NCBI RefSeq assembly: GCF_024218775.1
Contig: NZ_CP100404.1
Span: 186,001 to 250,000 of the forward strand
Reading direction: 5' to 3'
From: Haloarcula marina
Lineage (GTDB): Archaea > Halobacteriota > Halobacteria > Halobacteriales > Haloarculaceae
Length of the DNA: 64,000 bases
Under the pieces are notes generated by a model, which ran no database searches, had not been told where the DNA came from, and was given only the letters and a program-made list of their open reading frames with translations. Position 1 is the stretch's first letter; the number at the start of each line of letters is the position of its first letter. Made by a program: the position numbers and the translations under genes. Shown here piece by piece: positions 1 to 64,000 of this stretch.

Positions 1-504
1 ACGGGCCGAGAGATGCTGTTTCCCGAAGCGGGTCACGACATCCCGTTCTCGGTGACGACGGTCGGGTACGAACTCGACGGTCACGAGGCGATGACGACCC
101 GTCGGGAGTTCGACTTCGGCCGCAAGCGGCGACGCTTCGACTCCGTGACCGTGTGGGACGACGACGGCGAGCGACTGCTCGACTTCCTCGGCCGTGGCGG
201 CCTCGTCGCCACGGAACTGCATCCCCGGGTCGAAAACGGTGCGCTCGTCGTCGAGGCGGGCCGTCAGTGGGTCCACCGCGACGGCCGGTACTACCGCCTG
301 CCCGGCCCCCTCGTCGCCGACGTGGAGGTGCGCGACCGCTACGACGAGACGGGGGAGTGCTACTACGTCCTCGCCACCGTCGAGAACGCGCTGGCGGGAC
401 ACATCCTCAGCTACCGGGGGTCCTTCACGCAGGAACTGACCGAACGCGAGGAAATCGCGGACCTCCGCCCGCTCACCCGCCTGCGAACGCTCCCGCCGCG
501 ATGA
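1..504 (+). CDS. DUF4166 family protein, 5' end outside the window
   Basis: The reading frame is open from base 1, so the true start lies upstream; the Met at base 13 is probably internal. The visible part matches my memory of DUF4166: an LFPE-x-GHD-x-PF block, an R-x-F-F-rich strand, an RRFDSVTVWDD block and an SYRGSF block near the end. The stop overlaps the start of the yndJ-like gene (ATGA), so the two are probably co-transcribed and translationally coupled. DUF4166 has no known biochemical function. The family call rests on pattern recognition only. Confidence 0.7.
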   Translation, partial: TGREMLFPEAGHDIPFSVTTVGYELDGHEAMTTRREFDFGRKRRRFDSVTVWDDDGERLLDFLGRGGLVATELHPRVENGALVVEAGRQWVHRDGRYYRLPGPLVADVEVRDRYDETGECYYVLATVENALAGHILSYRGSFTQELTEREEIADLRPLTRLRTLPPR

Positions 505-1481
505 GCGACGCGGTCCGGTGGCCCGGAGACCGTCTCGGGGCCCGACCGACCGTCGCCGGGGTCGCCGTCACCGACGCCAGCGCCGCTGCGGGGTCCCTGC
601 TCTGGGTCGCCACGGCCGTCCTCGGCGACCTCGGGCCGATCGAGCGCGCCCTGACGCTCGCACCCTTGGTCCTCGTCCCCCTCGGCGTCGGGATGGCCGG
701 GACGCCGTCGTTCGACGGGGCTGCTGGGCGACTCGTGGCCCTGGCGACGTGGCTACAGCCACTGGGTGCGGTCAGCCTGACGCTCTCGCTCGTCCGCGCC
801 GTCGACGGACCGACGGCAGCGGCGCTCGCCGCTCCGTGGCTCCTCGTCACCGGTCTGCTGGGCCTCGCCGCCGTCGTTCGAACGCGGGAGCGCGGTGGGT
901 TCGAAACGGCGGAGACGGCCGTCGACACCGGACTGGCCTACGCCTCTGTCGGGGCGGTGGCGCTGCTGTTGTTCCATCTGGACCTGACGTTCTGGTTCGG
1001 ACGCACCATCGTCCTCCTGACGGCAGTTCACTTCCACTACGCCGGGTTCGTTCTCCCCGTCGTGACGGGGCTGACTGCACGCTGCGGGCCGGGAACGGAC
1101 GCCCGCTCGTTCCGCGCTCTCGTCGGCGTGATTCTGGTCGGACCGGCCATCATCGCCGTCGGCATCTCCGTCTCTCCGGTCGTCGAAGTCCTCGCAGTCG
1201 GGGGGTTCACCGTCGCCGTCGCGCTGTTCGGTGGCTACGTCGCGAGGCGTCTCGCCCCCACTCGCTCGCGTGCGCAGGGATTTCTGCTCGCCGGGTCGGC
1301 GGTGGCGCTCCCGGGTTCGATGGCGCTCGCGCTGGGTTACGGCGTCGCGACGTTCACCGGCCTCTCGCTCGGCCTCGACATCGGAACGATGGTGGCGCTC
1401 CACGGGTCGCTCAACGCCTTCGGCTTCGCGTTGTTGGGGGTGGTCGGGTGGCGCGTGGCAGTTCCGCGGAGACGCGATTAG
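501..1481 (+). CDS. YndJ-like multi-pass membrane protein
   Basis: 326 residues starting at ATG 501, inside the stop of the preceding gene. Almost the whole length is hydrophobic, with about nine predicted transmembrane segments and a histidine-containing stretch (AVHFHYAGF, about residues 173-181) of the kind seen in YndJ proteins. The partner DUF4166 gene supports the assignment, as both families occur together in bacteria such as Bacillus. Function unknown. The 3' end overlaps the end of the convergent small membrane protein gene by four bases. Confidence 0.65.
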   Translation: MSDAVRWPGDRLGARPTVAGVAVTDASAAAGSLLWVATAVLGDLGPIERALTLAPLVLVPLGVGMAGTPSFDGAAGRLVALATWLQPLGAVSLTLSLVRAVDGPTAAALAAPWLLVTGLLGLAAVVRTRERGGFETAETAVDTGLAYASVGAVALLLFHLDLTFWFGRTIVLLTAVHFHYAGFVLPVVTGLTARCGPGTDARSFRALVGVILVGPAIIAVGISVSPVVEVLAVGGFTVAVALFGGYVARRLAPTRSRAQGFLLAGSAVALPGSMALALGYGVATFTGLSLGLDIGTMVALHGSLNAFGFALLGVVGWRVAVPRRRD

Positions 1482-1738
1482 TCGCCAGTCAGCGCCCGCT
1501 CGCAGTGCCCGCACGTCTCGCGGTCGAGTGAGTTCGGCGCGCCGCCGTGGGGACAGTCGGGCCGTTCGGCCGCCGTCACACTGTCGAAGGAACCGCTGTA
1601 CTCCGGGAGGACGAACGTCCCGAGAACGAGCGCCATCACCAGTATCCAGCCGACCGGGCCGAGAAACAAGAGGCCGACGACGGCGACGGTGGCGAGGACG
1701 CCGATGGCGGTGACCGCGGTGGTCTCTGCGCGGTTCAT
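1478..1738 (-). CDS. Small two-helix membrane protein with C-terminal zinc-ribbon-like tail
   Basis: 86 residues. Residues about 7-45 form two hydrophobic segments. The tail carries CPHGGAPN followed by C-x2-C (CGHC), which looks like a short haloarchaeal zinc ribbon in which one of the four usual cysteines is glycine, so His or a partner may complete the site. It overlaps the yndJ-like gene convergently. Unknown function. The core palindrome GGACGAACGTCC occurs inside its coding sequence, which matters as background for the regulatory motif proposed elsewhere in this annotation. Confidence 0.6.
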   Translation of the reverse strand: MNRAETTAVTAIGVLATVAVVGLLFLGPVGWILVMALVLGTFVLPEYSGSFDSVTAAERPDCPHGGAPNSLDRETCGHCERALTGD

Positions 1739-1760
1739 CCGGCGTGTTTCCGCGCCGCCG

Positions 1761-2201
1761 TCACTGCTCGGCCCGCTCCGGCTCCAGCCGGTAGCGCACC
1801 GTCTGCTGGCCGTCGAACTGGGGACCCGTCCCGGTTCGGGTAAAGCCGGTCGCCTCGACGGCGGTCTCGACCGCTTCGTTGCCTTCGGGGACCAGCAGTT
1901 CCACGGCCATGCGTTCCCGCTCCGCGAACCCGATTGGCTCCGAGAGCAGGCGCTCGCAGGCGTCCGCCGACCCGGCCAGTTGGGTGACGTGGACGGTCCC
2001 GCGCTCGGCGTCGTAGCTCACGAACCCGGTGATATCGCGGTCGTTCGCGGCGTCTCCAGCCTCGTCCTCATCCTCGTCGCCGTCGACCGTCGCGACTCGA
2101 ACCGTCCGGTCGTGGACGAGGTTCCGCATCACGTCCGGCGGACTGTCGGCGAGGCTGGCCAACCGTTCGGCGTCGGCCTCGACGGCGTCACGTATCTCCA
2201 T
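1761..2201 (-). CDS. GNAT-like N-acetyltransferase family protein
   Basis: 146 residues from the start MEIRDAVEADAERLASLAD, a typical GNAT beginning (strand, then helix alpha1). A longer reading frame to 2246 exists, but its first 15 residues look non-coding. A strongly acidic insert (about residues 40-55) is followed by ITGFVSY and VHVTQLAG strands and a C-terminal ATGF-type motif (EATGFTRTG) common in GNAT folds. The acetyl-CoA binding loop is not clearly canonical, so substrate and activity are unknown. It is divergent from the aspartate kinase gene. Confidence 0.55.
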   Translation of the reverse strand: MEIRDAVEADAERLASLADSPPDVMRNLVHDRTVRVATVDGDEDEDEAGDAANDRDITGFVSYDAERGTVHVTQLAGSADACERLLSEPIGFAERERMAVELLVPEGNEAVETAVEATGFTRTGTGPQFDGQQTVRYRLEPERAEQ

Positions 2202-2339
2202 AGGTGTGCGTGTGTGTTCCACGCAAATAAACCGTGTGTCGGGCACTCACCCCGCAAAACCGCGGCAGATGAACACAGTTATCCCGAGCGGCGGCCAACG
2301 CGACGGCATGACTCAGAGACACACACTGCGGGTGAAACG

Positions 2340-3515
2340 ATGCGGGTAGTCGCGAAGTTCGGCGGGACGAGTCTCGGGAGCGGCGACCGAATCAACCGCG
2401 CCGCCGACTCCATCGCCGCGGCGGTCGAACAGGGCCACGAGGTCGGGGTCGTCGCCTCGGCGATGGGCAACACGACCGACGAACTGCTCGAAGGCATCGA
2501 GTACGACGCGGCCGACGCGGACCGCGCCGAAATCGTCTCGATGGGCGAACGCACCTCCGTCCGGATGCTGAAGGGCGCACTCGCCGCCCGCGGCATCAAC
2601 GCCGTCTTCCTCGAACCCGGCAGCGAGGACTGGCCCATCATCACCGACGCGTTCGGCGAAGTCGACGTCGAGGAGACGAAGAAACGCGCCCACGCGCTGG
2701 CCGGACAGATGAAAGACGTGGTCCCGGTCATCACCGGCTTCCTCGCCGAGGACCACGAGGGCAACGTCACGACCCTCGGCCGCGGTGGCTCGGACACCAC
2801 GGCCGTCATGCTCGGCAACTACATGGACGCCGACGAAGTCGTCATCGTCACCGACGTGGAAGGCGTCATGACCGGCGACCCCCGCGTCGTCGAGGGCGCG
2901 CGCAACGTCGGCGAGATTTCCGTCGACGAACTCCGTTCGCTGTCGTTCCGCGGCGCGGAAGTCGTCGCCCCGTCGGCGCTGTCCTACAAAGACGGCGACC
3001 TCGCCGTTCGGGTCACACACTACCAACACGGCGACCTGCTCACCGGCGGGACCTCTATCGAGGGCGAGTTCGAGAACCTCATCGACCTCCAAGAGCAGGA
3101 ACTGGCCTGTGTCACCGTCGCTGGCCGCGCCATCCGCAACAGCCCCGGCATCCTCGGCGAACTCGCCTCTGCCATCGGCGGCGCTGGCATCAATATCGAC
3201 GCCAACTCCTCGGGGATGGACTCGCTGACCTTCTACGTCAACGCCGACGACGCCGACGAGGTGGAGGCGCTTCTCCACGACCGCATCGTCAACGACGAGA
3301 CGCTTTCGTCCGTGACCGTGGAGGACGACATCGCCGTCATCCGCGTCACCGGCGGCGACCCCAATCAGGCGGCCCTCCCCTACCGGGTGGCCGCACCGCT
3401 GGTCGACGCCCACATCGACATCTACGACGTCATCACCTCCGCCACTTCGGTGTCCGTGTTCGTCCCGTGGGACGACCGCGAGCAGGCGTTAAAGCTGGTG
3501 CAGGGCGTTTTCTAA
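2340..3515 (+). CDS. lysC: Aspartate kinase
   Basis: 391 residues starting MRVVAKFGGTSLGSG; the KFGGTS signature of the amino-acid-kinase fold is at residues 5-10. It phosphorylates aspartate, the first step to threonine, methionine, lysine and isoleucine. The central part has GRGGSDTTAVMLG (ATP/substrate loop) and the C-terminal third has two ACT-type regulatory domains (SPGILGELASAIGGAGINI is the clearest). A GGTGA Shine-Dalgarno sequence lies at 2331-2335, nine bases before the ATG, and a TATA-like AGTTATCC near 2275 would give a short leader. Upstream extension of the frame lacks coding character. Confidence 0.95.
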   Translation: MRVVAKFGGTSLGSGDRINRAADSIAAAVEQGHEVGVVASAMGNTTDELLEGIEYDAADADRAEIVSMGERTSVRMLKGALAARGINAVFLEPGSEDWPIITDAFGEVDVEETKKRAHALAGQMKDVVPVITGFLAEDHEGNVTTLGRGGSDTTAVMLGNYMDADEVVIVTDVEGVMTGDPRVVEGARNVGEISVDELRSLSFRGAEVVAPSALSYKDGDLAVRVTHYQHGDLLTGGTSIEGEFENLIDLQEQELACVTVAGRAIRNSPGILGELASAIGGAGINIDANSSGMDSLTFYVNADDADEVEALLHDRIVNDETLSSVTVEDDIAVIRVTGGDPNQAALPYRVAAPLVDAHIDIYDVITSATSVSVFVPWDDREQALKLVQGVF

Positions 3516-3620
3516 GAACCCACTTTTACTGCGGGGGGTTTCCTCGCGCCTCCGGCGCTGCGGGACCCTCCCGTTGCAAAAACGGCCTCAGAAACCGGAG
3601 ATTGCTGCTGGGCTGTCCTC

Positions 3621-3639
3621 GGAAGTGCACAGCACTTCC
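3621..3639. repeat. Perfect 8-bp inverted repeat with 3-base loop
   Basis: GGAAGTGC - ACA - GCACTTCC. First of three neighbouring hairpins of the same design in this spacer. Confidence 0.8.
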
Positions 3640-3647
3640 GACGTGCA

Positions 3648-3670
3648 TGGAAGACGCAGTGCGTCTTCCA
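3648..3670. repeat. Perfect 10-bp inverted repeat with 3-base loop
   Basis: Left arm TGGAAGACGC, loop AGT, right arm GCGTCTTCCA. It begins eight bases after the preceding hairpin and shares the outer GGAAG arm with it. Confidence 0.85.
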
Positions 3671-3715
3671 CACTGCGTTAGCGCTTCGCTCTACCGAACG
3701 TGGGGAAAAACGCGG

Positions 3716-3734
3716 GACGCGGCGATGCCGCGTC
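3716..3734. repeat. Perfect 8-bp inverted repeat with 3-base loop
   Basis: GACGCGGC - GAT - GCCGCGTC. Same architecture as the two hairpins about 50-100 bases upstream. Confidence 0.8.
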
Positions 3735-3957
3735 TCGTGAAGTCGCGCTCACTTCGCTCGCGCGGTATACTGCCTCCGAACTACCAGTCGCGCGTTTGCC
3801 CGTCCCCGTCTTCGTGAGCGCAGCGAAGGAAGTCTCGTCAGAGCCTGCGCTGACGGTGTGTCGTGCGCCGGAGCGTACTCCCGCCCACAGAACGGTAACC
3901 GCCGCGCGACCCCCTTGCGTCGAGTGCGACCGTCCGTTCCTCGCCGACGGCTGACCG

Positions 3958-4656
3958 CTACCGTCCCTGCGTCAACCGGAACCCGATTTTCCGCGGGAGT
4001 CCGGCGTCCTCGACGGCGTTGATGACCGCTCGGGTGTCGTACTCGACGCGGCGGTCCTCGACGGTCATCGCGTCGAGGTCGAGGACGGCGTAGGCGGCGC
4101 GGTGGTCGCCGTCGCGTGGTTGGCCGACGCTCCCGGGGTTCATGACGATGCCGTCGGCGTACACCTCGTGATGCTGGTGGTGGGTGTGGCCCATCACGAG
4201 CACGTCTTCTTCGCCCAGGAGGTCCGGCCCGAACTCGTCGGGGTAGGTGTAGTGGTCAGGGTCGTCGGGGTGACCGTGGACGAGTTTCACTCGGTCGTCG
4301 TAGGCGAATCGTTCGTCCGGCAGGTCCCGAAGCCAGTCGAGTTGCGCCTCGTGCAGTTGCTCGCGGGCGTGTTCGACCCCGGCCTGAGCCATGCCGTTGA
4401 ACGCGAACGGCGTCGTGGCGGCGACGGCCCGGTCGTGGTTGCCCATCACCGTCGGGACCGGTTCCTCGGGCCACGGCACGTCCTCGGGTAGGCCGTCCGA
4501 CTCGCCGCGCATCGCGTCGACGCAGTCGGCGTGCCACGGGTTGTAGCCGACCACGTCACCGGCACAGACGAGGCCGTCGACGGGCGGCATATCCGCCAGT
4601 ACCGCCGCCAGCGCGACCCGATTGCCGTGGATGTCTGAGAGGACGCCGACCTTCAT
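3958..4656 (-). CDS. Metallophosphoesterase (YfcE/MJ0936-type)
   Basis: 232 residues. All calcineurin-like metal motifs are present in order: SDIHGN (about residues 7-12), GDVVGY (about 38-43), GNHDR (about 72), a central HGH and GHTHHQ (about 155). The compact size and the motif spacing fit the YfcE-like phosphodiesterase group; the true substrate (a small phosphodiester or nucleotide) cannot be read from sequence. Single gene, convergent with aspartate kinase across the repeat-rich spacer and co-oriented with purO, which lies about 70 bases away. Confidence 0.85.
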   Translation of the reverse strand: MKVGVLSDIHGNRVALAAVLADMPPVDGLVCAGDVVGYNPWHADCVDAMRGESDGLPEDVPWPEEPVPTVMGNHDRAVAATTPFAFNGMAQAGVEHAREQLHEAQLDWLRDLPDERFAYDDRVKLVHGHPDDPDHYTYPDEFGPDLLGEEDVLVMGHTHHQHHEVYADGIVMNPGSVGQPRDGDHRAAYAVLDLDAMTVEDRRVEYDTRAVINAVEDAGLPRKIGFRLTQGR

Positions 4657-4725
4657 GATTCGTGCGTATGTGGTGGGGACTCTTTAGTGTCGCTACCGCG
4701 TCAGTTTTCGAAACCGCTGGCGGCG

Positions 4726-5334
4726 TTACTCGCCGTTGTAGACGGCCACGTCGAACGCGCCCGCCTCGCCCGAAACACCGGCCGCGCAGACGGCGTGTTC
4801 GAACTCGTGGTCGTACACTTCGCGGGCGGCCGTCTCGGCGTCCGTCGCCGCGAGGTCGAACGCCGTGGGGTCGTCCTCCTCGTAGGTGGCGACCAGCGTC
4901 GGTTCGGTGACCTCCTCGACGACGAGGGCGTCCCGCCGGACCGTCCCGATGACCGCGCCGGGGCCGTCGGCGTTCGTCGTCGGGTCCGCGGCGTCGACGC
5001 CGACGATGCCCGCGATACGCGGCGTGTCGTAGTCGTCCTTCTCGAAGTCCAGCGCGAGCAGGGGTTCGGCCAGCGCGTCCCGCGCGGGGTAGCCCAGCGC
5101 CAGTTTCTCGGCGATGGGGTCGACGTGCGAGCCGTTGCCCACGACGGCACCGTTCTCGGTGATTCGGACCCCGTTGTAGGAGATGTAGGGGTTGTCCGTC
5201 TCCGGGGCGTCCGGCGTCGGCCCGACGGTGACGGTGTCGCCGCGCTTGGTTGCTTCTCGGTTCGGGAACGACCGCGAGGAGACGCGGTACGCGCCCACCT
5301 CCGGGCCGACGACGACGAAACGTCCGACGTACAT
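4726..5334 (-). CDS. purO: Archaeal IMP cyclohydrolase PurO
   Basis: Archaeal PurO closes the second purine ring, FAICAR to IMP, replacing the cyclohydrolase domain of bacterial PurH. The start [10 protein letters not shown] followed by [11 protein letters not shown] (about residues 16-26) and [10 protein letters not shown] is the classic PurO N-terminal pattern, and the length (about 202 residues) fits the family. A start three codons upstream (MSDMYVG, 5343) is equally possible. The frame continues upstream across the tRNA, which is clearly not coding. Confidence 0.93.
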
Positions 5335-5474
5335 ATCCGACATGGGCGGCCAACGCGGCAAAGCGGTGTCGATGTTCGCCAGTCGACTGTCGTGGCGCGT
5401 GCTGTCGCGTCGCATGCTGAAACCAATCGCGCAACGCTTACAAGGGACCGCGGGGTACAGACAGATGCGCTCAG

Positions 5475-5547
5475 TCCATTGGGGTAGTGGCCAATCCTGA
5501 AGCCTTCTGGGGGCTTCGACCCTGGTTCGAATCCAGGATGGACTACT
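5475..5547 (+). tRNA. tRNA-Gln (anticodon CTG)
   Basis: Cloverleaf read by eye: acceptor arm AGTCCAT pairs with ATGGACT (5540-5546), discriminator A at 5547; D arm with GGGTAGTGGCC loop; anticodon stem AAGCC/GGCTT with loop TTCTGGG, anticodon CTG at 5509-5511; T arm CCTGG-TTCGAAT-CCAGG. CCA is not encoded. No intron is visible. Anticodon CTG decodes CAG, the main glutamine codon of GC-rich haloarchaea. Confidence 0.92.
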
Positions 5548-5616
5548 TCTCTTCCACTCGACTCCCGAGCGATGCCACCACCCGGCTACTTGTGACTCGA
5601 CCGCCAGAGCTAGAGT

Positions 5617-6048
5617 ATGGCCCCCGAACACGTCCTCGTCCCGCTGGATGGCTCACCGCTGGCAGACGAGGCGCTGGCCCACGCCGTGGAGACGTTCGAC
5701 TGTCGACTGACGGTGCTGAACGTCGTCGCCCCGCTGGACAGCGGCATGAGCGAGGGCGGGATTCTCGAACCCGGGGCGGACCGGCGCGAGGAAGCGACGG
5801 CACGGGCCGAACGCCTCGTCGACCGGGCACGTGAGACGGCCGCCGAGGCCGACCGGGCCATCGAGACGGCGGTGGAGTCGGGCGACCCCGCCGAGACGAT
5901 TCTCTCCTTCGTCGACGCGAACGACGTGGACCACGTCGTGATGGGCGGGCACGGCGGGACGCGCAACGAACTCGCGCGGCGACTGCTGGGGACGGTGGCG
6001 ACGGCCGTCGTGAGCGAAGCGCCGGTGACGGTGACCGTCGTCCGCTAA
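5617..6048 (+). CDS. Universal stress protein (UspA family)
   Basis: 143 residues beginning [20 protein letters not shown], the first strand and helix of the Usp alpha/beta fold. The ATP-binding signature near the end is present: [21 protein letters not shown] (G-2x-G-9x-G-S/T type). It overlaps convergently by four bases with the PiT transporter gene, a frequent haloarchaeal pairing of Usp proteins with transporters. Role is inferred only as nucleotide-binding stress or regulatory protein. Confidence 0.92.
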
Positions 6049-7229
6049 GCGAGTACCACGGCGAACGCGCGGTAGAGCGCGAACCCGAGGCCGATGGAAC
6101 TGACGAGCGTGATTATCCAGAAGCCGACAGTGACCCCTATCTTCCGCCGGGAGACGCCCGCCGACCCGCCCGCGAGGCCGCCGCCGATGACCCCCGAGAT
6201 GATGATGTTGTTGAACGAGATGGGGATGCCCAGCGCGATGGCGAGTTGGGCGATGATGAACCCCGGAACGAGGGCCGCGATGGAGCGGCGGACGCCGAGT
6301 TGGGCGTACTCCCGCGAGGTGGCCTGTAGCAGTCGCGGCGCGCCCATCCACGCGCCGCCGAGGATGCCCAGCGCGCCCACCGCGAGCAAGACGAGCGCGG
6401 GCAAGCCTAACTCCGCGCGATAGAGGTTCTCTAAGGGGCCGGTCGCGAGTCCCACCTGACTGCCGCCGCTGGAGAAGGCGACGACGCTCCCGAGGACGAC
6501 GAGGAACGTCTTGATGCCTTTGTCCACGGACGCCTGCGTGCGGCGGCGGATGAACAGGAAACTCCCGGCCGCGGCCAGCAGGGTCCCGACGACGGTGACG
6601 CCCGGTAGGGGGACGAGCATCGCGAGAAAGCCCGCCAGCGAGTTCTGCGTCGCACCCGGCGGTGCTGGGATGACGCTCAACTCCACGTTGGCGACGATGC
6701 CGCCGACGACGGCGGCCAAGAGCGGGACGCCGACCGTCTCGGGGATGTCGTCCCGGCGGAGGAGGGTGGCGGTGAGGTACGCGAGGCCGCCCGATACCGG
6801 CGGCACGAGCACCCAGAACGTCGCGATTCGGCGGTAGGTGTCGAAGACGGGTGCGCCGCCGAGCGAGAGGCCCACGCCTATCATCGCCCCGGTGGTGGCG
6901 AACGCCGCGGGGACGGGATAGCCGGTGTAGACGCCGAAGGCCATGAACGCCGTCGCGGTCAGCAGGCCCGCCGTCGCCGCCAGCGAGGTTATCTGGACGC
7001 CGTCGATGAGACCAGCGCCCACCGTCTCGGAGATGCTGCCACCTTGGGTGAGCGCCCCGAGGGCGGCGAGGATGCCGATGAGAAAGGCAGCCCGCATCGT
7101 CGAGATGGCGTTCGCGCCGATAGCGGGGGCGAAGGGCGGGGAGTTGCTGTTGGCCCCGAGCGCCCACGCCGTCACTAACCCGGTAATCGTCGCGAGAACG
7201 ACCAGCGCCCAGAAGACCACGTCTACCAC
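6045..7229 (-). CDS. PiT-family inorganic phosphate transporter
   Basis: 394 residues with about ten transmembrane segments. The two PiT repeats are visible: GANSNSPPFAPAIGANAIS (about residues 25-43), a GANN-type signature here written GANS, and the matching C-terminal part FNNIIISGVIGGGLAGG (about 337-353). The family moves phosphate with protons or sodium; a sulfate or other anion substrate cannot be excluded. The convergent UspA gene may modulate it. A TATA-like AACGTTTATC at about 7293 lies on the minus strand upstream. Confidence 0.88.
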   Translation of the reverse strand: MVDVVFWALVVLATITGLVTAWALGANSNSPPFAPAIGANAISTMRAAFLIGILAALGALTQGGSISETVGAGLIDGVQITSLAATAGLLTATAFMAFGVYTGYPVPAAFATTGAMIGVGLSLGGAPVFDTYRRIATFWVLVPPVSGGLAYLTATLLRRDDIPETVGVPLLAAVVGGIVANVELSVIPAPPGATQNSLAGFLAMLVPLPGVTVVGTLLAAAGSFLFIRRRTQASVDKGIKTFLVVLGSVVAFSSGGSQVGLATGPLENLYRAELGLPALVLLAVGALGILGGAWMGAPRLLQATSREYAQLGVRRSIAALVPGFIIAQLAIALGIPISFNNIIISGVIGGGLAGGSAGVSRRKIGVTVGFWIITLVSSIGLGFALYRAFAVVLA

Positions 7230-7338
7230 TGCCGGTTCACGCCTCCCGGCGTCCCGTCCGAATCATAATCGGGCATTAACACGCGCGACCGATAAACGTT
7301 CGCGCGACAGACGGCTGACGCCGCGGTGGCCGCACCGC

Positions 7339-7995
7339 TCAGTAACCCAGCGATTCGCGGACGAGGACGAGCGTCGTCCGCCCCTCCTCGGCCTCCTGCC
7401 GGTAGATGAGCTGTTTCGCGATGGCACTCCCGGCGCCGTAGGCGTCCTGCGCACGGGCGTCTTCCAGCGGGAAGGCCACGTCTTCCAGTCGGTCCAGCGC
7501 GGCATCTAAGTCGTCGACGACTTTGTTCGTCCCGGCGACCAGCAGGAGGTTCTCGGCGGCGAAGGGGTACGCGCCGATTCGGCTACCGGAGGCGTCGGCG
7601 GCGACGAGTTCGCCGGTCGCCGCGATGGCGTTGACGCTCCCGAGGAAGTAGTCGCTGGCCTGCGCCTCGCGTCGGGCGCGCTGGCGTTCGGCGTCGTCGT
7701 CGATACCGTACACTTCGCTGTGGACGTTCTCCCAGTCGTGGTCGCCTTCCGTGAGGTACTCCACGAAGCCGATTTCTTCGAGCGTCGTCGAGTGACCGTC
7801 CATCACCGACGCGCCCGCGGGAATCTGCTCCTGAATCTCCGCGAGTGCGGCCTCGCCGTCACCGACGACGACCACGTCGAACCCGCTGGCTTCGAGGTTC
7901 TCGACGGCTGCGTCGAGTTCGTCGTCGCTCGGTTGTTCGTCGAGTGTCTCGTCGTAGGCGACGCTGTCGGCGTACCCGTCTTTGTGTTGGGACAT
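7339..7995 (-). CDS. LUD-domain (LutC/YkgG-like) protein
   Basis: 218 residues. The central block GASVMDGHSTTLEEIGF and the later SVNAIAATGELVAADASGSR and ENLLLVAGTNKVV blocks are the hallmarks of LUD/LutC domains (DUF162). The family includes subunits of iron-sulfur lactate oxidation complexes, but no LutA or LutB partner is nearby and this protein has no cysteine cluster, so a role in lactate use is not shown. Stand-alone gene. Confidence 0.85.
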   Translation of the reverse strand: MSQHKDGYADSVAYDETLDEQPSDDELDAAVENLEASGFDVVVVGDGEAALAEIQEQIPAGASVMDGHSTTLEEIGFVEYLTEGDHDWENVHSEVYGIDDDAERQRARREAQASDYFLGSVNAIAATGELVAADASGSRIGAYPFAAENLLLVAGTNKVVDDLDAALDRLEDVAFPLEDARAQDAYGAGSAIAKQLIYRQEAEEGRTTLVLVRESLGY

Positions 7996-8058
7996 ACTCG
8001 ACCAGTCGCGACTCGGCGTGAAAAGCGCTCGCGGACGCCGCCGTTACCGGGTGACACC

Positions 8059-8082
8059 GGTGTTATCGTCGGGTGTTATCGT
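8059..8082. repeat. Direct repeat upstream of the BMP transporter
   Basis: GGTGTTATCGT occurs at 8059-8069 and again at 8072-8082, a 13-base period close to one and a quarter helical turns. It lies 106-129 bases upstream of the transporter start and in no gene. It could be an operator; nothing else in the window shares it to my eye. Confidence 0.5.
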
Positions 8083-8156
8083 GCCGCAGACGACACGCGC
8101 ACCGACTCGCTGGGGCTGCCTCGCGGACGTGTCGCCGAAACTGCACCCACCGAAGT

Positions 8157-8163
8157 GTTTAAC
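8157..8163 (+). promoter_or_regulatory. TATA box of the BMP transporter operon
   Basis: GTTTAAC centred 28 bases before ATG 8188, so the transcript should start at or just before the start codon (leaderless). Confidence 0.65.
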
Positions 8164-8187
8164 GGTGGCGGCGACACCACGTAGGAC

Positions 8188-9252
8188 ATGCCAGTATCAC
8201 GTCGAACGTTGCTCGGGAGTCTCGGGACCGTTACTGCGACCAGCCTCGCCGGGTGTATCGGTGGCGGTGGCGGCGGCGACGCCGCCGCCCGAATCGGCAT
8301 GGTGTACGCGACGGGCGGCCTCGGTGACGGGTCGTTCAACGACCAGGCACAGACCGGCGTCGTACGGGCCGAGGAGGAACTGGGCATCGCCTACGACGAG
8401 TCCCAACCGGAAACTGCCTCGGAGTTCGGGACTCTCCAGCAGCAGTACGCCCAGTCGAGTGACCCAAACTACGACTTGGTCTGCTGCATCGGATTCCTGC
8501 AGGCCGACGCGCTGACCGAGAACGCCAACCAGTACGGCGACCAGCAGTTCATGATCGTCGACTCCGTCGTCGACGCCTCCAACGTCGGGTCGTACGTGTT
8601 CGCCGAACACGAGGGGTCGTTCCTCGTCGGCCTCATGGCCGGTCGGCTGACGACCACGTCGTTCTCGGCGGGTGCGGGGTCGACCGCGGGCGACTCCACG
8701 AACGTCGGCTTCGTCGGCGGCGTCGAGTCCGACCTCATCAAGAAGTTCGAGGCCGGGTTCACCGCGGGCGTGAAGTACGCGAGCGACGACGTGGACGTCC
8801 AGACGGCGTACGTCGGCGACTTCAACAACCCCTCGGGCGGGCAGGAAGCGGCCATCTCGATGTACGACTCCGGGTCGGACATCGTCTACCACGCGGCGGG
8901 GAACACCGGCACCGGGGTCTTCCAAGCCGCGCAGGAGGCCGGGAAGTTCGCTATCGGCGTCGACCGGGACCAGTCGGTCACGAAGTCCTCTTACAGCGAC
9001 GTCATCCTCGCGAGCATGGTCAAGCGGGTGGACAACGCCGTCTACTCCGCCGTCGAGTCGGTCGTCGACGACGAGTTCGAGGGCGGCGCGACGACCGCAC
9101 TGGGACTCGAACAGAACGGCGTCGAGGCGGTCTTCGGACAGGAACTGGGCGAGGACATCCCGCAGGACGTCAAAGACGAGATGAGCACGGCCCGGGAGGA
9201 CATCATTGCCGGGGACATCTCGGTCCCGACCGACCCCAATCAGGTGTCGTGA
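8188..9252 (+). CDS. BMP-family substrate-binding lipoprotein of an ABC importer
   Basis: 354 residues. The N-terminus has a twin-arginine motif (SRRTLLGSLG) and a lipobox LAGC with Cys about residue 23, so it is Tat-exported and lipid-anchored, then a Gly-rich linker. The mature part starts IGMVYATGGLGDGSFNDQA, the BMP/PnrA/Med signature, and continues with GFLQADAL and VYHAAGNTGTGVFQAA blocks. BMP proteins bind purine nucleosides or related compounds. First gene of a four-gene operon with the ATPase and two permeases. Confidence 0.93.
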   Translation: MPVSRRTLLGSLGTVTATSLAGCIGGGGGGDAAARIGMVYATGGLGDGSFNDQAQTGVVRAEEELGIAYDESQPETASEFGTLQQQYAQSSDPNYDLVCCIGFLQADALTENANQYGDQQFMIVDSVVDASNVGSYVFAEHEGSFLVGLMAGRLTTTSFSAGAGSTAGDSTNVGFVGGVESDLIKKFEAGFTAGVKYASDDVDVQTAYVGDFNNPSGGQEAAISMYDSGSDIVYHAAGNTGTGVFQAAQEAGKFAIGVDRDQSVTKSSYSDVILASMVKRVDNAVYSAVESVVDDEFEGGATTALGLEQNGVEAVFGQELGEDIPQDVKDEMSTAREDIIAGDISVPTDPNQVS

Positions 9253-9298
9253 ACGCCGTCGCTAGCTTCAAGCCCCGCGGTCCCGACGACACCGGACA

Positions 9299-10858
9299 AT
9301 GAGTAAGGCCGTTCACCTCGATGGCATCACGAAGCGGTTCCCCGGCGTCGTCGCCAACGACGCGGTCGACTTGGCCGTCGAACGCGGGACGGTCCACGCG
9401 CTGCTGGGCGAGAACGGGGCCGGGAAGACCACGTTGATGAACGTCCTCTACGGGCTCTATCAGCCCAACGAGGGCCGCGTCGTCGTCGACGGCGAAGAGC
9501 GGCAGTTCGACTCGCCGCGGGACGCCATCGACGCGGGCGTCGGCATGATTCACCAGCACTTCATGCTGGTCGACCCGATGACCGTCGCCGAGAACATCAC
9601 GCTCGGCAACGAACCGCGGAAGTGGCTGGGCCTGACCGTCGACCGCGAGGCCGCCGACCGCGAGGTCCGTGACCTGGCCGACCGCTACGGGTTCGACGTC
9701 GACCCCGACGCGATGGTCGAGGACATCGGCGTCGGCGTCCAACAGCGGGTCGAGATTCTGAAGGCGCTGTACCGCGGCGCCGACGTGCTCATCCTCGACG
9801 AGCCGACGGCGGTTCTCACACCCCAGGAGGTCGAGGACCTCTTCGCGGTGTTCGAGGAACTCACCACACAGGGCAAGACGATAATCTTCATCACGCACAA
9901 ACTCGGCGAGGCGATGACCGCCGCCGACGAGATAACCGTCCTGCGGGGCGGCGAGAACGTCGGCGTGGTCGCGGCCGACGCGGTCACGCGCGAGGAACTG
10001 GCCGAGTTGATGGTCGGGCGCGAAGTCCTCTTGGACGTGGACCGTCGTGCGGCCGACCTCGGCGCGGAACGGCTCAGGGTCGCCGACCTGACCGTCGAGG
10101 ACAGTCGCGGTATCCGGGCCGTCGACGACGTTTCGTTCTCTGTCCGCGCGGGCGAGGTGTTCGGCATCGCTGGCGTCGACGGCAACGGCCAGTCGGAACT
10201 GGTCGAGGCCATCACCGGCCTCCGGCGGGTGCAGTCGGGCGGCGTCGCGCTCGACCGGACCGACGTGACCGACGCTGGCCGTCGCGCCCGTATCGAGGCC
10301 GGGATGGCCTACGTCCCCGAAGACCGACAGGAACGCGGCCTCGTCATGGAGTTCGACCTCGTGAGCAACGGCTTACTGGGGAGTCAACACAGCCAGCCCT
10401 ACGCCAGCGCGGGGCGTATCGACTGGGAACAGACCCGCGCCCACGCCGAATCCATCGTCGGGGAGTACGACGTGCGGCCGCCCGACGCGGACGCGACCGC
10501 CGAGGCGCTCTCGGGCGGGAACCAACAGAAGTTCGTCGTCGGTCGGGAACTGGCCCGCGAACCGACAGTCCTCGTCGCCTCGCATCCGACCCGAGGGGTC
10601 GACGTGGGGTCGATGGAGTTCATCCACGACCGCATCGACGCGCTCCGAGCGGCCGGGGTGGGCGTCGTGTTGGTCTCGTCGAAACTCGACGAGGTGACGT
10701 CGCTCTCGGACCGACTCGGCGTCATGTACGAGGGTGAAATCGTCGACGTGGTGGACCCCGACGCCGTCACCGAGGAGGAACTGGGTCTCCTGATGGCCGG
10801 GGAGGAACCCGACGACGTTCCGCGGGTCGGCCGGGCCGACGGAGGGGACGGGCGATGA
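9299..10858 (+). CDS. Duplicated ATP-binding protein of BMP-type ABC importer
   Basis: 519 residues with two ABC domains. Domain 1: Walker A GENGAGKTT (about residue 38), signature region VGVQQRVEILKAL (degenerate, as usual for this family), Walker B VLILDEPTAVL. Domain 2 (from about 260): Walker A replaced by GVDGNGQSEL, signature LSGGNQQKFVVGREL, and VLVASHPTRGVD at the Walker B/D-loop. This pattern fits sugar and nucleoside importers (RbsA/YufO type). The stop overlaps the start of the first permease. Confidence 0.93.
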   Translation: MSKAVHLDGITKRFPGVVANDAVDLAVERGTVHALLGENGAGKTTLMNVLYGLYQPNEGRVVVDGEERQFDSPRDAIDAGVGMIHQHFMLVDPMTVAENITLGNEPRKWLGLTVDREAADREVRDLADRYGFDVDPDAMVEDIGVGVQQRVEILKALYRGADVLILDEPTAVLTPQEVEDLFAVFEELTTQGKTIIFITHKLGEAMTAADEITVLRGGENVGVVAADAVTREELAELMVGREVLLDVDRRAADLGAERLRVADLTVEDSRGIRAVDDVSFSVRAGEVFGIAGVDGNGQSELVEAITGLRRVQSGGVALDRTDVTDAGRRARIEAGMAYVPEDRQERGLVMEFDLVSNGLLGSQHSQPYASAGRIDWEQTRAHAESIVGEYDVRPPDADATAEALSGGNQQKFVVGRELAREPTVLVASHPTRGVDVGSMEFIHDRIDALRAAGVGVVLVSSKLDEVTSLSDRLGVMYEGEIVDVVDPDAVTEEELGLLMAGEEPDDVPRVGRADGGDGR

Positions 10859-12099
10859 GCGGTGCCGACTCCGACCGCGAGTGGGTCGCGACGGTCCGCC
10901 AGCGACTCATCGCGCTCGGCCAGACATCGGCGGGCGAGCGGGTGCTCATCGCCCTCTCGGCGCTGGCGCTGTCGGTGCTGGTCGGGACGGTCATCGTCTT
11001 CGTCGCCGGACTGGTCGCCACGTGTCGCGACCCCGTCCTGACGCTCGGCGGGACGACGCTGTGTTACGACCCCTTCTACGTCTTCGACCGCCTGTTCCTC
11101 GGTGCGCTGGGCGACCCGTTCGCCGGCGGCTGGTCGCCGCTGAACCCGCAGTTCGCGCTCACGCTCCGGGAGACGACGGTGCTGATATTCACCGGGCTGT
11201 CGGTGGCGCTGGCGTTCAGAGCGGGCATCTTCAACATCGGGACGCAGGGGCAACTCATCGTCGGCGGCCTGCTGTCGGCGCTGACGGTGCTGTGGGCCGC
11301 CCCCCTCGTAAGCGGCGGCCTCGGCGCGCTTCTCCTCGTCCCGTTGGGTATCGCGGCCGGGGCGGTCGGCGGCGGTGCGTACGGAGCGATACCGGGCGCG
11401 CTGAAGGCCTACGCCGAGGCGAACGAGGTCATCACGACCATCATGCTCAACTTCGTCGCGGTGCTGGTCGCGCGCTATCTGGTGACGGGGCCGTTCAACG
11501 ACCCCAACAGTCAGGCCAACCAGACGCCGCCGCTCCCCGAAATCGGGCAGTTCCCCTCGGTGGTGTTCGACCCCCGAACGGACTTCTCGATATTCGCACT
11601 CCTGCTCGCGCTGGCGTTCGTGGGCGGCCTGTACTACCTGCTGACCCAGACCGCCTTCGGCTACGACCTCCGGACGGCGGGCATCCAACCCGCCGCGGCG
11701 GAGTACGGCGGGGTCGACGCCGCCCGAACCATCGTCGCGTCGCTGACGCTGTCCGGGGCCATCGGCGGCGTCGGCGGGGCGGTGTACGTCATGATGATAC
11801 TCGGGAAGTTCCAGACCGGCGTTCCGAGCTACGGGTTCGACGGCATCACCGTCTCGATTCTGGCGGGGAACAACCCGCTCGGCGTCGTCTTCGCGGGGGC
11901 GCTGTTCGGCGTCCTCAAGTCGGGGTCGACCGTCGTCGCGTTCGCGACGAACGTCCCGCCGCAACTGGTCGGCGTCCTGCGCGGCCTCATCATCCTCTTC
12001 GTCGCCATGCCGGAGTTCTTCAGGCTGGTCGGCCGCCGTCTCGCCGCCAGGGAAGACGATGCGGGACCGGCCCCCGTCGGAGGTGGCGCGGATGACTGA
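10855..12099 (+). CDS. ABC importer permease, BMP/nucleoside type (first)
   Basis: 414 residues, about ten transmembrane segments, BPD_transp_2 fold (FRAGIFNIGTQGQL at about residues 119-132 is the family signature). ATGA overlap with the ATPase gene. The C-terminal 20 residues are rich in Ala, Gly and Asp. It pairs with the next permease to form the membrane channel for the substrate delivered by the BMP lipoprotein. Confidence 0.9.
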   Translation: MSGADSDREWVATVRQRLIALGQTSAGERVLIALSALALSVLVGTVIVFVAGLVATCRDPVLTLGGTTLCYDPFYVFDRLFLGALGDPFAGGWSPLNPQFALTLRETTVLIFTGLSVALAFRAGIFNIGTQGQLIVGGLLSALTVLWAAPLVSGGLGALLLVPLGIAAGAVGGGAYGAIPGALKAYAEANEVITTIMLNFVAVLVARYLVTGPFNDPNSQANQTPPLPEIGQFPSVVFDPRTDFSIFALLLALAFVGGLYYLLTQTAFGYDLRTAGIQPAAAEYGGVDAARTIVASLTLSGAIGGVGGAVYVMMILGKFQTGVPSYGFDGITVSILAGNNPLGVVFAGALFGVLKSGSTVVAFATNVPPQLVGVLRGLIILFVAMPEFFRLVGRRLAAREDDAGPAPVGGGADD

Positions 12100-13144
12100 C
12101 GCCTTCGACGGGCGACCCTCGGGGCGCGTCCTCGTCGCTATCGTCGCGGCGCTGGTGTTCGTCGGACTCGGTGTCGCGGCCCTCGTCGCGCCCGAGTCAC
12201 AGGTCGGGCGACTGTTCGGCATCGTCGTCTCCGCGTCGACGCTCGCCGCCACACTCCGCCTGTCGGTCCCTATCGTCTTCGCCGCCATCGGCGGCATCTT
12301 CGCCGAGAAGTCCGGTGTCATCAACATCGGACTCGAAGGCCTGCTCATCATCTCGGCGTTCACCGCGGTGTTCGGCGCGGACCTGACGGGGTCGCTGTGG
12401 CTCGGCTATCTGGTCGCCGTGGTCGCGTCGACGGCGCTCGCTGGCCTGTTCGCCGTCGTCTGCATCGAGTTCCGGGCCGACCAGATAATCGCCGGGCTGG
12501 CGGTGTGGCTCATCGCGCTCGGACTGGCCCCGTTCGGGTCACAGGTGCTCTACGGCGGCCCGAACACCGACAGCGTCGGCACGCTCAGCACCATCACGGT
12601 GCCGCTACTGTCCGACATCCCCTTCTTCGGGGCGCTGTTCGACGCCTCGCCCGCCGTCTACCTGATGTTCCTCGCCGTCGCCGTCGGGTGGTACACGCTC
12701 AACCGGACGACCTTCGGCCGGTGGGTCCGCGCCGCCGGGGAGAACCCGAAGGCGTTGGACACCGCTGGCGTCGACGTATCTCGGGTGCGCTACGCCGCCG
12801 TCCTGCTGTCGGGGACGTTCTCCGGGATGGGCGGCGCGTCGCTGGCGTTCAGCATCGGCCAGTTCACCGGCAACGGGCCGACGATGGTCAACGGCAAGGG
12901 GTTCATCGCCATCGTCGCGTACCTGTTCGGGAACTACAACCCGGTCGGCGCGCTGCTGTCGACGGCGCTGTTCGCCGGGCTAGACGCCGTCCAGTTGCGC
13001 CTCCAGACGACCGACCTCTACGCCCTGCCGGACTCGCTGGTGCAGACGATTCCGTTCGTCGCCGTCATCGTCGTCCTCGCGTTCGTCGGGAAGACCCGAC
13101 TGCCCGAGGCCGCTGGCGAACACTACGAATCCGGCGAGGAGTGA
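12092..13144 (+). CDS. ABC importer permease, BMP/nucleoside type (second)
   Basis: 350 residues, about nine transmembrane segments. The signature IGGIFAEKSGVINIGLEGLL (about residues 68-87) is typical of the second permease in nucleoside ABC importers (YufQ-like). I chose ATG 12092 because a good GGAGGTG ribosome-binding site lies at 12079-12085 and it overlaps the previous stop by eight bases; an ATG at 12059 is in frame but lies deep inside the upstream gene. Last gene of the importer operon. Confidence 0.9.
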   Translation: MTDAFDGRPSGRVLVAIVAALVFVGLGVAALVAPESQVGRLFGIVVSASTLAATLRLSVPIVFAAIGGIFAEKSGVINIGLEGLLIISAFTAVFGADLTGSLWLGYLVAVVASTALAGLFAVVCIEFRADQIIAGLAVWLIALGLAPFGSQVLYGGPNTDSVGTLSTITVPLLSDIPFFGALFDASPAVYLMFLAVAVGWYTLNRTTFGRWVRAAGENPKALDTAGVDVSRVRYAAVLLSGTFSGMGGASLAFSIGQFTGNGPTMVNGKGFIAIVAYLFGNYNPVGALLSTALFAGLDAVQLRLQTTDLYALPDSLVQTIPFVAVIVVLAFVGKTRLPEAAGEHYESGEE

Positions 13145-13261
13145 CCACCTCGGCCGGTCGTCGACTCGCGCTACGGTCCTCTCGTGGTCCGTCGAAGGGG
13201 CGTGAATCCCCGACGGGAGCCGAACACTCATGTGTCACGGCGACCCACACCGAGGTATCGA

Positions 13262-15934
13262 ATGTCGCGCCGATACGACCACGCACGGGTCAAGGAGTAC
13301 TGGCAGCGCGTCTGGGACCGCGAGGGCGTCTACGCCTGTCCCGACGACGCGGCGGACCCGACCTACGTCTTGGGGATGTTCCCCTACACCTCCGGGTCGT
13401 TGCACATGGGCCACATCCGCAACTACGCCATCACCGACGCGTACGCCCGGTATCGCCGGATGGCGGGCGACGACGTGCTGCATCCGATGGGGTGGGACGC
13501 GTTCGGTCTGCCCGCCGAGAACGCCGCCTACGAGCGCGACACCGACCCCGAGTCGTGGACGCGGTCGTGTATCGAGCGGATGCGCGGCGACCTGGAGGAG
13601 ATGGGCTTTGGCTACGACTGGTCCCGCGAGATAACCACCTGCGACCCCGAGTACTACCGCTGGAATCAGTGGCTGTTCGGCCGGTTCTTCGATTCGGGAC
13701 TGGTCGAGTACGACGCGGCGACGGTCAACTGGTGTCCCGACTGCGAGACGGTGCTCGCCGACGCGCAGGTGGAGGCGACGGCCGACGGCGGCCACGACCA
13801 CGGGCAGGGCGGGGTCTGCTGGCGGTGTGGGACGCCCGTCGAACAGCGGGATTTGGACCAGTGGTTCTTCACCATCACCGACTACGCCGACGAACTGTAC
13901 GACGGCCTCGACGATTTGGACGGGTGGCCCGAAGGGGTCCGTGACAGCCAGCGCAACTGGATCGGGAGACAGGAAGGCGCAACCGTGGCTTTCGGGGTGA
14001 ACGGCCACACCGTCGAGGCGTTCACGACCCGTCTCGATACGGCCTACGGCGCGACGTATCTTGCGCTCGCACCCGGCCACGAAGTCGTTCGGGAACTCGC
14101 GGCGAACGACGACGCCGTCGCCGAGTACGTCGAGTCGGTCGCCAACGCCGACGACGCAGGCCTGACTGGCGTCGAGACGGACCTGACCGCGACCCATCCC
14201 TACACCGGCGCGGAGATTCCGGTGTACGTCGCCGCGTACGTCTTAGACGACGTGGGGACGGGCGCGGTCATGGGCGTCCCCGCGCACAACGAACGGGACC
14301 ACGCCTTCGCTGCCGAACACGACCTACCCCTGAAACAGGTGGTCGAACCCGTCGACGGGAGCGGGACGAACCTTCCCGAGGACCCCTACACCGACGACGG
14401 CATGCTCACCGACAGCGGCGCGTACGACGGCCTCGCCAGCACGGCTGCCCGCGACCGACTGCTGGAGAACGACGCCGCCGAGGCGGCGACCACCTACCGC
14501 CTGCGGGACTGGCTCATCTCCCGCCAGCGCTACTGGGGGACGCCGATTCCCATCGTCCACTGCGAGGACTGCGGGCGGGTCAGGGTCCCCGACGAGGACC
14601 TGCCGGTCGAACTCCCCGAGTACGTCCAGACGACCGGGAATCCCCTCGATGCGGCCGATGAGTGGAAACAGACTACGTGTCCCGACTGCGGCGAACCGGC
14701 GACGCGCGAGACGGACACGATGGACACGTTCGTCGACTCGTCGTGGTACTTCCTTCGCTACCTCTCACCGCACTTCGAGGGCGCCCCCTTCGACCAACAG
14801 ACGGCCGACGAGTGGCTTCCCGTCGACGTGTACGTCGGCGGCGAGGAGCACGCCGTGCTCCACCTCCTGTACATCCGGTTTTTCACGCGGGCACTCGCCG
14901 ACCTCGGCCTGCTGGACCGCCGGGAACCGGTCGACCGCCTCATCAATCAGGGGACGGTGCTCCACAGCGGCGAGAAGATGTCCAAGTCGAAGGGCAACGC
15001 CGTCGCCCCCCACGAGTACGGCGCGGAGACGACCCGGTTGTTCGTCCTCTCGGCGGCCCATCCCGCACAGGACTTCGAGTGGACGGTCAAGGACGTCTCG
15101 GCGGCCTACGACTTCCAGCAGACCCTCTACGAGATGGTCAGCGAGTTCGCGGAGATGCGCCGTTCGGCGGCCCGAGCGGACGGGGACGACAGGGGCTACC
15201 GCACCGAGAGCGCGCCCCACGACGCCTACCTCGAGCGCGAAATCGACCGGACCATCGCCGCCGTCACCGAGGAGTACGACCGGTTCCGATTCCATCGCGT
15301 CGTCGGCGAACTCCAGCGGTTCGCGCGCCTGCTCCGGCGGTACGCGAGCTACGACCGCCCCTACAAGTTCGCCTACAGTCGCGCCCTGCGTGTGCTGGCG
15401 AAACTGGTCGCGCCAATCGCGCCCTACCTCGCCGAGGAACTGTGGCTCTTGCTGGAGGAGGACGGCCTCGTGGTGACGGCGGCGTGGCCCGAGTCGCTGC
15501 GCGACGTGGCCGAGTTCCGCATCGAGCGCCAACTCGTGCGGACGACGCTCGACGACGTGCGCGACATCACCGAGGTGGTGGACATCGAGGACCCCGACGA
15601 GATAGACATCGTCGTCGCCGCGGACTGGAAGTACCGCGCCTACGAGGTCGCTCGCGCCGCCGACCCCGGCGACGCAATCGTCGGCGAAATCATGAGCGAC
15701 GAGTCGATACAGGCCCACGGCGACGCCGCGGCCGACTACGCCGCCGACCTCGCGGACCGCGGGGCGGGACTGGAACCGATAGTCGACGGCGACCGGGAAC
15801 TGGACGTGCTCTCGCAGGCGACGTGGCTGTTCGAAGAGGAGTTCGGGGCCGACGTGACGGTGCGGCGGGCGGACGGCGAGGGTGACCTCTCGAAGAAAGC
15901 CCGGCCGAACAAGCCAGCTATCCACATTTCCTGA
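13262..15934 (+). CDS. leuS: Leucyl-tRNA synthetase
   Basis: 890 residues from [15 protein letters not shown]. Class I signatures: HMGH in LHMGHIRNY (about residues 43-51), and [10 protein letters not shown] (about 577-586). The editing (CP1) domain includes the [10 protein letters not shown] and [16 protein letters not shown] blocks. Two zinc-type Cys pairs are visible (CPDCE...CWRCG and CEDCG...CPDCG). The layout, with the CP1 insert and bacterial-style [11 protein letters not shown], resembles the bacterial-type LeuRS that haloarchaea carry. Charges tRNA-Leu in the cytoplasm. Confidence 0.96.
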
Positions 15935-16125
15935 GCCGAAACCGGCCGCCGTCGTCGGGATTCGCGGTCAATGTCGGGTGGTGTCGGTAACGTCGCCCTA
16001 GCCACGGTTACCTCACCTTGATGTATGGTATCACAACACAACCGCGAGTGCCGATACCGCTGTCGGCACATAACTACGGTGGACCGTGAACGTACTCCAT
16101 TCGGGGGTTACGCCCCGGAGAGATT

Positions 16126-16776
16126 ATGACACGAACCGACGAGCCACAGAGACACGCCGACAGCGACGATTCCTCGTCCGAGGGACCACACGAGGAGGGT
16201 ATCGACACGAACCGTTTCGCTTCCCTACCGTTCCTGCGACGGGACTTCCTCTCGGATTCCGCGAAACTCGGCGTCGGAGCGCTCGCACTTTCCTCGACCG
16301 GCGGCAGTGGTGTCGCCGCCGCCCAAGCCGAGGACGGACAGACTGACGACGGGCAGGTCGACCAACCCGAGGGAGCGAGCGTGGAAGTGCTGGCCCCGCA
16401 CGCGACGTTCACCGACGAGGTGGGCCTGTCCCTCGGCGTCACGTTCGAACAGGGTGGCGAGGAGGCCGCGTTCGTCCGCGACGCGTCGACCGTGGTCCTC
16501 GCTCGGGTCACGCTCGAACCCGGCGGGACCACCGGGTGGCACACGCATCCGGGGCCGGTCGTCGTGAACGTCATCGAAGGACAACTGGAAATCGTGTTCG
16601 CCCACACCTGCATCACCCACACCTACGAGGCTGGCAACGCGTTCGTCGACCCCGGCGGCCACGCCGAAATCGCGACGAACCCGAGCGACAGTCAGCAAAC
16701 GGTCGCCTACGCACTGTTCTTCGGCGTTCCCGACGGCGAGTCGCCGACGACACACGTCGAGCCACAGGACTGCTGA
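16126..16776 (+). CDS. Exported cupin-domain protein
   Basis: 216 residues. After an acidic N-terminal stretch comes a twin-arginine-like LRRDFLSDSAKLGVGALALS (about residues 37-56), so the protein is probably Tat-exported. The rest is one cupin: motif 1 TLEPGGTTGWHTHPGPVVVNVIEG (His pair and Glu metal ligands) and motif 2 AGNAFVDPGGHAEIA. A metal-binding beta barrel is likely; enzymatic activity is unknown. The 191 bases before it, after leuS, hold no gene. Confidence 0.85.
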   Translation: MTRTDEPQRHADSDDSSSEGPHEEGIDTNRFASLPFLRRDFLSDSAKLGVGALALSSTGGSGVAAAQAEDGQTDDGQVDQPEGASVEVLAPHATFTDEVGLSLGVTFEQGGEEAAFVRDASTVVLARVTLEPGGTTGWHTHPGPVVVNVIEGQLEIVFAHTCITHTYEAGNAFVDPGGHAEIATNPSDSQQTVAYALFFGVPDGESPTTHVEPQDC

Positions 16777-16846
16777 CGGGTCGATGGCGTCCCCACGACG
16801 CCCTCGGCCGAAGCGGTTTTTGCCTCAGTGGTCGCTACTTCGATTC

Positions 16847-17053
16847 GTGAATACGCGAACGCTGTCCGTTTCGGGGATGTCCTGTACCGGATGTGAAGCG
16901 ACAGTCGAGGAGGCGCTCCGCGGCATCGAGGGCGTCGAGTCGGTGTCGGCCGACCACGAGGAGAACACCGTCGCCGTCGAGACGAGCGGCGACGTCGACG
17001 CGGACGAACTTGCCGCGGCCGTCGCGGACGCGGGGTACGAACTCGTCAGTTAG
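16847..17053 (+). CDS. Heavy-metal-associated (CopZ-like) metallochaperone
   Basis: 68 residues beginning at GTG 16847 (VNTRTLSVSGMSCTGCEATVEEAL). The MxCxxC motif (MSCTGC, about residues 11-16) binds Cu(I) or another soft metal in a single ferredoxin-like HMA domain, of usual length. A GGTTTTTGC TATA-like box at about 16816-16824 sits 27 bases before the GTG, fitting a leaderless transcript. No copper ATPase is adjacent. The longer frame to 16784 runs through the promoter and is rejected. Confidence 0.9.
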   Translation: MNTRTLSVSGMSCTGCEATVEEALRGIEGVESVSADHEENTVAVETSGDVDADELAAAVADAGYELVS

Positions 17054-17469
17054 GCCTCGACTGCGCGCTCGTGGGCGCGTTCGACCGTGGCGACCAACGC
17101 GTCTCGGTCCTCACGCCGTACCAGGTGCGAGCGACAGCGACAGTCAGAACAGCCGAACCCGGGTACAGCGTCGCCCGCGTCCAGTAGCCGCTCGGCGACG
17201 CCACACTCCACGTCGGCCTCGGTGGTGACCACGGCGTCGACACTGGTCGATGGGTCCCCCAGCAGGTAGTCAATGTGCCAGTGCCGGGCCGTGTTCTCGC
17301 CCGTGGCGACGGCGCGGTGGCGGTCGACGCGGCTGAACCCGCCCGGTCCGAGCGCACTCCCGGTGTAGGCGTACCACCCGGCGGGGAGCGACCGCACGCC
17401 GAGCGCGCCGATTTCGACGGTGCCGTCGCTCGTCCGTTCGAGAACGAGGGTGTACGTGCCGCCGTCCAT
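17050..17469 (-). CDS. DUF123 / GIY-YIG-like nuclease-family protein
   Basis: 139 residues. The pattern GTYTLVLE ... GWYAYTGSALGPGGFSRVDRH ... HWHIDYLLG ... GFGCSDCRCRSHLV is the DUF123 family, which carries a GIY-YIG-like YAYTGSA core and a Cys pair near the end. It is found in many archaea, with nuclease-like fold but no proven activity. It overlaps the HMA gene by four bases convergently and is six bases from the next gene, so the two minus-strand genes may be one transcript. Confidence 0.85.
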   Translation of the reverse strand: MDGGTYTLVLERTSDGTVEIGALGVRSLPAGWYAYTGSALGPGGFSRVDRHRAVATGENTARHWHIDYLLGDPSTSVDAVVTTEADVECGVAERLLDAGDAVPGFGCSDCRCRSHLVRREDRDALVATVERAHERAVEA

Positions 17470-17475
17470 CCCGGC

Positions 17476-17766
17476 TCAGGACCCCATCTCGGGGTCGGCC
17501 GCCAGGTCGCCGTAGCCCGCCAGTCGGAACGCTCGGGAGTCGGTGCAGTCCTCGGTGGCGGCGGCGAGTTCGCCGATAAGCCAGTCGAAGCGGTGGCCGA
17601 AGTCGTCGTACGGTGCGGTCGCGAACGCCGACACCACGTCGTCCGCGGTCAGTTCCTCGGCGTACTGCTCGGCGAAGGCGGCGACGTTCTCGGCGGCCGT
17701 CGCCGCCGTCTCGTGGTCCGTCTCGTCGGCGAACGCCTCGGTCAACGCGTCGGTGAGGTCGGACAT
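17476..17766 (-). CDS. Conserved-looking haloarchaeal hypothetical protein
   Basis: 96 residues, very acidic and mostly helical (Ala/Glu/Asp-rich), with a more hydrophobic FDWLIGELAAA segment about residues 60-70. No domain recognised. Codon use fits its neighbours and it sits just upstream of the DUF123 gene in what appears to be a two-gene unit. Confidence 0.65.
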   Translation of the reverse strand: MSDLTDALTEAFADETDHETAATAAENVAAFAEQYAEELTADDVVSAFATAPYDDFGHRFDWLIGELAAATEDCTDSRAFRLAGYGDLAADPEMGS

Positions 17767-17853
17767 GTCTGGTCACAGATGGGCCGGAAAGGTATGCGTT
17801 CTGGACTCGCGACCACCGGGCGTTTCTTGTGGACTCCACGATAACACGTGGGT

Positions 17854-18486
17854 ATGCGTCGCCGCCTCGTCGGCAGTCCGACGCTCGTCACGCTGGCGGC
17901 CCTCGTCGCCGTCTTCGCCCTCCAGCAGGTCGTGGGGCTGGTGGCTCGCCAGCGGACGCTGTTCGCGCTGTCGAACCCGCTGTTCGCCCAACCGTGGACG
18001 CTCGTCACCAGCGTCTACGCCCACGCCAGTCTCACCCACTTGCTCGCCAACGCCGTCGCGCTGGCGTTCGCCGGACTCGCCCTCGAACGGACCACGACGA
18101 GCGCACGGTTTCACGGCTTCTTCGTCGGCGTCGGCGCGCTCTCGGGGGTCGCACAGGTCGCCTTCGCGGGCCTGGTCGGGTCGCTGCTTCCGGGCGTCCC
18201 GGCGAGCGTCAGCGTCCTCGGCGCGAGCGGGGCCATCTTCGGCCTGTTCGGCTACCTGCTCGCGTCGAACCGCCTCACCGAAACCGTGGTCGGCGGGTTT
18301 TCGCTCTCGCCGCGGGTCCAACTCGCCGTCGGCGGCCTGCTCGCGGCGCTCATCACGCTGTTGACGGCCAATCCCGGGGTCGCACTCGTCGCCCACTTCA
18401 CGGGCCTGTTGCTCGGGTTCTTCGCCGGACGCACACACCTACTCCGGCCCCGCGGTGCGGGACCGGCCGACCCGGCGCAGTTCTGA
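17854..18486 (+). CDS. Rhomboid-family intramembrane serine protease
   Basis: 210 residues, about six transmembrane segments. HASLTHLLANA (about residues 52-62) is the loop/TM2 His-Asn motif, GASGAIFGLFGY (about 127-138) has the catalytic Ser of GxSG, and VAHFTGLLLGF (about 180-190) carries the catalytic His. The full Ser-His dyad is therefore present. A GTG at 17848 two codons upstream is an alternative start. Substrate unknown. Confidence 0.92.
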   Translation: MRRRLVGSPTLVTLAALVAVFALQQVVGLVARQRTLFALSNPLFAQPWTLVTSVYAHASLTHLLANAVALAFAGLALERTTTSARFHGFFVGVGALSGVAQVAFAGLVGSLLPGVPASVSVLGASGAIFGLFGYLLASNRLTETVVGGFSLSPRVQLAVGGLLAALITLLTANPGVALVAHFTGLLLGFFAGRTHLLRPRGAGPADPAQF

Positions 18487-18487
18487 A

Positions 18488-19225
18488 CTACCGGACGAAA
18501 ACCTGCTCGTCGAGCGACCCCGTCACCTCGTCGGCGAGCGTCCGGAGGTTGACGGTGTCCTCGCGGTTGTACGACACCAGCGTTTCGAGTGCGCCGTCCC
18601 GCCCGCTCTCGTGTTCTCGCCAGAGGCGCACCGCGTCGCGCCCGGAGATGTCCGGCCGGTCGCGTTCGATGCCGACGTCCTGTTCTATCTGTTTCAGGCC
18701 GCCCGAGAGGCCGAGCTTTTTGCAGGTGTACATCAGGTCGAGGTGCGGGCGGTCCAGGTTCACGTCGAAGTTCGCTTCGAGGAAGGGTACGTCGAAGCGC
18801 TTGCCGTTGAACGTCACCAGCAGGTCGGCGTCGCCAAAGGCCGCCCGGAGGTTCCCCGTCGTCAGGTCGTCCCCGGCGACCAGCGTCTCCGTCTCGTCGC
18901 CCTGATGCAGGCTGACGGTCGTCACCTGGTTCCGCCGTTCGTCCAGTCCGGTGGTCTCGATGTCGAAGAAACACGCCCGGTCGCGGAACGTCTCGTACAG
19001 TCGCCACTGCTCGCTGTTGGGGAACCGCCGGTCGAAGTAGGCGACGTCGCCTTCGTCGAGGTAGGGTCGTCCTTCCTCGATGAACGCCGCGATGCGGTCG
19101 CCGCGCTTCCCGCCGACGACGCTCGGTTCGAACTCGTCCCAGTGTGTGATGCCCTGCTCCCAGATGGAGCGTTCTGTCTTCTCGCCGACGCCGTCGACCC
19201 CGATGAAACTGTTCTCGACGCGCAC
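18488..19225 (-). CDS. RNase H-like 3'-5' exonuclease (YprB-type)
   Basis: 245 residues from GTG 19225 (VRVENSFIGVDGVGEKTE). The N-terminal 20 residues resemble a helix-hairpin-helix-like turn (GVDGVGEKTE). The exonuclease part has ACFFDIETTGLD (DxE), LVTFNGKRFDVPFLE (Asp) and YNREDTVNLRTL (YxxxD), the DEDDy set. YprB-like proteins are predicted structure-specific nucleases of DNA or RNA. The longer frame to 19387 runs through the promoter and the hairpin at 19269 and is rejected. A CTTACATACA box fits a leaderless start. Confidence 0.88.
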   Translation of the reverse strand: MRVENSFIGVDGVGEKTERSIWEQGITHWDEFEPSVVGGKRGDRIAAFIEEGRPYLDEGDVAYFDRRFPNSEQWRLYETFRDRACFFDIETTGLDERRNQVTTVSLHQGDETETLVAGDDLTTGNLRAAFGDADLLVTFNGKRFDVPFLEANFDVNLDRPHLDLMYTCKKLGLSGGLKQIEQDVGIERDRPDISGRDAVRLWREHESGRDGALETLVSYNREDTVNLRTLADEVTGSLDEQVFVR

Positions 19226-19268
19226 GCTGTCGGATAGAGTGGCGGGTGTATGTAAGTTCGTTGGGTGG

Positions 19269-19295
19269 CGAGGAGCGCGCGAAGCGCGCCCCTCG
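19269..19295. repeat. 12-bp inverted repeat with GAA loop
   Basis: Arms CGAGGAGCGCGC and GCGCGCCCCTCG, one mismatch, loop GAA. It lies between two divergent genes (exonuclease and Usp). The same 3-base-loop design appears in other spacers of the window. Confidence 0.8.
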
Positions 19296-19346
19296 AAGCG
19301 AAGCACTGCCGAAACGCCGAAGCCACCCGCACGCCCATCCCGAGGT

Positions 19347-19727
19347 ATGACCGAGTATCTCGTCGCCGCCTCGTCCGTCCACGTCACCGCGGCCGCCGCC
19401 GACTACCTCCAGCCACGTCTGGACCCGAGCGCAGACAGCGTCGTCGTGGTCGGCGTTCGAGAACCGGACGCCCCCACTCGCGACGCCGAGGACGCCGCGA
19501 ACGTCGCGCGGTCGCGCCTCGCCGTCGCGATGCCCGCGACGGAAACGAGAGACGGCGACCCCACCGAGGAACTGCTGGCGGCTATCGACGAGTACGACCC
19601 GGACGAGGTGCTCGTCGGGGCGAACCGCGGGACTGCGGGCGCGACCGGGGTCGGGTCGACGGCGACGGCGTTGCTCGAACGCATCGACCGGCCCGTGGTG
19701 GTCGTTCCGTTGCCGGACCTCAGTTGA
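19347..19727 (+). CDS. Universal stress protein-like protein (UspA family)
   Basis: 126 residues from MTEYLVAASSVHVTAAAADYL. The Usp fold signature is visible near the end: VLVGANRGTAGATGVGSTATALLERIDRPVVVV. The first strand differs from classical Usp, lacking the usual VDGS loop, so it is a divergent member. Overlaps the end of the MinD-like gene by eight bases convergently. Start at ATG 19347 chosen because the upstream frame is repeat sequence. Confidence 0.8.
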   Translation: MTEYLVAASSVHVTAAAADYLQPRLDPSADSVVVVGVREPDAPTRDAEDAANVARSRLAVAMPATETRDGDPTEELLAAIDEYDPDEVLVGANRGTAGATGVGSTATALLERIDRPVVVVPLPDLS

Positions 19728-20454
19728 ATCGGTCGAGCATTCCCGGGTCGGGGAAGGTGAGGTCCAAGTCGATGTCGAGGAGTCCTTCGGTGGCCTGCGC
19801 GACTGCCGGTGCGAGCGCCGACGACGGGTCCAGTGCCGTCGGAACCTGCGCGTCCGTGGACGCCTCCGGAATGCCGTAGTCCGCGTCGGGAAGCGTGATA
19901 GCGCCCTCGGCGTCCGCGCGCGTCGCGACGACGGCCGTTTCGGGCGCGCCGAGGTCGCGGAGGCGGCCCTGTTGTCTCGGGAGGAGGTCCCGTCCGCGGC
20001 GAGTCGCGGGCGCGACGAGTGCCCGTCTCTCGGCGGTCGCCAGCGCCGCCACGGACTGGTTGGCCGCGACGGGCGGCACGTCCAGCAAGACGTGGTCGAA
20101 GCGCGTCGCGGCGTCGGCCACGGCCGTCTCGAAGGCCCGGGCGCTCTCGGGCGTCTTCGCGCGGGCGAGTCGCTCGAACGGCGCGTGGGCCGGGCAGAAG
20201 GCGATTCGGCCCGGCGCGTCCAAGTCGGCGTCGTACAGCGCGTCGCCCAGCGCCGCGTCGCCGGTCATCACCGCGGTCACGTCGTCACCGATGCGCCCCT
20301 CGACGTGCGTCGCCAGCCCCTGCGTGGCGACGGCGGCGTCGAGGATTGCCACCGACCGGCCCGCGCGGGCCAGCGTCGCCCCCATCTCGACGGCCGTCCT
20401 GGTCGTCCCCGCGCCGCCCGTCGCCCCCACGAGTGCAAGCGTCCCACCGTTCAT
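19720..20454 (-). CDS. MinD/ParA-like protein with altered Walker A motif
   Basis: 244 residues of deviant-Walker ATPase fold: LALVGATGGAGTTRTAVEMGATLARAG at the N-terminus, SVAILDA (switch), and DHVLLDVPPVAANQSVAAL (Walker B/switch II). In normal ParA/MinD the loop is KGGxGKT; here it reads TGGAGTT, so both the signature lysine and the P-loop lysine are threonine. ATP hydrolysis, and maybe dimer-dependent membrane cycling, is likely lost or changed. No amphipathic MinD tail is obvious. Function unknown. Confidence 0.82.
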   Translation of the reverse strand: MNGGTLALVGATGGAGTTRTAVEMGATLARAGRSVAILDAAVATQGLATHVEGRIGDDVTAVMTGDAALGDALYDADLDAPGRIAFCPAHAPFERLARAKTPESARAFETAVADAATRFDHVLLDVPPVAANQSVAALATAERRALVAPATRRGRDLLPRQQGRLRDLGAPETAVVATRADAEGAITLPDADYGIPEASTDAQVPTALDPSSALAPAVAQATEGLLDIDLDLTFPDPGMLDRFN

Positions 20455-20517
20455 GGACGGGACTGTCTCGCCTCATCACACAAAAAGTTCCGGAACAGAT
20501 TCGAGGAAAAGAACCGG

Positions 20518-20940
20518 TCAGGCCGCGTCCTCGATGGCCGTCGCGATGTCGTCGAGTTCGTCGTCCGCGAGGTCCGGACGGTCGCCGAAGAGCGCGTGAA
20601 TCGGGCGGCCGCCGTCGTCGGAAAACCGCGGGACGATGTGGCCGTGGACGTGCGGGACCTCTTGGCCCGCTTCCTCGCCGTTGTTGAACGCGACGGTGCT
20701 GGCGGGGGCGTCGACGGCCGCCTCGACGGCCGGTGTAAGCCGGTGTAGCGCCGCGAACACGTCGCTCGCGGCGTCTTCGGGCAGGTCGGCCATCGTCTCG
20801 TGGTGGGCCTTCGGGATGACGAGCGTGTGGCCCGGCGCGAGGGGGTTGGCGTCCAGGAACGCGAGCACGGCGTCGTCCTCGTAGACGGTGCGACTCGGGA
20901 TGTCGCCAGCGACTATCTGACAGAAGATGCAGTCGTCCAT
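20518..20940 (-). CDS. HIT-family nucleotide hydrolase/transferase
   Basis: 140 residues starting MDDCIFCQIVAGDIPS, the standard HIT beginning with a CxxC zinc pair. The catalytic histidine triad is HVHGHIVPR (about residues 100-108). HINT-type enzymes split nucleoside phosphoramidates and similar compounds. Single gene between the MinD-like and glycosylase genes. Confidence 0.94.
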   Translation of the reverse strand: MDDCIFCQIVAGDIPSRTVYEDDAVLAFLDANPLAPGHTLVIPKAHHETMADLPEDAASDVFAALHRLTPAVEAAVDAPASTVAFNNGEEAGQEVPHVHGHIVPRFSDDGGRPIHALFGDRPDLADDELDDIATAIEDAA

Positions 20941-20982
20941 AATCGGCGGTGCGGGCGGCGGCCGTATGAAGGTTCGGGGGCG

Positions 20983-21672
20983 TTACGCCCCGGCCACCGT
21001 CGTGCGGATTTCGTCGACGTACTCCGCGTAGGTGTAGTCCAGCCGCGACAGCCACACTTCCTGATAACTCGGGTGGAGGAGCGGGACCACGGGAACACCG
21101 AGCGTCTCACTCGTCTCGACCGTGAGGACGCTGTCGAGGAATCCGCCGACGACGTTGCCGTCGAGGGCACGAACTGTCTCGGTGGCGTGTTTCCCGGTCG
21201 TGAGGACGGCGCGGGGCGCGACGGTTTCGACTTCTTCGACCAGGTACGGGCGGCAGTTCGCCAGTTCCGCGGCGCTCGGGTCGCGGTTGCCCGGCGGGTG
21301 GCACTTCACCGCGTTCGTGTAGTAGCAGTCGCCGTGGCCGAACCCGGCGTCGGCCAGCAGTGTCCGCACCTTCCGGCCCGACCGGCGGGAGGTGTAGGCC
21401 ATCCCGGTCCGGTTGCCGCCGCGCCACGGGTCGGTGTCGTCGTCCGCCCCATCCGTCGCATCCGCGGGGTCGCGACCCTCGGCCGGGGCTTCGCCGACGA
21501 CGACTACCGCGGCGGTACCGGGGCCGTTCCCCCACGAGATACATTCGCGGGCGTCCACGAGGGCGGGGCAGCGTGTGCAGTCCGTCGCGAGGACGTGCCG
21601 TTCGTCGGCCGCGGGATACTCGGGCACGCTCGATTGCAGGGGCGGACCGTGCAAAGCCGTGGCGGTCACCAC
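20983..21672 (-). CDS. Iron-sulfur uracil-DNA glycosylase family protein
   Basis: 229 residues. Cys pair CTRC at about residues 32-35, the conserved ECISWGNGP, the GEAPAEG water-activating loop, CYYTNAVKCHPPGNRDP and C-terminal LLHPSYQEV fit the family 4/5 (Fe-S) uracil-DNA glycosylases, which remove deaminated cytosine from DNA. The second half of the cysteine set is in the NCRPYL region. An acidic insert follows the catalytic loop (about residues 68-85). Starts within the promoter region of the DUF4177 gene on the other strand. Confidence 0.86.
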   Translation of the reverse strand: MVTATALHGPPLQSSVPEYPAADERHVLATDCTRCPALVDARECISWGNGPGTAAVVVVGEAPAEGRDPADATDGADDDTDPWRGGNRTGMAYTSRRSGRKVRTLLADAGFGHGDCYYTNAVKCHPPGNRDPSAAELANCRPYLVEEVETVAPRAVLTTGKHATETVRALDGNVVGGFLDSVLTVETSETLGVPVVPLLHPSYQEVWLSRLDYTYAEYVDEIRTTVAGA

Positions 21673-21706
21673 AAGACGTTTGCCGGTGGTCGCCGCGACA
21701 CCGAGT

Positions 21707-21877
21707 GTGACCTCCTACGAGTATCGACTGTTCGAAGTGGATACGGGTATGTTCGGCGGCAGCAGCGTCCCCGTCGACGAACTGAACGAACTGGGTGCCG
21801 ACGGCTGGGAAGTCGTCGCGCCGATTACGGAGAACAGCGGGCAGACGGCGGGCCTGTTGCTCAAACGCGAACGCTGA
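21707..21877 (+). CDS. DUF4177-like small protein
   Basis: 56 residues from GTG 21707 (VTSYEYRLFEVDTGMFGGSS). The pattern YEYR...LNELGADGWEVVAPI...GLLLKRER is the DUF4177 fold, a small alpha/beta domain of unknown role, at its normal length. Its frame extends upstream without a plausible start. It is divergent from the glycosylase gene with a gap of only 34 bases. Confidence 0.82.
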   Translation: MTSYEYRLFEVDTGMFGGSSVPVDELNELGADGWEVVAPITENSGQTAGLLLKRER

Positions 21878-21892
21878 ACGGGGCCGGACGAC

Positions 21893-22270
21893 TCAGCGAT
21901 TCGGCCCCCCGACCGGGTCGTCGCTGAGCGTGTCGGTCGGGGGTACCTCTAGCCAGTCATCGCCGACCAGCGGCGGGTCGTCGCTTTCGGCCACGTTTTC
22001 CTCGGGGTCGTAGCTGACCATCCCGGCCGCGTCGAGTTTCGGGAGGTCGACGTGATGGAGCAGTATCTTCGTCTCTCTGTGTTCCGCCGGGGTGACATCG
22101 GCGACGGACTTTCCGTGCGCTACCGCCGCGACCTCGGTCGCCAACTCGGCGAGCGGATGTGGTCCCTGCGTTCCTGTTACGGCGGCGAGCACTGCACGGC
22201 GGCGGTCGTTCCGGAGGATATCGAGCGCAGTCTCGACCGGTATCGTCGGCGCGTGTAGATACGCGTCCAT
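21893..22270 (-). CDS. Winged-helix DUF7344-type regulator-like protein
   Basis: 125 residues from MDAYLHAPTIPVETAL (an ATG nine codons upstream at 22297 is also possible). The block ALDILRNDRRRAVLAAV ... LAELATEVA ... HRETKILLHHVDLPKLDAAGMVSYDPEE is the haloarchaeal winged-helix domain often named DUF7344, with a C-terminal acidic tail. Predicted DNA binding. It lies 54 bases downstream of the Bat-type regulator on the same strand, so the two may act in one pathway. Confidence 0.75.
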   Translation of the reverse strand: MDAYLHAPTIPVETALDILRNDRRRAVLAAVTGTQGPHPLAELATEVAAVAHGKSVADVTPAEHRETKILLHHVDLPKLDAAGMVSYDPEENVAESDDPPLVGDDWLEVPPTDTLSDDPVGGPNR

Positions 22271-22323
22271 ACTCGTCTCAACACCAATCACCACCATTAG
22301 TGATGTACCGGATTGGTCCGGTA

Positions 22324-24966
22324 TCAGTCGTGGTCGACCGACGGGGTCGTCGAGGAGAAGTAGCGGTCGAGCACCTTCGCCGTCGCCACGCGGAGATGTT
22401 GGTTGAACGTCGACGAGGAGATGTCGAGCGAGGCCGCCAACTTCTCGCCGGTCGTCTGCCGCCGCGGCCAGTCGAAGTAGCCCGCGTGATACGCCGCTTC
22501 GAGGGCCGCCCGTTGTCGGTCGGTGAGGTGGTCGTCACCGTCGCTGTCCCACGGGATTTCGGCGTCCCGTTCGCCCTCTCGCTTCGACCGTAGCCACACG
22601 TCGACGCCGCTCTGCTCGATACGGTCGACGTACTCCCGAACGTCCGTATCGAGGGTGACATCGACGACGAACTGGCCCTCGCCGTCCTCGAACGCGCCGC
22701 CGCGTATCTGACCGCCGCCGTCGATGAGCGCCGCAATCGGCGAGGTCCCGTCGACGCGCGCTTCCAAGACGCGGTGCGGACCGTCGCCGACCACGCGGAC
22801 GCTCTCGACGGCCGGGAGGGTCGACGCGGCGCGCTCTATCGCCGCCGGGTCGGCGTCGTCCACGTCGACGTACAGCAGGTACCGACTGCGTTCGATGGGG
22901 ACGATGCCCTCGAGAGTCCACCGGCCGCCGACCCGTTCGTTCAGGGCCAACAGCGGCGCGTCCGCGCCGGTTACCGTCAGTTCGAGTTCGAGGAACGCCG
23001 TGGCGTGGAGGAGTTTCTTCGCCTGAATCGCGTCCAGCGCCGTCCCGACCAACTGTCCGAGTTCGACGAACACGGCCTGCTCACGCGGTCCGAACGCGTC
23101 GGTGGTATCGCCGCCGACGGAGAGGACACCGTAGACGACGCCCTCGTGTTCGATAGCGACGTTACAGACCGTCTGGACGCCGAGGGTGCGTGCCGTCTCG
23201 CGGACGACGGACGGCACCGACGGATTCGCTTGGAGGTTCCGCAGGACGGTCGACTCGCCGGTTGTCGCCGTCGTCCGCATCGCGGCTTCCAGCGGACTCG
23301 CCTCGGTCGTCCGGAGCGCGTCGAACTGCGCCGAGGTGAGACCGGCCACGTGTCCGACCGCCGTCCCGTCGTCGTGGTCCGTCTGACTCGTCACGGCGAC
23401 GGGGTAGTGCTCGACTTCGACGAGTCCCTCACACACCGACGCTTCGATCGTGTCTCGGGTCGTCTCGCCGACGATGCTCTGAATCGTCCGCCGAATCGCG
23501 TCGTTGGTGTTGGCGAGACGCTCGAGTTCGTCGCGCTGGTCGGCCAGTCGCCGCTCGTCTTCCTTCCGCTCGGTGATGTCCCTGAGCGCCGAGAGGTGTA
23601 GGCCCGGTGCCACGTCGGCCGTCGCGGCGAAGTCGACGATTCGCACCTCGCCGTCCGGGCGGACGAGGGGGAACTCGCCGCGGCCGGTCCCCTCCGCGAT
23701 GAACGCCTCCCACGCGGCCGCGACATCGTAGCCTTCCGGCGCGAAGTCCGCGACGTTGCGGCCCACGAGTTCGTCTTCGGGGAGGCCGTAGAGGTCGCAG
23801 GCGGCCGGGTTGACCGAGACGTAGGTACCGTCGTCGTCGGCCAACACCAGCGCGTCCAGCGTACTGTCGAAGATGCTCTGTAACTGTTGCTCGCGCTCTC
23901 TGGTCGCCTTGGCCTGCACTTTCTGTTCGGTGATGTCCCTGAAGGTGACGACGACGCGCGCTACTTCCCCGGCCTCCGAGAGGACGGGCGCCGCGCCGAC
24001 CGACACACTGATTCGAGTGCCGTCCGCTCGCCTGAGCGTCTGCTCGTGCCCGACGGTCGGTTCGCGGGTCCGCAGTGCGATGGAGAACGGGAACTCCTCC
24101 TCGTCGAGCGGTCGGCCGTCGGGATGGCGGACCTCCCACGTCGGTTCGCGGAATGACTCGTCCAGTAGCGTCTCCCGGTCGACGCCGAGGATGTCCGCGG
24201 CGCGCTCGTTGACCCGAGTGAACTGCCCGTCCGGCGCGAGGACGCAGATGCCGACCGGACTCGCCAGCAGCAACTGCTCGACGAGGTCGCGTTCGCGTTC
24301 GAGCGCTGCCTCGTGGCGCTTTCGTTCGGTCACGTCCCGGAAGTACACCGAGAGCCCCGTCGCAGAGGGGAACGCGCGCAACTCGAACCACGTCTCGGTC
24401 GCGGGTCCGTGCCACTCGAAGCCTACCGGCTCCTGTGTCTCCATCGCTCGCTCGAACGCTCGCTGGGGCGTCGCGTCCGCCACTGCGGGGAACTGCTCCC
24501 AGATGGTCGTCCCGAGGAGCGACTCACGGGGCTGGCCCAGTATCGCTTCGGCGTGGTCGTTGACGTAGGTGTAACGCCATTCGGTGTCGAACGCGACGAT
24601 ACCGTCGGTAACCCGCGAGAGGACGCTCCGGAGGGCCAACTGCTCGGGCGCGTCCGTCCGGCAGTGGTACACAGCGAGCGCGCCGGGGTCGGCAAGCGTC
24701 TCGACGGTCACCGAAAGGCTCCGCTCGCCGTCGGGGGTCGTCACCGTCAGGTCGTGAGTCGCGGGCGAGTCGCTCGCACCGGACGGGTCGGGGAGGGCCG
24801 CACCGAGCGCGTCCGAGCGAACAGATTGCCCGACGATGTCGTCCGCCGACCGACCGAAGACGGCGTCGACGCCCGGGGACGCCCAGACGACGGTCCCGTC
24901 GTCCGCACTCACCAGCACACAGTCGGCCCCGTCGTCGGCCGTGTATGGCTCGCTATCCGAATCCAT
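22324..24966 (-). CDS. PAS/GAF sensor with Bat-type HTH (HTH_10) output
   Basis: About 880 residues from MDSDSEPYTADDG (24966). Order: short PAS at the N-terminus, PAS with VTERKRHEAALERER linker, PAS with ITEQKVQAKATRERE, PAS ending ITERKEDERRLADQ, a GAF domain (SVCEGLVEVEHYPVAV to AVFVELGQLVG), a bacterio-opsin-activator GAF/PAS-like region (AFLELELTV) and the C-terminal HTH_10 (LTDRQRAALEAAYHAGYFDWPR ... LAASLDISSSTFNQHLRVA). It has no transmembrane segment and no kinase, so a one-component redox, light or ligand sensor is likely. Alternative starts at GTG 25026 and ATG 25041 lie close to a TATA-like box. Confidence 0.86.
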   Translation of the reverse strand: MDSDSEPYTADDGADCVLVSADDGTVVWASPGVDAVFGRSADDIVGQSVRSDALGAALPDPSGASDSPATHDLTVTTPDGERSLSVTVETLADPGALAVYHCRTDAPEQLALRSVLSRVTDGIVAFDTEWRYTYVNDHAEAILGQPRESLLGTTIWEQFPAVADATPQRAFERAMETQEPVGFEWHGPATETWFELRAFPSATGLSVYFRDVTERKRHEAALERERDLVEQLLLASPVGICVLAPDGQFTRVNERAADILGVDRETLLDESFREPTWEVRHPDGRPLDEEEFPFSIALRTREPTVGHEQTLRRADGTRISVSVGAAPVLSEAGEVARVVVTFRDITEQKVQAKATREREQQLQSIFDSTLDALVLADDDGTYVSVNPAACDLYGLPEDELVGRNVADFAPEGYDVAAAWEAFIAEGTGRGEFPLVRPDGEVRIVDFAATADVAPGLHLSALRDITERKEDERRLADQRDELERLANTNDAIRRTIQSIVGETTRDTIEASVCEGLVEVEHYPVAVTSQTDHDDGTAVGHVAGLTSAQFDALRTTEASPLEAAMRTTATTGESTVLRNLQANPSVPSVVRETARTLGVQTVCNVAIEHEGVVYGVLSVGGDTTDAFGPREQAVFVELGQLVGTALDAIQAKKLLHATAFLELELTVTGADAPLLALNERVGGRWTLEGIVPIERSRYLLYVDVDDADPAAIERAASTLPAVESVRVVGDGPHRVLEARVDGTSPIAALIDGGGQIRGGAFEDGEGQFVVDVTLDTDVREYVDRIEQSGVDVWLRSKREGERDAEIPWDSDGDDHLTDRQRAALEAAYHAGYFDWPRRQTTGEKLAASLDISSSTFNQHLRVATAKVLDRYFSSTTPSVDHD

Positions 24967-25040
24967 GTCTGCTCGCGACAGCGCCGCCTTGGGGTCGTCC
25001 GAAGCAGCCGTCGCTGGTGTTGCCACAGAAGCTAGTCTCA

Positions 25041-25048
25041 CAAATAAG
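25041..25048 (-). promoter_or_regulatory. TATA-like box of the Bat-type regulator
   Basis: CTTATTTG on the minus strand. Transcription would start near 25018-25020, which would favour the start at 24966 with a leader of about 50 bases, over the upstream start codons. Confidence 0.45.
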
Positions 25049-25123
25049 CGTTCTTGTAACTATTTTTGCCTGACACTTGTGGGGCTGGAACCCACTCTCG
25101 GGCGGCGTAGCTAACCGATTGTC

Positions 25124-25132
25124 CTTTAATGC
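25124..25132 (+). promoter_or_regulatory. TATA box of ileS
   Basis: CTTTAATGC centred about 26 bases before ATG 25153, which fits a leaderless mRNA and decides this ATG over the one at 25129 that overlaps the box. Confidence 0.65.
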
Positions 25133-25152
25133 CCGCGGCGGTTTGCTTGGAT

Positions 25153-28100
25153 ATGGAACGGTTCGCTGCGGTCGACGACCAGTACGACCCCGAGAACGTC
25201 GAGGAGGGGGTCTTCGACTACTGGGACGACGTCGACGCCTACGAACAGACGGTCGAGCACCGCGCCGACGGGGAGGACTTTTTCTTCGTCGACGGCCCGC
25301 CCTACACCTCCGGGGCGGCCCACATGGGAACGACGTGGAACAAGACGCTGAAAGACCTCTACATCCGCTACCACCGGATGCAGGGCTACGCCGTGACCGA
25401 CCGGCCGGGCTACGACATGCACGGCCTGCCCATCGAGACGAAAGTCGAGGAGCGTCTGGACTTCGAGAACAAGAAGGACATCGAACGCTTCGGCGAGGAG
25501 AACTTCATCGAGGAGTGCAAGGCCTTCGCCGAGGAGCAACTCGACGGGTTGCAGACGGACTTTCAGGACTTCGGCGTCTGGATGGACTGGGACAACCCCT
25601 ACAAGACGGTCAACCCCGAGTACATGGAGGCCGCGTGGTGGGGCTTCGAGAAGGCTCACGAGCGCGGACTGGTCGAACAGGGTCAGCGCTCCATCAACCA
25701 GTGTCCCCGCTGTGAGACCGCTATCGCCAACAACGAAGTCGAACGCGAGGAGGTCGGCAAACCGTCTATCTACGTCAAGTTCCCCCTCGCGGACCGGGAG
25801 GGGTCGCTCGTCATCTGGACGACCACCCCGTGGACCATCCCCGCCAACACGTTCGTCGCCGTCGACGGCGACGTGACCTACCAGGGCGTCCGCGCCGAGA
25901 AAGACGGCGAGGAGGAAGTCCTCTACGTCGCCGAACCCCGCGTCGAGGACGTGCTCTCGAAGGGCCGCTACGACGACTACGATGTCGTCGAGGAAGTGAC
26001 CGGCGAGGAGATGGTCGGCTGGGAGTACGACCACCCGCTGGCCGAGGAAGTACCCGACCACGCCCAAGCCGACGGCTCGGGACAGGTCTACACCGCCGAC
26101 TACGTCGACGCCGAGGACCAGACCGGTCTGGTCCACTCCGCGCCCGGCCACGGTGAGGAGGACTTCGAACGCGGCCGCGAACTCGGCCTCGAAATCTTCT
26201 GTCCCGTCGGCGGCGACGGCGTCTACACCGAACAGGGCGGGAAGTACGCGGGCACGTTCGTCCGCGACGCCAACGACGAGGTCATCGCCGACCTCGATTC
26301 GAAGGGGTACCTGCTCGCCAGCGAGTCGGGCTACACCGTCAACGAGGGGCACTGCTGGCGCTGTGACACGGGCATCGTCCGCATCGTCACCGACCAGTGG
26401 TTCATCACGGTCACCGACATCAAGGACGAACTGCTCGCCAACATCGAGGACAGCGAGTGGCATCCCCAGTGGGCGCGGGACAACCGCTTCCGGGACTTCG
26501 TCGAGGACGCCCCCGACTGGAACGTCTCCCGCCAGCGCTACTGGGGCATCCCCATCCCGATATGGCTTCCCGATAGCGAGGCGACAGCCTCGAACGGAAG
26601 CGGCGAAGCCGCTGAAGGCTGGAGCGGCGACATGGACGACGCCATCGTCGTCGGCGACCGGGCGGAACTCGCCGAACGCGTCGACCAAGATATCGACCCC
26701 GAGACGGTTGACCTCCACAAGGGGACCGTCGACGACCTCACGATTACGGAGGACGGCACGACCTACACCCGCGTCGGCGACGTGTTCGACGTGTGGCTGG
26801 ACTCCTCGGTGGCGACGTGGGGGACGCTCGACTACCCCGAGCAGACCGAGGACTTCGAGCGCCTGTGGCCCGCCGACCTCATCATGGAGGCCCACGACCA
26901 GACCCGCGGGTGGTTCTGGTCCCAACTCGGGATGTCCACCGCCGCCACGGGGAAGAGTCCCTACGAGGAGGTGCTGATGCACGGCTACGCGAACATGCCC
27001 GACGGCCGCGGGATGTCCAAATCGAAGGGCATCCTCGTCGACCCGCACGAGGTCATCGAGAAGCACGGCCGGGACCCGATGCGCCTGTTCCTGCTCTCCG
27101 TGACCGCGCAGGGCGAGGACATGAACTTCTCGTGGGAGGAGACACAGGAGATGCAACGGCGTCTCAACATCCTCTGGAACGTCGCCCGGTTCCCGCTGCC
27201 GTACATGCGCGCCGACGACTTCGACCCCGAGGAGACGACCGTCGAGGACGTGCGAGACGACCTCGAACTCGCCGACGAGTGGGTCCTCTCGCGCCTCCAG
27301 AGCGTCGAAGCGGCCATGACCGAGCACATGGACGACTTCGAGAACGACAAGGCCGCCGACGAACTGCTGGAGTTCGTCGTCGAGGACGTCTCCCGGTTCT
27401 ACATCCAGGTCGTCCGCGAGCGGATGTGGGAGGAGGAAGACAGCGACTCGAAGCAGGCCGCCTACGCGACGCTGTACCGCGTCCTCGAAGAGGTCGCCGC
27501 GCTGTTCGCACCGTTCACCCCGTTCGTCGCCGAGGAGATTTACGGGTCGCTGACCGGCGAGGCGGGCCATCCGACGGTCCACATGTGCGACTGGCCCGAA
27601 CCGACCGCGGACCTCCACGACCCGCAGTTAGAGGAGGAAATCGAGGTCGTCCGCGAAGTCGAGGAAGCGGGGTCGAACGCCCGCCAGCAGGCCGAGCGCA
27701 AACTCCGCTGGCCGGTCACTCGCGTCGTCGTCGACACCGACAGCGCGGCCGTCGCCGACGCGGTGCGGTCCCAATCGGCCATCATCGACGACCGCCTGAA
27801 CGCCCGCGCCGTCGACGTGGTCGGCCCCGACGAGACGTGGGGCGAACTCAACTACTCGGCCGAGGCCGACATGAGCGAACTCGGCCCCGCCTTCGGTGAC
27901 GACGCCGGACGCGTGATGAACGCCTTCAACGAGGCCCGCATCACCGACCCGTCGCTCGATGCCCTCGAAGGCGAAGTCGAGGAGTCGCTCGGTGAGAGCG
28001 TCGACCTGACGGAGGCGATGGTGACCTTCCGCCGCGAGACGCCCGACGGCGTCACCGGGACGGAGTTCTCGGCGCTGGACGGCGGCGGCGTCGTCTACGT

Positions 28101-28401
28101 CGACACCACGCTCACCGAGGACATCGAGAGCGAGGGCTACGCTCGGGAGGTCATCCGCCGGATTCAGGAGATGCGCAAGGACCTCGAACTGGACATCGAG
28201 GCCCGCATCGTCGTGGACCTCGCTATCGCGGACGACCGCGTGGCGTCGCTGGTCCGCGACCACGAGGCCCTCATCGCCGAGGAGGTCCGGGCCGACGAGT
28301 TCGGGGCCGTCGAGGACGGTCACCGCAAGACGTGGGACGTGGAAGGGGTCGAGATGGAGATAGCTATCTCTCCCGTGGCGGCGGCAGAGGCGTCCGACTA
28401 G
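25153..28401 (+). CDS. ileS: Isoleucyl-tRNA synthetase
   Basis: 1082 residues from MERFAAVDDQYDP. Class I signatures are HMGT in SGAAHMGTTWNKTLKD (about residues 56-59) and MSKSKG (about residue 622). The editing domain with SLVIWTTTPWTIPANT and the ARNP anticodon-binding region are archaeal/eukaryote-like. One oddity: just after YWGIPIPIWLP lies a Ser/Ala/Gly/Glu-rich insert of about 15 residues coded by two hairpins (26577-26613). Charges tRNA-Ile in the cytoplasm. Confidence 0.96.
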   Translation: MERFAAVDDQYDPENVEEGVFDYWDDVDAYEQTVEHRADGEDFFFVDGPPYTSGAAHMGTTWNKTLKDLYIRYHRMQGYAVTDRPGYDMHGLPIETKVEERLDFENKKDIERFGEENFIEECKAFAEEQLDGLQTDFQDFGVWMDWDNPYKTVNPEYMEAAWWGFEKAHERGLVEQGQRSINQCPRCETAIANNEVEREEVGKPSIYVKFPLADREGSLVIWTTTPWTIPANTFVAVDGDVTYQGVRAEKDGEEEVLYVAEPRVEDVLSKGRYDDYDVVEEVTGEEMVGWEYDHPLAEEVPDHAQADGSGQVYTADYVDAEDQTGLVHSAPGHGEEDFERGRELGLEIFCPVGGDGVYTEQGGKYAGTFVRDANDEVIADLDSKGYLLASESGYTVNEGHCWRCDTGIVRIVTDQWFITVTDIKDELLANIEDSEWHPQWARDNRFRDFVEDAPDWNVSRQRYWGIPIPIWLPDSEATASNGSGEAAEGWSGDMDDAIVVGDRAELAERVDQDIDPETVDLHKGTVDDLTITEDGTTYTRVGDVFDVWLDSSVATWGTLDYPEQTEDFERLWPADLIMEAHDQTRGWFWSQLGMSTAATGKSPYEEVLMHGYANMPDGRGMSKSKGILVDPHEVIEKHGRDPMRLFLLSVTAQGEDMNFSWEETQEMQRRLNILWNVARFPLPYMRADDFDPEETTVEDVRDDLELADEWVLSRLQSVEAAMTEHMDDFENDKAADELLEFVVEDVSRFYIQVVRERMWEEEDSDSKQAAYATLYRVLEEVAALFAPFTPFVAEEIYGSLTGEAGHPTVHMCDWPEPTADLHDPQLEEEIEVVREVEEAGSNARQQAERKLRWPVTRVVVDTDSAAVADAVRSQSAIIDDRLNARAVDVVGPDETWGELNYSAEADMSELGPAFGDDAGRVMNAFNEARITDPSLDALEGEVEESLGESVDLTEAMVTFRRETPDGVTGTEFSALDGGGVVYVDTTLTEDIESEGYAREVIRRIQEMRKDLELDIEARIVVDLAIADDRVASLVRDHEALIAEEVRADEFGAVEDGHRKTWDVEGVEMEIAISPVAAAEASD
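26577..26613. repeat. Two adjacent hairpins inside the ileS coding sequence
   Basis: CGAGGC-GACA-GCCTCG at 26577-26592 and AGCGGC-GAA-GCCGCT at 26599-26613. Together they encode most of a low-complexity insert (SEATASNGSGEAAEG) in a position where I expect none. The design matches hairpins seen in intergenic spacers of this window. Confidence 0.7.
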
Positions 28402-28460
28402 GACCGCACGCGACCGGTGGGGGCCTACCACGTTTCTCGCCACCGTCAATGCAAGCGCTG

Positions 28461-28493
28461 ACGCGTCTCGTTTCGCTCCGCGAACAGACGCGT
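28461..28493. repeat. Nested hairpin downstream of ileS
   Basis: Outer arms ACGCGTCT (28461-28468) and AGACGCGT (28486-28493) are perfect; an inner TTCGC-TCC-GCGAA hairpin (28472-28484) stacks on it. It lies 60 bases after the ileS stop and before the SnoaL gene. It may end ileS transcription or be a mobile-like palindrome; no T-run follows it. Confidence 0.7.
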
Positions 28494-28632
28494 TCGTCGT
28501 GCGTGGTGGCCGTGACGTGACTATTCGGTAACAATTGATACGTCTCAGCAAGGCGTAGATACCTGTAGCGCTCGCGTGCCAGCACGCGCCGCCACGGGGA
28601 GACACGTCGCACAGAGCGCATGGAGAACGAAA

Positions 28633-29067
28633 ATGGCAGCAACAGCACCCATAGAGGAGGAGAAGCGACTCGCCCGGGCGTTCCCGGAGGAAGTCGCGAC
28701 GAACGGGGACATCGACCGCATCGACGACATCTGCACCGAGGACGTCGTCGACCGCAGTCCGCTGGGAACGGTGCGAGGTCGCGAAGACCTGAAAGCACAG
28801 ATGCGCGGCGTCCGCGAGGCGTTCGAGGGTTTCACCGCGACGGTCGAGGACATCGTCGCCGAAGGTGACACCGTCGCCATGCGGCTGACGCTCACCGGGA
28901 AACACGTCGGCGAGTTCATGGGCGTCCCGGGGACCGACCGCGAGGTCGAAATCGAGAACATGGTGTTCACCCGCTTCGAGGACGGGAAAATCGCCGAGCG
29001 GTGGGTCCAACCGGACATGCTCGGCGTGATGCAACAGGTCGGCGCGGTGGACATCCCGCCGAAGTGA
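28633..29067 (+). CDS. SnoaL-like / ester-cyclase family protein
   Basis: 144 residues from MAATAPIEEEKRLARAF. Single cone-shaped alpha+beta domain of the SnoaL/NTF2-like class: NGDIDRIDDICTEDVVDRSPLG, a helix REAFEGFTATVEDIVAEGDTVAMRLTL, HVGEFMGVPGTDREV and a final W-containing strand (ERWVQPDMLG). Such proteins are hydrolases, isomerases or binding proteins; substrate unknown. Stand-alone gene. Confidence 0.82.
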   Translation: MAATAPIEEEKRLARAFPEEVATNGDIDRIDDICTEDVVDRSPLGTVRGREDLKAQMRGVREAFEGFTATVEDIVAEGDTVAMRLTLTGKHVGEFMGVPGTDREVEIENMVFTRFEDGKIAERWVQPDMLGVMQQVGAVDIPPK

Positions 29068-29163
29068 GTCCTCGGGGGACCGGTCCGCTTTCTTTCAGCG
29101 TTTCGTCGGCGCAATCCCCCGAGACCGAAAGCGGTTAGGTAGGGAACAGACTGCTACCGGACA

Positions 29164-30417
29164 GTGACAGAGCGACGGCAACTACAGGCGCTGTTTTTCA
29201 CCCGCTTCGCAAACGCCTTCGGCATCGTGACGCTGTTGACGCTCCTGCCGACGTACATCGACCTGCTGGACCCGCAGGGATTCGTGCTCGGGATGTTCGC
29301 CACTGGGCTGACGCTGGCGCAGGCGGGGACCGTCATCCCCGTCTCGTATCTGGGCGACCGCTTCGACAAGCGGACGATTCTCCTGGCGGGCCTCGGCCTC
29401 GCGACGGTGGTGTACGGCCTCTTCCCGCTGGTCGATTCGAGTTGGGGATTCGTCTTCGTCCGGGGGTTGCAGGGCGTCGCGGCTACCGTCGCGGGACTCC
29501 TCGGACTCGCGCTCGTGGGCCAACTCGCCCGCGAGAGCGAACGGGGCAACACCATCGGGATGTCGAACTCGTGGCGGTTCGCCGCGGCCATCGGGGGGTC
29601 GCTGTCCGCGGGGATTCTGTACGACGCGTTCGGCTTCGGCGCGGTGTTCGGCCTGCTGATGGCCGTCACTCTGGTCGCCTTCCTCGGAGTGTGGCTGTGG
29701 GTCGACGCCGACGAGACGACCACGGATGGGTTCGCGTTCGCGGACCTCGCGCTGAACCGCCGTATCCTCACCATCACGAGTTTCCGCGCCCAGTACGCCG
29801 TCGCCGTGACGCTCGTCCGGACGTGGGTCCCCATCTTCGCGGGCGTGGCGGCCGCTCGCGGTGGGTTGGGCTACAACGCGGCGATACACGGCGCGACGGC
29901 CGTCGCCGTCGTCCTCGCCGCCGAGAAGTTCACCAACATGCTCGTCCAGCCCTACACGGGGTCCCTCTCGGACCGTTTCGGCCGCGCCCGGTTCGTCTTC
30001 GTGGGCGGCCTCTGTTACGGCGTGGTCGCGCTCGTCGTCCCCTTCACGCCCGCCATCGGGACGGCGCTGGGCCTCCCGTCGACGTTCCCCTACTTCGGCA
30101 ACCTCTCGGCGGCGTTCCTCCCGCTCGTGGTCCTGAACGGCCTGCTCGGCATCGCGGACTCCATCCGAGAGCCCGCGAGCATGGCGCTGTTCGCCGACGA
30201 AGGCTCGGGCAGCGGCGTCGCCTCCAGTTTCGGCGTCCGGGACTTGGTGTGGCGTCCGGGGTCGGTGCTCGCGCCGCTGGCGGGCGGGTGGCTGACGACG
30301 AACGTCGGGATGGAGTGGGTGTTCTATCTGGGCGCGGCGTCGGCCTTCACCGGCGTCGCCGCCTTTTTGGGCCTGCTCACGTATCAGCACGGCCGGGCGG
30401 GACTCGCCGAGTGGTAG
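29164..30417 (+). CDS. Major facilitator superfamily transporter
   Basis: 417 residues from GTG 29164, about twelve transmembrane segments. The loop 2-3 motif VSYLGDRFDKRTILLAG (about residues 61-77) and the repeat in the second half PYTGSLSDRFGRARFVFVGG (about 264-283) are MFS signatures (G-x3-D-R-x-G/K-R-R). Drug or metabolite efflux is the usual role of this subgroup, but substrate cannot be inferred. Convergent with prs, with a gap of six bases. Confidence 0.88.
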   Translation: MTERRQLQALFFTRFANAFGIVTLLTLLPTYIDLLDPQGFVLGMFATGLTLAQAGTVIPVSYLGDRFDKRTILLAGLGLATVVYGLFPLVDSSWGFVFVRGLQGVAATVAGLLGLALVGQLARESERGNTIGMSNSWRFAAAIGGSLSAGILYDAFGFGAVFGLLMAVTLVAFLGVWLWVDADETTTDGFAFADLALNRRILTITSFRAQYAVAVTLVRTWVPIFAGVAAARGGLGYNAAIHGATAVAVVLAAEKFTNMLVQPYTGSLSDRFGRARFVFVGGLCYGVVALVVPFTPAIGTALGLPSTFPYFGNLSAAFLPLVVLNGLLGIADSIREPASMALFADEGSGSGVASSFGVRDLVWRPGSVLAPLAGGWLTTNVGMEWVFYLGAASAFTGVAAFLGLLTYQHGRAGLAEW

Positions 30418-30423
30418 GCAGAA

Positions 30424-31278
30424 TCAGAGTTCGGCGGCGACGGCGGGCGCGGCGCTGACCTCGCTGACCGCGCGTTCGAGCGTGTCGGTGCCGTAGACGG
30501 CGTCGACGCCCGCGGCCGACAGTTTCGTGAGGGCGTTGCTCGCCAGCATCGGGTGGACGCAGGTGACGAAGATACGCCGAGCGTCCCGTTCGGCCAGCAC
30601 GGCCACGGACTCGCTCATCGTCGACCCCGTGGCGATGATGTCGTCGACCAAGACCACGTCCCGACCCGCCACGTCGGCGTCGCTCGGCGTAATCTCGATG
30701 TCGCCGCTGTCGTAGTCCCGCTCTTTCTCGAAGAAGTCCGTCTCGCCCTCGCCGTAGGCGTCGCGGGCCGTAATCGGGAGGTCGATAGCGCCCTCGTCGG
30801 GCGAGAGGAACAAGGGGTCTTCGAGGTCCTCGGGCAGGGGGTCGGCGAGGAGGCCCGCGGCGTCGACGTGGGTCGTCGGCACGTCGAAGAAGTCACACAC
30901 CGACGGCTCGTGGGGGTTGACCGTGATGACGCGGTCGGTTCCGGTCGAGATGGCCCGCGCCATCGCCCGCGAGGAGACGGGTTCGCCGGGCTGGAACGCC
31001 TCGTCCTGTCGGGCGTAGCCCATGTACGGGAGGACGGTGACGACGTCGCTGGCACCGGTCTCTCGGACGGCGTCCTGCAACTGGAGGAGTTGAACGTGGG
31101 CGTCGCTGTCGACGGTGGAGGCGACGACGACCGCTCGCTCGCCCTCGACCGCTTCCGGCACGCGCACCACGTGCTCGCCGTCGGCGAACCGTTCGTACTC
31201 GACGCGCCCCAGTCGCTCGCCCGTCTCCTCGGCCAGCGCCGCCGCGAACGCCTGTGTGTCGGCCCCGGGGATAATCAT
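30424..31278 (-). CDS. prs: Ribose-phosphate pyrophosphokinase
   Basis: 284 residues, the short archaeal form. It makes PRPP from ribose 5-phosphate and ATP for nucleotide, His and Trp synthesis. Evidence: ERFADGEHVVRVPEAV, ATP-loop YMGYARQDEAFQPGEPVSS (about residues 87-105), NPHEPSVCDFF and the PRPP loop DVVLVDDIIATGSTMSES (about 205-222). Complete and of normal length. Confidence 0.94.
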   Translation of the reverse strand: MIIPGADTQAFAAALAEETGERLGRVEYERFADGEHVVRVPEAVEGERAVVVASTVDSDAHVQLLQLQDAVRETGASDVVTVLPYMGYARQDEAFQPGEPVSSRAMARAISTGTDRVITVNPHEPSVCDFFDVPTTHVDAAGLLADPLPEDLEDPLFLSPDEGAIDLPITARDAYGEGETDFFEKERDYDSGDIEITPSDADVAGRDVVLVDDIIATGSTMSESVAVLAERDARRIFVTCVHPMLASNALTKLSAAGVDAVYGTDTLERAVSEVSAAPAVAAEL

Positions 31279-31550
31279 GTGCGAGGGGTGGCTGGCCGGG
31301 CTAAACCACTTTTCGATTCTAGCATCTGTTGGCGGTGGCTCTGGACGTATCAGCGGGATAGCGAACCGCCAGAAAGCCCCGCCGCGCTCGACTCGCGCGA
31401 CTCACGGTACGCGCTCGCTTCGCTCGCGTGCTTGCGTCGTCGGGCGTCGCCGACCGCGTCGCCCCTTTCAGCCCACCCGCCTCACTCGTCTCATCGGCAG
31501 AACCCCGGCGGCCGTGTCATCGGCCGGAATCCGGGGGGTGACCACCCGAC
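31279..31550. other. 272-base spacer with low-complexity haloarchaeal motif, no gene seen
   Basis: Between prs and the beta-propeller gene. It includes simple GCTCGCTTCGCTCGC-type sequence around 31410-31430, a motif repeated in several spacers here. Open frames are short and read through it. No RNA gene was recognised. Confidence 0.5.
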
Positions 31551-32360
31551 TCAGGCCACCGCGATACCGGTCACGTCCGGGACGCCAAGCGAGCGCTGTC
31601 GCCACCCGCCGCGGCCGTCGGCCGTGGCTTCGTCGGTGGTCTCGACGAGAACGGTCCCGTTCTCGGTGACGGCGTAGGCGTCGTCCGCGCGGCCGTAGGT
31701 CACGTCGACGACGCGCTCTCGGACCGGCAGGTCGCACTCGCGCCACTCGCCGTCGACCAGTTCGTACAGCGCGTCTTCGTCGTCGGCCGCGTGGGTTCGC
31801 TGGCCATCGCTCGCCACCGCGCCGTGCGCGCCCGAGCGGACTTCGGCCCAGTCGTCGCCGTCCCGGCGGTAGAGGCCGTCGGCCGTCGCGGCGTAGCCCG
31901 GCGCAACGTCACGTACGTCGGCCAGTCCGAGTCGCTCGCAGTCTGGCAGGCGGTACACGCCGTCGGCGGCCCCCAACAGGTCGCCGTCGATGGCGCGTAC
32001 GCCCTCGATACTGCCGAGGTCGGCCCACTCGCCGTCGGCGTACCGGGCGACCCGGCCCGAACCGGCCGCGAGCAGGCCGTTGTCGTCGTAGCCGACGGCC
32101 GTCGCTGACCCGAATCCGGCAGGCGCGAACCCGTCGTCCGTCGAGACGAGCACCGATTCGTCGGTGGCGACGGCTATCTCGCCGCTCGACCCGGCGATGT
32201 CGCGGGCCGAACACCGCTCGGCGAGGCTGAATCGCCCTATCTGCCCGCCCGCCGTCTCGACGCGGGTGACACCGAGCCCCGACGACACGTAGGCGTGGGT
32301 CTCCGGGCGCGTCTCGCCGTACATCCGCTTCTCCGACAGGGAGATGTCGTCGTCGCTCAC
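31551..32360 (-). CDS. HVO_0234-type beta-propeller protein
   Basis: 269 residues, starting MSDDDISLSEKRMYGE. A series of short repeats of the type GEIAVATDESVLVSTDDGF, NGLLAAGSGRVARYADGEW and YAATADGLYRRDGDDWAEV shows beta-propeller blades (about six). It starts two bases downstream of the hemL stop, so it is probably co-transcribed with hemL; this gene pair is common in haloarchaea as I remember it. Function unknown. Confidence 0.78.
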   Translation of the reverse strand: MSDDDISLSEKRMYGETRPETHAYVSSGLGVTRVETAGGQIGRFSLAERCSARDIAGSSGEIAVATDESVLVSTDDGFAPAGFGSATAVGYDDNGLLAAGSGRVARYADGEWADLGSIEGVRAIDGDLLGAADGVYRLPDCERLGLADVRDVAPGYAATADGLYRRDGDDWAEVRSGAHGAVASDGQRTHAADDEDALYELVDGEWRECDLPVRERVVDVTYGRADDAYAVTENGTVLVETTDEATADGRGGWRQRSLGVPDVTGIAVA

Positions 32361-32361
32361 C

Positions 32362-33699
32362 CTATATCGCCTCTTTGTACGCCTCCAGCGCCTCGTCGAT
32401 GTCTTCGGTCGTGTGGGCGTCGCAGACGAACTGCGACTCGAACTGGTTGACCGTGAGGAACACGCCCCGTTCTTTCATCGCGGGCCAGAACAGCCGTTCC
32501 CACCGTTCGGTCTCCGCCCGCTTCACGTCGCCGCCGTCTTTCGGGCAGTGGTCGTAGCGCGGACAGGACTCGCGCTGCCGACAGCCCGCTTCGCAGTGAC
32601 CCTCGAAGGTATCGGGCGCGTTGCGGGTGAAGACGACCTTGAACATCGAATCGGTACCGACGACGGTGTACTCTGGCGCGCGGTCTTCGAGGATGTCCTG
32701 CAGGCCCGACCGGAGGCGGTCAGCGAGGCCGTTCACGTGGTCGTATACGTCGTGTTCGCCTGCATACCGCAACGTTTCGAGTCCGGCGGCCATCGTCACG
32801 GGATGGCCCGAGAACGTCCCGGACTGGAACACGTCACCGGCGGGGGTGAACTGCTCGATTATCTCGCTCTTGCCGCCGATTGCGCCGACGGGGAACCCGC
32901 CGCCGACGATTTTCCCGAACGTGGTGATGTCGGGGTCGATATCGAATTTCCCTTGTGCGCACTGGAGGCCGCCGACGCGGAACCCGGTGATGACCTCGTC
33001 GAAAATCAGGAGGGACCCGTGGTCGTCACACAGTTCTCGCAGGGTCTCGTGGTAGCCCTCGATGGGGTGGACGATGCCGTAGTTCCCGAGGATGGGTTCG
33101 GTGAGGACGGCGGCGATGTCCTCGCCGTGTTCGGCGAACACCTCGCGGGCGGCCTCGGGGTCGTTGAACGGCACGGTCAGCGTGTGCTCGGCGAAACTCT
33201 CGGGGATGCCGGGACTGGAGGGGTGGGTGTGGTCGCCCTCACCCTCGACGAGCGTGGACTCCTGTGCGCCGTGGTAGCCGCTCTGCATCACGACGATTTT
33301 GTCCCGCCCGGTGTAGCCCCGCGCGAGGCGGACGGCGGAGACGGTGGCCTCCGTCCCGGAGTTGACGAACCGGACCATCTCGACGCTGGGGACGTGGCGG
33401 GTGACGAACTCCGCGAGTTCGACTTCGACTTCGGTGGGCGCGCCGTACATCGGTCCCTCGGCGGCCCGTTGCTGGACGGCCGCTTGGACCTGTTCGGGCA
33501 TGTCGTGGCCCAGAAGCAGGGGGCCATAGCCCATCACGAAGTCGATGTAGCGGTTGCCGTCGGCGTCGACGACGTGGCCGCCGTCGCCCTTCTCGACGAA
33601 GAAGGGATACGGGCGGACGGCCCGCACCGAGGAGTTGACGCCGCCGGGCATGACCGACAGCGCGCGGTCGTACAGTGCTCGTGAGCGCTCGTGGTTCAT
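32362..33699 (-). CDS. hemL: Glutamate-1-semialdehyde 2,1-aminomutase
   Basis: 445 residues from [23 protein letters not shown] enzyme that turns glutamate-1-semialdehyde into 5-aminolevulinate in the C5 route. Evidence: [40 protein letters not shown] and the PLP lysine in [18 protein letters not shown] (about residue 268). A Cys/His-rich insert ([22 protein letters not shown], about 365-386) is unusual and may bind metal. Divergent from nasA-1; siroheme for NirA needs this pathway. The long open frame upstream to 35928 is a shadow of nasA-1. Confidence 0.94.
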
Positions 33700-33763
33700 G
33701 ACGCGGCGTTCGGCCGCTGTCTGAAAGAACCTGACGGGTCGGCGCTCGCGCCGTTCGGTCCGA

Positions 33764-33779
33764 TTGGACGAACGATTCC
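33764..33779 (+). promoter_or_regulatory. Candidate nitrogen-regulon palindrome, hemL/nasA-1 spacer
   Basis: TTGGACGAACGATTCC matches the left half and centre of the proposed site TTGGACG-WW-CGTCCAA (11 of 16). It sits in the divergent spacer, 65 bases before hemL and about 145 before nasA-1. Inferred. Confidence 0.4.
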
Positions 33780-33924
33780 AGATATTCGTGAAAGATACAC
33801 TTTCGTCAAGAGATAGGGTTTTGTATTGGCTATCCATTCGATAAAGTAGAGATATGGTAGCCGAACGTACTTGTTTGACCCCATTCACTCCGCGGACGTG
33901 CGCCACGCGGGCGCGTGGTTCGGC

Positions 33925-35994
33925 GTGAGCGACTGGGTCCCGACGACGTGCATGCGGTGTGCCGTCGGGTGCGGACACATGCATCGGGCCGCGGACATCG
34001 GATACGGCATCGACACGGTACGCGGCGACGCTGCCCATCCCGTCAATCAGGGCCTCGCCTGCGCTCGCGGTATCGGAGAGAGCCGCGACCCCGACGGCCA
34101 GTGGCTCACCCGGCCGATGGTCCGGGACGAGGGCGAGTTGCGACAGACCACGTGGGACGTGGCGCTCGCCCGCGCCGTGGAGGGCCTGCGGGAGGCCCAC
34201 GACAGGGACCCGGATTCGGTCGCAATCCTCGGGAGCGGCCAGCAGACGAACGAGGCGGCCTACGCCCTCGGCAAGGTCGCCCGCGGCGGGTTCGGGACGC
34301 GACTGTACGACGCCAACACCACGCTGTGCATGGCCTCGGCCGTCACCGCGTACTATCAGGCCTTCGGGAGCGACGCGCCGCCCTGTACGTACGCCGACAT
34401 CGACGACGCCGAGCGACACGTCGTCTGGGGGGCCAACCCCGCCGTGGCCCACCCGGTCATGTTCCGCTGGATTCGACAGGGCGCCGACGAAGACGGCGTC
34501 GAACTGCTGACGGTCGACCCCATCCGCTCGGAGACGGCCGAGAACAGCGACCACCACGTCGCGCCCGACCCGGGCAAAGACCTCGCGTTGGCGCGGGCTA
34601 TCCTCGCCCGACTGGTCGAGACGGACCGCGTCGACGACGAGTTCGTCGAGGAGTACACCGACGGCTTCGACGAGTTGCTGACGACCCTCCCCAGCGCCGC
34701 GGCGGCGGCCGCCGACGCGGGCGTCGAGATGGCCGACGTGGACCTGCTGGCCGACGCGATGGACCGCCACGCCCTGCTGTACTGGGGCATGGGCATCAAC
34801 CAACACGTGCAGGGGACCGAGACGGCCCGCGCGCTGGTCGACCTGACGCTCGCCTCGGGGAACCTCCGGCCCGGCGGCGGTCCGTTCTCGCTGACCGGGC
34901 AGGCCAACTCGATGGGCACTCGCATCTGCTCCTCGAAGGGGTCGTGGCCCGGTCAGCGGGCCTTCGAGGACCCGAACCACCGCCGGACCGTCGCCAACGC
35001 GTGGGACGTGCCGGTCGACCGCCTCCCAAACGACCCCGGTCCCGGCCCCGTCGGGATGCTCGAAGCGGCACCCGACGCCGTCTGGACCGTCGCCACCAAC
35101 CCCGTCGCGGGGATGCCCGACGCCGACAGCGCCCGCGAGTCGCTGGAGGACGCCTTCCTCGTCGCCCAGGACGCCTTCCACACCGAGACGACGGCACTGG
35201 CCGACGTGGTCCTGCCCGCGGCGACGTGGGGGGAGTCTTCGGGCACGACGACGAACATGGAGCGGACCATCTCGCGGGTCCGGGCCGCAACCGACGTTCC
35301 CAGCGGCGTCCGACCGGACATCGACATCATCGCCACCGTCGGGTCGCGCCTGTTCCCGGGCCTCTTCGAGAGCACGTCGCCGGACCCCGAGACGGTGTTC
35401 GAGGAGTTCGCGGCGCTCACCGAGGGAACGGTGGCCGACTGCTCGGGCATCACCTACGACCGACTGGAGGACGCCCACGCGGTCCGGTGGCCCGCGCCCG
35501 ACGAGGAGAGCGCTGGCGGCTATCGGTACTACGACGGAGGCGAGGAGGAGTCGTGGTCCTTCCCCACTGCCTCCGGAAACGCGCAGTTCTCGACGGGCCA
35601 GCAGGGGTCGCTCCCGGAACCGACCGACGAGGAGTATCCGCTGACCCTCACGACCGCCCGGGAGGCCGACGGCTACAACACCGGCGTCCGCTCCCGGGGC
35701 GGCACGGCGGGTGACCTCGTCGCCCGCATCCACCCCGAGACGGTCGATGCCCACGCCGACCACGTCGCGGAGGACCGCCTCACCGTCACCTCTCGACGCG
35801 GGAGCGCGACGGTCCGTATCGACCGCGACGAGGGCGTCCCCCGCGGGATGGTGTGGCTTCCGATTCACCACCCGGCGACCAACCGCCTCACGCTCTCCGA
35901 GCGTGACCCCCAGTCGAAGGAACCGCACTTCAAGCAGTGTGCGGTGTGTCTCGTCGCACCCGACATCGAAGTGTCACCGGCGGCGGCCGACTGA
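33925..35994 (+). CDS. nasA: Assimilatory nitrate reductase NasA, copy 1
   Basis: 689 residues from GTG 33925 ([17 protein letters not shown]). This start aligns exactly with the ATG of the second copy, so I prefer it to the TTG at 33871. Fe-S cluster cysteines C9, C12, C16 and C46; likely Mo-ligand Cys in NTTLCMAS (C135). Molybdopterin domains: [30 protein letters not shown], and the C-terminal molydop-binding domain ([17 protein letters not shown]). Takes nitrate to nitrite in the cytoplasm, with electrons probably from ferredoxin. It has no transporter neighbour of its own. Confidence 0.9.
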
Positions 35995-36131
35995 GTCGGT
36001 ATCTCGGCGAGCGGTCGTTTTCGGCTAGCGACCACTGCAGTAGCCGAGCGATATGCGTGCGAACTGAGCGCGCGTATCTCACAAACGAGTTCGGATAAAT
36101 CGAAAAAAGACGTGTTTCTCAGCGGTCCGGG

Positions 36132-36380
36132 TTATTCGCCCTGTTCGACTTCGTAGATTTCGTCTGCGGTGAGGCCGTGGGCTTCACGGTGGACTTTCTC
36201 ACCCGCTTCTTTGCTGGGGCCTTCGAATAGGCAGAAGACGGCACCCGCGTCATCGTCGACCCAGTAGTTCAGATACTTTACACCGTGTTTCTCTTGGGCT
36301 TCGAGGTCTTTCTTGTGAGCTTCGACGACTTCCGCTACACTCGCGTCGACGTCTCTGTGAACGTCCATGTACAGTGGCAT
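36132..36380 (-). CDS. DUF4242 (SCO4226-type nickel-binding-like) protein
   Basis: 82 residues from MPLYMDVHRDVDASVAEVVEAHKKD. The pattern MPLYMDVH-x-V, QEKHGVKYLNYWVDDDAGAVFCLFEGPSKEA and VHREAHGLTADEIYEV fits DUF4242, small ferredoxin-like proteins of which one binds nickel; His/Cys residues for a metal site are present. It stands between the two nasA copies and is visibly lower in GC, with more Lys codons, than its neighbours, a possible sign of transfer. TATA-like GTATAATTA at about 36429 fits this start with a short leader. Confidence 0.8.
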   Translation of the reverse strand: MPLYMDVHRDVDASVAEVVEAHKKDLEAQEKHGVKYLNYWVDDDAGAVFCLFEGPSKEAGEKVHREAHGLTADEIYEVEQGE

Positions 36381-36729
36381 TGCTACTGATAGTACGATGT
36401 CATGACTCATTAGGATGTGTTGTTGATAATTATACATTTGGCACCCATGTGTGGGTTATTTACCACCCCTCTTGGTGAATGGCTCCGGCTACCTGGTGTG
36501 AACGAAGCGCCTGCTACACTGTGCCTCTGGGTGAGCAACGCGAACGCGGTTTCTCCGGACTCGCCGATCACGAGTCCGGCGTTTCGTTCACGGTGGGTCG
36601 CGCAAAGCTCTACCGCAGTGTGGAAACTGCCCTGCGAACTCCATGCACATCAGAAATCTGCCACCTCTGACGACGTTTTCCGAGGCCTGATCAGCGAGCG
36701 AAGCGAGCCGACCCGACGAGGGTGGGTGG
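36381..36729. other. 349-base spacer between DUF4242 and nasA-2 genes
   Basis: Contains the DUF4242 promoter (TATA-like about 36425-36433), a perfect 9-bp inverted repeat at 36555-36579 and a GCGAGCGAAGCGAGC motif near 36694-36709. Base composition is less GC-rich than coding neighbours at its left end. No gene or RNA recognised. Confidence 0.55.
36555..36579. repeat. Perfect 9-bp inverted repeat
   Basis: CCGGACTCG - 7-base loop - CGAGTCCGG. Free-standing in the spacer downstream of nasA-2. Confidence 0.8.
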
Positions 36730-38844
36730 TCAGTCGTCGCCGTACGTCCCCGTTCGCGGCAGGCCGCTGTGGGTCACGGTCGTCGAGGTATCGGGGGACG
36801 CCAACCGGACGGCGCACTGCTTGTAGTTCGGTTCCCGCGATTCGGGGTCGACCGCGGGCAGGGTCAGTTCGTTGACCGCGGGGTTGTGTACGTCCATCCA
36901 GACGGCGTCCTTCGGGATGCTGTCGTCCGGCGCGAGGTCGACAGTCACCCGCGCCCGCCGGGATTCGACGAGGGTGCGACCGCGGTCCAGCAGGTCGATG
37001 TACTGCCCGGCAGTTTCGGGGTGGATGCGGGCCGTCGGGACGCCGTCGTTCTCCTCGCGAGACCGGACCCCGGTGTTGTAGGCTTCGGCGCGGCGGCCGG
37101 TCGTCAGCATGAGGGGGTAGGCGGCGTCGGTCGGTTCCGGCACGCCGTCGAACGTCGCGGGGGTGAACTGTGCCCTGCCCGACTCGGTGGGGAACGACCA
37201 GGACTCCGACTCGTCGTCGGCATCGTAGTACCGGTAGCCGCCCTGGGTCGACTCGTCGGGGGCGGGCCACCGGACGGCCAGTTCCGAGTCGAGGCGGTCG
37301 TAGGTGATGCCCGAGCAGTCCGCCGGGGTTCCCTCGGTGAGCGCGCGGATTTCCTCGAACACGGGTTCGGGTTCGAGCGTCGGTTCCGGAAACAGCGAGT
37401 CGTCGATGCGGTTGCCGACGGCGGCGATGATGTCGATGTCCTGTCGGACGGCGTCGACGGTGTCGCTCACGGCGGTCACTCGGGAGACGGTCCGCTCCAT
37501 GTTCATCGTCGTGCCGTCGGTTTCGCCCCACGTCGCCGCGGGCAGGACCACGTCGGCGTGTTCGACCGTCTCCGAGCGGAAGGCGTCCTGGGCGACGAGG
37601 AAGATGTCGTCGAGCGAGCGCTTGACGTTGCTCGCGTCGGGCATCCCGGCGACGGGGTTGGTGGCGACGGTCCAGCAGATGTCGATGTTGCCACGGTTCA
37701 TCTGGTCGACGATACCGACCGGGCCGGGTCCCGAGGAGTCGGGGAGGCGACTGAGCGGCACGTCCCACATCTCGGCGACGGTCTCTCGGTGTTCCTTCTC
37801 CGTGAACGGGCGGTGGCCCGGCCACGTGTCCTTCGAGGAGACGACGCGGGCACCCATCGAGTTGGCCTGTCCGGTCAGCGAGAACGGGCCGCTCCCCGGC
37901 CGCAGGTTACCCGTCGCGAGACAGAGGTTGACGAGCGTTCGCGCGGCGTCCGTGCCGTTGGTGCTCTGGTTGACGCCCATCCCCCAGTACAGCAGCGTCG
38001 GGTCCGCGAACGCGTCGGCCAGCGCCTCGACCGTCTCGAAGGCGACGCCAGCGGTGTCGGCGGCGCGTTTCGGGTCGGGGAGCGAGTCGACTACCTCGTC
38101 GAAGCCGTCGGTGTACTCCTCGACGAACGCCCGGTCGACGCGGCCGGTGGCGACGACGTGGGCGAGCACCGCTCGCGCGAGTTCGAGGTCGGTTCCGGGG
38201 TCGAGTCGGACCACCTCGTCGGCGTCGGCGGCCGTCTCGCTCTCGACGGGGTCGACGACGATGAGACGACTGTCGTCGTCGCTGGCACTGTCCAGAATCC
38301 AGCGGTACAGCACGGGATGGGCCGCCGCCGGGTTCGCGCCCCAGACGACGTGGGTCTGCGCCTCGGGGATGTCATCGTAGGTCGGCGGCGGCGCGTCGCT
38401 GCCGAAGGCGTCGTAGTACGCTCGCACCGCCGAGGCCATGCACAGCGTCGTGTTAGCGTCGAAGTGCTTCGTGCCGATGCCGCCGCGGGCAAGTTTGCCG
38501 AGGGCGTAGGCCGCCTCGTTCGTCTGTTGGCCGCTCCCGAGGACGGCGACCGAATCCGGGTCGTCGGCGATGGCCTGGATGAACTCCGTGGCGACGAGAC
38601 CCAGCGCCGTCGCCCACGAGGTCGGTCTGAGGGTGTCGCCGCGTCGGACCAGCGGTTCGGTGAGCCATTCGCCTCGGGGGTTCTCCGTCTCTCTGATGCC
38701 CCGTTCGCAGGCGAGGCCCTTCGACGTCGGGTGGTTGTAGTTCCCTCGAACCTTGTCGACGCCGTACCCCTCGTCGACGCCGCGCTGGTGTTGTCCACAG
38801 CCGACGGCACACCGCATACACGTGGTAGGTTTCCAGTAAGTCAT
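36730..38844 (-). CDS. nasA: Assimilatory nitrate reductase NasA, copy 2
   Basis: 704 residues from [17 protein letters not shown]; Fe-S cysteines C9, C12, C16 and C46 with the same spacing as copy 1, NTTLCMAS Mo-ligand region, YWGMGVNQSTNGTD, and VRSREENDG in the C-terminal cofactor domain. It lacks the extra 2Fe-2S tail of some bacterial NasA. It is divergent from narK-mobA across a 570-base regulatory region, whereas in classical haloarchaeal nas operons nasA is co-directional with narK. Clearly paralogous to copy 1 but diverged throughout, so not a recent copy. Confidence 0.93.
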   Translation of the reverse strand: MTYWKPTTCMRCAVGCGQHQRGVDEGYGVDKVRGNYNHPTSKGLACERGIRETENPRGEWLTEPLVRRGDTLRPTSWATALGLVATEFIQAIADDPDSVAVLGSGQQTNEAAYALGKLARGGIGTKHFDANTTLCMASAVRAYYDAFGSDAPPPTYDDIPEAQTHVVWGANPAAAHPVLYRWILDSASDDDSRLIVVDPVESETAADADEVVRLDPGTDLELARAVLAHVVATGRVDRAFVEEYTDGFDEVVDSLPDPKRAADTAGVAFETVEALADAFADPTLLYWGMGVNQSTNGTDAARTLVNLCLATGNLRPGSGPFSLTGQANSMGARVVSSKDTWPGHRPFTEKEHRETVAEMWDVPLSRLPDSSGPGPVGIVDQMNRGNIDICWTVATNPVAGMPDASNVKRSLDDIFLVAQDAFRSETVEHADVVLPAATWGETDGTTMNMERTVSRVTAVSDTVDAVRQDIDIIAAVGNRIDDSLFPEPTLEPEPVFEEIRALTEGTPADCSGITYDRLDSELAVRWPAPDESTQGGYRYYDADDESESWSFPTESGRAQFTPATFDGVPEPTDAAYPLMLTTGRRAEAYNTGVRSREENDGVPTARIHPETAGQYIDLLDRGRTLVESRRARVTVDLAPDDSIPKDAVWMDVHNPAVNELTLPAVDPESREPNYKQCAVRLASPDTSTTVTHSGLPRTGTYGDD

Positions 38845-38902
38845 CTGTTCAGCCGGTTCCTCGCGGCCGGGTGACGGCCGAACGGGTTGTCGTAACGGTT
38901 AT

Positions 38903-38918
38903 TTTGACGTTCGTACAT
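38903..38918 (+). promoter_or_regulatory. Candidate nitrogen-regulon palindrome, nasA-2 promoter
   Basis: TTTGACGTTCGTACAT, 13 of 16 positions agreeing with the proposed site. It is 59 bases upstream of the nasA-2 ATG and lies between, or overlaps, two TATA-like candidates on the minus strand (ATTATGTAC and AAAATAACC). Confidence 0.5.
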
Positions 38919-39016
38919 AATTCTGCCCACGCTGTCTGGTCTTGTTTCAGACACGCGCAGCATCCTCGCCGATATGTTTGCGATATTATCGTACGACTTA
39001 GCGAATAACGCTTTCG

Positions 39017-39032
39017 TTGGACGAAAATATCA
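39017..39032 (+). promoter_or_regulatory. Weak candidate nitrogen palindrome, nasA-2/narK spacer
   Basis: TTGGACGAAAATATCA: left half perfect, right half poor (11 of 16). Confidence 0.3.
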
Positions 39033-39088
39033 GTACCGCAAGGAGAGAGTACAACGTCGAATGCGGTCGGAATATGCCCGAAAATGGG

Positions 39089-39097
39089 TATTTAAGG
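39089..39097 (+). promoter_or_regulatory. Strong TATA box without an annotated gene
   Basis: TATTTAAGG, close to the haloarchaeal consensus, centred 28 bases before GTG 39121. It could start a leaderless micro-ORF, a small RNA, or a long leader for narK. Confidence 0.5.
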
Positions 39098-39120
39098 CAC
39101 TGTACCCAGTATATTCGGGG

Positions 39121-39186
39121 GTGTCACGCTCCCCCCGCCGCACCGACCGGTTGACGATTGCACAGCTAGTTCGGCTTCTTTGTTGA
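39121..39186 (+). CDS. Possible leaderless 21-residue peptide
   Basis: GTG frame VSRSPRRTDRLTIAQLVRLLC ending TGA, placed exactly where the TATA box at 39089-39097 would put the transcript start. It begins next to a GGGGG/CCCCC hairpin (about 39116-39140). The peptide is basic, against the acidic trend, so it may instead be the 5' end of a small RNA or untranslated leader. Speculative. Confidence 0.25.
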   Translation: MSRSPRRTDRLTIAQLVRLLC

Positions 39187-39414
39187 TGTTGCGAAAAAAC
39201 GCTCCTGGGGTGGCGGCGGAATCGGGGCTATTGTTCGGATGTGCGTATTGGCTTCGAAAGTTACGATTTTGTAAACGGGTAGGGTTATTATCTCGTGTTC
39301 GTTACGATATTCCGAATCAATGTGTTCGAACGTAGTGTTGAAGCGAAGTAAAGTTCATGAAGTACAATCAGATGTGGTCGGCCGTGGCCGTCTGACCACC
39401 TCGGAGGTGTGCCG

Positions 39415-40737
39415 ATGGGACTGATCAAGATGACGAAGTACCGGACCCTGCTGCTCGCGACTATCGGGTTCAACTTCTCTTTCCTCATCTGGTTCTCGTT
39501 CGCACCGTTCACCGGACCCATGTCGGAGGAGTTCGGCCTGTCGACGGCGGAAATCGGTATCCTCGCGAGTTCGGCCATCTGGATGGCCCCGTTCGGCCGG
39601 ATGCTGACCGGGTGGCTCTCCGATAAGTTCGGCGCGCCGACCATCTTCGCCATCGTCCTCGGGTACGTCGGGGTGTTCTCGATGGCCAGCGCGTTCGTTC
39701 AGGACTACTCGCTGTTCTTCGTGACCCGCCTCATCGTCGCGACGGCGGGCATCACGTTCGTCATCGGCATCCAGCACGTCGCCGAGTGGTGGGAAGAGGA
39801 GAACCTCGGCCTCGCCGAGGGCATCTACGCCGGTGTCGGCAACGCCGGGGCGGCGGGCGGCGCGCTTATCCTCCCCCGCGTGTTCGGCACCGGATGGAAC
39901 GGCCCGCTGTTCTCGACGAACTGGCGCGCGGCCTTCTTCTACACCGGCGTCGTCTCCATCTTCCTCGCCATCGCGTACTACACGCTGGGTGAGGCCGCAA
40001 AGAGCGAGGAGAAGCGACAGGCCACCGCAGACAACGCGAGCTTCAAGGACTGGATATACACGGCCACCCGCTACGGGACCGTCGTCCTCGCGCTCGCCTA
40101 CATCATGTCGTTCGGCCTCGAACTGTCCATGAACGGGTGGCTCGCCACCTACTACCGCGAAGCGTTCAATCAGGACAACCTCGTCATCGCGAGCACGTTC
40201 GCGGCGACGTTCTCCGTCGCGGCCGGTCTGCTCCGCCCCATCGGCGGCTACATGAGTGACGTGCTGGCCCGCAAGGAGAAGAACATCCTGCCCGTGTTCC
40301 ACGGCCGCTACCGCGAACAGTGGACGTTCGTCTCGCTGTGTTTCATCGTCGTGATGATGCTGTGCATGACGCTCGCCGGACTCTCGGGCGTCGTGATGAA
40401 CGCCGTCATCGTCGGCTTCCTCGTCGGCACGGCGTGTGCCTTCGCCGAGGGGGCAATCTTCGCGCAGGTCCCGGCGATGTTCCCCAACAGCTCCGGGGCC
40501 GTGGCGGGCGTCGTCGGCGGTATCGGCACCGTCGGCGGCATCGTCTACCCGCTCATCTACTCCGCGCCGTGGCTGTCCAGCCTCCACATCGGGTACTCCA
40601 TCGTCGCCGCGTCGATGGTCCCCATCGTCCTGCTGGCGGCGTGGGTGTTCCAGCCGGGCATCGCGAGCGTCGCCAACACGGAGGGCTTCATCGGCGACAG
40701 CCGCGAAGCGCCCGCGGCCTCGTCCGGGGACGACTGA
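39415..40737 (+). CDS. narK: NarK/NasB nitrate(-nitrite) transporter
   Basis: 440 residues, twelve transmembrane segments, MFS. Nitrate-porter signatures [16 protein letters not shown] (about residues 136-151) and [15 protein letters not shown] in the second half, plus the conserved [18 protein letters not shown] motif. ATG 39415 is chosen because GGAGGTG lies seven bases upstream (39402-39408); a GTG at 39409 falls on it. Imports nitrate for NasA. Its stop overlaps the mobA start (TGATG). Confidence 0.93.
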
Positions 40738-41321
40738 TGCGCTCGGCGGTCGTTCTCGCGGGCGGATACTCGACCCGCTTCGGCGAACCAGATAAGGCGA
40801 CGGCGACCCTCGACGACGAACCGATGATTCGACACGTCGTCGGCGGCATCGCCGACGCCGTCGACGAGGTGGTCGTCAACTGCCGCGACGACCAGCGGGC
40901 GGACATCGCCGAGGCCCTGTCGGGCCTCGACGCACGGTTCGCGTTCGACCCCGTCCCCGACGGCGGGCCGGTGGCCGGTATCCGAACCGGCTGTCGGGTC
41001 GCCCGCGGCCGGTGGACGTTCGTCACGCCGTGTGACACGCCGTTCGTCTCGGCGACGCTCGCCGACCGACTGTTCGAGGCCGCCGAGGACGACGGCGCGG
41101 TACCGTTCGTCGGCGGCCGCGAACGCCCGCTCTCGGCCGTCTACGATACGGAAGCGGCCATTCAGGCCTGCGACACGACGCTCGGCCTCGGTTCGCGAGC
41201 CGTGACGGATTTCGTCGAGCGGCTCTCGCCGGTCACCGTCTCGGACCCCGCTCCGGCGCGCGCGTTCGAGGACCTCGACACGCACGCTGCGCTGCAGGCC
41301 GCGAGCGAGCGCTCGACCTGA
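40737..41321 (+). CDS. mobA: Molybdenum cofactor guanylyltransferase MobA-like
   Basis: 194 residues from [21 protein letters not shown], the nucleotidyltransferase signature (LAGGxSxRxGxxKA). DPVPDGGPVAGIRTGC and VTPCDTPF complete the GTP and Mg sites. It adds GMP to molybdopterin to give the bis-MGD needed by NasA; the one-base overlap with narK (TGATG) supports that role. Same gene order, narK-mobA, as known haloarchaeal nas operons. Confidence 0.9.
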   Translation: MRSAVVLAGGYSTRFGEPDKATATLDDEPMIRHVVGGIADAVDEVVVNCRDDQRADIAEALSGLDARFAFDPVPDGGPVAGIRTGCRVARGRWTFVTPCDTPFVSATLADRLFEAAEDDGAVPFVGGRERPLSAVYDTEAAIQACDTTLGLGSRAVTDFVERLSPVTVSDPAPARAFEDLDTHAALQAASERST

Positions 41322-41401
41322 ACGGCCGATACACCCTCTCTTCTTTCTATTCTCGACGTATATCGGTGGCTCGGTCAGCGCCGCCGCCGGTTCTGGACGC
41401 T

Positions 41402-41415
41402 CGTTCGCCCGAACG
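41402..41415. promoter_or_regulatory. Perfect CGTTCG-CC-CGAACG palindrome upstream of nirA
   Basis: Six-base arms and two-base spacer, eight bases before the candidate nitrogen site. It could be a second operator or part of a composite one. Inferred. Confidence 0.4.
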
Positions 41416-41422
41416 GGGTGAA

Positions 41423-41438
41423 TATGACGTTCGTCAAA
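41423..41438 (+). promoter_or_regulatory. Candidate nitrogen-regulon palindrome, nirA upstream (distal)
   Basis: TATGACGTTCGTCAAA, 13 of 16 positions of the proposed site; the central ten bases GACGTTCGTC match fully. Confidence 0.5.
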
Positions 41439-41563
41439 CTCGCCCGGTTCAGACCTCGCCCGCGAGACCGTTCTTGACAGCTGTCCGCCCGAACAGCCAT
41501 TATGGCTATTTTGTCAAGGGTCAGGGTTTTAGAGTCCCAAATACAACGCAAATACGTGAATTA

Positions 41564-41579
41564 CCGGACGTTCGACGAC
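41564..41579 (+). promoter_or_regulatory. Candidate nitrogen-regulon palindrome, nirA proximal
   Basis: CCGGACGTTCGACGAC, 11 of 16 positions, about 50 bases before the nirA ATG. Confidence 0.4.
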
Positions 41580-41628
41580 ATATGAAAGAGAAAACTAAAC
41601 GAACTTTCGTACGCCGAGGGAACTGATT

Positions 41629-43395
41629 ATGGCACACAAGAAAGAGGACGTCAAAGCGGAACTGTACGGCGACGAGGTGCGAGAGAAACTGGAGGAGTTC
41701 GCCGAAGAGGGCTGGGAGTCTATCCCCGAAGACGAGCGTGACGCGTGGTTCTCGCGGTTCAAGTTCTGGGGCGTGTTCCACCACCGCGGCGGGCAGGAGT
41801 CGTATTTCATGATGCGCCTGACCAACTGCGGGGGGATTCTGGAACCCGAACAGCTCCGAGCCATCGGCGAGGTGGCCCGCGACTACGCGAAAGGACCGGC
41901 GGAGAATCCCGAGTTCGGCAACGGCTGGGTCGACTTCACGACCCGCCAGTCCATCCAACTCCACTGGCTGAAACTGGAAGATATCCCGGAAATCTGGGAG
42001 AAACTGGAGGCCGTCGGCGTCTCCTCGCGCTCTGCGGGCGGCGACACGATGCGGAACATCTCGGGCTGTCCGGTCGCGGGCAAGGCCGAGGAGTACGTCG
42101 AGTCCCGTCCCATTCTGGACGAGATTCAGGAGACCATCCGCGGCGATAACGACCTCTCGAACATGCCCCGGAAGTTCAATATCTCGGTCTCGGGGTGCCG
42201 ACAGGGGTGCGCGCAGGACGCCATCAACGACATCGGTCTCGAACCCGCTCACAAGTTCATCGACGGGACGGATGTCGAGGGGTTCAACGTCCGCGTCGGC
42301 GGCGGCCTCGGTGGCCGCCAACCGCGCGAGGCGCGTCCGCTGGACCTGTTCGTCCGGCCGGAACACGCCGTCGAGACGGTCCGCGCGTTCGTCGAGTTCT
42401 ACCACGAGGAAGGGAACCGGCAGAACCGCTCGAAGAACCGCGCGCGCTTCTTCGTCGACGACCTCGGAACCGACGCCATCCGCGAGGAACTGGACGAACG
42501 GCTGGATTTCGAGTTCGAGACCGCCGGGACGGACTTCCGCGGGGAGTACACCTACAACGCGGGTAAGCCCGCCGACCGCGGCGCGCACGACCACGTCGGC
42601 GTCTACGACCAACGCGACGGGCAGAACTACGTCGGCCTGTCGGTTCCGGTGGGGCGAATCGTCGCCGAGGAAGCGATCGAACTTGCGGACCTCGCCGACG
42701 AGTACGGCTCCGGCGAGGTGCGACTCACGCGCCGACAGAATCCGCTCATCATGGACGTTCCGGACGAGAAACTCGACGACCTGCTCGCGGAACCGCTACT
42801 GACGAAACTCTCGCCGGACCCGAACCCGTTCGTACAGGGCGCGATGGCCTGCACCGGGACGGAGTTCTGTTCGCTCGCGCTCACCGAGACGAAAGCGCGG
42901 ATGGCCCGACTGCTCCGATGGCTGGGCGACAACGTCGACGTGCCCGACGACGTGGACCGCATCAAGATGCACTTTTCGGGCTGTACGGCCGACTGCGGGC
43001 AGGCGATGACCGCCGACATCGGCTTACAGGGCATGCGCGCCCGCAAAGACGGCGAGATGGTCGAGGCGATGGACGTGGGCGTCGGCGGCGGCATGGGCGA
43101 AGACCCCTCGTTCATCGAATGGGTCCGGCAGCGCGTGCCCGCCGACGAAGTGCCGGGGATGATCGCCAACATGGTCGAGGCCTACGCCGCCCTCCGCGAG
43201 GAGGGACAGACCTTCGGCGAGTGGGTCGACGCCACCGGTCACGAGACCATCGTGGAACTGGCCGAACCCGAGGAGGTCGTCGGGTACGAAGACCCGTGTC
43301 TCACCGACGGCAAGCAGTCGTGGTACCCCTTCGACGACGGGGAGAGCCCCGCGCCGACCGACGCCAGCGGCGAACCGCTCTCGGCGGACGACTGA
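41629..43395 (+). CDS. nirA: Ferredoxin-nitrite reductase NirA (siroheme, Fe-S)
   Basis: 588 residues. Reduces nitrite to ammonium with six electrons. Two NIR/SIR repeats; siroheme/4Fe-4S ligands C408 and C414 (CTGTEFC) and C452 and C456 (CTADC). Also FTTRQSIQLHWL and SGCRQGCAQD in the first half. Lacks NADH and FAD domains, so ferredoxin is the likely donor. Separated from mobA by a 307-base promoter region, hence probably its own transcript. Siroheme links it to hemL and hemB in the same region. Confidence 0.95.
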   Translation: MAHKKEDVKAELYGDEVREKLEEFAEEGWESIPEDERDAWFSRFKFWGVFHHRGGQESYFMMRLTNCGGILEPEQLRAIGEVARDYAKGPAENPEFGNGWVDFTTRQSIQLHWLKLEDIPEIWEKLEAVGVSSRSAGGDTMRNISGCPVAGKAEEYVESRPILDEIQETIRGDNDLSNMPRKFNISVSGCRQGCAQDAINDIGLEPAHKFIDGTDVEGFNVRVGGGLGGRQPREARPLDLFVRPEHAVETVRAFVEFYHEEGNRQNRSKNRARFFVDDLGTDAIREELDERLDFEFETAGTDFRGEYTYNAGKPADRGAHDHVGVYDQRDGQNYVGLSVPVGRIVAEEAIELADLADEYGSGEVRLTRRQNPLIMDVPDEKLDDLLAEPLLTKLSPDPNPFVQGAMACTGTEFCSLALTETKARMARLLRWLGDNVDVPDDVDRIKMHFSGCTADCGQAMTADIGLQGMRARKDGEMVEAMDVGVGGGMGEDPSFIEWVRQRVPADEVPGMIANMVEAYAALREEGQTFGEWVDATGHETIVELAEPEEVVGYEDPCLTDGKQSWYPFDDGESPAPTDASGEPLSADD

Positions 43396-43397
43396 CC

Positions 43398-43505
43398 ATG
43401 CCCGAAACGAACGAACCCCGGACGCCGACCGACTCGCGGCCCGAATCGGTGGCCGACCGACCGCAGGAGGTGGCCTACGACGTCGCACCGGAACTCATCG
43501 ACTAA
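43398..43505 (+). CDS. Very small acidic ORF behind nirA
   Basis: 35 residues (MPETNEPRTPTDSRPESVA then RPQEVAYDVAPELID) starting two bases after the nirA stop. Acidic, Pro-rich and mostly unstructured, with codon use like the neighbours. It may be a coupled small protein of the nirA transcript or a chance frame. Confidence 0.4.
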   Translation: MPETNEPRTPTDSRPESVADRPQEVAYDVAPELID

Positions 43506-43626
43506 CGCGGGCCTCGCCCGCTGACGCGGCCGCCGACGCCGAACTGTCGGCACTCCGACGGCACACGCTCGTGTCAACCCGTGCTGTCGGCTCATTCTCC
43601 GGATTCTTCGCGCCCAGCGGCGGCGC

Positions 43627-44268
43627 TCACACCACGTCGCCCGCTTCCGTGTCCGCGGCCACGTCCGTCTCGAGGTCGATGTGCTGGATGAGTTCGACCA
43701 GCGATTCCAGTTCCGGGAACGTGTAGACGGTCATTCCGAGGTCGTCGTCCTCGACGACGATTTTCGAGTCGATGACGAAGACGAGTTCCGAGTCGGGCCA
43801 CCCGCCCATCTTGTCGACGATGCCGCTCGCGGGGCCGAGGACGAAGTTCGGCGTGCCCATGTCGATGGTCGTATCGAGGACGTTCGCCCACCCGTCGATG
43901 AACCCGCTGGTCATGATGTTCCCGATTTCCTGCATGGCCGACCGCTCCATGTCCGAAAAGCCCGCGCCGTCACCGCCGTCGCCCATCCCGCCCAGCATCG
44001 CCCCCGCCAGCCGTTTGCTGTCGGCGGGGTCGAGCATGAACAGGACGTAGCCGTACGGCGGTTCGGTCAGTTCGACGTAGATGCCGACCTGTCGGTCGGT
44101 GCCGATGTGTGTCTTCACGTCGTCGATGTCGAGAAAGTTGATTTGCGAGGTGTGGACGCGGGCGTCTAATCCGGTCAACTGCCCGAGGTGGTCCGCGACG
44201 GTCCCCGACCCCTCTTTGGCCATCTGGTTGAAGAGGTCGAGTTTCCGCACGTCGACTTGCAGGCCCAT
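43627..44268 (-). CDS. cheC: Chemotaxis phosphatase CheC
   Basis: 213 residues from MGLQVDVRKLDLFNQMAKEGS. A CheC-type domain: the second phosphatase helix SAMQEIGNIMTSGFIDGWANVL (E-x2-N) is intact, the first (MAKEGSGTVADHLGQLTG) is degenerate. It removes phosphate from CheY and, in bacteria, binds CheD. No other che gene is next to it. It lies between the nirA and ammonium-transport genes, and a chemotaxis transducer follows amtB, so nitrogen and taxis genes are interleaved here. Confidence 0.88.
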   Translation of the reverse strand: MGLQVDVRKLDLFNQMAKEGSGTVADHLGQLTGLDARVHTSQINFLDIDDVKTHIGTDRQVGIYVELTEPPYGYVLFMLDPADSKRLAGAMLGGMGDGGDGAGFSDMERSAMQEIGNIMTSGFIDGWANVLDTTIDMGTPNFVLGPASGIVDKMGGWPDSELVFVIDSKIVVEDDDLGMTVYTFPELESLVELIQHIDLETDVAADTEAGDVV

Positions 44269-44346
44269 ACCCGTTCGAACGGTGCGAGGGGCTTAACGCC
44301 ACCGCACACCGCAGTCGTTTCAGGCCCCCTCCGCCCCGAACGCGGC

Positions 44347-44808
44347 TCACTCGCCCTCGCTTTCGGGGACGTACGGGCCGAGGTCGTAGCAGTTGTTCGC
44401 GGGGTACTCCGTGCAGTCGTCGGCCACGTCGCGGGTGATGTCGACGAAGTCGTAGCGCCGGGACTCGGTCTGTTCGGCGGCCGGAAGCCCCTCGACGACG
44501 GGAACCGGGCGGATGGACTGATGGTCGCTCTCGCGCATGGTCTCGCTGCCCACCCCCATCGTGTAGGTCGCTCCCTCTAACTGCTTGAGAACGTCCGGGG
44601 GGTAGAACGTTCCCGCACGCGCGACGGCGGCGGCGTACTGGAGGGTCTGCCCGTAGGCCAGTTGGGCTTGGTCGGAGGGGAGCGCGCCGTACTGGGCGCG
44701 ATAGCTCGCGACGAGGCTGTTCGACAGCGGCGTGTCGATGCTCTGGTCCCACGCGATGGTACCGACGACGCCCGCGACGGCCGACGCCGTCGCTAAACGG
44801 CAGTTCGA
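44347..44808 (-). pseudogene. Remnant of a branched-chain-type ABC solute-binding protein
   Basis: Translating the minus strand in the frame of the stop at 44347 gives an open stretch up to a stop at 44809-44811 without a usable start codon near its 5' end. It reads like the C-terminal third of a LivK/UrtA-type periplasmic binding protein: GTIAWDQSIDTPLSNSLV, SYRAQYGALPSDQAQLAYG, then DVLKQLEGATYTMGVGSETMRESDHQSIRPVPVV and a Cys-containing tail. The short frame from ATG 44559 is only the last part. The rest of the gene and its permeases are absent. Confidence 0.7.
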
Positions 44809-44859
44809 CTACTCGGTGAACTGTAGCGCGAAAATGATACCCCGGCTTCCGGGGGCGTC

Positions 44860-45318
44860 TTACTCCTCCGCGTCGCCGACCGGGAACTGTTCGTGTTCCC
44901 GGACGGTGTTCAACACGATGGAGGTCGACGCCGTCCGAACGTCGGGGTCGGTCAGGATGTCCTTGATACGCGCGTTCATCTCGTTCGTATCGCGGAACTT
45001 TCCGACGGCGATGATGTCGTGGCTCCCCGTCACCTCGTAGACGGCGACCATGTTCTGCTGGTCGCTGAGACGCTCGGTCACGTCCACGAGGCCGCCTCCC
45101 TCGACCGAGAGTTGGAAGACGGCGGTGACGTCGTATCCCAACTCCGCGTAGTCGATGCGGGGCGTGTACTCCTGGATGATTCCGGCCTCGGCCAGTTGGT
45201 CCATCCGCCGGGACACCGTCGTCGCGGCGACGCCGGTTTCGGCGGCGATATCACGGGCGCTCGCCCGGCCATCCCGGAGCAACGCGTTCACGACCTGCTT
45301 GTCTATCTCGTCGACCAT
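44860..45318 (-). CDS. Lrp/AsnC-family transcriptional regulator
   Basis: 152 residues from MVDEIDKQVVNALLRDGRASARDIAAETGVAATTVSRRMDQL, an AsnC-type winged helix, then a RAM ligand domain (VTAVFQLSV..., EVTGSHDIIAVGKFRD). It starts 11 bases after the glnK stop on the same strand, so it is likely the third gene of an amtB-glnK-lrp transcript and would respond to amino acids or nitrogen state. It is the nearest candidate to bind the palindromes found in this region. Inferred. Confidence 0.88.
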   Translation of the reverse strand: MVDEIDKQVVNALLRDGRASARDIAAETGVAATTVSRRMDQLAEAGIIQEYTPRIDYAELGYDVTAVFQLSVEGGGLVDVTERLSDQQNMVAVYEVTGSHDIIAVGKFRDTNEMNARIKDILTDPDVRTASTSIVLNTVREHEQFPVGDAEE

Positions 45319-45329
45319 CGGCGGGCCGC

Positions 45330-45686
45330 TCAGACGGCCTCTGGTCCTCGCTTGCCGGTGCGGACCTGGTAGGCGTCATCGACCGGCAGGACGAATATCT
45401 TGCCGTCGCCCTTCTCGCCGGTGTGGGCGCCTTCCGCGATGGCTTCGACCACGTCGTCGGCGGGGATGTCCGCGACGACTGTCTCGACTTTGACCTTCTG
45501 GTGGAGGTCGACGACGTACTCTTCACCGCGCCACTGGCCCTTCTTCGCGGGCTGTGAGCCACGGCCCGAGACGTTGGTGACTGTCAGCGAGGGCGCGCCG
45601 ACTTCCGCCAGCGCCTGCTTCACGTCTCCGAGTTTATCTGGGCGAACCATTGCCACGACCATCTTGATGTCAGTGTCTTCAGTCAT
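45330..45686 (-). CDS. glnK: PII signalling protein GlnK
   Basis: 118 residues of PII fold. It binds ATP/ADP and 2-oxoglutarate and plugs AmtB. B-loop [11 protein letters not shown] (about residues 87-97) is intact. In the T-loop, WRGEEYVVD stands where bacterial GlnB has the uridylylated Tyr of YRGAEY, so the Tyr51 equivalent is Trp and uridylylation at this site is excluded. It overlaps the amtB end by eight bases. N-terminal extension MTEDTD before the usual first strand. Confidence 0.95.
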
Positions 45687-46965
45687 CTTTGGAACCTCCG
45701 TCAGTACGGATGTTTTCGCTCGTCATACCACCGTCGGCGACAACGCTGTCGCCGAACTCGGGGTAGGTCTCGACGCCGTGTTCGCTGACGTCCAGCCCTT
45801 CCTGTTCGTGTTCGGGGGTGACCCGAGCCTGTCCCATCGCTTTCAGCACGCCCCAGACCGCGGCGGTCGCGATGACGGTCCACGCGCCGATTGCGACCAC
45901 ACCGATGACCTGTGCGACGAAGGCGTTAACGACGGAGTCGACGACGCCGGGTGCGGCGACGAAGGGGTACAGGAGCGTACCCAGCACGCCCGCGCTCCCG
46001 TGAACCGGGAAGACCGCACAGACGTCGTCGATTTTCAGCGTCTTCTCGACGAAGCCGAAGACGAGCGGGAGCTGGATGCCAGCGAGGCCGCCGACCACGA
46101 ACGCGCCCCACCACGAGGTGGTGTGCGGGATGGCGGTGATGCCGACGAGGCCAGCGAGCAGGCCGTTGGCGACGTACAGCGTGTCGACTTTGCCAGTGCG
46201 CATCCACGCGACGAGACCGGCGCCCATGGCACCGCAGGCCATCGCGATGGTCGTCGTCATGGCGACGCGCCCGAGTTGGTCACCGAGGAAGCCCTCGCCG
46301 ATGATGGCGGAGGTACCGACGTTGAAGCCGTACCAGCCGAATGCGAGGATGAGCGTCCCCAGCACGGCGAAGGTCAGCGAGTGACCGGGGATGACGTTGA
46401 CGCTGCCGTCCTCGTTGTACCGACCCATGCGCGGGCCGAGGACGTAGGCAGCCGTGAGACCGGCGATGCCGCCCATGCCGTGGACGATCATGCCGCCAGC
46501 GAAGTCAGTGAACCCGGCGCCGCCGAAGCTGATGTACGCGCCAGCCCACGTGATACCGGTGACGACCGGGTAGATGACGGCCGCCAGCAGGAACGTGTAG
46601 ATGACGTACGCACGGAGTTTCGCGCGACCGGCCACCGCCCCGGAGACGATGGTCGCGGCGGTCATCGCGAAGACGGCCCCGTAGAGCCAGTCGATCCAGC
46701 CCGTACCGCTCGTCATGAAGGCGGCCGAGAAGCCGCCACCCCCGACGAGCGAGGAGACGCCCGCCCCGATGAGGAAGAACACGGTCACCCCGACGGACCA
46801 CGTCAGGAGGTTCTTCGTCAGTTGGTTCGCGACGTTCTTCGAGCGCACCTGCCCCGCTTCGAGCATCGCGAAGCCAGCGTGCATGAAGAAGATGAGGAAC
46901 GATACGACCAGTACCCAGGTGTAGTTGAGCGCGTCCGCGCTAACTTGGAGTGGTGCTAATACCAT
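45679..46965 (-). CDS. amtB: Ammonium transporter Amt
   Basis: 428 residues, eleven transmembrane segments. The pore histidines are in [13 protein letters not shown] and [14 protein letters not shown]; the signature DFAGGMIVH is complete. A hydrophilic C-terminal tail (about residues 385-428) interacts with GlnK in homologues. First gene of the amtB-glnK-lrp unit. The start lies 27 bases from the edge of a candidate palindrome and a GATAAAG TATA-like sequence (about 47009-47015). Confidence 0.95.
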
Positions 46966-46991
46966 GATTTGTGTTGTGTTGAGTTTCTATC

Positions 46992-47007
46992 GCGGTTGAA
47001 CGTCCAA
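46992..47007 (+). promoter_or_regulatory. Candidate nitrogen-regulon palindrome, amtB promoter
   Basis: GCGGTTGAACGTCCAA, right half perfect, 12 of 16. It lies between the TATA-like GATAAAG and the expected start of amtB transcription, a position that suits a repressor. Confidence 0.45.
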
Positions 47008-47114
47008 CTTTATCGGCGCGAGTGCCAAGTTCGTCAACCCGTTCACGGAGAAATCTCTGGCAACACCAGTACATAAGGATTTGCTTTATGAAATCTCATA
47101 TTGGGGGGAGTAAG

Positions 47115-47130
47115 GCAGACGAACGTCCAA
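47115..47130 (+). promoter_or_regulatory. Candidate nitrogen-regulon palindrome, amtB upstream (middle)
   Basis: GCAGACGAACGTCCAA, right half perfect, 13 of 16 positions. Confidence 0.5.
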
Positions 47131-47201
47131 ATTAGGGTATGATATTATGGATATAAGGTTGTTCTCCGTCCAGAAAGCATGTATGTGTGCGTTAGGATTT
47201 T

Positions 47202-47217
47202 GGACGAACGTCAACCG
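47202..47217 (+). promoter_or_regulatory. Candidate nitrogen-regulon palindrome, best copy
   Basis: TTGGACGAACGTCAAC, 14 of 16 positions of the proposed site. It is 202 bases before the transducer ATG and 237 bases before amtB on the other strand. Confidence 0.5.
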
Positions 47218-47418
47218 GAATTTCGGCCCGAACGGCCGATTCGGGCCGTTTCGGCTTGCGCGCGCCCCGGGTGGCGGTTGTTGCCAACGGCGTCAGTATT
47301 AACACACCCTGTATTTTTGTATAAAATAGAAAATGAGTCGTATACGGACGATTCTGTTGGTTATTCTGGGATATTTATACGTCATTGTGTTAGTAAACAG
47401 CGATAAAAATACACAATC

Positions 47419-49011
47419 ATGAACCGAGAACAACGACAACAGTCGGAGCCAGCGGGCGGCGACCGAACCGTCGCCAACGCACAGGGCGCACTCGACGTGG
47501 TCCAGACGGCCGCCGAAACCGTCGACGGCGAACTCGCCGCCATCGACGACCGGGCCAGCGAACAGGCCGCCGACGCCGCGTGGGTCGTCGACGAGGTGTC
47601 GGCCCTCTCGGCCACCATCGAGGAGATAGCGGCGACGGCTACGGAGGTCAGTGAACAGAGCGACCGCGCGGCCGAACAGGCGAGCGACGGGCGCGCGGCC
47701 GCACAGGACGCGCTGGAGACGATGGACGACGTGCGCGCGGTCAGCCAGGAAGTCGCCGCGGAAGTCGACGCCCTGCGGGACCGCATCGACCGCATCGCCG
47801 ACGCGCTTGCGGGTATCGACCGCATCGCCGACCAGACGAACATGCTGGCACTGAACGCCTCTATCGAGGCCGCGCGGGCCGACACCGACGCCGGTGGGTT
47901 CGCCGTCGTCGCCGACGAGATAAAGCAACTCGCCGAGGAGTCCCAAGAACAGGCCGACGACATCGACGACGCTCTCGGCGCGGTCCGGCAGGCCACCGAC
48001 GACACCGTCGGGGAACTCGAACACGCGACGGAGGAAATCGACGCCGGGGCCGACCAAGTCGCCGACGCCATGGCGAGTCTCGACGCCGTGGCCGACACGG
48101 TCCAAGAGACGGCCGACGGCATCGCCTCCGTGTCGACGGCCACCGACGAACAGGCCAGTACCAGCGAGGCCGTCGCCCACCGGTGTGAGACGGTCGCAGA
48201 GCGGGCGCACGCCATCGAGGACGACCTCGCCTCGATTCGACACGCTCGGGACGAACAGACGGCGATGCTCGGCGAAATCGACGACGTGCTCTCGACGGCC
48301 GACGCCGACCGCCGCGCGAAACTGGCCGACGCGCCGACCCTCGAACTCGGTGTGCCGGGGCTGAACGACCTCTGTGGCGGCGGATTCGTCGTCGGCGGAC
48401 AGGCGGTCATCCGGTACGGCGAGGGCGCGTCGGTCGACGGCTTGCTCGCCCAGTTGACGGCGACCACCGTCGCCGCGGGTCGGGCCGTCTCGCTGACGGC
48501 GACGCCGACGCTCGACCGGTCGACGCTGTCGACCGCCTTCGAAGCCACCGACCTGTCGCTCACCGAGGCACTGGCAGAAGACCGCCTGTTCGTCCTCGAC
48601 ATGTTCGGGACGTGGAGCGACGAGTACAACGTCTTCGACCTCGGGCGGACGACGCTGGGCGCCGTCAACGAGACGACCGTCGCCCGGCGAGACGCGCCCC
48701 TGCTCGTCGTCGGGAACATCGAGGGCGAAATGGAGACGGTCGGCGAACAGGCGGCCCGCGAGGCCCGCTACGAGAACGACGACGGCGTCTTCGACGCCCG
48801 CGATACGGTCCTCAACGTCATCTCCGACACGGCGGTGCCCGAGACGCTGGCGGCGTTCTACGCGGGCGCGGCCGACCAGACCATCGAGACGTGGCAGACC
48901 GACGGCCAACAGTACCTCGAACTCCGCCAGTCTCCCATCGGGACGACCGGCAGTCGCCGCCGCGTCTCCACGACCCCGCGGCCGCCGTTCGTCCGCGTCG
49001 GGGGCCGCTGA
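47419..49011 (+). CDS. Soluble chemotaxis transducer fused to a RecA/KaiC-like domain
   Basis: 530 residues, no membrane segment. Residues about 20-300 form a long coiled coil with the signalling hairpin tip IDRIADQTNMLALNASIEAARAD (about 136-158), as in methyl-accepting transducers. From about 305 to 525 is an HTR-like RecA/KaiC-type domain: LELGVPGLNDLCGGGF, a P-loop replaced by YGEGASVDGLL (no Lys), a Walker-B-like LFVLDMFG and ETLAAFYAGAADQTIETW. It is likely a cytosolic receptor whose C-terminus senses or binds a ligand but does not hydrolyse ATP. The stop overlaps the kinase start. Confidence 0.85.
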   Translation: MNREQRQQSEPAGGDRTVANAQGALDVVQTAAETVDGELAAIDDRASEQAADAAWVVDEVSALSATIEEIAATATEVSEQSDRAAEQASDGRAAAQDALETMDDVRAVSQEVAAEVDALRDRIDRIADALAGIDRIADQTNMLALNASIEAARADTDAGGFAVVADEIKQLAEESQEQADDIDDALGAVRQATDDTVGELEHATEEIDAGADQVADAMASLDAVADTVQETADGIASVSTATDEQASTSEAVAHRCETVAERAHAIEDDLASIRHARDEQTAMLGEIDDVLSTADADRRAKLADAPTLELGVPGLNDLCGGGFVVGGQAVIRYGEGASVDGLLAQLTATTVAAGRAVSLTATPTLDRSTLSTAFEATDLSLTEALAEDRLFVLDMFGTWSDEYNVFDLGRTTLGAVNETTVARRDAPLLVVGNIEGEMETVGEQAAREARYENDDGVFDARDTVLNVISDTAVPETLAAFYAGAADQTIETWQTDGQQYLELRQSPIGTTGSRRRVSTTPRPPFVRVGGR

Positions 49012-50336
49012 TGTTCGGGGTCGACGAGTCGGGACGGGTCACGTTCGTGACCGAGGCGTTCGCGTCGCGCCTCGGGACGACGCGCGAGGCGCTCGCTGGC
49101 CGGTCGCTGACCGACCTCGTGGTCGGTGACGGCGAGGCGGTACAGGCCACACTCGCGGCCGTGGCCGACGCCGACGCCGGGGCGACACGGCGCTGTCGCG
49201 TCTCGTTCGACCCCGAGACGGCCGCACCGGCTACCGTCGAATTCACCGCGACCGACGGCGGGGTCGTCGGCACCCTCTGTCAGCGGACCGCCCCGACAGA
49301 CGAGTTCCATCACCTGTTCGCGCAGAGCCACGACGCCATCGTGGCCTTCGAGATGGTCAACAAAGTCCCCGTCGTGCGCCGGGTCAACGACGCGTTCATC
49401 GAGACGTTCGGCTACGCCGAGGGCGAAATCGTCGGCGAGTCGCTCAACGACTACATCGTTCCTGACGGGCGCGTGAGCGAGGCCACCGACTACGACCAGC
49501 GGACCGCCGCCGGGAAGGTGAACCACGCTATCGTGGCGCGAAAGACCGTCGACGGCCGCCGCGAGTTCCTGTATCGCGGCCTCCCCTACGAGACGGACGC
49601 GGGCCGCCGGTACGGCTTTGCCATCTACACCGACGTGACCGACGACCGCCGCCGCCAGCGGCGGCTCCGCGTCCTCCACCGGGTCCTGCGCCACAACCTC
49701 GGTAACGACCTCTCGGTCGTCTTCGGCATGGCCGAGTACCTCCAGCAGAACGTGACGAGACCGGAACTCCAGACCGCGGCGGTGCGGATACTCGACGCCG
49801 CCGAACGCCTCGACGACGTGAGCGAACAGGCCCGGGAGGTGGAGGCCGCTCTCGATACGGTCACCGAACGGTCCGTCGACGCGGCGGCGCTCGCCTGTTC
49901 GGTCGCCGACGACTATCGCCACCGGACGCCGCTTCAGACGATGGTGCCGGAGACAGCGCCCGTCTCGGGCGGGTTCAATCTCGTGGGCGCGCTGGAGAAC
50001 CTCGTGGAGAACGCCGTCGAACACACGCCCGACGGCACGCCGGTCCGACTCACGGTCGACGCTGGCGAGGAGGACACGCTCATTCGCGTGGCCGACGACG
50101 GCGACGGGATTCCGGCTATCGAACGCGCACCCATCTTCGAGGACGCCGACATCACGACGCTCCAGCACGGAACGGGTCTCGGCCTCTGGTTCGCCCGCTG
50201 GGTCGCGGAGGCGGCGGGCGGTGACCTCCGCTACGACCGAACCGACGGCTGGACCGTCGTCACGCTCCGGTTACCGAGCGCTGAAACCTGCGATTTTAAC
50301 GTTTCCGACCGGTGTCATTCGCCGCCCGGTCGGTAG
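49011..50336 (+). CDS. PAS-domain sensor histidine kinase
   Basis: 441 residues from ATG 49011, overlapping the transducer stop by one base (TGATG). PAS-like segments about 1-90 (FVTEAFASRLGTTREALAG) and 95-220 (RRVNDAFIETFGYAEGEIVGES), then H-box VLHRVLRHNLGNDLSVVFGM (His in RHNLGND), N-box NLVENAVEHTPDG, G1 DDGDGIPA and G2 GTGLGLWFARWVAEA. No receiver or membrane part. Close coupling suggests it works with the transducer; partner response regulator unknown. Convergent with hemB. Confidence 0.9.
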   Translation: MFGVDESGRVTFVTEAFASRLGTTREALAGRSLTDLVVGDGEAVQATLAAVADADAGATRRCRVSFDPETAAPATVEFTATDGGVVGTLCQRTAPTDEFHHLFAQSHDAIVAFEMVNKVPVVRRVNDAFIETFGYAEGEIVGESLNDYIVPDGRVSEATDYDQRTAAGKVNHAIVARKTVDGRREFLYRGLPYETDAGRRYGFAIYTDVTDDRRRQRRLRVLHRVLRHNLGNDLSVVFGMAEYLQQNVTRPELQTAAVRILDAAERLDDVSEQAREVEAALDTVTERSVDAAALACSVADDYRHRTPLQTMVPETAPVSGGFNLVGALENLVENAVEHTPDGTPVRLTVDAGEEDTLIRVADDGDGIPAIERAPIFEDADITTLQHGTGLGLWFARWVAEAAGGDLRYDRTDGWTVVTLRLPSAETCDFNVSDRCHSPPGR

Positions 50337-50340
50337 CGTC

Positions 50341-51321
50341 TCAGAGGCGATTCGCGATATCTTCGGCGAAGTAGGTGAGAATCAGGTCCGCTCCGGCCCG
50401 CTTGATGGACAGGAGCGACTCGTAGGCGACTTCCTCCAGCGACAGCCACCCCTTCTCGGCGGCGGCGTGGAGCATCGCGTACTCGCCGGAGACGTTGTAC
50501 GCCGCGACGGGGTGGTCGTGGTCCTCGCGGACCCGCCGGACGATGTCGAGGTACGGGAGCGCGGGCTTGACCATCAGCACGTCCGCGCCCTGTTCCACGT
50601 CGAGGGCGACTTCCCGGCGCGCTTCGCGCGCGTTCGCGGGGTCCATCTGGTAGTGCCGTCGGTCGCCGAAGGCGGGCGCGCCGTCGGCGGCGTCCCGGAA
50701 CGGGCCGTAGAAGGCCGACTCGAACTTCGCGGCGTAGCTCATGATGGGGACTTCGGTATGGCCGTCGTCGTCCAGCGACTCACGGATTGCCCCGACCATG
50801 CCGTCCATCATGCCGGAGGGCGCGACCATGTCCGCGCCCGCGCGGGCGTGACTGACGGCGATTTGCCCCAGCAAGTCCAGCGTCTCGTCGTTGCGGACGG
50901 TGAGGTCGGGGTCTGATTCGGCAGTCGCCTCCAAGAGACCACAGTGCCCGTGGTCGGTGTACTCACAGAGACAGACGTCCGTAATGACGTAGGCGTCCGT
51001 CTCCTCGGTGATGCGCCGGACCCCCTCTTGGACGACGCCGTCGTCGGCCCACGCCCGGGTGCCGCGTTCGTCCTTGGATTCGGGGATGCCGAACACCATC
51101 ACGGCCTCGACGCCCGTCTCGCGGATTTCCTCGACGCGGGCGGCGCTCTCCTCGACGGGGACCCGTTCGTGACCCGGCATCGTCTCGATGGGCACTCGCT
51201 CGTCGGTCGTGGCGTCGACGAAGACGGGGGCGATGAGGTCCGACGCCGAGAGGTCCGTCTCCCGAACCAGCGGTCTGACCCCGTCGGTCCGAAGCCGTCG
51301 GGGACGACGTGTCATATCCAT
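50341..51321 (-). CDS. hemB: Porphobilinogen synthase (ALA dehydratase)
   Basis: 326 residues from MDMTRRPRRLRTDGVRPLVRE (MTRR at 51315 is an alternative). Joins two 5-aminolevulinates to porphobilinogen. Metal-site cysteines VCLCEYTDHGHCGLL, active lysines in SYAAKFESAFYGPFRDA and LMVKPALPYLD, and YNVSGEY are all present, of normal length. It follows from hemL in the same pathway. The long open frame upstream to 52803 is a shadow of larE and spacer sequence. Confidence 0.95.
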   Translation of the reverse strand: MDMTRRPRRLRTDGVRPLVRETDLSASDLIAPVFVDATTDERVPIETMPGHERVPVEESAARVEEIRETGVEAVMVFGIPESKDERGTRAWADDGVVQEGVRRITEETDAYVITDVCLCEYTDHGHCGLLEATAESDPDLTVRNDETLDLLGQIAVSHARAGADMVAPSGMMDGMVGAIRESLDDDGHTEVPIMSYAAKFESAFYGPFRDAADGAPAFGDRRHYQMDPANAREARREVALDVEQGADVLMVKPALPYLDIVRRVREDHDHPVAAYNVSGEYAMLHAAAEKGWLSLEEVAYESLLSIKRAGADLILTYFAEDIANRL

Positions 51322-51362
51322 ACGGCCACGTCGGTCCCTCGGAGCCATGAACCCACCGCTCG

Positions 51363-51917
51363 CTACAGCGCGTCGGCGATAGCCCGCTTCGACCGCGCTA
51401 AGAGGACGCCGATGCCGGGGCTGGCGACGAGCAGGTTCAGCAGGTCGCCGACTATCGGGACGGCGCTGACGCCGCCGAGGACGACGGTCCCCGCCAGCAG
51501 GGAGAGCCACCGATTCTCGACGTTTCCGGCGTCGGTCAGCGCCCGTCCGAGGACGTACGCGCCGATTGGCGTCCCCACCATAGCGATGGCTGCTAGGACG
51601 AGCAGTCCCGGGATGGTGATGAGGAGGCCGATAAGCGTCAGTCCCACCAGAAACAGGCCGACGAGGACGAGTACGTAGCCGAACGTGCCGAGGGCGACGG
51701 CGACGGGAAGGTCCGTCGCCGCCTCGTCGGCGACGCTCTCGACCCACCGCGGGGCGATAGCGAGGACGAGCACACCGAGGACGAAACTGAATCCGAAGGC
51801 GGCGATGAACTGTGCTCCCGGGGATAACTGCGGCGAAGAGGACTGTGCGGCGGCGACGCCGGGAAGCGTTCCCAGCGCCAGTACAGCAGTCGCTACCGCG
51901 GGGCGAGTGGAGGGCAT
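51363..51917 (-). CDS. Predicted membrane protein with signal-like N-terminus
   Basis: 184 residues. A hydrophobic start with GVAAAQSSS (about residues 19-27) suggests a signal peptide; then five or so transmembrane segments (FSFVLGVLVLAIAP, LGTFGYVLVLVGLFLVGLTLIGLLITIPGLLVLAAIAMV and others). No family recognised with certainty. Lies between hemB and larE. Confidence 0.65.
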   Translation of the reverse strand: MPSTRPAVATAVLALGTLPGVAAAQSSSPQLSPGAQFIAAFGFSFVLGVLVLAIAPRWVESVADEAATDLPVAVALGTFGYVLVLVGLFLVGLTLIGLLITIPGLLVLAAIAMVGTPIGAYVLGRALTDAGNVENRWLSLLAGTVVLGGVSAVPIVGDLLNLLVASPGIGVLLARSKRAIADAL

Positions 51918-52029
51918 CGTCGGCGGTTACCGAGCCAGCATGAAAAGCGTACGCACGCCCTGTCACGGACTCACACACTGACGCACCGGACGCGAAGCCG
52001 TTTTTGCCGTCCAACGAGAAGTCCCGTTC

Positions 52030-52899
52030 ATGTCTGCTGTCGCGGAGAAGATGGCCGCCGCTCGGGAGGACCTCGCGTCGCGAGACAGCGTGGTGGTCGC
52101 GTTCTCCGGTGGCGTCGATTCGAGCGTCGTCGCGGCGCTGGCCTACGACGCACTCGGAGACGACGCCGTCGCCTGTACCGCCAAGTCCGAGACACTGCCC
52201 GCCGATGAACTGCGAGACGCGACACGCGTCGCCGAGGAGATCGGCATCCGGCACGAAATCGTGGAGTTCTCCGAACTCGACAGCCAGCAGTTCGTCCAGA
52301 ACGACGACATGCGCTGTTACCACTGCCGGTCGATGCGCCTCGGCGCGATGTACGACCGCGCCCGCGAGTTGGGCATCGACGTGGTGTGTGACGGCACCAA
52401 CGCCTCCGACGTGGGCGAGGGCCACCGGCCCGGCCTCCGCGCCGTCGACGAACTGGACGCGTACTCGCCCCTGCTGGAGCAGGACATCGAGAAGGAGGAG
52501 GTCCGCGACATCGCCCGCGAGTACGACCTCTCGGTGGCCGACAAGCCCTCGATGGCCTGTCTCTCCTCGCGCATCCCGACGGGACTCGAAGTGACCGAGG
52601 AACGCCTCTCCCGCGTCGAGAAGGCCGAACGCCTCCTGCGGACGTGGGGCTTCGAGCAGTTCCGGGTCCGGGACCACGACGGCCTCGCACGCATCGAAGT
52701 CGGCGAGGCGGAACTGGAGACGGCCCTGGACCCCGACTTCGTGCGCGCGGCCCGCGACCACGTCGAGGACTGCGGGTTCGACCACGTGACGCTGGACCTC
52801 CACGGCTACCAGACCGGGAGCGTCAGTCCCGAGGGTGACGAGGAGAGCGAGGAGGACGTAGTGGCGAACGTCTTCGACGCCGATTACCCCACGAAGTAG
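52030..52899 (+). CDS. larE: LarE-type sulfur transferase of nickel-pincer cofactor synthesis
   Basis: 289 residues. PP-loop SGGVDSS (residues 26-32) for adenylation. Cysteines C96 and C99 (CYHC) together with C177 (ACLSSR) suggest the iron-sulfur-cluster type of LarE rather than the single sacrificial-cysteine type. LarE adds sulfur to pyridinium bis-carboxylate for the lactate racemase cofactor. No larA, larB or larC is present in the window, so the partner must be elsewhere. Ends with an acidic tail. Confidence 0.88.
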   Translation: MSAVAEKMAAAREDLASRDSVVVAFSGGVDSSVVAALAYDALGDDAVACTAKSETLPADELRDATRVAEEIGIRHEIVEFSELDSQQFVQNDDMRCYHCRSMRLGAMYDRARELGIDVVCDGTNASDVGEGHRPGLRAVDELDAYSPLLEQDIEKEEVRDIAREYDLSVADKPSMACLSSRIPTGLEVTEERLSRVEKAERLLRTWGFEQFRVRDHDGLARIEVGEAELETALDPDFVRAARDHVEDCGFDHVTLDLHGYQTGSVSPEGDEESEEDVVANVFDADYPTK

Positions 52900-52902
52900 T
52901 TC

Positions 52903-53523
52903 TCAGCCGTCTCGCCACGCCGTGTGGCCGTCTTCGAGTAGCTCCGTCGTTTCGCCCAGTCTGACCGCCGTCACCGCGCAGTTCGGGGGCGACCCGCTCG
53001 CCAGCGCCGCGGCGCGGTCGCGGTCGGTCAGCACCGAGCGAAGGGCCTTGAGGGGGCCGCCGTGGGTGACCACCAGCACCGTCTCCTCGGCCCCGACGGT
53101 CGCTCGGAGGTCGGCCCACGCCGACTCGACGCGTTCACAGAACGCGGTCACGCTCTCGCCGCCCTCCGGGTCGATGTCCAGCGACGAGACGCTCGTCGCC
53201 GGGTCGTGGTCGGGGTGACGCGCGAACAGTTCCTCGTCGAGAAAGCCCTGATAGACGCCGAACCCGCGCTCGCGCCACCCGCGGTCGAACGTCGGTTCCG
53301 GGAGGTCCCTCGCGCGTTCGCGGAGATAGGCCGCCGTCTCCCGGGTCCGGTAGAGGTCCGAGGCGACGACGCGGTCCACGTCGTACGCAGCAGAGAGCCA
53401 TTCCCCGAGCGCCCGCGCTTGCTCGCGGCCGCGGTCGGTGAGGCCCGTCGCGGCCCAGCCCTGTATCCGTCCCTCGCGGTTCCACGGCGTCTCGCCGTGT
53501 CGGGCGAGGAGGACGGTGGTCAT
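52903..53523 (-). CDS. Histidine phosphatase (phosphoglycerate mutase-like)
   Basis: 206 residues from MTTVLLARHGETPWNREGR; the RHGET catalytic motif (residues 8-12) and the second His in VVTHGGPLKAL (about 150-160) are present. RTRETAAYL completes the active site. Family members include phosphoglycerate mutases, cobalamin phosphatases and general sugar phosphatases; which one is unclear. The start overlaps the tatC stop by ATGA. Confidence 0.9.
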   Translation of the reverse strand: MTTVLLARHGETPWNREGRIQGWAATGLTDRGREQARALGEWLSAAYDVDRVVASDLYRTRETAAYLRERARDLPEPTFDRGWRERGFGVYQGFLDEELFARHPDHDPATSVSSLDIDPEGGESVTAFCERVESAWADLRATVGAEETVLVVTHGGPLKALRSVLTDRDRAAALASGSPPNCAVTAVRLGETTELLEDGHTAWRDG

Positions 53524-55295
53524 TGCTCGGGCGGGTCCGCCGGTTCGTCGTCGGCAGCGCGGCCGCGGAGTTTGGCGGCCAACAGGCTCCCCTCGAAGAG
53601 GACGACCAGTCCCGCGGCGACGGCGACGGCCGCCGTCGCTTCGAGGCCGAACTGGTCGACGAGGCGGAACAGCGTCGGGTCGGGGCTGGAGAGGTAGCCG
53701 ACGACGATGGCAACCGTCCAGACCGGCAGTCGGGCCTTTCGGAGGCCGCGCCACAGGCGGACGCTCCCGTAGTAGTTCTTGTTGAGGTAGGCGGTCAGTT
53801 CGAACAGCACGATGAGGCCGCCGCCGACCAGAATCGGTGGCGCGAGTCCCACCTGCGCGAGCGTCTCGGTTATGCTCGCGGGCAACTGGCCGTAGTAGCC
53901 CGTCGGCACCGGCGCGGGGCTGAGGACGTAGCCCACGAGGCCGAAGAGCAGGTAGGCGTAGGGGCGCCGGTTCGCGAGGTCCTCGGCGGTCGGGATGGGC
54001 GAACTGCTCCCGGTCCACTTCAGGAGGAGCAGGGTCCCCTCGAACAGGGCAATCATCGTCACGGCGACCATCAGCGGGGCCATCCCCGTCGGGTCGGGAC
54101 TGAAGACGAACGCGATGGCCGCGAACGCGCCCCAGAAGTACAGGCGGCGGTCGACCAGCCACCGCCGGGTCGTCACGCCCATCATGATGGCGAGCATGAC
54201 GAACAGCGGAATCTGGAAGACCAGCGCGAAGAAGCCCAGCATCAGGATGATGAGGTTGAACGTCTCACCGAGGCCGAAGGCGAGGTCCGCGGCGCGGTCG
54301 GAGTACGTGATGAAGTAGTCGAACATCGCCCGCAGCACCGCGAAGTACGCGAAGCCGACGCCGATGGCGGCGAGCACCAGACTCGTCGGCACGGCCGCGA
54401 GGTAGTAGCGCCGCTCGCGGGGGTACAGCCCCGGTCGCATGAACAGGTACGTCTCGTAGACGAACACCGGCAGGGCGGCGATGAAGCCCACTAACGAGGC
54501 GACTTTCAGCCGCGCGAGAATCAGCGCGAGCGGGCTGTAGACGTGCGGGCAGTCCGCACCGGCGGGCCCGGCGGCCTGCCCGCCCTCTTGAAGACCGGTG
54601 GCGAACTGGCCGCAGGCCTCCGCCGGGCCGTCCAGGAACGAGTACCACAGGAAGTTGATGAGTTCGTCCGATGCGGGCAGGGTGAGGACGGCGACGGCGG
54701 CCATCACACCGACGACGATGAACAACCGCGTGGCCATCTCCTCGACGTGGTCGGCCAGCGGCATCTCCTGGTCGTCGGGCGCGCCCATATCCTCGTCGGG
54801 GTCGTACCCGCCTCCGGCCGCGGGCGCGCCGCTGGGCGGCGAGGTCGGCGTCGGTGACGCCGGGACGCCCCAATCGGTGGGAACGTCCGCCGGGGTGGCC
54901 GCGACGATGTCCGCGGGGTCGCGGTCGAACAGGCCCCGCCGGGTCGACCCCGGGAGGCTGTACGACAGGTCTTCGTGCCCGCCAGCGGGTTCGTCGCCTA
55001 TCGGGTCGGCCTCGAAGGTCGTCTCGGTGTCCGCGTCGTCTGCGCCGTCGGCATCGGCATCGGCGTCGTCCGCGCCGTCCGCGTCGGCATCGGCGTCGTC
55101 CGCGCCGTCCGCGTCGGCATCGGCGTCGATGTCGCCCTCGTCGCCGTCCGCGGACGCACTGTCTCTGTTCGGTCCCTTGTCGGGACCGTCGTGTCGAGCG
55201 TCGTCGGCGTCGGCGGCGCTGTCGCTCTGCGCGTCCGAGGAGAGAAGCGGGTCCTCGGGTCGTGGGCGCTCGTCGTCGCCGTCGCCGTCCACCAT
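53520..55295 (-). CDS. tatC: TatC protein with long acidic N-terminal extension (TatCo-like)
   Basis: 591 residues from MVDGDGDDERPRPEDPL. Residues 1 to about 180 form an acidic, low-complexity stretch with a 10-residue repeat (DADADADGAD-type). Then the TatC core LADHVEEMATRLFIVVGV (about 190) with six transmembrane segments, SPLALILARLKVASLVGF and the loop RPGLYPRERRYY, followed by about four extra segments. It recognises twin-arginine precursors. Divergent from the second tatC. The histidine phosphatase gene overlaps its stop. Confidence 0.88.
   Translation of the reverse strand: MVDGDGDDERPRPEDPLLSSDAQSDSAADADDARHDGPDKGPNRDSASADGDEGDIDADADADGADDADADADGADDADADADGADDADTETTFEADPIGDEPAGGHEDLSYSLPGSTRRGLFDRDPADIVAATPADVPTDWGVPASPTPTSPPSGAPAAGGGYDPDEDMGAPDDQEMPLADHVEEMATRLFIVVGVMAAVAVLTLPASDELINFLWYSFLDGPAEACGQFATGLQEGGQAAGPAGADCPHVYSPLALILARLKVASLVGFIAALPVFVYETYLFMRPGLYPRERRYYLAAVPTSLVLAAIGVGFAYFAVLRAMFDYFITYSDRAADLAFGLGETFNLIILMLGFFALVFQIPLFVMLAIMMGVTTRRWLVDRRLYFWGAFAAIAFVFSPDPTGMAPLMVAVTMIALFEGTLLLLKWTGSSSPIPTAEDLANRRPYAYLLFGLVGYVLSPAPVPTGYYGQLPASITETLAQVGLAPPILVGGGLIVLFELTAYLNKNYYGSVRLWRGLRKARLPVWTVAIVVGYLSSPDPTLFRLVDQFGLEATAAVAVAAGLVVLFEGSLLAAKLRGRAADDEPADPPEQ
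55051..55130. repeat. Tandem 30-bp repeat in the tatC 5' region
   Basis: About 2.7 near-identical units (55051-55080, 55081-55110, 55111-55130 partial), coding for the Asp/Ala/Gly-rich extension of TatC. The length stays a multiple of three, so copy number can change without breaking the frame. Confidence 0.85.
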
Positions 55296-55414
55296 CTGGG
55301 ACGGGTTTGGCGGTTGGTAGTTGTAAACTTTCTTTTCGAGCGGCCGCCCTCGGCCCCGCAGACGCCTGCGTGATGAACAAATTGATAACGCCGAATCGGC
55401 TACCTTCACGGAAG

Positions 55415-57613
55415 ATGGCGAGTGCAATCGACGAAGACACCGTCCAGACGGTCCAGAGCGGCCGTGAGACGCTCGGTGCGATGCTCGGCACCGCCCAGCA
55501 ACACCTCCAGAAGGTGTTCATCGTCTTCGTCATCGGGATGCTCGGGACCATCATGGGCCTGCAGTACGGGGCGTGGGACCGCCTCCGGCAGGACCTGCTG
55601 TACTCCCAGATGGACCTCACGACCCAAGAGGCGACGAGCATCGTCGCCGTCACCCCGTTCGACGTCATCCTCCTGCAGGTGAAGATAGGCGCGGTGGTCG
55701 GCATCCTGATGGCGCTGCCCCTGCTCATCTACTTCGGCCGCGACGGCCTGCGACGGCGTGGCTGGTGGCCCGCCGAGAAGATAGCGTTCTGGAAGGGCGC
55801 GCTGTTCGTCGTCATCAGCCTCTCGCTGTTCGCTGCCGGGGTGGCCTACGCCTACGAACTGTTCTTCCCGCTGATGTTCAACTTCCTCGCTGGCAACGCC
55901 GACGCCGCGGGGTTCGTCCCCCAGTACTCCATCGTCAAGTGGGCGCAGTTCGTGTTCTTGCTGGCGGCGTCGTTCGGCCTCGCCGCCCAGTTGCCGCTGC
56001 TGATGACGGTGCTCTCCTATACGGGCATCGTCCCGTACGAGACGTTCCGCGACAAGTGGCGCTACGCCGTGGTCGCAATCTTCGGGTTCGGGGCGCTGTT
56101 CTCGCCGCCGGACCCCTTCACCCAGATCATGTGGGCCGCGCCGCTGTGTGGCCTCTACGCGCTGAGTCTCGCCCTCTCGAAACTCGCGGTCACGATCAAG
56201 CGCTCGAACGACCTCGTCAGCACGCGACTGGTCGCGCGCCGGAACTGGAACACCGTTCTCGGGGCCGCCGTGCTCTCGGGCGGCGTCGTCTACTACCTGC
56301 TGGCGACGCCCGCGTTCCAGTACGTTCGAGCGTTCGCGGCGTGGTTCCCCTCGGACAGGCTGACCGGCGACATCGCGCCGCCGGCGCTGTTCGGCCTCCC
56401 CGTCGAGACGACGGCCGTCGGCATCGGCGTCTTCGTCGGGGCCGTCGGCGCGAGCGCGGTGCTGTACTACCACGTCCTGCAAGCGCTGGGCGAGAGCGCC
56501 GCGCCGCCGGGCCGCCGCCACGGCGACCCGACGGCCATCGACATCGACGAGATAAGCGCCTCGGCCGTCGAGGTGTGTCCGCCGGAAGTGTTCGAGGAGA
56601 TGACCGAGGAGGAGGCGCTGGCCCACGCCGACCGCGCGCTCTCCGAGGAGGACCAGGAGAAGGCCCAGATGATTCTGGACCGCTGGGACATGGCTCACGA
56701 GGACGACGACGAGACGGACGCGGAAGGCGGCGACGGCACCGAGGTCGCCGAAGACGAGGAAGAGGGCGACGTGCTCGCCTCGACGACGGCGGGCATGGTC
56801 AGCGCCTTCACCGAGGAGGAGACCACCGAGGACGACATCGGCGGCTACTACTACGACATCCAGTTCATCCTCAGTTCGCTCATGTCCAAGGCGTTCTGGA
56901 TTCTGGGCGTCTTCGGCGTCGTCCTCTCGGCGGCGTTTCTGTTCCTCTACCAGGGCGGCATCGGCCGCATCCAGCGCATCTTCGTCAGCCGCCTCCCCGA
57001 GGGGATGGCCGAGGGCGTCAACATCGTCACGCTGCACCCGGTCGAACACCTCGTCTTCATCGTGAAGTTCTCGACCATCCTCGGGTTCATCTCCGTCATC
57101 CCGCTCCTGCTGTACTTCGCGTGGCCCGCGATGCGGGAACGCGGCGTCGTCGTCGGCGACCGGAACGTCCTCCTCGTGTGGGGCGGGACCCTGTTCGCGG
57201 CGCTCATCGGCGGGAGCCTGCTGGGCTTCCTCTACGTCGCGCCGATGACCATCTCGGCCATCGCCTACGACCAGTTGCAGGCCAACATGGTCATCGCCTA
57301 CCGCATCAGCAAGTTCGGGTGGCTCGTGTTCTTCCTCACCATCGGCATCGGCCTCTTGGCGGAGATTCCGGTGACGATGTTCCTGTTCCACCGCGGCGGT
57401 ATCGTCCCCTTCACGCTGATGTACGAGCGCTGGCGCGAGGTGGTCATCGCCATCGTCGCGCTCTCGGCCATCCTCTCGCCCAACGGCATCTTCACGATGT
57501 TCATCGTCGGCATCCCGACGGCGGCGGCGTACTTGCTCGGACTGGGCATCCTCTGGGTGTACACGCTGGGCGGCCGCCGGACGCCGAAAGACCGGACGGA
57601 ACCGGCGGACTGA
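55415..57613 (+). CDS. tatC: TatC protein with two fused TatC domains (TatCt-like)
   Basis: 732 residues from MASAIDEDTVQTVQSGRETL. Two TatC cores joined by a long acidic linker (about 375-480, ending TTEDDIGGYYYD): domain 1 about 20-370 and domain 2 about 485-720, giving roughly 14 membrane segments, as in the TatCt proteins described for halophilic archaea. PFDVILLQVKIGAVVG and PVEHLVFIVKFSTILGF are equivalent loops. Works with the divergent TatC in Tat export, which haloarchaea use for most secreted proteins, including the lipoproteins here. Confidence 0.9.
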   Translation: MASAIDEDTVQTVQSGRETLGAMLGTAQQHLQKVFIVFVIGMLGTIMGLQYGAWDRLRQDLLYSQMDLTTQEATSIVAVTPFDVILLQVKIGAVVGILMALPLLIYFGRDGLRRRGWWPAEKIAFWKGALFVVISLSLFAAGVAYAYELFFPLMFNFLAGNADAAGFVPQYSIVKWAQFVFLLAASFGLAAQLPLLMTVLSYTGIVPYETFRDKWRYAVVAIFGFGALFSPPDPFTQIMWAAPLCGLYALSLALSKLAVTIKRSNDLVSTRLVARRNWNTVLGAAVLSGGVVYYLLATPAFQYVRAFAAWFPSDRLTGDIAPPALFGLPVETTAVGIGVFVGAVGASAVLYYHVLQALGESAAPPGRRHGDPTAIDIDEISASAVEVCPPEVFEEMTEEEALAHADRALSEEDQEKAQMILDRWDMAHEDDDETDAEGGDGTEVAEDEEEGDVLASTTAGMVSAFTEEETTEDDIGGYYYDIQFILSSLMSKAFWILGVFGVVLSAAFLFLYQGGIGRIQRIFVSRLPEGMAEGVNIVTLHPVEHLVFIVKFSTILGFISVIPLLLYFAWPAMRERGVVVGDRNVLLVWGGTLFAALIGGSLLGFLYVAPMTISAIAYDQLQANMVIAYRISKFGWLVFFLTIGIGLLAEIPVTMFLFHRGGIVPFTLMYERWREVVIAIVALSAILSPNGIFTMFIVGIPTAAAYLLGLGILWVYTLGGRRTPKDRTEPAD

Positions 57614-57660
57614 GGCGGCGAGGCGACCGATTTAAAGCCTTCTATCGGTATTACTGGGAT

Positions 57661-57837
57661 ATGCCCAAGATAAGCGTCGAGGTTCCGGCGGAACTGCTCA
57701 ACGACCTCGACGACCACGTCGGCGAGGACGGGAAGTTCGTCAACCGGAGCGAGGCCATCCGCGCCTCGATTCGGAAGACGCTGGACGTACTGGACGACAT
57801 CGACGAACGGCAGGGGCGACTCGACGATGAGCAGTAG
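57661..57837 (+). CDS. CopG/ribbon-helix-helix regulator-like small protein
   Basis: 58 residues from MPKISVEVPAELLNDLDDHVGE; strand KISVEVP then helix-turn-helix-like FVNRSEAIRASIRKTL is the RHH fold of CopG/NikR DNA-binding proteins. It overlaps the start of the YhhQ transporter gene by eleven bases, so the two are translationally linked, and the RHH protein may regulate the transporter. The long frame upstream to 55573 is a shadow of tatC. Confidence 0.85.
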   Translation: MPKISVEVPAELLNDLDDHVGEDGKFVNRSEAIRASIRKTLDVLDDIDERQGRLDDEQ

Positions 57838-58525
57838 CGACGACGTCGTCCAGGTCGGCCTCGTGGCGCTGTTCGTGACGGCGCTGGTCGTCTCGCAGGT
57901 CACCGCCTCGAAACTGCTGGCGTTCGGCCTGCCGTTCTCGCTGCCGGTCGTCGGTGAGGCACTGGTCCTGCCGGGCGCGGCGCTGGCGTACGCCCTGACG
58001 TTCTTCGCCTCCGACTGTTACGCCGAACTGTACGGGCGACGCGCGGCCACCGTCGTCGTCAACGTCGGGTTCGCGATGAACTTCGTCCTGTTGGCGCTGG
58101 TCTGGAGTACGATTCTCGCGCCCGGTCTGCCCGCCCAGGCACAGCCAGTCGACCCGGCGGCCTTCCGGAACGTGCTGGCGGCGAGTACCGGTATCGTCGT
58201 CGCCAGCCTCGCGGCCTACGTCGTCAGTCAGAACCTGGACGTGTTCATCTTCCACGAACTCCGTGACCGAACCGACGGCGAGGCGCTGTGGCTTCGGAAC
58301 GTCGGGTCGACGGCGACGAGTCAGCTCGTCGACACGCTCATCTTCATCGGAATCGGGTTCGTCGCCTTTCAGGGCGTCGGGCTGTCGGCGGCGCTGTCAC
58401 TCGTCGTCGGTCAGTACGTTCTGAAACTCCTCATCGCCCTGCTCGACACACCGTTCGTCTACGCCGTCGTCCGGTTCGCGAGTAACCGCGAGGACGACGA
58501 CGCGGCCGCGCCAGCCGTTCAGTAA
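57827..58525 (+). CDS. YhhQ-type queuosine/archaeosine precursor transporter
   Basis: 232 residues, six or so transmembrane segments. TASKLLAFG, SDCYAELYGRRAA and SQNLDVFIFHELRDRT with LWLRNVGSTATSQLVDTLIFI are YhhQ (VUT_1) signatures. The family takes up 7-deazaguanine precursors (preQ0, preQ1) for tRNA modification; archaea use preQ0 for archaeosine. Its start lies inside the RHH gene. Confidence 0.9.
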   Translation: MSSSDDVVQVGLVALFVTALVVSQVTASKLLAFGLPFSLPVVGEALVLPGAALAYALTFFASDCYAELYGRRAATVVVNVGFAMNFVLLALVWSTILAPGLPAQAQPVDPAAFRNVLAASTGIVVASLAAYVVSQNLDVFIFHELRDRTDGEALWLRNVGSTATSQLVDTLIFIGIGFVAFQGVGLSAALSLVVGQYVLKLLIALLDTPFVYAVVRFASNREDDDAAAPAVQ

Positions 58526-58530
58526 GCCGC

Positions 58531-59325
58531 CTATTCCGCGGGTTGGGCGAACGCGTACCGCTCTTTCACGTCGTCGACGCGCACGTCGAGCGTCTCGCCC
58601 TCTTCGACGCCGCTGACGAACAGGGTAAAGCCCTCCACTTTGGCGATGCCGTCGCCCTCCTCGCCGATGTCGTCGATGGTCACCGCGACCACGTCGCCCT
58701 CGCGGACGGGCGCGGTGAGATGGTGTTTCGCGACCAGATACAGTTCGGAGGACGAATCCCGCGAGGCGTCGGGACGGACCTCGCGTACGTACCGGAACTC
58801 CGGTTCGATGTCGGCTTTCAGGTCGGCCAGGTCCTGCCCGTCGAACACCTTCGCGGCGAAGTCCCCGCCGGTGTCCAGCAGGTCCGTCGCCACCTCGAAG
58901 GCCTGTCGGACGAGGTGGACCGAGCGGGCGTGGTCCAGGTCGTACTCGCCGGTCATGTTCGGGGCCATGTCCGAGAGGACCACGTCGACCGGACCGCCGC
59001 GCTCGTCGCTCGCGCCGCCGACGACGTCGCGAATCTCGGCTTTCGTGCTCTCGTCGGTCATGTCCCCGCGGACGTACTCGACGGCGGGTTCGGGGTCGTC
59101 TAAGGGGTCGATTCGCTGCCGGTCGACGCCGACGACGGTGCCCCGTTCGCCGACGCGTTCGGCGGCCACCTGGAGCCAGCCACCGGGGGCCGCCCCGAGG
59201 TCGACGACCGTGCGACCCTCGCCCAGCAGTCCGGCTGTCTCGTCTAGTTGCTGGAGTTTGTAGGCCGACCGGGCGCGATAGCCCTCCTGTTTGGCCCTGT
59301 TGTAGTAGTCGTCTTTCCCACTCAT
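58531..59325 (-). CDS. rlmE: RlmE/FtsJ-type 23S rRNA 2'-O-methyltransferase with TRAM domain
   Basis: 264 residues. KDDYYNRAKQEGYRARSAYKL and DLGAAPGGWLQV (SAM site, about residues 42-53), SDMAPNMTG and the catalytic Lys in DFAAKVFDGQ complete a FtsJ/RlmE methylase. Residues about 205-264 (VREGDVVAVTIDDIGEEGDGIAKVEGFTLFV) form an extra C-terminal TRAM domain, an RNA-binding fold common in haloarchaeal methylases. Gap of only five bases to the convergent YhhQ gene. Confidence 0.94.
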   Translation of the reverse strand: MSGKDDYYNRAKQEGYRARSAYKLQQLDETAGLLGEGRTVVDLGAAPGGWLQVAAERVGERGTVVGVDRQRIDPLDDPEPAVEYVRGDMTDESTKAEIRDVVGGASDERGGPVDVVLSDMAPNMTGEYDLDHARSVHLVRQAFEVATDLLDTGGDFAAKVFDGQDLADLKADIEPEFRYVREVRPDASRDSSSELYLVAKHHLTAPVREGDVVAVTIDDIGEEGDGIAKVEGFTLFVSGVEEGETLDVRVDDVKERYAFAQPAE

Positions 59326-59439
59326 TCGTTGTTCACCGTAGCCCGCCGAGCCGTTTACGCGTGTCGTTCACTCTTCGTGCCGTCCATCGCGGACGCCCCG
59401 ACGGCCTCTCCCGCACGCGCACGCGGTATCAATGAGGGA

Positions 59440-59449
59440 CTTTTTAATG
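59440..59449 (+). promoter_or_regulatory. TATA box of the PCNA gene
   Basis: CTTTTTAATG centred about 29 bases before ATG 59474; transcription would begin within a few bases of the start codon. Confidence 0.6.
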
Positions 59450-59473
59450 CATGGGGTCGTAGCCCGGTTCAAG

Positions 59474-60217
59474 ATGTTCAACGCCATCGTGAGCGCGGAC
59501 ACGCTCCAATCGGCTCTCGATTCAGTGAGCGTGCTGGTGGACGAGTGTAAGATCCACCTCGAAGACGACGGACTCGAAATCCGGGCGGTGGACCCGGCCA
59601 ACGTCGGGATGGTCGACCTGCGACTCGAAGCGGCGGCCTTCGAGTCCTACGAGACGGACGGCGGCCTCATCGGGGTCAACCTCTCTCGCCTCGAAGACAT
59701 CGCCGGGATGGCCGACTCGGGCCAGTTGATCCACCTCGAGCTCGACGAGGAGACGCGAAAGCTCCACATCGCTATCGACGGCCTCGAATACACGCTGGCG
59801 CTCATCGACCCCGACTCCATCCGGCAGGAACCCGACCTCCCGGACCTCGACCTGCCCGCCCACATCGTCATCGAGGGCCGAGACATCGACCGCGCGGTGA
59901 AGGCCGCCGACATGGTCAGCGACCACATCGCACTCGGCGTCGACGCGGGCGACGAACTGTTCTACGTCGACGCGGAGGGCGACACCGACGACGTGCACCT
60001 CGAACTCACCCGCGACGACCTCATCGACCTCACGGCGGGCAACGCCCACTCGCTCTTCTCGCTCGACTACCTGAAGAACATGAACAAGGCCATCCCGAAA
60101 GACGCCGAGGTCGAGATGGAACTGGGCGAGGAGTTCCCGGTGAAGATGCACTTCAACTTCGCCGAAGGCGAGGGTCGCGTCACCTACATGCTGGCCCCGC
60201 GAATCCAGAGCGAGTAG
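59474..60217 (+). CDS. pcn: PCNA sliding clamp
   Basis: 247 residues from [20 protein letters not shown], the normal archaeal length. Features [33 protein letters not shown], the interdomain loop around [17 protein letters not shown], and the C-terminal APRIQSE of PCNA. Encircles DNA and tethers polymerase and ligase at replication forks. The frame upstream to 59432 starts at the TATA box and is not used. Confidence 0.97.
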
Positions 60218-60280
60218 CCGCCTCACGGTCGGACGAGCGTCTGACGTAGCGTTTTGTGGGGGGACGACAAACGCCACAGC

Positions 60281-60901
60281 ATGGAGAGTCTGGGCGACGC
60301 GTACTCGGGTACTCGGTGGGACGGACAAGACCCTCGCCGAGTGTACGCTGGCGTGACCCTCGGCGTACTGGGTGCGCTCGCTGTCGTCGTCGCCATCTTG
60401 GTCGCGACCACGCCGCTGTCGACACTGCTCGGCGCGGACGACCTGCGGGCCGCAGAGAAACTCGCGGGCACGCTGGGCGGCCTCGGCATCCCGGCGATGT
60501 TCTTGGCCGTCGTCGCCGTCCTGCCGTCCTCGAAGCGCGAGCAGGTCGGTGTCCTCGCGGGCGCGGGCCTCTGTCTCGTCGGTATCGCCCTCTTTCAGGT
60601 CGCGTACCCGACCCGCTGGACCACCGGTGCGGAGACGCTGGCCTTCGAGACGACGACGGCGTACTTCCTCGGCGCGGGACTGGCCTTCTGGTTCGTCTTC
60701 ACCGCGATGGCGAGTTTCCGCGCCCGGAACGACCCGCAGGGGATGGTCCGACTGGAGCTGACCCACAAGGGCGAGTCGAAGACGGTGCGGGTGTCGCCGG
60801 AGGAGTACCGCCGCTACGCGAAGGCGGTCCGAAGCGACGGCGGCGAGACGCAGGCGATTATCCGGGAGTTGGAGTCGCGGGCAGACGAGGGGCGCGACTA
60901 G
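60281..60901 (+). CDS. Haloarchaeal membrane protein (DUF7139-like)
   Basis: 206 residues from MESLGDAYSGTRWDGQDPRRVY, four transmembrane segments (about 25-135), then a soluble tail with KTVRVSPEEYRRYAK. It resembles a haloarchaeal family named DUF7139 that I recall by its ATT..L and AGTLGGLGIPA pattern. Function unknown. Confidence 0.7.
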   Translation: MESLGDAYSGTRWDGQDPRRVYAGVTLGVLGALAVVVAILVATTPLSTLLGADDLRAAEKLAGTLGGLGIPAMFLAVVAVLPSSKREQVGVLAGAGLCLVGIALFQVAYPTRWTTGAETLAFETTTAYFLGAGLAFWFVFTAMASFRARNDPQGMVRLELTHKGESKTVRVSPEEYRRYAKAVRSDGGETQAIIRELESRADEGRD

Positions 60902-60984
60902 CGAGCGCCCGAACGGCGTGACGGCTCTCGAACCCACGGGGTCACCGCGAGACGTTTTTAGGCGCGACGGCGAAACGGTGAGCA

Positions 60985-61503
60985 ATGCCTAACTCGAACG
61001 CGAAGGGGGACCGCCGCGAACGGGAACTCGTCAACGCTCTGGACGCGGCGGGCTTTGCGGTGATGCGCGCACCCGCAAGCGGGAGCGCCACGGAGCGCGA
61101 ACTGCCCGACGTGTTGACCGGCGACGGCGAGACGTTCTACGCCATCGAGGCGAAGTCGAGCGCGGGCGACCCCATCTACCTGGACGGCGAGGAAATCGAG
61201 GCGCTGCTCTTCTTCTCGCAGAACTTTGGCGCGAAGCCCCGCGTCGGCGTCCGATTCGACCGGGAAGACTGGTACTTCTTCCATCCGGGCGACCTCTACA
61301 CCACGGACGGGGGCAACTACCGCGTGAAAAAGGAGACGGCGCTGGCCGAGGGGACGGACTTCGAGGAGTTCGTCGGCCACTCGGAGAAGGTGACATTGGC
61401 CGAGGTGGCCGACGACGGGCCGGACCAGTCGGTGCTCGACGTGCTGTCGGCGTTCGAGCGCGGCGACCTCTCGAAGGAGGAAGCCGCGGCGATGCTCGAG
61501 TAG
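60985..61503 (+). CDS. hjc: Holliday junction resolvase Hjc
   Basis: 172 residues. The archaeal resolvase active site is complete: [15 protein letters not shown] (Glu), [10 protein letters not shown] (Asp) and YAIEAKSSA (ExK). Cuts four-way junctions in recombination and repair. Length includes a C-terminal acidic helix region (about 125-172) longer than the minimal Hjc. Convergent with the SWIM gene, three bases away. Confidence 0.92.
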
Positions 61504-61506
61504 GGG

Positions 61507-62139
61507 TCAGACGACCAGTTGCTCGTCGGTCTTCGCCAGCCGCGAGTGCGGGAAGGCGTATCGCTTGGGGTCCGGACGCCGGGCCGCGTCGGTCAGGTAC
61601 GTCGCCTCGACCACGATGTCGGCGGCCGGATAGCCGCCGTTCGTCTCGTGGTCGGCGACGGTCCGACCGGTGGCCGCGATGACGTACTCGTCGGCGTGGT
61701 TGTTCGTGACGGCGGCGACGACGAGGCGCTTGCCGGTCTCGCGGTCGCGGACCACGTCGCCGGGGGCGAGGCGACAGCGCTCGCAGAGGTGGGGCGGGTC
61801 CGCGCCCGTCGGGACGAACGTCACCTCGCCGCAGGCGTCACAGCGGGCGCGCTGGTGGCCCGGCGGCGGCACGCGGCGAGTGGTAATTTCGATGGCGACG
61901 CGGCGGAGGTGTTTGCACTGTTCGCCGCGAATCTGGTGGTCCGGACAGCTACAGCTGTGGTCGGCGAGGTCGACGAGGTACGTGTGACCGCTCTCGGACG
62001 TGACGGCGTAGGTGCTGTTCCCGCGCGGCCGGACGGCCATGCGCTCGGTCCACGCGCGAGCGGCGCGGGAGGGGAGCCTACTGGGGTCCGGTGCGAGTGC
62101 AGTTCGCTCCGAGTCGGCGGCCGGGTCGATGAGTGTCAT
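61507..62139 (-). CDS. SWIM zinc-finger protein with zinc ribbon
   Basis: 210 residues from MTLIDPAADSERTALAPDPS. SWIM motif HSCSCPDHQIRGEQCKHLRRV (CxC...CxH, about residues 62-82), then a zinc ribbon CDACGEVTFVPTGADPPHLCERC (about 99-121). Such proteins bind nucleic acid or partners; haloarchaea have many of unknown role. The longer frame to 62337 is not coding. Confidence 0.88.
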   Translation of the reverse strand: MTLIDPAADSERTALAPDPSRLPSRAARAWTERMAVRPRGNSTYAVTSESGHTYLVDLADHSCSCPDHQIRGEQCKHLRRVAIEITTRRVPPPGHQRARCDACGEVTFVPTGADPPHLCERCRLAPGDVVRDRETGKRLVVAAVTNNHADEYVIAATGRTVADHETNGGYPAADIVVEATYLTDAARRPDPKRYAFPHSRLAKTDEQLVV

Positions 62140-62285
62140 AGCGGGCGGACACGGCTGTTTTTCTCGATGTGTCCAGTCGAAACGTAGGTGTCGGACGAAC
62201 CTAAACCTCTCGCTCACCCAACTGCTCCGGCGGGGGGCTACGGCGCTTCGACACTCTTTTGGCCGGGCCAACGATATCGCGGGAC

Positions 62286-62495
62286 ATGGAATTGGACCGG
62301 GAGGCCATCGTGCAGATAGTGGTCTCGACCATCGCACTCGCGACGTTCGTCGCCGCCGCCGTCTTCGTCTCGACGAACTATTCGAGCAACGGCGGACTCA
62401 CCGAACAAGGCGGTATCGCGATTATCGGCGCTATCGGGCTGTTCATCGTCGTGATGCTCGTCGCTGGTCTCTGGATGGAACGCCAAGAGTTCTGA
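62286..62495 (+). CDS. Small two-helix membrane protein
   Basis: 69 residues from MELDREAIVQIVVSTIAL; two transmembrane segments (about 8-28 and 41-63). Short conserved-looking haloarchaeal protein of unknown role, between the SWIM and priL genes. Confidence 0.65.
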   Translation: MELDREAIVQIVVSTIALATFVAAAVFVSTNYSSNGGLTEQGGIAIIGAIGLFIVVMLVAGLWMERQEF

Positions 62496-62505
62496 CGGCC
62501 CGGTT

Positions 62506-63594
62506 CTACGCGTCGGCCTCTTCTCCCGCGTCGTCGCCGCCGTTCTCCTCGCGCCAGTCCACCAGTTCGTCGTCCTCGGCGTCGTCCAGTTTCTGCTCGT
62601 AGTATCCCATCGGATGCGAAATGCGCTCACAGAGGTCGTCCTTGTTGACGCAGTCGCCGTAGGACATCATCGTGGAACACGCGGGCGTCGAGTACTCCGT
62701 GGGACTGGTGTCGCCGCGGATGTGGTCGACCTGATACCGGGTCGCCTCCTCGCCGAACCCGGGATTGACCTGAAAGAGGTCGACGATTTCGTCCGTCGTC
62801 ATGCCGATGCTGGTGAGGAACGCCGCGATGGCGAACCGCGAGTGGTGTTCGAGGTGCTCGCCCTTCTGGACTTGGTCGAGCAGGGACTGCATACACGGCG
62901 GGAACATCTCGGGGACGACGGTGTCTATCTCCCGCGTCAAATCGAGGTCGGCGAGCACCTCGCGTAACTGTTCGACTTCCGCGTCGAGTTCGTCGGCGAT
63001 GACGTCGGGCACGTCGAAGGGGAGTCCCTCCGCGACGCGGTGGCGAATCGCCTGCTTCAGGAGGACGTGGAGGTCGTCGGTGGCGATGCGGACCCGACCG
63101 TCGGCGAGCGGTCGGTTGACGAGTCGCCACCGGTCGCCGCGCTGGTCGGCCGCCAGTTCGAGATACGCGCCCACGTCGACCCAGTAGCCCGTCTCGGCCT
63201 CGTGGACCGCGCTCGCGAGGTCGAACTCCACGAGGAGGTCACGCAACTCGATACGCTCGCTCTGGGTCGACTTGAACTCCGTCGTCGTCTCGAACTCGGC
63301 GGTGAAGCGCTCGCGGGCCGTCGCGGCCTCCGCGCTGGCGTACTTTCGGGTACAGACGTGTTCGTCGACGAGCGAGACGAGGACGCGGGCCACGGGATAC
63401 GACAGGAGTTCGACGCGGGTGCGGCGGTGCGGTTCCCCGACAGTGCCCTCGGTAATCGCCGACTCGACGCGCTCCAGCGCTCGCCCCGTGACCGCCTCCT
63501 CGGTGGCGACCACTTCACCGAGGTCGACCGCCGCGGCTTCGACGGCCTCGCGGGCGGCGGCGAGGAACGGATAGCGTGCGTGGAGCGACTGCAT
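62506..63594 (-). CDS. priL: DNA primase large subunit PriL
   Basis: 362 residues from MQSLHARYPFLAAAREAV. Helical N-terminal domain and C-terminal Fe-S domain: cysteines in FPPCMQSLLDQV, CSTMMSYGDC and LCERISHPMGYY provide the four ligands. With PriS makes RNA primers for replication. ATG 63594 fits the TATA box at 63618-63626; the longer frame to 63777 runs through the promoters. A C-terminal acidic tail is present. Confidence 0.94.
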   Translation of the reverse strand: MQSLHARYPFLAAAREAVEAAAVDLGEVVATEEAVTGRALERVESAITEGTVGEPHRRTRVELLSYPVARVLVSLVDEHVCTRKYASAEAATARERFTAEFETTTEFKSTQSERIELRDLLVEFDLASAVHEAETGYWVDVGAYLELAADQRGDRWRLVNRPLADGRVRIATDDLHVLLKQAIRHRVAEGLPFDVPDVIADELDAEVEQLREVLADLDLTREIDTVVPEMFPPCMQSLLDQVQKGEHLEHHSRFAIAAFLTSIGMTTDEIVDLFQVNPGFGEEATRYQVDHIRGDTSPTEYSTPACSTMMSYGDCVNKDDLCERISHPMGYYEQKLDDAEDDELVDWREENGGDDAGEEADA

Positions 63595-63617
63595 GGACTG
63601 GCGTTGCGGGCGTGGCC

Positions 63618-63626
63618 GAATAAAAT
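63618..63626 (-). promoter_or_regulatory. TATA box of priL
   Basis: ATTTTATTC on the minus strand, centred 28 bases upstream of the start codon, fitting a leaderless transcript. Confidence 0.65.
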
Positions 63627-63655
63627 TGCCGTCACGGTCGCGCTCGAACCACGAC

Positions 63656-63665
63656 GAATTATATC
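63656..63665 (+). promoter_or_regulatory. TATA box of the MATE gene
   Basis: GAATTATATC centred about 28 bases before GTG 63690, so this divergent transcript also looks leaderless. Thirty bases separate it from the priL box. Confidence 0.65.
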
Positions 63666-63689
63666 CACGTAGTTCGACCCCCGACGTAC

Positions 63690-64000
63690 GTGAGTACGAC
63701 CGACCGCTCCGTCGACCTGACCGAGGGGCCGTTACTGCGCCCGCTGTTGGCCCTCTCACTGCCGCTCGTCGGCACACAGTTGTTACAGGTCGCGTACAAC
63801 CTCGTCGATACGTTCGTCGTCGGGCAGTTGGGCGACGGCGCTGTGGCGGCGCTGACCTACTCGCTGCCGTTCATCTTCCTGACTATCTCGCTGGGGAGCG
63901 GACTCACCGTCGCCGGGACGGTCCTCGTCTCCCAGCACCGCGGCGCGGGCAACGACGACCGGGTGCGGGAGGTGGCGGGCCAGACCATCGCCGTCACCGC
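63690..64000 (+). CDS. MATE-family multidrug/metabolite efflux transporter, 3' end outside the window
   Basis: First 103 residues from GTG 63690 (VSTTDRSVDLTEGPLLRPLL). LSLPLVGTQLLQVAYNLVD, TFVVGQLGDGAVAAL and GTVLVSQHRGAGNDDRVRE are MATE signatures of the first three membrane segments. Exports cationic compounds with sodium or proton exchange. Truncated by the window end. Confidence 0.85.
   Translation, partial: MSTTDRSVDLTEGPLLRPLLALSLPLVGTQLLQVAYNLVDTFVVGQLGDGAVAALTYSLPFIFLTISLGSGLTVAGTVLVSQHRGAGNDDRVREVAGQTIAVT

Follow-up and report, generated by a model that had tools for sequence, protein, structure and literature searches.

A palindrome shared by haloarchaeal nitrogen-assimilation promoters as a predicted operator, probably of a glnA-linked Lrp/AsnC regulator

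The window, that is the whole 64-kb stretch of DNA analysed, carries a nitrogen-assimilation cluster in the order hemL, nasA1, (nasA2), narK, nirA, cheC, lrp, glnK, amtB and a chemotaxis-like transducer (Table 1). Synteny extends to 13 further species of the genus and, in part, to other genera. The relatives recovered with NirA point to Haloarcula or a close relative as the source of the window. Most congeneric species lack the nasA2 paralog in their cluster; L041, L042 and L052 have it at 78-79% identity. The start of nasA1 is probably the ATG at 33856, the start region being conserved across species, rather than the TTG at 33871.

Table 1. Genes and predicted promoter elements (window coordinates unless marked otherwise; bits are matrix scores).
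Feature	Position	Strand	Remarks
Degenerate copy before nasA1	33764-33779		11/16; aligned relatives better, GGTGGACGTACGTCACGG / AGTGGACGGATGTCACAT
Weak palindrome over nasA1 nas box	33794-33811		PWM 7.8 bits
nasA1 nas box	33805-33822	+	GTCAAGAGATAGGGTTTT; one of 3 genome matches
nasA1	33856-35994		Regulated nitrate gene
nasA2	36730-38844		Regulated nitrate gene
Palindrome adjoining nasA2 core promoter	38902-38919	-	15.9 bits, other-species matrix
Copy upstream of narK	39149-39166	+	10.1 bits; TTGACGATT.CACA common to L041, L042, L052
narK nas box	39271-39288	+	GTAAACGGGTAGGGTTAT; one of 3 genome matches
narK	39409-40737		Regulated nitrate gene
Two copies upstream of nirA	41392-41409, 41422-41439		9.2 and 11.2 bits
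Third nirA copy	41472-41489		TCTTGACAGCTGTCCGCC; 11.1 bits; genus relatives TTCTGGACGGCCGTT; absent from the initial annotation
nirA nas box	41513-41530	+	GTCAAGGGTCAGGGTTTT; one of 3 genome matches
nirA copy downstream of nas box	41563-41580		10.7 bits; GCGGAC[AG]TTC kept by almost every aligned species
nirA (nitrite reductase)	41629-43395	+	Regulated nitrate gene
Operon Lrp/AsnC gene	44860-45318		After glnK; PF13404 and PF01037
glnK	45330-45686		After amtB; ortholog search
amtB (ammonium transporter)	45679-46965	-	Ortholog search
amtB site C	46991-47008	-	Between TATA-like box and amtB start; A-to-C spacing 206-208 bp across families
amtB TATA-like box	47070-47077	-	CTTATGTA; 53-54 bp past site B in 21/21 aligned family members
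amtB site B	47114-47131	-	14.4 bits
Second TATA-like element	47149-47158		GGATATAAGG; between sites A and B; invariant in genus
amtB site A'	47157-47174	-	Midway A to B (42 bp and 43 bp away, respectively)
amtB site A	47199-47216	-	17.5 bits, other-species matrix; best intergenic site found in genome
glnA|lrp site	L002:1421-1547 (genome C1:304794)		Short spacer; lrp divergent from glnA

The initial annotation described eight imperfect copies of a palindrome (about TTGGACG-WW-CGTCCAA) in the nas, nir and amtB spacers, and all eight are present with 11-14 of 16 positions matching. Seven begin exactly where they had been placed, while the best copy, TTGGACGAACGTCAAC (14/16), begins at 47200 instead of 47202. 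The remaining copies match at 11 (33764, 39017, and 41564), 12 (46992) or 13 positions (38903, 41423, and 47115), and all four matches of at least 13/16 within the window fall in nitrogen spacers. The copy at 39017 is not conserved; the nirA copies at 41392-41439 are aligned in three relatives of equal cluster layout. Across the 3.74-Mb genome the palindrome occurs with up to three mismatches at 33 places compared with 8 for the reversed pattern, and most of these matches lie in coding DNA, as had been cautioned. The best six genome matches are all intergenic, four being in the spacers already named; of the other two, one lies in glnA|lrp and the second occupies an unrelated spacer. The copy in the unrelated spacer (L003:1501-1516, genome C1:3235002; two mismatches) follows an aldehyde dehydrogenase gene, with no evident nitrogen gene nearby. 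A strict form of the 16-mer allowing one mismatch gave 25 matches in 243 genomes but showed no order-wide enrichment at nitrogen genes: comparison with 14 proteins, most from the nitrogen cluster, placed only one match near an amtB and a single other one close to a gene resembling the transducer. The consensus must therefore not serve as an exact word.

A search for the motif restricted to spacers, of the kind proposed with the initial annotation, recovered it without a seed. Palindromic expectation maximization (EM) on spacers from several haloarchaeal genera gave TgGACGatCGTCcA as the top 14-bp motif, and at 16-20 bp this motif was the best apart from AT-rich or TATA-like ones. The procedure worked only with a spacer-trained background, the first two runs having been swamped by CG codon periodicity and AT-rich promoter DNA, and training restricted to nas/nir spacers converged on AT-rich DNA. 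In 20 syntenic loci from other species, 17 of 20 matches of at least 13/16 were located in nitrogen spacers, which make up 7.6% of the bases; 179 permuted palindromes of equal composition with CG kept averaged 0.47. Scanning used as background an 868-kb sample of the host genome (about a quarter of the chromosome) together with whole-genome pattern searches. With a matrix built from other species, five intergenic matches of at least 14 bits were found in the 868 kb, four of them lying in nitrogen spacers, among these glnA|lrp, a spacer absent from the training set; L002 and L003 entered the sample through a pattern match, the window sites being independent of that choice. The density likewise exceeds that of unrelated spacers, with 14 of 59 intergenic matches at 9 bits lying within about 1.6 kb of 132 kb.

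The promoters of relatives are homologous, such that prediction from one promoter to another is the stricter test. A matrix derived only from the amtB promoters of other species found six nas/nir sites compared with 0.32 expected (P 1e-6), and ranked nasA2 third and glnA|lrp fourth in the 868-kb sample. A second amtB gene (amtB2; L110:9700-10057, genome C1:1547.7 kb) has a 12.1-bit site, not significant alone. The amtB2 spacer is full of degenerate half-sites (TTGGACG, TGTCCA). Conservation upstream of orthologous genes holds at amtB and lrp across families; of the nirA, nasA and narK promoters of distant species, only about a third pass P 0.05. Upstream of Haloferax nasA no good palindrome was found, only a nas-box-like stretch, TTAAACGATTAGG. 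Six Haloferax species (L181, L184, L186, L199, L207, and L209) have a near-perfect palindrome, AGTGGAYRATTGCCCACT, 12-29 bp before nirA. Taken together, the cross-species conservation, the cross-promoter prediction, the glnA|lrp and probable amtB2 sites and the enrichment over unrelated spacers support the original proposal of a nitrogen regulon with the palindrome as its operator.

The palindrome is 16-18 bp long with an AT centre and is present in three to four copies each at amtB and nirA. Across 21 members of the host family, sites A and B are exactly 85 bp apart and sites A and A' 42 bp apart, and in nine further haloarchaeal families the outer sites lie 206-208 bp apart around a conserved TATA, with TTATAT or TTATGT at the TATA-like position in most of them. 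The inner site in these other families is at +84/85 or at +113-115, the latter version ending beside the BRE. The 207-bp separation bin held 15 site pairs among 40 genomes drawn from these nine families, compared with a maximum of 3 in shuffled promoters, and over 38 promoters the per-position information was 0.75 bit in site A and 0.63 in site C compared with 0.14-0.45 between them. The distances of 42, 85, 113-115, and 206-208 bp are fixed, and most of them come close to integral turns only with an assumed helical repeat of about 10.3-10.35 bp. In several genomes (L229, L249, and L250) the amtB sites are weak or absent. At the second TATA-like element the order-wide amtB consensus has a CCTTA-type element. 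This second element may belong to an alternative promoter or to a divergent one.

The chemotaxis-like transducer, which shares the spacer with amtB, had also been placed in the regulon. The amtB-promoter distances are, however, fixed in genera and families that have no adjoining transducer, and in 12 species the 200 bp before the transducer contain no conserved site. As the array of sites follows amtB with or without a transducer neighbour, membership of the transducer is unsupported and the shared spacer is no evidence of shared control.

The gene for a Lrp/AsnC protein divergent from glnA provides a further place at which the palindrome is positioned with precision. The motif, [TC]TGGA[CT][AG]TTCGTAAA or a close variant, overlaps the lrp core promoter at -46 to -48 from the ATG in 60/60 loci (30 from the host family and 30 from other families). 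The lrp promoter is probably leaderless with its BRE overlapped by the motif, a configuration in keeping with likely autoregulation through the site in its own promoter. An orthologue of this Lrp is present in 112/116 genomes of the family and 40/40 genomes of the order. The protein carries PF01037 and an AsnC-type HTH, with the helix region SVTT[VI]SNHL nearly invariant, and the closest solved structure is 8q90 (E 8.5e-75).

A second promoter-proximal element, the nas box GTMAASRNNNAGGGTTWT, was overlooked in the initial annotation and is found before nasA1, narK and nirA. A slightly looser form matches only these three places in the whole genome, while in 116 genomes of the family it gave 17 matches comprising 13 nas/nir promoters, one glnA promoter (L315) and three unrelated places. 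The core, AACGRNTAGGGTTWTA, had 13 matches in 243 haloarchaeal genomes and all were upstream of nirA (11), narK (1) or nasA (1), with none found at amtB. The nas box is thus far more specific than the palindrome. It looks like a half-site abutting the BRE and TATA. The confinement of the core to nasA, narK and nirA could be taken to indicate two overlapping systems, with the palindrome answering to a general nitrogen regulator and AACGRNTAGGGTTWTA to a distinct, nitrate-specific activator. Such a division deserves consideration but is on the unlikely side, in that the nas-box half GTMAACG is similar to the palindrome's right half, the amtB promoter of other families carries GTCAACGCTAACCCTTATAT at the matching place and the L315 glnA promoter fits the looser box.

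The palindrome is probably the operator of a haloarchaeal nitrogen-assimilation regulon, with the most likely binder being the glnA-divergent Lrp/AsnC protein, the orthologue of Halobacterium OE3923F/Trh4 and Haloferax HFX_0246. In Haloferax mediterranei, pull-down followed by mass spectrometry identified HFX_0246, encoded beside glutamine synthetase, on the nasABC promoter (PMC8143581), and altering five bases within one part of this promoter rendered expression on nitrate practically undetectable (PMC8143581). The primer for the start of HFX_0246 encodes MTYE (PMC8229911) and the Lrp proteins of the examined loci start likewise. Indirectly, the pull-down converges with the motif evidence for Lrp as the binder, while the Haloferax authors suggested a different, AT-rich Lrp site (PMC8143581). 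In Halobacterium, Lrp activates glnA (PMC2894021). Alternatively, the operator would be real but bound by another protein, such as the second Lrp of the amtB-glnK-lrp operon in the host family or another HTH protein. The operon-linked Lrp adjoins glnK in the loci of the host family, and Lrp paralogs are numerous in haloarchaea, their motifs being similar (PMC4236453). However, in other families the roughly 1.4 kb following glnK showed no Lrp gene, the amtB sites and their spacing nevertheless being kept, and it was the glnA-neighbour Lrp that the Haloferax pull-down identified (PMC8143581), making a different binder rather improbable.

It is very improbable that the conservation stems from constraints on the core promoter or 5′ leader instead of an operator. 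The lrp site does overlap the BRE/TATA and site C is located between the TATA and the start codon, but sites A and B lie far upstream of the TATA and the palindrome recurs in unrelated promoters at differing positions. Chance, for which the commonness of GACGTTCGTC-like words in GC-rich coding DNA and the coding location of most three-mismatch matches would speak, is refuted by the permuted controls, the cross-species matches and the fixed spacing, and can be discounted.

With the glnA-divergent Lrp as the preferred binder, a mechanism can be proposed in which Lrp dimers would occupy each pair of half-sites and Lrp multimers would bridge the spaced amtB sites across the TATA box, sites A and C being some 20 helical turns apart. 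Archaeal Lrp sites are known to form clusters two or three turns apart with a dimer just upstream of the BRE (PMC2995911). At the nas promoters a BRE-adjacent Lrp dimer may recruit TBP/TFB under nitrogen shortage, with Lrp binding answering to glutamine or a similar nitrogen signal and Lrp presumably controlling its own promoter. The looping, TBP recruitment and glutamine response are inferred from known archaeal Lrp proteins (PMC2995911). More tentatively, and with some doubt, these features may reflect an ancient general nitrogen control shared by haloarchaea, in which a single glutamine-linked Lrp would form a higher-order complex of fixed geometry spanning some 225 bp at amtB, its sites flanking the TATA box on the upstream and downstream sides, and in which the nas box would be the BRE-adjacent version at nitrate genes. 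If true, this fixed-geometry Lrp system would represent the archaeal equivalent of Ntr, distinguished by a promoter architecture of its own.

Several known systems bear comparison. Ptr2, an Lrp-family activator of Methanocaldococcus, has the consensus GGACGATTTTCGTCC with the same GGACG half-site as the palindrome, the half-sites being 5 bp apart as opposed to 2 bp here. Both have in common a dimer site just upstream of the BRE and TBP recruitment (PMC2995911), proposed in the present case. The targets of Ptr2 are ferredoxin and rubredoxin genes, unlike the nitrogen genes described here. The NrpR regulon of methanogens, likewise archaeal, places glnK-amtB and glnA under a promoter palindrome, with the operator being GGAA-N6-TTCC. 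NrpR was rejected as the regulator here, its domain PF01995 being present in 0/21 haloarchaeal genomes though found in two control methanogens. The haloarchaeal denitrification motif CGAAYATDKTYG (NarO) is also a semi-palindrome upstream of haloarchaeal nitrogen genes (PMC10062603), but differs in sequence and in gene set (respiratory nar, nir, nor, and nos), showing no agreement with the de novo motif GACG-AT-CGTC. Similarly, AAAGACTAART of Haloferax volcanii is a proposed Lrp-type motif responding to nitrogen source (PMC6801745), but is AT-rich, of another sequence and associated with a transport and amino-acid cluster on pHV4. Likeness to the haloarchaeal Lrp proteins OE3923F/Trh4 and HFX_0246 lies in their location beside glnA, activation of glnA in Halobacterium and pull-down on nasABC in Haloferax (PMC2894021, PMC8143581), although the GACG-WW-CGTC operator, the fixed amtB geometry and the nas box were not found in the literature examined. 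For haloarchaea the regulator of glnK-amtB and nitrate assimilation is stated to be unknown or is only suggested (PMC3831643, PMC8143581). To this the present analysis adds exact predicted operators, promoter geometry at the base-pair level across families and a promoter box at nitrate genes that is nearly free of background; with a named candidate protein whose binding to one target promoter is published, the question of the regulator becomes directly testable in Haloarcula or Haloferax.

Follow-up and report, generated by a model that had tools for sequence, protein, structure and literature searches.

What might a soluble chemotaxis transducer ending in a RecA-like domain be reading, and through which partners would it signal, when its gene runs directly into that of a histidine kinase and starts back to back with an ammonium transporter gene? 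We addressed this question at a locus of Haloarcula marina, within a stretch of 64,000 nucleotides (hereafter the window) that corresponds to contig positions 186001-250000 of a 3.74 Mb genome. The transducer is encoded on the forward strand at 47419..49011, and its 530-aa product was defined by reading of the open reading frame, a PF00015 match, a full-length model and its homologues. The MCP signalling domain (residues 80-260; 47656..48198, forward strand) matched PF00015 with an E value of 2.3e-34 and 119.2 bits, above the curated cut-off of 34.6, and its tip, at about residues 130-185, is conserved across the alignment of named homologues. Two long helices (12-153 and 159-303) make up an antiparallel coiled-coil hairpin in the full-length model, for which the mean pLDDT reached no more than 78.8; the second helix continues straight into the C-terminal domain, and no membrane segment was seen in that model. 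The coordinates given in the original prediction, together with its description of a transducer coiled coil with an intact signalling tip, were thus borne out by the domain match, the conserved tip and the two-helix model. A search of the PDB with the whole transducer returned matches mostly to the coiled coil and was uninformative.

The C-terminal part, about 225 aa long (about residues 305-530; 48331..49008, forward strand), adopts a predicted RecA/KaiC fold. An AF2 model of residues 293-530 reached a pLDDT of 92.9 and a pTM of 0.90; its top Foldseek match was KaiC 5n8y (E 3.4e-11), and VIA-align comparisons gave a Z score of 20.6 against 2dr3 (210 residues aligned, rmsd 3.0) and of 20.1 against the second domain of KaiC 8zn5. 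These fold matches, to KaiC and to archaeal KaiC-like ATPases, span nearly the entire domain model, and a profile built from 19 homologues recovered KaiC 8zn7 with an E value of 1.1e-6. An over-reading of the RecA fold was rejected in view of the confident model and of the Foldseek and VIA-align matches. Domain families were less informative: no Pfam match for the domain was obtained at E values up to 10, a result that would extend to HTR-like / DUF7504, a RecA-type domain of haloarchaea, if its model is in the library. The Pfam KaiC model PF06745 left the window protein unmatched and reached 1 of the 19 members at an E value of 0.27, and the MEDS model (PF14417) matched 2 of the 19 (best E 1.4e-4), the window protein again being unmatched.

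The catalytic residues are missing from this domain. The stretch equivalent to the P-loop (residues 331-341; 48409..48441, forward strand), located by alignment to the Walker A motifs of double-KaiC proteins (65 rows, L061 and L111 being left out), contains neither a lysine nor a GK[ST] sequence, and the Walker A motif GxxxxGK[ST] was found in 0 of 67 fused-protein rows, among which several genomes are present twice. Inspected by eye, the aligned place in the transducer likewise lacks the Walker B aspartate that the double-KaiC proteins have in their first half. The domain search and structure prediction that had been proposed for the C-terminal half revealed a RecA/KaiC fold rather than its absence, and the predicted lack of the P-loop lysine was upheld. 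A KaiC fold without catalytic residues, fused to a signalling module, corresponds to the definition of iKaiC given in the accessible part of PMC5847659.

Where such a domain may have come from is suggested by its homologues. Genome searches separated these into two classes, fused transducers and double-KaiC proteins, which in the class-wide search scored at least 250 bits and at most 161 bits, respectively. In sequence, the nearest relative of the domain is the second half of the haloarchaeal double-KaiC proteins (458-517 aa), at about 30% identity and with homology over the full length, and several of them have the same W..NV(F/Y) stretch as the transducer domain. These proteins differ from the transducer in having an intact-looking KaiC ATPase as their first half, in lacking an MCP part, and in a presence that is not tied to CheA. 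Exactly one Walker A motif, located in the first half, was found in 25 of 26 double-KaiC proteins, the start of the sole exception (L080) having been called too late. Their second half has none; as the motif is also missing from every fused protein, the domain was most likely ATPase-dead before it joined the transducer, to judge from these alignments. The same kinship favours a reading in which the dead domain is a scaffold or regulator of a KaiC-type ATPase: it would bind no small ligand itself, but enter a ring with an active KaiC protein and so couple the taxis array to signalling by KaiC. Inactivated KaiC domains have indeed been proposed as parts of signalling hubs (PMC5847659, consulted in part; source paper Makarova 2017). 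Against it, the host genome holds no second significant domain match, the next one having an E value of 0.4, and so lacks a close double-KaiC partner for such a ring; we judge this reading improbable.

At E values up to 0.001, the domain was matched in 56 of the 146 genomes of the window's family, in a search with 98 matches beyond the first 60 places, of which the weaker ones were fetched in part. The fused gene itself, assigned by identity class and locus reading, is present in 33 of the 146, one of them with an in-frame stop. A class-wide sample gave matches at E values up to 1e-10 in 81 of 391 genomes, both homologue classes taken together. Named carriers belong to Haloarcula, Halosimplex, Halorientalis, Halorhabdus, Halovenus, Salinibaculum, Haloferax, Halobellus, Halonotius, Halorubrum and Halohasta. 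Within the Haloferax genus, 3 of 15 genomes searched carry the domain and in the other 12 it was not found; the search was likewise negative for 11 of the 13 genomes belonging to the genus of G178. The 15 matches listed from 3590 plasmid records were mostly to other transducers, namely MCP and globin-coupled sensors, and included one 'ATPase domain-containing protein' at 30% identity.

Some individual loci deserve separate mention. Two genomes of another family, G178 and G201 (L185 and L186), encode a KaiC domain 63-65% identical to that of the window, that of Halosimplex being only 50% identical, and a kinase 41-42% identical, located upstream and in the opposite direction; judged from these identities, horizontal transfer of their transducer is likely. 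The Halovenus transducer gene (L061 / L111) contains one in-frame TAG, which may reflect a damaged gene or a sequencing error. Further, two loci of G012 contig C1, L062 and L063, lie near both of its ends as if one locus were repeated on a circle overlapping itself by about 52 kb, and the coordinates indicate that they are probably one gene on a redundant contig. Gene calls in the fetched loci were made with a codon-score caller, and start positions may be off.

If the hairpin is functional, its expected partner would be the chemotaxis kinase. In the host genome we counted 11 transducers; it also encodes a CheA-type protein that includes a CheW domain, and CheW was matched in two further places. 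Among the 146 family genomes, CheA is present in 33 of 33 with the fused transducer vs 65 of 113 without it, counts that include some incomplete genomes (Fisher p 3e-7, with related genomes treated as independent); only 2 of the 98 CheA matches in the family, those of G039 and G040, fall under the curated cut-off, and both are in non-carriers. Carriers of double-KaiC proteins, used as a control, displayed no such link, with CheA in 25 of 35 vs 73 of 111 other genomes (p 0.68), and CheA was also found in 18 of 18 carriers tested outside the family. Signalling of the transducer to CheA, as originally predicted, is supported by this co-occurrence, according to which the fused transducer very probably feeds CheA. 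The coupling may be conditional, given that the cytosolic transducers Htr11, Htr13 and Htr15 of Hbt. salinarum co-purified with CheW2 more than with CheW1, and not with CheA, according to the accessible part of PMC3579733; by analogy, a soluble transducer may engage CheA in dependence on conditions. KaiC homologues already touch archaeal motility, since mutants of CirA and CirD in H. volcanii were altered in motility and ArlH is itself a KaiC homologue (PMC13286277, consulted in part).

A second potential output is encoded immediately downstream. The kinase gene (49011..50336, forward strand) specifies a cytosolic PAS histidine kinase of 441 aa, identified by reading of the open reading frame and by Pfam matches to HATPase_c (7.9e-18), PAS (1.4e-13) and, weakly and under its cut-off, HisKA (0.0044). 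By eye, its H, N and G boxes are intact, and the H-box reads RHN in 12 of the 14 aligned rows and RHD in the other 2. The TGA of the transducer and the ATG of the kinase share one base (TGATG), so that the stop-start overlap described in the original prediction was confirmed. Across 34 family loci (33 fetched plus the window, L062 and L063 probably being one gene), the kinase lies directly downstream in 29, overlapping in 28 of them (by 1 base in 19 and by 4 bases in 9) and separated by a gap in one, that of the degraded Halovenus gene, where it starts 3 bases past the transducer stop. A chance neighbourhood was rejected on the strength of the overlap in 28 loci, and with the one degraded case the pairing is regarded as real.

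The pairing is not universal, which bears on the possibility that the two genes are independent, the kinase merely lying downstream of an ordinary orphan receptor. The kinase is not directly downstream in 5 of the 34 family loci (L054, L059, L062, L063 and L064), in one of which, L054, it is convergent and faces the transducer; outside the family only 3 of the 12 loci have it immediately after the transducer, and the loci of Halonotius, Halorubrum and Halohasta have a transducer with no downstream kinase. The transducer thus does not need the kinase everywhere. Nor does the kinase need the transducer, as it outlives it in three genomes: in G012 (L166) and G020 (L167) the amt-linked transducer is reduced to a small in-frame remnant and the kinase is intact, and in G092 a kinase is present with no recognisable transducer. 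The break points of the two remnants differ, indicating separate deletions. These cases favour independence, but both remnants retain the TGATG overlap, and in Halorientalis, Halorhabdus and Haloferax the overlapping pair is kept despite the loss of amt and hemB as adjoining genes. On balance, we find it rather unlikely that transducer and kinase act independently.

The remaining question is whether the neighbourhood reveals the signal. Divergent from the transducer lie an ammonium transporter gene, amt (45679..46965, reverse strand; PF00909, E 8.6e-93), and, in the same operon on the same strand, genes for a GlnK/P-II protein (45330..45686; PF00543) and an Lrp-type regulator (44860..45318; NF041396, over its cut-off), followed by a gene for CheC (43627..44268, reverse strand; PF04509). 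We therefore weighed, from this arrangement, an ammonium or nitrogen taxis receptor, whose KaiC-like domain would read GlnK, Amt or a nitrogen-linked metabolite and through which the pair would steer both cells and gene expression. In its favour, amt (with glnK) is divergent and adjoins the transducer, or is one gene away, in 24 of the 34 loci, in five genera of one family, glnK lying between amt and the transducer at the Halovenus locus. In a tree of 41 rows, built without L061 and L063 and having open forks and long branches, the amt-linked genes do not form one clade and 4 changes are needed, at least 3 of them forced; the linkage is thus either old with losses or was gained several times. 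The remnants of lost transducers in G012 and G020 also adjoin amt, and in a Tc-Br11 MAG and in Halovenus the adjacency to amt is kept and that to hemB is gone.

Other observations weaken the nitrogen reading. In many of the same amt-linked genomes the other flank of the pair retains hemB, for which no role in nitrogen is known, and five members of the genus have amt next to hemB with no recognised gene in between. As amt-hemB synteny exists without the pair, adjacency to amt is partly inherited gene order: the amt-hemB region is otherwise stable, and the pair is a cassette either present there or lost. Moreover, amt does not adjoin the transducer in Halorientalis (L050, L053, L055 and L059), in Halorhabdus (L056 and L058), or at L054 and L062-L064, an amt neighbour was found at 0 of 12 loci examined outside the family, and the second amt of the host genome has a GlnK gene and no recognisable transducer nearby. 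The DNA between the divergent starts provides a further argument. In this 453-bp gap (46966..47418, no strand assigned), the roughly 330 bp upstream of amt (window 46966-47300) show strong conservation throughout the genus, whether or not the transducer is present, and the conservation ends before the transducer side. TTGGACG-N2-CGTCCAA-like dyads gave 30 matches in 23 gaps vs a mean of 0.4 in base shuffles, and two of the sites stand at fixed distances, in loci lacking the cassette too. Since the same DNA occurs in transducer-less genomes, the conserved stretch belongs to amt and is probably its control region.

A control region shared by amt and the transducer was rejected, as the dyads and the 330 bp recur in amt loci with no transducer; contrary to the original prediction, the gap is shared only in the sense that it lies between both starts. 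CheC, originally placed in the pathway, was also discarded as a specific partner: it stands beside lrp-glnK-amt in most genus members examined, including members without the transducer. In many Haloarcula genomes (L032-L045), CheC is flanked by ABC-type substrate-binding lipoproteins of about 450 aa, one or two in number, which as judged by eye may be of the urea or amide type. The proposed nitrogen sensing is thus weakly supported, by amt lying near the pair in 24 of the 34 family loci, and this does not extend to the 12 loci examined outside the family; likewise, the suggested survey of amtB, transducer and kinase neighbourhoods upheld the pairing with the kinase and found the link to amt weak, with pairs remote from amt in Halorientalis, Halorhabdus and Haloferax, which goes part of the way towards the refuting observation named in the original prediction. 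The kinase is a firmer partner than amt: it lies directly downstream at 29 of the 34 loci and persists in the lineages that have the pair elsewhere than beside amt. The amt position, read across these genomes, appears old but not obligatory. Nitrogen sensing by the pair is possible, as suggested by the amt neighbourhood in one family, yet we consider an ammonium or nitrogen taxis receptor unlikely.

Comparison with described systems indicates that the parts are of known kinds. Car/Htr11, Htr13, Htr15 and HemAT of Hbt. salinarum are likewise cytosolic transducers, which have an MCP signalling domain and lack membrane segments; Car is a cytoplasmic arginine receptor and HemAT an oxygen sensor (PMC3579733, consulted in part). 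The window transducer differs from them in that its presumed sensor is a C-terminal inactivated KaiC-fold domain. The iKaiC proteins and MEDS (PF14417) present the same divergent, possibly inactivated KaiC fold fused to signalling modules, although the accessible part of PMC5847659 lists iKaiC with REC and HalOD1, and MCPsignal with REC-PAS-PAS-HAMP, and not iKaiC with MCP. As in the cyanobacterial KaiC-SasA system, a KaiC domain stands beside a sensor histidine kinase, and 6x61 (KaiC CI with the SasA N-domain) was among the fold matches of the C-terminal domain; however, SasA binds through a thioredoxin-like domain, according to the title of 6x61, whereas the window kinase has PAS domains and the KaiC domain here is dead. 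The ammonium sensor kinase of Kuenenia shares the association of Amt with a histidine kinase, but there it is one fused protein, and here the genes are separate and divergent and their link is unproven (PMC5764959, consulted in part). No published fusion of a KaiC-type domain to a transducer was found in a literature search that did not extend to the main KaiC survey. A soluble haloarchaeal transducer with an inactivated KaiC domain and an overlapping kinase gene is, within that search, a new combination.

Taking together the predicted fold, the loss of catalytic residues, the family, the gene overlap and the co-occurrence with CheA, we favour, as reasonably probable, a cytosolic chemoreceptor of the CheA pathway with an ATPase-dead KaiC sensor or docking domain and a coupled PAS kinase; the sensor role of the KaiC-like domain, its physical contact with the kinase and the direction of the signal are what we infer. 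In this chemoreceptor, a dead KaiC domain derived from the second half of double-KaiC proteins would now serve as a sensor or docking module at the end of the coiled coil opposite the tip, and its state would travel down the hairpin to CheW/CheA and onward to the archaellum. The PAS kinase, probably translated from the same message via the stop-start overlap, most likely works with the transducer and may read the same KaiC-like domain for a second, non-motility output; alternatively, it may alter or modify the transducer. Nitrogen or energy status as the signal would be a guess from the amt neighbourhood in one family. In a bolder version, to which we give very little credence, a transducer trimer-of-dimers would bring its six dead KaiC domains together into a KaiC-like ring sensing the nitrogen or energy state; this ring would act on two kinases at once, on CheA by way of the hairpin and on the PAS kinase by direct contact. 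If true, taxis and gene regulation would branch at that ring, as in a KaiC-SasA system built on a chemoreceptor.

Our results define a family of receptors through which the KaiC signalling network of archaea appears to be wired directly into a bacterial-type chemotaxis array. Since genomes of the Haloferax genus carry the domain, the family should be testable in culturable relatives, and it could reveal the input to which a dead KaiC domain responds and whether CheA and an ordinary histidine kinase can be served by a single sensor.
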